From contig JBDRZZ010000040.1 of the NCBI GenBank assembly GCA_039804165.1, forward strand, positions 1 through 7,059: a stretch of 7,059 bases of DNA, read 5' to 3'. Within the stretch, counting starts at the first letter, position 1. Each line of letters opens with the position of its first letter. A program made the position numbers and the translations under genes. Positions 1 to 7,059 of this stretch are shown here, one piece after another. The notes beneath the pieces are model-generated. The model had not been told where the DNA came from, searched no databases, and saw only the letters and a program-made list of their open reading frames with translations. This DNA comes from a candidate division WOR-3 bacterium (GTDB lineage: Bacteria; Hydrothermota; UBA3072).

Positions 1-28
1 CTAACTTTCCTTTCCATTCAAATCTCAT
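1..28 (-). CDS. Possible start of a further gene running off the left edge (partial)
   Basis: An ATG at 28-26 opens a minus-strand frame (MRFEWKGKL...) that stays open to the window edge. A GAAGGA motif lies about 8 nt upstream, a reasonable ribosome binding site, and the gene would follow the propeller gene that ends at 153. An in-frame upstream ATG at 37-35 exists, but it touches the GAAGG motif and is a worse start. Only nine codons are visible, so no product can be suggested and chance is possible. Confidence 0.3.
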
Positions 29-152
29 CAAAAACATCCTTCTTTTTTAAACACCCTCAATTTTATATTTAGGAAATAATTTATTCAATGTGGACTGACA
101 GAAGGCAGGTTCTGAGGATGGATAAAGAGGATAAATAGGAATTCCTTTATTA

Positions 153-1241
153 CTAAAATTTCGGTTTCTTGAAGATTAAAATGCAAGGTTCATTCTCAGC
201 AGTTGTTACATATAAATTCTCATTATCAACCGCAATGGAAGTTGCAAGAACTGGCAACTCAAAGGATAGCACATATGAAAGGTCCTCTTTCCTGAAAACA
301 TCCACAAACTTCCCCTCTCCAAGATTAATTTCCTTTCCTTTTCCTGTCCTGAAAGCAATTACTTTCTCCATTGTTATCTCTTCACCAGAAAATAAAGCAT
401 ATAAATATTTTCCGTCAGATGTGAGGGAAAGATAGGACTGAATGCATCTTTCTGGGTCTCCCGAGATAATTCCTCCTCTTTCTTTAACCTCAGCCTCTGG
501 GACTTCAATATTTCTTGGTTCAAACTCATATTCAAACACATCTCCTATTGGAGATGATTTAAAAATAAGAGATGAATAATAGTGGGCGAAGAAAAAATTC
601 CCTTCTTTGTCAAAATAAATAGCTCCTTGCTTTAAGAGAGGATTCTTACCCAACTTTATCATATTTTGGTTCTTTGTTAGAACTTTCTTGAACGGATAAT
701 ATTTTAAAACCGATAATACCTTACCATTTTCATCTATTTTGATTTTCTCTGCAAGACACTCCATTGAAAAGAGATTAACTGATACACCCTCATTATCACT
801 TATCATGTATAGAACGCCCATTTCAGCTTCTGGCTTTATCTCTTTTAAAAATTTTAAATCGTTTGAAAAGACAACAAGCTTCCTTTGCAACGGAAGAAAA
901 ATTAAAATCTTAGAACCTGTAGAGTTAATAACTGAAGGTGAACCCATAAGAACCTCTCCAGGACCCTGACCCCATGAGCCGAAACCTTTCAACTGGAGTG
1001 TCTTTTTATCAAGAGCATAAAAGGGATACTTTCCTTTTGAATCATAAACATAAAAATAACTGTCATCAATAGCGGAAATATTGTATCCCATTGCAGGAAG
1101 TCCGGGATAATTCAGAACGCCTTCACCTACTTTTTTGACCGAACAAAGTTCTATTTTTTTAACACTAACCTCTGAAGAAGCAACAACCAAGCTTCCTGAT
1201 AAAAGAAAGATTAAACTCGCAATAATAAATTTGTTTTTCAT
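153..1241 (-). CDS. Exported six-bladed beta-propeller protein (362 aa)
   Basis: Probable six-bladed beta-propeller of the exported NHL-like type; the ligand or partner is unknown. The frame is open 26 codons further upstream, but the start chosen is the ATG at 1241-1239: it has a GAGGAG site 7 nt upstream and puts a typical signal peptide (MKNKFIIASLIFLLSGSLVV, then ASS) at the N-terminus. No lipobox cysteine follows, so it is likely periplasmic or secreted. The hallmark is GSWGQGPGEV at residues 88-97, matching GPGEF motifs at similar places in the other two propellers here. Blade-like strands recur, such as SYFYVYDSKGKYPF near 61-74 and KYLYALFSGEE late in the protein. It is the most divergent of the three and lies apart from operon B, separated by about 330 bp and without its own thioredoxin partner in view. 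Family assignment is good; function is unknown. Confidence 0.85.
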   Translation of the reverse strand: MKNKFIIASLIFLLSGSLVVASSEVSVKKIELCSVKKVGEGVLNYPGLPAMGYNISAIDDSYFYVYDSKGKYPFYALDKKTLQLKGFGSWGQGPGEVLMGSPSVINSTGSKILIFLPLQRKLVVFSNDLKFLKEIKPEAEMGVLYMISDNEGVSVNLFSMECLAEKIKIDENGKVLSVLKYYPFKKVLTKNQNMIKLGKNPLLKQGAIYFDKEGNFFFAHYYSSLIFKSSPIGDVFEYEFEPRNIEVPEAEVKERGGIISGDPERCIQSYLSLTSDGKYLYALFSGEEITMEKVIAFRTGKGKEINLGEGKFVDVFRKEDLSYVLSFELPVLATSIAVDNENLYVTTAENEPCILIFKKPKF

Positions 1242-1248
1242 CTCATAT

Positions 1249-1254
1249 CTCCTC
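1249..1254 (-). promoter_or_regulatory. Ribosome binding site fixing the start of the 362-aa propeller
   Basis: GAGGAG lies 7 nt before the ATG at 1241-1239. It supports this internal start over the longer open frame, whose first 26 residues are charged and would bury the signal peptide. Confidence 0.7.
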
Positions 1255-1270
1255 AATGATTGTGTATTTT

Positions 1271-1300
1271 TATATAAAATAAAACGCATAAAATTGTCCT
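1271..1300 (-). promoter_or_regulatory. Weak sigma70-like promoter candidate for the 362-aa propeller
   Basis: On the minus strand, AGGACA (1300-1295) is followed after 18 nt by TATATA (1276-1271), in an AT-rich stretch about 30 nt before the start codon. The -35 matches TTGACA at four of six positions. Such matches arise easily in AT-rich DNA, so this is a suggestion only. It would make the third propeller a separate transcription unit. Confidence 0.25.
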
Positions 1301-1352
1301 GAGTTCCTTTTTTAATCAAAAATAGACTTTTCGCTTTCCCTCCATCATGGCA

Positions 1353-1502
1353 TCATTCTATCTTTTCTACATTTAATCTTTCCTGTTCCTTATACTCAGA
1401 CAAATCCGACGACAAATCTTTTATAAATTTGCTTTCCAAAAATATTTTCTTTCCGGCTTTTATTGACTCTTCCTGGCTACTCCAGAGAAGTGCATAAGTC
1501 CC
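1353..1502 (-). pseudogene. Degenerate coding remnant, C-terminal 49 residues of an unknown protein
   Basis: In the 327-nt gap between the peptide gene ending at 1569 and the propeller start at 1241, one minus-strand frame is open for 49 codons and reads like a natural protein end. It starts GTYALLWSSQEESIKAG and finishes with a helical, charged tail (...SEYKEQERLNVEKIE, stop TGA at 1355-1353). It has no ATG, GTG or TTG start with a ribosome binding site. A TAA at 1505-1503 directly precedes it, with further stops upstream. This fits the 3' fragment of a decayed gene or the scar of a rearrangement. I do not recognise the family, and a chance open frame cannot be excluded. Confidence 0.35.
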
Positions 1503-1568
1503 TTACTTATATCTAAAACATTTCACTTATTACACTTAAGACTAAAACTGGTTTAAATTTATTTCTTT

Positions 1569-1757
1569 CTATGACTGGTATATTTTGCACCACCAATACT
1601 GTAACTCACATAGCCACCAGAGTTCTGGATTATTCATATTGCAAATTAAATACTCTAGTTCACAAGGAATGGGCAGATCCATAGACTGTAAGGAAACGAC
1701 TTGCACTGTTGTGATACACAGAATAATCAAAATCAAAGGAAGTAATCTTTTTGTCAT
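1569..1757 (-). CDS. Short secreted peptide with twin CX6C core (62 aa)
   Basis: Small exported peptide, last gene of operon B. The N-terminus MTKRLLPLILIILCITTVQV is a basic start followed by a hydrophobic core, with likely cleavage near residues 20-25. The mature part carries C32, C39, C50 and C57 as two CX6C pairs: CELEYLIC and CELQYWWC. Both have Glu right after the first Cys and Tyr four residues after it. A 10-residue linker joins them and the tail is KIYQS. The same spacing occurs in the 65- and 79-aa peptides upstream, which makes a chance ORF very unlikely. The start ATG overlaps the stop of the membrane-protein gene (ATGA), and GGAGGG lies 4 nt upstream, so translation is probably coupled. 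Role unknown; a disulfide-linked helical hairpin is my structural inference. Confidence 0.85.
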   Translation of the reverse strand: MTKRLLPLILIILCITTVQVVSLQSMDLPIPCELEYLICNMNNPELWWLCELQYWWCKIYQS

Positions 1758-2263
1758 ATATCCCTCCTTTTTATTGCTTTTTCAATAATCTCTTTTGCAT
1801 TAAGGGGTATTGGTATTTTCTTTTTATTTATTTTTGAAGATTCTTTCTCATATGCCCAATTAATTTCTAAATAAAGAAACCTGCCTTTTATTGTAAATTC
1901 CAGCTGTTTTATCATTTCCCAGAGTATTACTTTTCTCCCAATTGATATCCCCTTTGATCCTACAACTACTTGCCAATCTGGAGCAAAACTCAACACAACT
2001 AAAAAGAAAACAACTAAAGTGTAGTTTTTAAGATTTTGTGGGTTCTTGAAAATTAGAAAAAGGGTTAAGGCAATATAAAATATGATAATTATCCAATTTA
2101 ACCAGCTAAAAGGAAGATTCAAATGAAACTTTGAACACCATCTGTAATGAACCTTCCCGATAAGATTTTCTCTATTTTTCAATTCTTTATAATTTGAGAC
2201 AAATGACCAAATTCCAAAAATTGTCATTAGAAAAAACAGCAAAAATAATGCTGGTTCCTCCAT
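1754..2263 (-). CDS. Small membrane protein with three TM segments and a cytosolic C-terminal domain (169 aa)
   Basis: Integral inner-membrane protein of unknown function. Hydrophobic segments lie at about residues 5-23, 54-72 and 81-95. They are followed by a soluble domain (about 96-169) rich in beta strands: WQVVVGSKGISIGRKVILW, then IKQLEFTIKGRFLYLEI, then KIPIPLNAKEIIEKAI and a basic end KRRDI. The pattern 'G-I-x-I...I-x-W-x-x-I...L-x-I...' resembles small membrane-attached PH-like or DUF5673-type domains; this is a resemblance by eye, not a firm assignment. The gene starts immediately after the TAA of the thioredoxin-like gene, with GGAG 8 nt upstream, and its own stop overlaps the next peptide start. 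This places it inside operon B, where a membrane-anchoring or export-related role for the peptide system is possible but not shown. Confidence 0.8.
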   Translation of the reverse strand: MEEPALFLLFFLMTIFGIWSFVSNYKELKNRENLIGKVHYRWCSKFHLNLPFSWLNWIIIIFYIALTLFLIFKNPQNLKNYTLVVFFLVVLSFAPDWQVVVGSKGISIGRKVILWEMIKQLEFTIKGRFLYLEINWAYEKESSKINKKKIPIPLNAKEIIEKAIKRRDI

Positions 2264-2734
2264 TTATCTTTCTCCTTCAATTAGTTCCTTAATCTGCGTT
2301 TTTGATAAAGGAAATTTAAATTTTTTTATAATATCTGAAGAAACATCTATCACTATTACTGTATTCTCTAAATTCAACCCTTTAAAAATATTTGTTTTAT
2401 CAAGAATCAAAGGAAAGTTGATATTGTTAGCCTTGACAAAACCTCTTAACTGTTTTTCTATGATTTTTACTTTATTCTCATCTTCTAAATTATCAGAAAG
2501 AACAATCCCAGTCACTATACCTTCCTCATTTTTTTGTTTTTCTAATTTATTGAAAAGAGCAATAAAGGAATCAAGGCAGAAAGAACAAGAGATTGTAGAA
2601 TAGTCAACAAAAATAAGGATTAGTTTTAAGTTTTTAGTCGTTTTATTTATCGTCTGGTTGCCTTGCCCAAAAGAAAAAAACAAAACTAAAATAGTTATAC
2701 ATACCCACGAAAATTTTATTAACCTCACCTTCAT
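2264..2734 (-). CDS. Thioredoxin-fold protein with CSFC motif, exported or membrane-anchored (156 aa)
   Basis: Probable thiol/disulfide-type protein facing the periplasm. An N-terminal hydrophobic segment (about residues 6-24) acts as signal peptide or anchor. A beta strand LKLILIFVDY leads to the redox motif C50-S-F-C53 with the helix SFIALFNKLEKQ after it, the usual start of a thioredoxin fold. The distal part (FPLILDKTNIFKGL, then TVIVIDVSSDIIKKF) fits the later strands. The usual cis-proline before the fourth strand is not visible: the expected T-P position reads T125-V126, whereas the homologue at 4713-5264 has T129-P130. That may change substrate handling. The gene overlaps the propeller gene by ATGA and abuts the membrane-protein gene, so the three are probably coupled. 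The two cysteine pairs in each neighbouring peptide are obvious candidate substrates (inference). Confidence 0.8.
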   Translation of the reverse strand: MKVRLIKFSWVCITILVLFFSFGQGNQTINKTTKNLKLILIFVDYSTISCSFCLDSFIALFNKLEKQKNEEGIVTGIVLSDNLEDENKVKIIEKQLRGFVKANNINFPLILDKTNIFKGLNLENTVIVIDVSSDIIKKFKFPLSKTQIKELIEGER

Positions 2735-3705
2735 ATAAGCTTTGGATACTCTATACGATATTTTTTGAGAACTGTTCCCATACCAGCCCGAGAGTATAGA
2801 TTGTTCTCTTTGTCAATATGTATACAGTGAGTCGATTCTGGCAAAGTGACGGTGTGAAGTAAATTACCATTTTTGTCCAAGATGTAAATATCTCTACTCT
2901 TGTTTTTTGACCACGAGCCTCCAAGTATGTAAATGTTTCCAAAATTATCAAATTCAATATCTTTATAGACTACTTCCATAGGCAATTGAAAATGACCAGC
3001 TCTTGGCTTTTTCATTTTAACCTCTTTTCTCTCAAGAAGAGATTTGGTCCAAATCTTTTTCCCTTTGCTATCAAACTTTTCTATTTTATCCTGAAAGGTA
3101 TAAACAATATAAAAGTTATTTTGGTTATCGATTTCAAATTCCACCATACTTAGCGTGGACTGACTCATATCATCAAATTTTGAATACTCTACTTTATTCT
3201 TTAGAGTCCCTTTTTCATCATAGAAATATATACATTTAGAATTTTCATTGGGGTCAAAAGTAGAAATAGCTATCAAGCTCTTTGAGAGTACTTTAAAATC
3301 TATCACTGGAACCCTCAAGGGTATACTTCCTCTATAGTTAAGTTCTTCATCAAAGATCTGTATTCCAGGCTTATTTTGATCAGTCACATAAAGAAACCCA
3401 TTGAAATATTTAATCAATCTTGGAGCGAGGAATTCTCCTGGACCTTCTCCTCTTCTGCCTACCTTCTTTAATAGGGTTCCGTCTTTGTTAAATTTTTTTA
3501 TGGAATAATCCATTGAATCTGTGACATATATATTCAAGCTCAAATCTGTAGTCACACCAGCCCATTGATAGAGAATATCTTCATCTTCACTTCCAATAGA
3601 AAGAACTTCTTTTAAAATGACTTTTTTTGGCTTATCTTGCCCATATGTGATTGAAGCGAACAAAGAATAGAAAAATGTAAACAATAAAAATATGCATTTA
3701 CTCAT
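2731..3705 (-). CDS. Exported six-bladed beta-propeller protein (324 aa)
   Basis: Central gene of operon B. A signal peptide (MSKCIFLLFTFFYSLFASIT, then YGQDKPKK) is followed by a repeat protein of the six-bladed propeller type. The first blade shows NIYVTDSMDYSIKKFNKDG and then the signature GRRGEGPGEF at residues 83-92. Later blades repeat the strand-turn pattern: GFLYVTDQNKPGIQIFD, NNFYIVYTFQDKIEKFDSKG, GNIYILGGSWSKNKSRDIYI and NNLYSRAGMGT. The cysteine at position 4 is too close to the N-terminus to be a lipobox. Its start lies 8 bp inside the end of the 65-aa peptide gene (ATGAGTAA) with no strong ribosome binding site, so expression probably depends on translation of the peptide. This ties propeller and peptide stoichiometrically. 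Ligand unknown. Confidence 0.88.
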   Translation of the reverse strand: MSKCIFLLFTFFYSLFASITYGQDKPKKVILKEVLSIGSEDEDILYQWAGVTTDLSLNIYVTDSMDYSIKKFNKDGTLLKKVGRRGEGPGEFLAPRLIKYFNGFLYVTDQNKPGIQIFDEELNYRGSIPLRVPVIDFKVLSKSLIAISTFDPNENSKCIYFYDEKGTLKNKVEYSKFDDMSQSTLSMVEFEIDNQNNFYIVYTFQDKIEKFDSKGKKIWTKSLLERKEVKMKKPRAGHFQLPMEVVYKDIEFDNFGNIYILGGSWSKNKSRDIYILDKNGNLLHTVTLPESTHCIHIDKENNLYSRAGMGTVLKKYRIEYPKLI

Positions 3706-3895
3706 AATATTTTATACACCAAATATATCCAATATTGCAATACATCCAACCCCAAAAAGTGTCGCCATATCTTTCAACACAATCCCAATATCCCTCTTCA
3801 CAGGTCTTAGCATTTGCTACCTGCAAAAATGGGATTCCTAAAACCCCCATAAAAAAAGTTAGAATTAAAAAGAGAAATAATAATTTTTTTAACAT
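3698..3895 (-). CDS. Short secreted peptide with twin CX6C core (65 aa)
   Basis: Exported peptide immediately upstream of, and overlapping, the 324-aa propeller. The frame is open to 3976, but the start at 3895-3893 is preferred: GGGAGG lies 5 nt upstream and the product then begins with a signal peptide (MLKKLLFLFLILTFFMGVLG...) ending in ANA before K30. The mature peptide has C32, C39, C53 and C60, as CEEGYWDC and CNIGYIWC, separated by 13 residues rich in aromatics (FWGWMY), and ends IKYYE. The two CX6C units align with each other and with those of the 79- and 62-aa peptides. Four cysteines after cleavage allow two disulfides. No known family recognised; the gene context recalls NVEALA-type peptides of Bacteroides, but the core differs. 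Confidence 0.85.
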   Translation of the reverse strand: MLKKLLFLFLILTFFMGVLGIPFLQVANAKTCEEGYWDCVERYGDTFWGWMYCNIGYIWCIKYYE

Positions 3896-3900
3896 GTCAA

Positions 3901-3906
3901 CCTCCC
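3901..3906 (-). promoter_or_regulatory. Ribosome binding site deciding the start of the 65-aa peptide
   Basis: GGGAGG sits 5 nt before the ATG at 3895-3893. It argues against the upstream open frame (to 3976), which would overlap the preceding peptide gene and place 27 non-hydrophobic residues before the signal peptide. Confidence 0.7.
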
Positions 3907-3947
3907 AGTAAAAATATGGTATTTTAATTTTTTCCTGCAAACTCCTT

Positions 3948-4187
3948 TTACTCCATAAATTCAAGGCACCAAACATAACCTATCATACAGAATACTTCCC
4001 AAGCAAATGGTACTGCAGGATGAATAAACCCCGATAATAAAGCTTCAAATATACATCGCCAATAAGCAGTTTCGCAACTCGCATTCAATGAAGATGGGAA
4101 ACTAAATAGCATTAAAATAATACAAAGTAATACAAAAGCTGTTACTTTAACTAAGCCTTTTTTAAAAATGGTTTTTCGTTCAATCAT
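3948..4187 (-). CDS. Short secreted peptide with twin CX6C core (79 aa)
   Basis: First gene of operon B. The start ATG has a canonical AGGAGG 5 nt upstream. A basic N-terminus (MIERKTIFKKGLVK) precedes a hydrophobic core (VTAFVLLCIILMLFSF) and a likely signal peptidase I site after LNA at residue 36. The mature part has C38, C45, C67 and C74: CETAYWRC and CMIGYVWC, each with Tyr four residues after the first Cys, separated by a 21-residue linker with prolines (IHPAVP). It ends LEFME. The second unit is close to CNIGYIWC of the next peptide, 52 nt downstream, so the two are probably paralogues from tandem duplication. Possible roles include a secreted effector, signal, or structural partner of the propeller; none is demonstrated. 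Confidence 0.85.
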   Translation of the reverse strand: MIERKTIFKKGLVKVTAFVLLCIILMLFSFPSSLNASCETAYWRCIFEALLSGFIHPAVPFAWEVFCMIGYVWCLEFME

Positions 4188-4209
4188 GAATTCCTCCTAA
4201 AATTTGTTC

Positions 4210-4225
4210 TGCCAGTTGTCTGGCA
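4210..4225. repeat. Small perfect hairpin in the leader of operon B
   Basis: TGCCAG-TTGT-CTGGCA forms a 6-bp stem with a 4-nt loop, ending about 22 nt before the first peptide start and just upstream of its AGGAGG. TGCCAG recurs at 4251-4256 in the conserved block. It could be an operator, an mRNA leader structure or a relic of the palindrome family nearby. Confidence 0.45.
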
Positions 4226-4230
4226 TCATT

Positions 4231-4289
4231 AAAATTTATATCAAAGAGCATGCCAGAAATGAGATTGGCTTTTGGAGAGGGATTGGGGA
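4231..4289. repeat. Copy 1 of a ~59-bp conserved intergenic block
   Basis: This stretch matches 6711-6769 without gaps, with about eight mismatches by eye; 32 consecutive bases (4250-4281) are identical. It lies in the same place in both copies: after the palindromes and before a secreted-peptide gene. Homology stops abruptly on the side of the palindromes. Confidence 0.8.
4241..4256 (-). promoter_or_regulatory. Degenerate sigma54-like promoter candidate before operon B
   Basis: The minus strand reads CTGGCATGCTCTTTGA, with a GG and a G(A) at the -24/-12 spacing (10 nt between dinucleotides). The equivalent site at 6721-6736 reads CTGGCATAATTCTTGA. The -12 element has GA where GC is normal, so this is weak. 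TTGATA could instead serve as a -35 box, but no good -10 follows in both copies. Confidence 0.2.
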
Positions 4290-4306
4290 TTTCAAGGGAT
4301 TAGGTA

Positions 4307-4326
4307 AATCGGCTTACAGGCCGATT
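4307..4326. repeat. 20-bp palindrome, type AATCGG, copy 1
   Basis: AATCGGCTTACAGGCCGATT has 7-bp perfect arms (AATCGGC/GCCGATT). It is the isolated member of a set of three at this locus, about 50 bp from the tandem pair. Confidence 0.7.
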
Positions 4327-4375
4327 GAGTTTTTGAAAATCGCTTGAAAAACATTGCCAATCCTGAATGTATTTC

Positions 4376-4415
4376 AATCGGACTGTAATCCGATTAATCG
4401 GACTATGAGCCGATT
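4376..4415. repeat. Two abutting 20-bp palindromes, type AATCGG, copies 2 and 3
   Basis: AATCGGACTGTAATCCGATT (4376-4395) is followed with no gap by AATCGGACTATGAGCCGATT (4396-4415). The first has perfect 7-bp arms and the second perfect 6-bp outer arms. The second encodes the last codons (I-G-S-stop) of the small hypothetical gene. A paired hairpin at a gene end could act in RNA stability or termination, but no T-run follows. Confidence 0.7.
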
Positions 4416-4696
4416 TTATTTCTTCTGTTGTTCAGCTCCTTTATTGTTATGCCCTGTTTCCTCAAAAAATCATGAAACTTCTTATAATCCTTCTCCTCTA
4501 TCTTAAATATTGGAAGTACTCCTTTTAGAGAACCATTGCACTCTTTTAGTCCAAAGGAGATTATCTCCTCAAGCTGATACTTGTTTATCTCATGACTTAA
4601 ATACGCTTTCCTAATATCCCAGAAACTCATTCTCCCTTCCTTCATCTCTTTAAAAATCCTCTTTGAATGCCATTCCAGTTTCTCTTCTACTCCCAT
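4403..4696 (-). CDS. Small hypothetical protein, repeat-module ORF, complete copy (97 aa)
   Basis: Last gene of operon A, 16 nt after the thioredoxin-like stop; AAGG about 10 nt upstream is a modest ribosome binding site. The product is soluble and charged with mainly helical character: an N-terminal helix (EEKLEWHSKRIFKEMKEG), a middle part (FWDIRKAYLSHEI), then LEEIISFGLKECNGSLKGV and KIEEKDYKKFHDFLRKQGI. It has no signal peptide or TM segment, unlike its neighbours. I do not recognise the family. A second copy at the right edge matches 99 bp (4474-4572) exactly, then diverges: the C-terminal tail here ends NNRRNKIGS, with the last residues encoded by a palindrome. Such identity including silent sites points to recent duplication or gene conversion. 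A nucleic-acid-binding role linked to the palindromes is conceivable but unsupported. Confidence 0.7.
   Translation of the reverse strand: MGVEEKLEWHSKRIFKEMKEGRMSFWDIRKAYLSHEINKYQLEEIISFGLKECNGSLKGVLPIFKIEEKDYKKFHDFLRKQGITIKELNNRRNKIGS
4474..4572. repeat. 99-bp identical repeat inside the small hypothetical gene (copy 1)
   Basis: By eye this is identical base for base to 6961-7059, the right edge of the window, so the true repeat may be longer. It encodes about 32 residues from EEIISFG to DYKKF. The match stops sharply at 4473/6960. Confidence 0.85.
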
Positions 4697-4712
4697 CTCT
4701 TTCTTGCCTTTT

Positions 4713-5264
4713 CTATTTTCTTTTTGAGTAATAATGACTTGTAAGGATTTCTTTTAATCTAGCTTCTCTAAGAAGTTCAAGTGCTTCAAAATAGAAACTT
4801 TCCTGTAATTTCTTGTCTGAAAAACTTGGTGACATATAAAGAATTTTACCACTTCTATCCATTATTATCTTAAATGGCGTAATTGAAATATTAAATCTGT
4901 TTTTTATTTTCCCGTTTCTATCGTGGCCAACAGGGAAAGCTATTTCTACTTTTTCCTTGAGTGCTCTAATATCTTCTTCTTGTGGAATTAGACCTAATAT
5001 AAATATCTCCTCCCTCTTTAAATCCTTGAAAAGCTTATTCCAGTAATATATTTCTTCTATGCAATTTCTACATTCGTTATTCGAGAAATAAATAATAAAG
5101 GTTAAAACACTCTCTCTTGATGGAATTGAAACTCTTTCTTTCAAACCTTTTATGAATATTTTTTCAAAAACTGAGTTTCTATTGCAATCCTTCACTTTTG
5201 AAACTAAAAAAACATTTATTATTACCAGCAAAATTGATAATGCTATCCACCAACCTTTTTTCAA
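4713..5264 (-). CDS. Membrane-anchored thioredoxin-like protein with CRNC motif (183 aa)
   Basis: Probable TlpA/redoxin-like thiol-disulfide protein. An N-terminal anchor (GWWIALSILLVIINVFLV, residues 4-21) puts the domain in the periplasm. Strand VLTFIIYFSNNE leads to the redox pair C65-R-N-C68, followed by the helix IEEIYYWNKLFKDL. Strand IFILGLIP and the segment VEIAFPVGHD come next. Then the cis-proline context NISITPFKIIMDRSGKIL (P130) and a C-terminal helix complete a thioredoxin fold. The start is TTG at 5264-5262, overlapping the propeller stop as TTGA with AAAGG about 9 nt upstream; there is no in-frame ATG nearby. The rare start and overlap suggest coupled, low-level expression. Likely job: redox handling of cysteines in exported partners such as the adjacent peptides (inference). 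Confidence 0.85.
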   Translation of the reverse strand: MKKGWWIALSILLVIINVFLVSKVKDCNRNSVFEKIFIKGLKERVSIPSRESVLTFIIYFSNNECRNCIEEIYYWNKLFKDLKREEIFILGLIPQEEDIRALKEKVEIAFPVGHDRNGKIKNRFNISITPFKIIMDRSGKILYMSPSFSDKKLQESFYFEALELLREARLKEILTSHYYSKRK

Positions 5265-6322
5265 GGTAATACCTTTGTAACTTTGTATTTAGAAAACCTA
5301 TATTTGGGTTCTTTTTCATCATCAAGAGTTTCTAAGATGTAAATTTTATCCTCATGATTACTGTCAATCATAAAAAAATGCTGGTAGGAAGATTTCCCGA
5401 TTCCTTCAATTTTCTTTCCATTCTCTAATAAGTTTCCATCGCAGTCATAACATCGCAAAAAATACTCCCACTTATTTAGCTTATTATTGAAGTTAGTAAT
5501 TATCACTCCTACAAGATCTTTTAGAGCAAATATCCCCGAGACCCAGCTGAAAGAACGACGCCATCTCTCATCCGCTTCCATCATCTCCGATTGGCTATTT
5601 CCTTTGTATATTAAGTCAAAATCTTTAGTTTTTTTACATTGGTAAAAATAAGAAGGGTTTTCTCCAAATTTTCTTACAAGTTCTCCAGATTTATTAAATT
5701 TGAAGACCTTAACCTCCCTTTCCTTTACAAAATAAATCTCTTCATTATTAGAAATATCCAGAAACGACAAGGAATCAGTAACCCTGTTCCACATATCATC
5801 TCTTGGGTATTGGAAAGGAATTAGTGCCTTTATCACTTTTCCTGAAAAATCAATAATAATACCAATAAACTCTTTACCATTTTTTTCTACAAAATAACCA
5901 TTTGAAATAATCCTGTCTTTACTTATTACAAAGGTATCATTTGGACTGAGAAGATAAAAGATCCTTTTGATCTCTCTGAATGTTCTATCAAATATTATAT
6001 ATTTCAATGCATGAACATCTTGAACACATATCCATTTGTCATTAACATCAATTCTAAATGGATACATAAATTCCCCTGGTCCTCCTCCCTTGCTTCCGAA
6101 AGTTTTAAGAAGTTTTCCATCCTTGTTGTAAATTTTAATATTAGAAGAATCTCCATCAACAACATAAATATTCTCTTTTTCGTCTACTGCTATATCTCGT
6201 GCATTAGTAATAAACTCACTTTTTTGCTCTAAGTAAAACTGAGAAAGAAGCTCTATTCTTATCTTTCCGTTCAAAAAAGAAGCTCCAAAAAGAAATAGCC
6301 ATAAAAAACATTTCCTTTTCAT
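5261..6322 (-). CDS. Exported six-bladed beta-propeller protein (353 aa)
   Basis: Central gene of operon A and paralogue of the 324-aa propeller. The ATG at 6322-6320 has GAGAGG about 5 nt upstream. An N-terminal hydrophobic stretch (KCFLWLFLFGASFLNG, residues 4-19) acts as signal peptide; C5 is too early for a lipobox. Blade one reads ARDIAVDEKENIYVVDGDSSNIKIYNKDGKLLKTFG, running into the signature GSKGGGPGEF at residues 76-85. Later repeats include NDKWICVQDVHALKYIIFD, NNEEIYFVKEREVKVFKFN and EDKIYILETLDDEKEPKYRF. Organisation matches operon B: peptide gene before it, thioredoxin-like gene overlapping its end. A G-rich tract in the gap before it may affect its expression. Ligand and partner unknown. 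Confidence 0.88.
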   Translation of the reverse strand: MKRKCFLWLFLFGASFLNGKIRIELLSQFYLEQKSEFITNARDIAVDEKENIYVVDGDSSNIKIYNKDGKLLKTFGSKGGGPGEFMYPFRIDVNDKWICVQDVHALKYIIFDRTFREIKRIFYLLSPNDTFVISKDRIISNGYFVEKNGKEFIGIIIDFSGKVIKALIPFQYPRDDMWNRVTDSLSFLDISNNEEIYFVKEREVKVFKFNKSGELVRKFGENPSYFYQCKKTKDFDLIYKGNSQSEMMEADERWRRSFSWVSGIFALKDLVGVIITNFNNKLNKWEYFLRCYDCDGNLLENGKKIEGIGKSSYQHFFMIDSNHEDKIYILETLDDEKEPKYRFSKYKVTKVLP

Positions 6323-6364
6323 TTATTCCTCTCAATTTTTTAGATTTTAATTTTATCATATATT

Positions 6365-6382
6365 CCCTACCCTTTCCCACCC
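6365..6382 (-). promoter_or_regulatory. G-quadruplex-forming motif in the peptide-propeller gap
   Basis: The minus (mRNA-sense) strand reads GGGTGGGAAAGGGTAGGG: four G3 runs with loops of 1, 3 and 2 nt, the strict quadruplex pattern with very short loops. It lies 17 nt after the peptide stop and about 42 nt before the propeller ATG, in otherwise very AT-rich sequence. Motif is seen; a regulatory role is inferred. Confidence 0.6.
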
Positions 6383-6399
6383 TTTATTGATTTTTGGTT

Positions 6400-6588
6400 T
6401 TAATCAGGATAAACGACAGAACAATTTAGAGGATAGACCAACCAACATGTCTCAATAGGCCAACTTGGGTGACGAATTCCAAATACGGCTTTAGCTTCTA
6501 CCCTTTGAGGAAGGAAAAAATAAATTAACCCCCATAAAGCAATAACCAAAAGGGCACTAAAAAGTGTTTTTTCAATTATTCTTCTCAT
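6400..6588 (-). CDS. Short secreted peptide with a single C-x3-Y-x3-C unit (62 aa)
   Basis: First solid gene of operon A, with AGGAGG 8 nt before the ATG. The N-terminus MRRIIEKTLFSALLVIALWG continues through a hydrophobic core to LPQRVEA at about residue 32, a plausible signal peptidase site before KAVFG. The mature part has only two cysteines, C48 and C56, as CWLVYPLNC, with Tyr four residues after the first Cys as in the other three peptides but 7 rather than 6 residues between cysteines. The tail SVVYPD keeps the C-terminal aromatic. It therefore looks like a half-size relative of the twin-CX6C peptides. RVEAKA recalls the NVEALA motif of Bacteroides peptides that also neighbour propellers; this may be coincidence. 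Position before the propeller matches operon B. Confidence 0.75.
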   Translation of the reverse strand: MRRIIEKTLFSALLVIALWGLIYFFLPQRVEAKAVFGIRHPSWPIETCWLVYPLNCSVVYPD

Positions 6589-6611
6589 TTTAATTTCCTC
6601 CTTTCAGAAAT

Positions 6612-6707
6612 TTAATAGTGAATTCCAATACCCATTTGCCAATACTTTGAAGATTGTTCCCACCTATTTGCTATCACCTCCTTTCGCTTTAGAGTTAAAA
6701 CCTTCAT
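6612..6707 (-). CDS. Possible 31-aa leader ORF before operon A
   Basis: ATG at 6707-6705, with a modest AGGA about 9-10 nt upstream, opens a 31-codon frame (MKVLTLKRKEVIANRWEQSS..., ending MGIGIHY). It stops 23 nt before the peptide ATG. A striking AAAGGAGGTGAT, close to a perfect anti-SD complement, lies inside it with no good start 5-9 nt downstream. It may be a leader peptide, a decayed gene, or chance; there is no signal peptide. Confidence 0.25.
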   Translation of the reverse strand: MKVLTLKRKEVIANRWEQSSKYWQMGIGIHY

Positions 6708-6710
6708 ATA

Positions 6711-6769
6711 AAAATTCCTATCAAGAATTATGCCAGAAATGAGATTGGCTTTTGGAGAGGGTTTGGAGA
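6711..6769. repeat. Copy 2 of the ~59-bp conserved intergenic block
   Basis: Matches 4231-4289 without gaps, with 6730-6761 identical to 4250-4281. The candidate sigma54-like site at 6721-6736 falls inside it. Beyond 6769 the two loci differ except for the palindrome layout. Confidence 0.8.
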
Positions 6770-6785
6770 TTTTATTATTTTGGGA

Positions 6786-6805
6786 ATTCTGACTCTGGTC
6801 AGAAC
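6786..6805. repeat. 20-bp palindrome, type ATTCTGAC, copy 1
   Basis: ATTCTGACTCTGGTCAGAAC has 7-bp perfect arms (TTCTGAC/GTCAGAA) and a 4-nt loop. It is the isolated member of the set at this locus, equivalent in position to 4307-4326. Confidence 0.75.
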
Positions 6806-6868
6806 GAATTTTTCAAAAAACTTATTAACCTTATCTAAACCATTGGTTTTATTAGAAAATCTTAACAT

Positions 6869-7059
6869 TTATTTTTTCTGACTGTAGTCAGAACGATTCT
6901 GACTCTGGTCAGAATTTTTGAGATTCTGCAATGTTATACCTTGTGCATGAAGAAAATTCAGAAACTTCTTATAATCCTTCTCCTCTATCTTAAATATTGG
7001 AAGTACTCCTTTTAGAGAACCATTGCACTCTTTTAGTCCAAAGGAGATTATCTCCTCAA
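6869..7059 (-). CDS. Small hypothetical protein, second copy, 3' part only (partial)
   Basis: Partial gene entering from the right edge; 62 complete sense codons and a TAA stop (6871-6869) are visible. Residues EEIISFG to DYKKF are identical to the complete copy at 4403-4696, and the 99 bp encoding them are identical at DNA level. After that the copies diverge: here LNFLHAQGITLQNLKN, then a tail SDQSQNRSDYSQKK encoded almost wholly by two palindromes (6875-6915). The tail is 7 residues longer than that of the other copy. The N-terminus and upstream partner genes lie outside the window; by analogy a propeller/thioredoxin cassette may precede it. No family recognised. Confidence 0.65.
   Translation of the reverse strand, partial: EEIISFGLKECNGSLKGVLPIFKIEEKDYKKFLNFLHAQGITLQNLKNSDQSQNRSDYSQKK
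6875..6915. repeat. Two near-abutting 20-bp palindromes, type TTCTGAC, copies 2 and 3
   Basis: TTTCTGACTGTAGTCAGAAC (6875-6894) and ATTCTGACTCTGGTCAGAAT (6896-6915) are separated by one base. Arms are perfect over 7 and 8 bp. On the minus strand they are read in frame as the repeated tail SDQSQN/SDYSQK of the partial gene. Layout matches 4376-4415. Confidence 0.75.
6961..7059. repeat. 99-bp identical repeat inside the small hypothetical gene (copy 2)
   Basis: Identical by eye to 4474-4572 and cut by the window edge, so the full extent is unknown. The two copies are in direct orientation about 2.5 kb apart and flank operon A, so recombination between them would delete or duplicate that cassette. 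Confidence 0.85.

Follow-up and report, generated by a model that had tools for sequence, protein, structure and literature searches.

Results

Three Small ORFs with a Twin-Cysteine Pattern

Do the short ORFs of this locus encode a genuine family of secreted mini-proteins and, if so, with which partners would they act? The window analyzed here, a stretch of 7,059 bases, is a whole contig (C40). An earlier note had described in it three ORFs with a signal peptide, four mature cysteines, linkers of 21, 13, and 10 residues, and aromatic tails. This description was confirmed: each of the three ORFs, all on the minus strand, has a hydrophobic N terminus and four mature cysteines arranged as C-x6-C ... 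C-x6-C (Table 1). The C-x3-Y-x2-C pattern was found seven times in the DNA of the window, against 0.17 expected, and six of the seven occurrences are the units of the three peptides. As a correction to the earlier note, the peptides are part of a larger conserved operon that has its own promoter.

Table 1. Coordinates of the peptide genes, partner genes, and putative regulatory elements in the window
Feature	Position	Strand	Remarks
Further propeller gene, downstream of peptide 3	153..1241	minus	Pfam match just under cut-off
Peptide 3	1569..1757	minus	62 aa; signal peptide and twin CX6C; linker 10; tail KIYQS; 3′ end of operon
Small membrane protein, 169 aa	1754..2263	minus	weak DUF5673 match below cut-off; present in three other loci
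Thioredoxin-fold protein (AhpC-TSA/TlpA-like), 156 aa	2264..2734	minus	CSFC motif; sub-threshold Pfam match
Exported six-bladed beta-propeller, PF17170-like, 324 aa	2731..3705	minus	PF17170 E 6.7e-8, 32.5 bits (gathering cut-off 22.9)
Peptide 2	3698..3895	minus	65 aa counted from ATG; signal peptide and twin CX6C; linker 13; tail IKYYE; mature part ~3698-3808
Peptide 1	3948..4187	minus	79 aa; signal peptide and twin CX6C; linker 21; tail LEFME; mature part ~3948-4079
Sigma-54-type promoter-like site TGGCATGCTCTTTGAT, operon B	4240..4255	minus	68 bp before start of peptide 1
Palindrome AATCGG-N8-CCGATT	4307..4326	none	candidate activator site
Two more copies of AATCGG-N8-CCGATT	4376-4395 and 4396-4415	none	
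97 aa protein before operon B	4403..4696	minus	like C-terminal DNA-binding part of the sigma-54 activator of locus L103
Thioredoxin-fold protein of operon A	4713..5264	minus	CRNC motif
Propeller of paralogous operon A	5261..6322	minus	
Operon A peptide, 62 aa	6400..6588	minus	signal peptide; two Cys (CX7C)
Sigma-54-like site TGGCATAATTCTTGAT before operon A	6720..6735	minus	weaker at -12
Three palindromes TTCTGACTnnnGTCAGAA upstream of operon A	6787-6804, 6876-6893, 6897-6914	none	

A Conserved Family in Another Phylum

Searching 60 relatives with the exact twin C-x3-Y-x2-C DNA pattern gave approximately the control level, the window itself excepted, because the search addressed the wrong phylum and the pattern was too strict. 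The route to homologues was the propeller encoded between peptides 2 and 3, which led to three contigs (L101-L103) carrying propellers 47-50% identical at the same place. In L101 and L103, two peptides lie directly upstream of the propeller in the same order as in the window, while L102 is cut off there. With a peptide profile built from 7 and then 11 peptides, further members were found, first in the genome of L103; homologues then came to light in some 25 of the 396 genomes searched in another phylum (E below about 1e-4). The homologue records are labeled Acidobacteriota, Aminicenantes, and Clostridiales; judging from the first two labels, this phylum is probably Acidobacteriota, with Aminicenantia among its members.

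The twin CX6C arrangement is kept in 54 of the 57 peptides collected, and none of the peptides fits an alternative spacing between 1 and 12. It occurs in none of 3,415 other small ORFs of the same loci and is reached by 0.3% of shuffled mature sequences. The profile itself favors cysteines; the gene neighborhood, unused in the search, provides an independent test (see below). The second peptide of L101 has one cysteine missing. Both the homologues and the conservation of their cysteines bear out the family that the earlier note had suspected. Of the C-x3-Y-x2-C signature it had put forward, the cysteines and the spacing of six stand as near-invariant, but the tyrosine does not, the position being occupied mostly by L/W/F/H/Y in unit 1 and by Y/L/F in unit 2. 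Linkers range from 10 to 38 residues across the family and measure exactly 20 in a second subfamily (CWDNWERC...CDIALGKC). Many other loci encode a single peptide in place of a tandem pair. Pairs of close homologues gave dN/dS values of 0.05-0.71, indicating purifying selection on protein-coding genes.

Comparison of 56 members with Pfam and NCBIfam returned no convincing match, only scattered single-member matches at chance level, and a search of solved-structure sequences (PDB) with the peptide profile returned nothing, in keeping with the earlier note, which knew of no bacterial family with this exact signature. In the literature searched, twin CX6C peptides are not described from bacteria, and NVEALA and PF17170 systems are not treated. 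Judging by their sequences, the three window peptides belong to a family of very small bacterial proteins, so far without a name, that are predicted to be exported.

A Predicted Helical Hairpin

We ran AlphaFold on two of the three window peptides, using an alignment of only 7 sequences (from the window, L101, and L103). The helical hairpin that had been proposed from the cysteine spacing was predicted for both, with helices at residues 2-17 and 23-41 of mature peptide 1 (pLDDT 92.4) and 3-14 and 18-34 of mature peptide 2 (pLDDT 96.4). In both models, C2/C3 and C1/C4 are nearly symmetric about the turn, a statement of register only, and this register suggests a nested C1-C4/C2-C3 disulfide pairing. 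A helical hydrophobic periodicity is present in unit 1 across 53 sequences. Foldseek searches of the PDB gave insignificant matches alone (E of 7 or more), and VIA-align reached Z scores of at most 4.7, on generic helical hairpins.

Peptide Genes Adjoin a Propeller and a Thioredoxin-Like Gene

We analyzed the gene neighborhood of loci that had been found by the peptide-only profile. Of the 35 loci, 31 have a peptide or tandem pair directly upstream of the propeller; when the seed loci are left aside, the count is 27 of 30. The thioredoxin-like gene is also present in 29 of the 31 and is missing from L169 and from L179, a locus truncated by the end of its contig. Four loci (L161, L162, L176, and L183) have the peptide with neither propeller nor thioredoxin-like gene. 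A CxxC motif is found in 32/32 thioredoxin-like homologues, including the two window proteins and one of L102, and the homologue in L182 matches PF00578 (E 1.6e-11). Because the peptide genes nearly always adjoin these two partner genes, the peptides look like parts of a real secreted system. Operon A of the window repeats the cassette layout with a different type of peptide. A related arrangement is found in Bacteroidetes, where the NVEALA peptides (PF14055) are small exported peptides beside PF17170-type six-bladed propellers, as here; their cysteine layout is different, however, and none of the 56 members matches PF14055 at E up to 0.1.

Sigma-54 Promoters and Candidate Enhancer Sites

In 26 of 36 loci, for which shuffled controls were run, a sigma-54 element lies 39-60 bp (typically ~42) upstream of the start codon of the leading or sole peptide, and the full consensus TGGCACG-N4-TTGC(A/T) is present in 11 homologous loci. 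RpoN is encoded in all 15 genomes tested. The site before window operon B is imperfect at -12, with TTGAT for TTGC. Farther upstream, AATCGG-N8-CCGATT occurs in three copies, against 0.01 expected, and the palindromes preceding each of the two window operons are candidate enhancer sites, to which an activator might bind. The 97-aa protein encoded before operon B is 39% identical over 70 aa (E 4e-12) to the L103 activator, which itself precedes the homologous operon and matches Sigma54_activat with an E value of 1.9e-60.

Origin of the Contig

A search with the propeller and peptide profile across 146 other genomes of the phylum under which the window is filed showed the family to be absent there, and it is for this reason that C40 is probably misbinned; alternatively, it may have been acquired by horizontal transfer. 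Propeller neighbors in the filed phylum (L087-L100) include no twin CX6C peptides. One weak peptide-profile match, with a stop inside, was seen in genome G142 of that phylum (E 0.006). Another contig of the same genome, C38, encodes a second methionyl-tRNA formyltransferase, the other copy being on C6, and the best matches of this second copy are in Acidobacteriota-type genomes, at up to 309 bits, versus at most 229 in the filed phylum. The composition of C37-C40 and C49 leans weakly toward the Acidobacteriota type, which alone does not settle the binning.

Discussion

Considering these results jointly, we propose with moderate confidence that the peptides are Sec-exported, disulfide-stapled hairpins that have a thioredoxin-like helper and a propeller partner and are controlled by sigma-54. 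In this model, the mini-proteins would be exported by Sec, and the mature peptides would fold into antiparallel helical hairpins held by two nested disulfides, C1-C4 and C2-C3. Outside the cytoplasm, the operon's own thioredoxin-like CxxC protein would oxidize or proof-read their cysteines, although it might act as a reductase instead of an oxidase. Often working in pairs of one long-linker and one short-linker peptide, the hairpins would then act with the adjacent secreted six-bladed propeller, of which they would most probably be a small subunit or a ligand; the cassette would be switched on by sigma-54 together with an enhancer-binding activator. The model builds on conserved cysteines, gene order, the CxxC motif, and the promoter, all of which are read from the sequences, and on a hairpin fold and cysteine register predicted by modeling; from these we infer that the disulfides form, that the thioredoxin-like protein makes them, and that the peptides and the propeller are physical partners. 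We favor export, stapling, and action with the propeller because this reading uses all the conserved parts. More tentatively, the peptides may represent a new class of exported twin-CX6C hairpins with a dedicated periplasmic disulfide-forming partner, in a sigma-54-controlled system where peptides are exchanged as cassettes while the propeller next to them, which would display or deliver them, stays constant.

Several properties of the family would also suit bacteriocin-like effectors directed against competitors, working as two peptides in some loci and with an ABC transporter as self-protection in single-peptide loci. The peptides are small, exported, and predicted to carry disulfides, and the tandem small peptide genes of window-type loci resemble those of two-peptide (class IIb) bacteriocins such as gallocin A, which has intramolecular disulfides (PMC10100652). 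In all 13 tandem pairs of window-type loci, the longer linker belongs to the first peptide; the loci are related and do not amount to 13 independent events. A membrane protein (putative permease) and an ABC ATPase follow the thioredoxin-like gene in many single-peptide loci, several cassettes with differing peptides occur per genome, and in close pairs the dN/dS of the peptides is above that of the propeller and thioredoxin neighbors, meaning that the peptides are less constrained. Against this, the mean net charge of the peptides is near-neutral (about -0.3) and hence gives no cationic membrane-active profile, neither a transporter nor an evident immunity gene is found in window-type loci, and the strict partnership with the propeller and the thioredoxin-like protein would be superfluous; it is these partners, together with the Sec signal peptide and the sigma-54 promoter, that distinguish the family from class IIb bacteriocins. 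We regard such an antagonistic role as unlikely, although worth weighing. The idea of a cationic antimicrobial peptide was rejected on the near-neutral charge.

The strength of the sigma-54 promoters, the activator genes adjoining cassettes in L058, L059, and L103, and the palindromic candidate activator sites ahead of both window operons would be expected if the hairpins were signals secreted by the cell or components of its surface, with their expression linked to a sigma-54 response. Nevertheless, the cassettes are linked to no receptor kinase and to no other evident sensor, and the activators seen have no sensory domain recognized in Pfam. We consider this interpretation less likely still.

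The light chain of methylamine dehydrogenase is a small disulfide protein that goes together with a propeller, with MauE, and with a thioredoxin-like maturation factor, MauD. The cassette presents a matching parts list, with its propeller, small cysteine protein, and thioredoxin-like protein, and at locus L089, in the filed phylum, a Cys-rich peptide and a propeller share a cassette with a frame that looks like MauE/DoxX, judged by eye only. It is nonetheless improbable that a propeller enzyme has the peptide as its small disulfide-rich subunit and the thioredoxin-like protein in the role of MauD: the propeller is of the six-bladed PF17170 type and not a seven-bladed quinoprotein, the peptides have four cysteines only, no conserved Trp pair, and no TTQ residues, and no MauE-like gene was recognized in the window. 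Finally, chance ORFs or a misassembled contig, to which its short length, the repeat at its end, and its probable misbinning might point, are already refuted by the comparative data, namely many independent genomes, purifying selection, fixed cysteine spacing, and conserved promoter and gene order.

Returning to the exported, stapled hairpin that we favor, the earlier note had seen in it a kinship in principle with CX9C (CHCH) and CX3C (alpha-hairpinin) folds; the idea is indeed common to all of them, but spacing and context differ. Alpha-hairpinins, the plant twin CX3C peptides, are small secreted four-cysteine helix-loop-helix peptides with Cys1-Cys4 and Cys2-Cys3 disulfides (PMC7191063). 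The AlphaFold models of two window peptides have the four-cysteine antiparallel helix-loop-helix in common with them, the disulfide connectivity being only predicted here. In contrast to these plant peptides, the present family is bacterial, has CX6C units (0/57 peptides fit twin CX3C), matches no profile, and is encoded in an operon with propeller and thioredoxin-like genes. The mitochondrial twin CX9C (CHCH) and twin CX3C (small Tim) proteins, which work with Mia40/CHCHD4 (PMC12114033), likewise have two helices with a cysteine pair each, two disulfides, and a dedicated redox partner, features that are predicted for our family. They differ from it in that our peptides have a spacing of six, a Sec signal peptide, and a CxxC thioredoxin fold in place of a CPC helical oxidase; none of the 56 members matches a CHCH family in Pfam, and no peptide has a spacing of nine.

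Twin-cysteine helical hairpins have so far been known from plants, venoms, and mitochondria, and the family described here is conserved in a largely uncultivated bacterial group. If our model is correct, this scaffold would extend to bacteria, with a spacing, a thiol enzyme, a propeller partner, and a sigma-54 switch of its own, and the cassettes would constitute a hitherto unstudied secreted system, amenable to experiments with synthetic peptides. A dedicated disulfide-forming partner, if true, would parallel in bacteria the pairing of Mia40 with the twin-CX9C proteins.

Genome assignment and the contig end

Five contigs of this genome (C37, C38, C39, C49 and C40, the window itself) are probably misbinned, because C38 carries a second methionyl-tRNA formyltransferase with its closest relatives in Acidobacteriota-type genomes, the propeller and peptide families were not found in the 146 other genomes searched of Hydrothermota, the phylum under which the genome is filed, and the composition of the contigs is set slightly apart. 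The 97-aa DNA-binding-like gene that precedes operon B recurs at the contig end; this repeat probably caused the assembly break, and further cassettes may lie beyond it.

Cassette variants and their peptides

Coordinates of the cassettes, clusters and genes discussed
Feature	Position	Strand	Content
DNA-binding-like gene	window 4403-4696		97 aa
Its repeat	window 6920-7059
Operon A	window 4713-6322		propeller, thioredoxin-like
Operon A exported peptide	window 6400-6588		two cysteines, CX7C
L057 (C38) cluster	1594-8122	plus	functions assigned by eye
L058 (C39) propeller cassette	3138-6046	minus	functions assigned by eye
L059 (C49) cassette	147-4482		sigma-54 activator, then peptide, propeller, thioredoxin-like protein, ABC ATPase
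L089 (G003:C50)	1785-4978		contig from the filed phylum; propeller and an exported Cys-rich peptide of 90 aa

At four homologue loci (L161, L162, L176 and L183), twin CX6C peptides occur with neither a propeller nor a thioredoxin-like gene; L161 and L162 have flanking genes in common that look like hslV/hslU. The L089 set has a comparable parts list, with another peptide; additional frames there resemble TlpA and MauE/DoxX.

By eye, L058 looks like a modified-peptide cluster and L057 is likely another. Besides its propeller, L058 has a 63-aa Cys-containing ORF (MANLKLTYLESQ...), a protein of radical SAM/SPASM-like type, a second one that is Cys-rich, and an ABC ATPase. L057 combines an ORF for a hydrophobic peptide of 55 aa with two radical-SAM-like proteins and one that resembles PqqD, and it also has a propeller and an ABC transporter.

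L059, whose sigma-54 activator was assigned by Pfam, is the same propeller and thioredoxin-like cassette with another peptide type; its exported 70-aa peptide has the pattern CxCx6Cx2C. Operon A shows this arrangement of propeller and thioredoxin-like genes with a CX7C peptide instead, which suggests that peptides are exchanged between cassettes.

Follow-up and report, generated by a model that had tools for sequence, protein, structure and literature searches.

The two triplets of dyads examined here are predicted to be enhancers (UAS) of sigma-54 promoters, with a private bEBP specificity for each copy of a duplicated cassette; we give this reading a probability of roughly 0.8. They lie in a window of 7059 bp, the whole stretch of DNA analysed, which is the entire contig C40 of a 1.96 Mb genome in 49 contigs, and every recognised gene in the window is on the minus strand. 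The triplets are best read as DNA sites and not as RNA hairpins. The prediction is drawn from the sequence, namely from the sites themselves, the promoter motifs, their spacing and uniqueness, the bEBP genes that abut two of the four triplets, and the way in which recognition helix and sites have diverged together.

Dyad triplets in the window

The initial annotation described two triplets, each with one isolated and two adjacent dyads, and this layout was present at both loci (Table 1). It had given all dyads as 20 bp long with the pair abutting; this holds for locus 1, where the two distal dyads abut, but the dyads of locus 2 are 18 bp long and its close pair is separated by a 3 bp gap. Similarity of the central bases was likewise found at one site per triplet, whereas the remaining centres vary. 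The observation that the arms are uniform inside a locus and different between loci was borne out: three non-overlapping dyads with the same arms were obtained in 0 of 4000 dinucleotide shuffles of either locus, and three same-arm dyads within 145 bp in 0 of 1542 control windows from the same genome. Without mismatch, AATCGG-N8-CCGATT was confined genome-wide to the three sites of locus 1, and TGACTSTRGTCA to the three sites of locus 2. This search excludes, for the AATCGG and TTCTGAC types, a random spread of dyads with mixed arms through the genome. The second distal dyad of locus 1 overlaps the stop codon of an ORF of 97 aa.

Table 1. Positions of the dyads, promoter elements and genes in the window.
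Feature	Position	Strand	Remarks
6-bladed beta-propeller protein (DUF5128), operon 1	2731-3705	-	
Second Cys-containing signal-like peptide, operon 1	3698-3976	-	downstream of the 79-aa peptide gene
First gene, operon 1	3948-4187	-	79-aa Cys-containing peptide, signal-like N-terminus
Small second dyad, 5' leader of operon 1	4210-4225	-	TGCCAGACAACTGGCA, near the ribosome-binding site
Sigma-54-type promoter, operon 1	4239-4257	-	TCTGGCATGCTCTTTGATA (GG-N10-GA)
Conserved block, operon 1	4250-4281	-	CCCTCTCCAAAAGCCAATCTCATTTCTGGCAT; covers the -24 element and the bases just before it
Locus 1 promoter-proximal dyad	4307-4326	-	20 bp, AATCGGCTTACAGGCCGATT (+ strand); candidate UAS; centre -62 from GG
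Locus 1 distal dyad	4376-4395	-	20 bp, AATCGGACTGTAATCCGATT (+ strand); candidate UAS; centre -131 from GG
Locus 1 second distal dyad	4396-4415	-	20 bp, AATCGGACTATGAGCCGATT (+ strand); candidate UAS; centre -151 from GG
97-aa all-helical protein, no recognised family	4403-4696	-	ends inside UAS 1
Thioredoxin/AhpC-TSA-like protein, operon 2	4713-5264	-	
6-bladed beta-propeller protein (DUF5128), operon 2	5261-6322	-	
First gene, operon 2	6400-6588	-	62-aa Cys-containing peptide
Sigma-54-type promoter, operon 2	6719-6737	-	TCTGGCATAATTCTTGATA
Conserved block, operon 2	6730-6761	-	upstream of and including the -24 element
Locus 2 promoter-proximal dyad	6787-6804	-	18 bp, TTCTGACTCTGGTCAGAA (+ strand); candidate UAS; centre -61 from GG
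97-aa protein, second partial copy	6869-7057	-	reads through the UAS 2 distal dyads
Locus 2 distal dyad	6876-6893	-	18 bp, TTCTGACTGTAGTCAGAA (+ strand); candidate UAS; centre -150 from GG
Locus 2 second distal dyad	6897-6914	-	18 bp, TTCTGACTCTGGTCAGAA (+ strand); candidate UAS; centre -171 from GG

Sigma-54-type promoters and downstream operons

On the minus strand, each triplet is followed by a sigma-54-type (-24/-12) promoter with the motif TCTGGCATNNNNYTTGATA, and these promoters explain the layout of the dyads. The order along this strand is the triplet, then TCTGGCAT-N4-YTTGATA, then the gene of a small Cys-containing peptide with its ribosome-binding site. A search of the 1.96 Mb genome gave exactly four perfect matches to TCTGGCATNNNNYTTGATA, of which two are in the window and one each in contigs C39 and C49; all four have a dyad triplet with its own arm type upstream and a small Cys-peptide gene downstream. 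In sigma-54 promoters, N10 separates the GG at -24 from the GC at -12. The GG-N10 spacing is exact in all four copies, but the -12 dinucleotide is GA and not GC; the -12 element is thus TTGA in each copy instead of the usual TTGC, which counts against the sigma-54 reading. The genome encodes RpoN, and seven of its 13 matches to PF00158 are clear bEBPs.

A conserved block of 32 nt (CCCTCTCCANAAGCCAATC) stands between the UAS and the -24 element in all four cassettes and is possibly the site of another factor. It has exactly four matches in the genome, at the same four cassettes as TCTGGCATNNNNYTTGATA, and had no match in five related genomes of the genus and family.

After the promoter, the genes for a Cys-containing peptide, a 6-bladed beta-propeller protein and a thioredoxin-like protein follow in this order. 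No radical SAM maturase was found in the window operons, and the 79-aa peptide of operon 1 gave no family match. The 97-aa protein, for which the AlphaFold model is helical with a mean pLDDT of 87.6, was considered as a possible regulator but has no Pfam match, no recognised DNA-binding domain and no convincing fold match. Its ORF was found only in this genome among 60 searched, and no plasmid or viral relative was found. Separately, the small dyad TGCCAGACAACTGGCA in the leader of operon 1 also occurs in C49, and C39 has TGCCTGATGACAGGCA with the arms TGCCTG/CAGGCA at the corresponding place. This leader dyad could be a genuine RNA hairpin, because the arms have changed on both sides in C39.

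Two further cassettes with adjacent bEBP genes

The cassettes of C39 and C49 have a plan similar to those of the window and add two new arm types, so that the proposed rule of preserved dyad symmetry with locus-specific arms extends to two more loci. In C39 the arms are TTACGA/TCGTAA, with three exact sites confined genome-wide to that contig; in C49 they are TGWCC/GGACA. Two sites of C49 are imperfect dyads and this locus is missed by the strict same-arm count. Its 16-mers were therefore evaluated separately, and three related 16-mers appeared in 0 of 2000 random sequences.

In both contigs a bEBP gene is located directly upstream of the triplet, its end falling at the first dyad. The two bEBPs have a sigma-54 interaction domain, a Fis-type HTH and the GAYTGA loop, preceded by about 45 unassigned N-terminal residues, and no sensor domain is recognised; the C49 protein matches PF00158 (1.5e-47) and PF02954 (4.8e-12) and carries GAYTGA, a loop of the GAFTGA type, in its translation, as a bEBP should. 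The C39 gene (L029, 6357-7471, minus strand) has lost one base from an A-run near codon 60, a frameshift that may represent inactivation, phase variation or an assembly error. The C39 operon (L029, 476-6046, minus strand) encodes a Cys-rich peptide of 63 aa, a beta-propeller protein, TIGR04148, TIGR04150 and an ABC transporter. Since the matches to TIGR04148 (radical SAM peptide maturase) and TIGR04150 (its pseudo-rSAM partner) are above the NCBI curated cut-offs, at least this operon looks like a modified-peptide system and is a candidate for one.

No bEBP adjoins either window locus, where the neighbouring gene encodes the 97-aa protein, and none was found in the assembly for the AATCGG or TTCTGAC arm types; this counts against the enhancer reading for these loci. 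Contig C40 ends inside sequence identical to its own other copy, and C49 starts where its identity with C39 starts. Because these contig ends fall at repeated sequence, it is plausible that the bEBPs for the window loci exist and were lost from the assembly as repeat copies. At E 1e-66, none of 146 other genomes in the phylum contained the bEBP subfamily, and hence the cassette family looks lineage-specific or recently acquired. Viral contigs did not contain the subfamily either. Outside this genome, the nearest protein in the genome_contigs collection is 36% identical, and no dyad triplet was present at those of its sigma-54-like matches that were checked.

Geometry of the sites

The centre of the proximal dyad is at -62 and -61 in the two window loci, at -61 in C49 and at -62 in C39, counted from the first G of the -24 GG. 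This spacing is fixed although the sequence between the dyad and the conserved block is not conserved. The remaining centres lie between -82 and -171, and the members of the close pairs are 19-21 bp apart, about two helical turns; the close pair is promoter-proximal in C49 and distal in the other three loci. Enhancers of bEBPs consist of dyads, frequently more than one, at about 80-200 bp before the start. The centres observed here, 61-171 bp upstream of GG, would fall about 87-197 bp before the expected start, and the three dyads of each locus agree with the distance and number expected of an enhancer.

Half-site agreement, out of 6, was 5.4 within a site, 5.5 within a locus and 2.1 between loci. 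The paired arm changes, which had been described as compensatory, are better read as changes in two half-sites, each of which would be contacted by one of two identical subunits of a single activator. The suggestion that the arm sequence is an identity tag was right in spirit and describes activator specificity fairly well.

Recognition helix and sites diverge together

The bEBP genes of C39 and C49 share about 94% DNA identity over most of 1.2 kb. From upstream of the gene through the AAA+ domain, identity is mostly 90-99% per 100 nt, with dips to 82-83% in the linker and around the start codon. It drops to 65% and then 50% over the HTH end with the recognition helix and over the UAS, and recovers at the promoter block. 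Over the last 18 codons there is an excess of amino-acid-changing differences (9 of 41 sites vs 23 of 672; Fisher p 3e-5). Silent differences are enriched there too (7 of 13 vs 37 of 186; p 0.01), and this raised silent rate suggests, from small counts in one gene pair, that the segment was replaced or spared by recombination besides any selection on the helix. The joint divergence of helix and sites was seen in this one bEBP pair. The window loci show the same shape, in that the 97-aa gene is identical for about 100 nt, diverges through its end and the dyads, and regains identity at the promoter block.

The divergence would reflect selection or recombination acting on HTH and UAS as one unit. 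More tentatively, and rather doubtfully at present, the HTH-coding gene end and the UAS triplet might form one physically linked specificity cassette, which recombination would exchange whole, or shield from gene conversion, during homogenisation of the activator body and the promoter. An expanding set of mutually orthogonal sigma-54 circuits would then arise within a single genome.

Alternative explanations

The initial annotation allowed for pairing of the dyads in RNA. The dyads might then be terminators, attenuators or processing sites: they lie between the operons, hairpins can form, and three terminator-like matches do overlap dyads. These matches are all on the plus strand, with the genes on the minus strand, and none qualifies as an intrinsic terminator, which needs a T run after the hairpin on the coding strand; the coding strand has no terminator tail. 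Moreover, the dyads precede the promoter at a fixed distance, some are palindromes without a loop (TTACGATATATCGTAA), and an A/A mismatch is tolerated (TGACC...GGACA). Three arm types occur nowhere else in the genome, and Rfam gave no RNA family match in the window. We thus regard RNA hairpins as very unlikely. The same confinement of three arm types, with no exact copies elsewhere, and the position fixed relative to promoters at four loci speak against an origin of the dyads as REP-like or mobile palindromic repeats that multiplied inside a locus. Near-identical copies within a locus would fit such repeats, but many scattered copies were not found, and this origin appears extremely improbable.

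Another regulator, for example a repressor, might instead use the dyads as operators, with the nearby sigma-54 promoters served by a different activator. The window loci lack a cognate bEBP in the assembly, and the conserved block without assigned role stands between sites and promoter; both would suit this explanation. However, the neighbour of the sites in C39 and C49 is a bEBP with a recognition helix that diverges along with them, positions near -87 and from -155 to -200 fit an enhancer better than an operator, and a bEBP is required by any sigma-54 promoter (PMC4641369). An operator function is hence unlikely.

Proposed function and comparison with known systems

In the enhancer reading, each dyad of 16-20 bp would bind a bEBP dimer via the C-terminal Fis-type HTH. 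Relative to the expected start, one site at the window loci would be fixed about 87 bp upstream, and the other two would lie at about 155-200 bp. The three sites would gather the bEBP ring, and looping would bring it into contact with the sigma-54 polymerase. The ring would then fire the operon for a small Cys-rich exported peptide, a 6-bladed beta-propeller protein and a thioredoxin-like protein, to which C39 adds a radical SAM peptide maturase. The cassette exists in at least four copies; each arm sequence would be matched to its own paralogous bEBP, and sister operons would answer to different activators and be switched on separately. The triplets would accordingly mark peptide operons that may be turned on singly.

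How duplicated regulators avoid cross-talk is a long-standing question, and these cassettes appear to offer a natural and very compact case: sister activators with about 94% DNA identity over most of their length differ most at the recognition helix, and three neighbouring sites each change to match. Sigma-54 enhancers are of a known kind; the joint switch of recognition helix and enhancer is the neat part. The C39/C49 pairs are ready material for recognition rules of Fis-type HTHs and for orthogonal sigma-54 parts.

NorR has three enhancer sites beside its own gene, all of which are required (PMC2941729), and this precedent supports three sites beside an activator gene as an enhancer. The norVW system of E. 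coli shares with the present cassettes three bEBP sites upstream of a sigma-54 promoter and an adjacent activator gene (PMC2941729). NorR, however, has a single locus, one site type and a GAF sensor domain, whereas here the site type differs among several sister loci and the activators lack a recognised sensor domain. PspF and HrpR-HrpS, bEBPs without a cis regulatory domain, share the AAA+ domain, short N-terminal region and C-terminal HTH (PMC7057263); the present proteins differ in their peptide/beta-propeller operon targets, their duplication with a changed recognition helix and their approximately 45 unassigned N-terminal residues. Most one-component EBPs of Desulfovibrio vulgaris are beside a sigma-54 promoter with their own binding motif upstream, a precedent for motifs private to single bEBPs (PMC4641369). 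The motifs there were derived from orthologues across species (PMC4641369), whereas near-identical paralogues within one genome are contrasted here. Finally, C39 encodes both TIGR04148 and TIGR04150 next to a Cys-rich peptide, as in the radical SAM peptide systems of these families, from which the present case differs in the preceding sigma-54 cassette and in window operons that carry no maturase.
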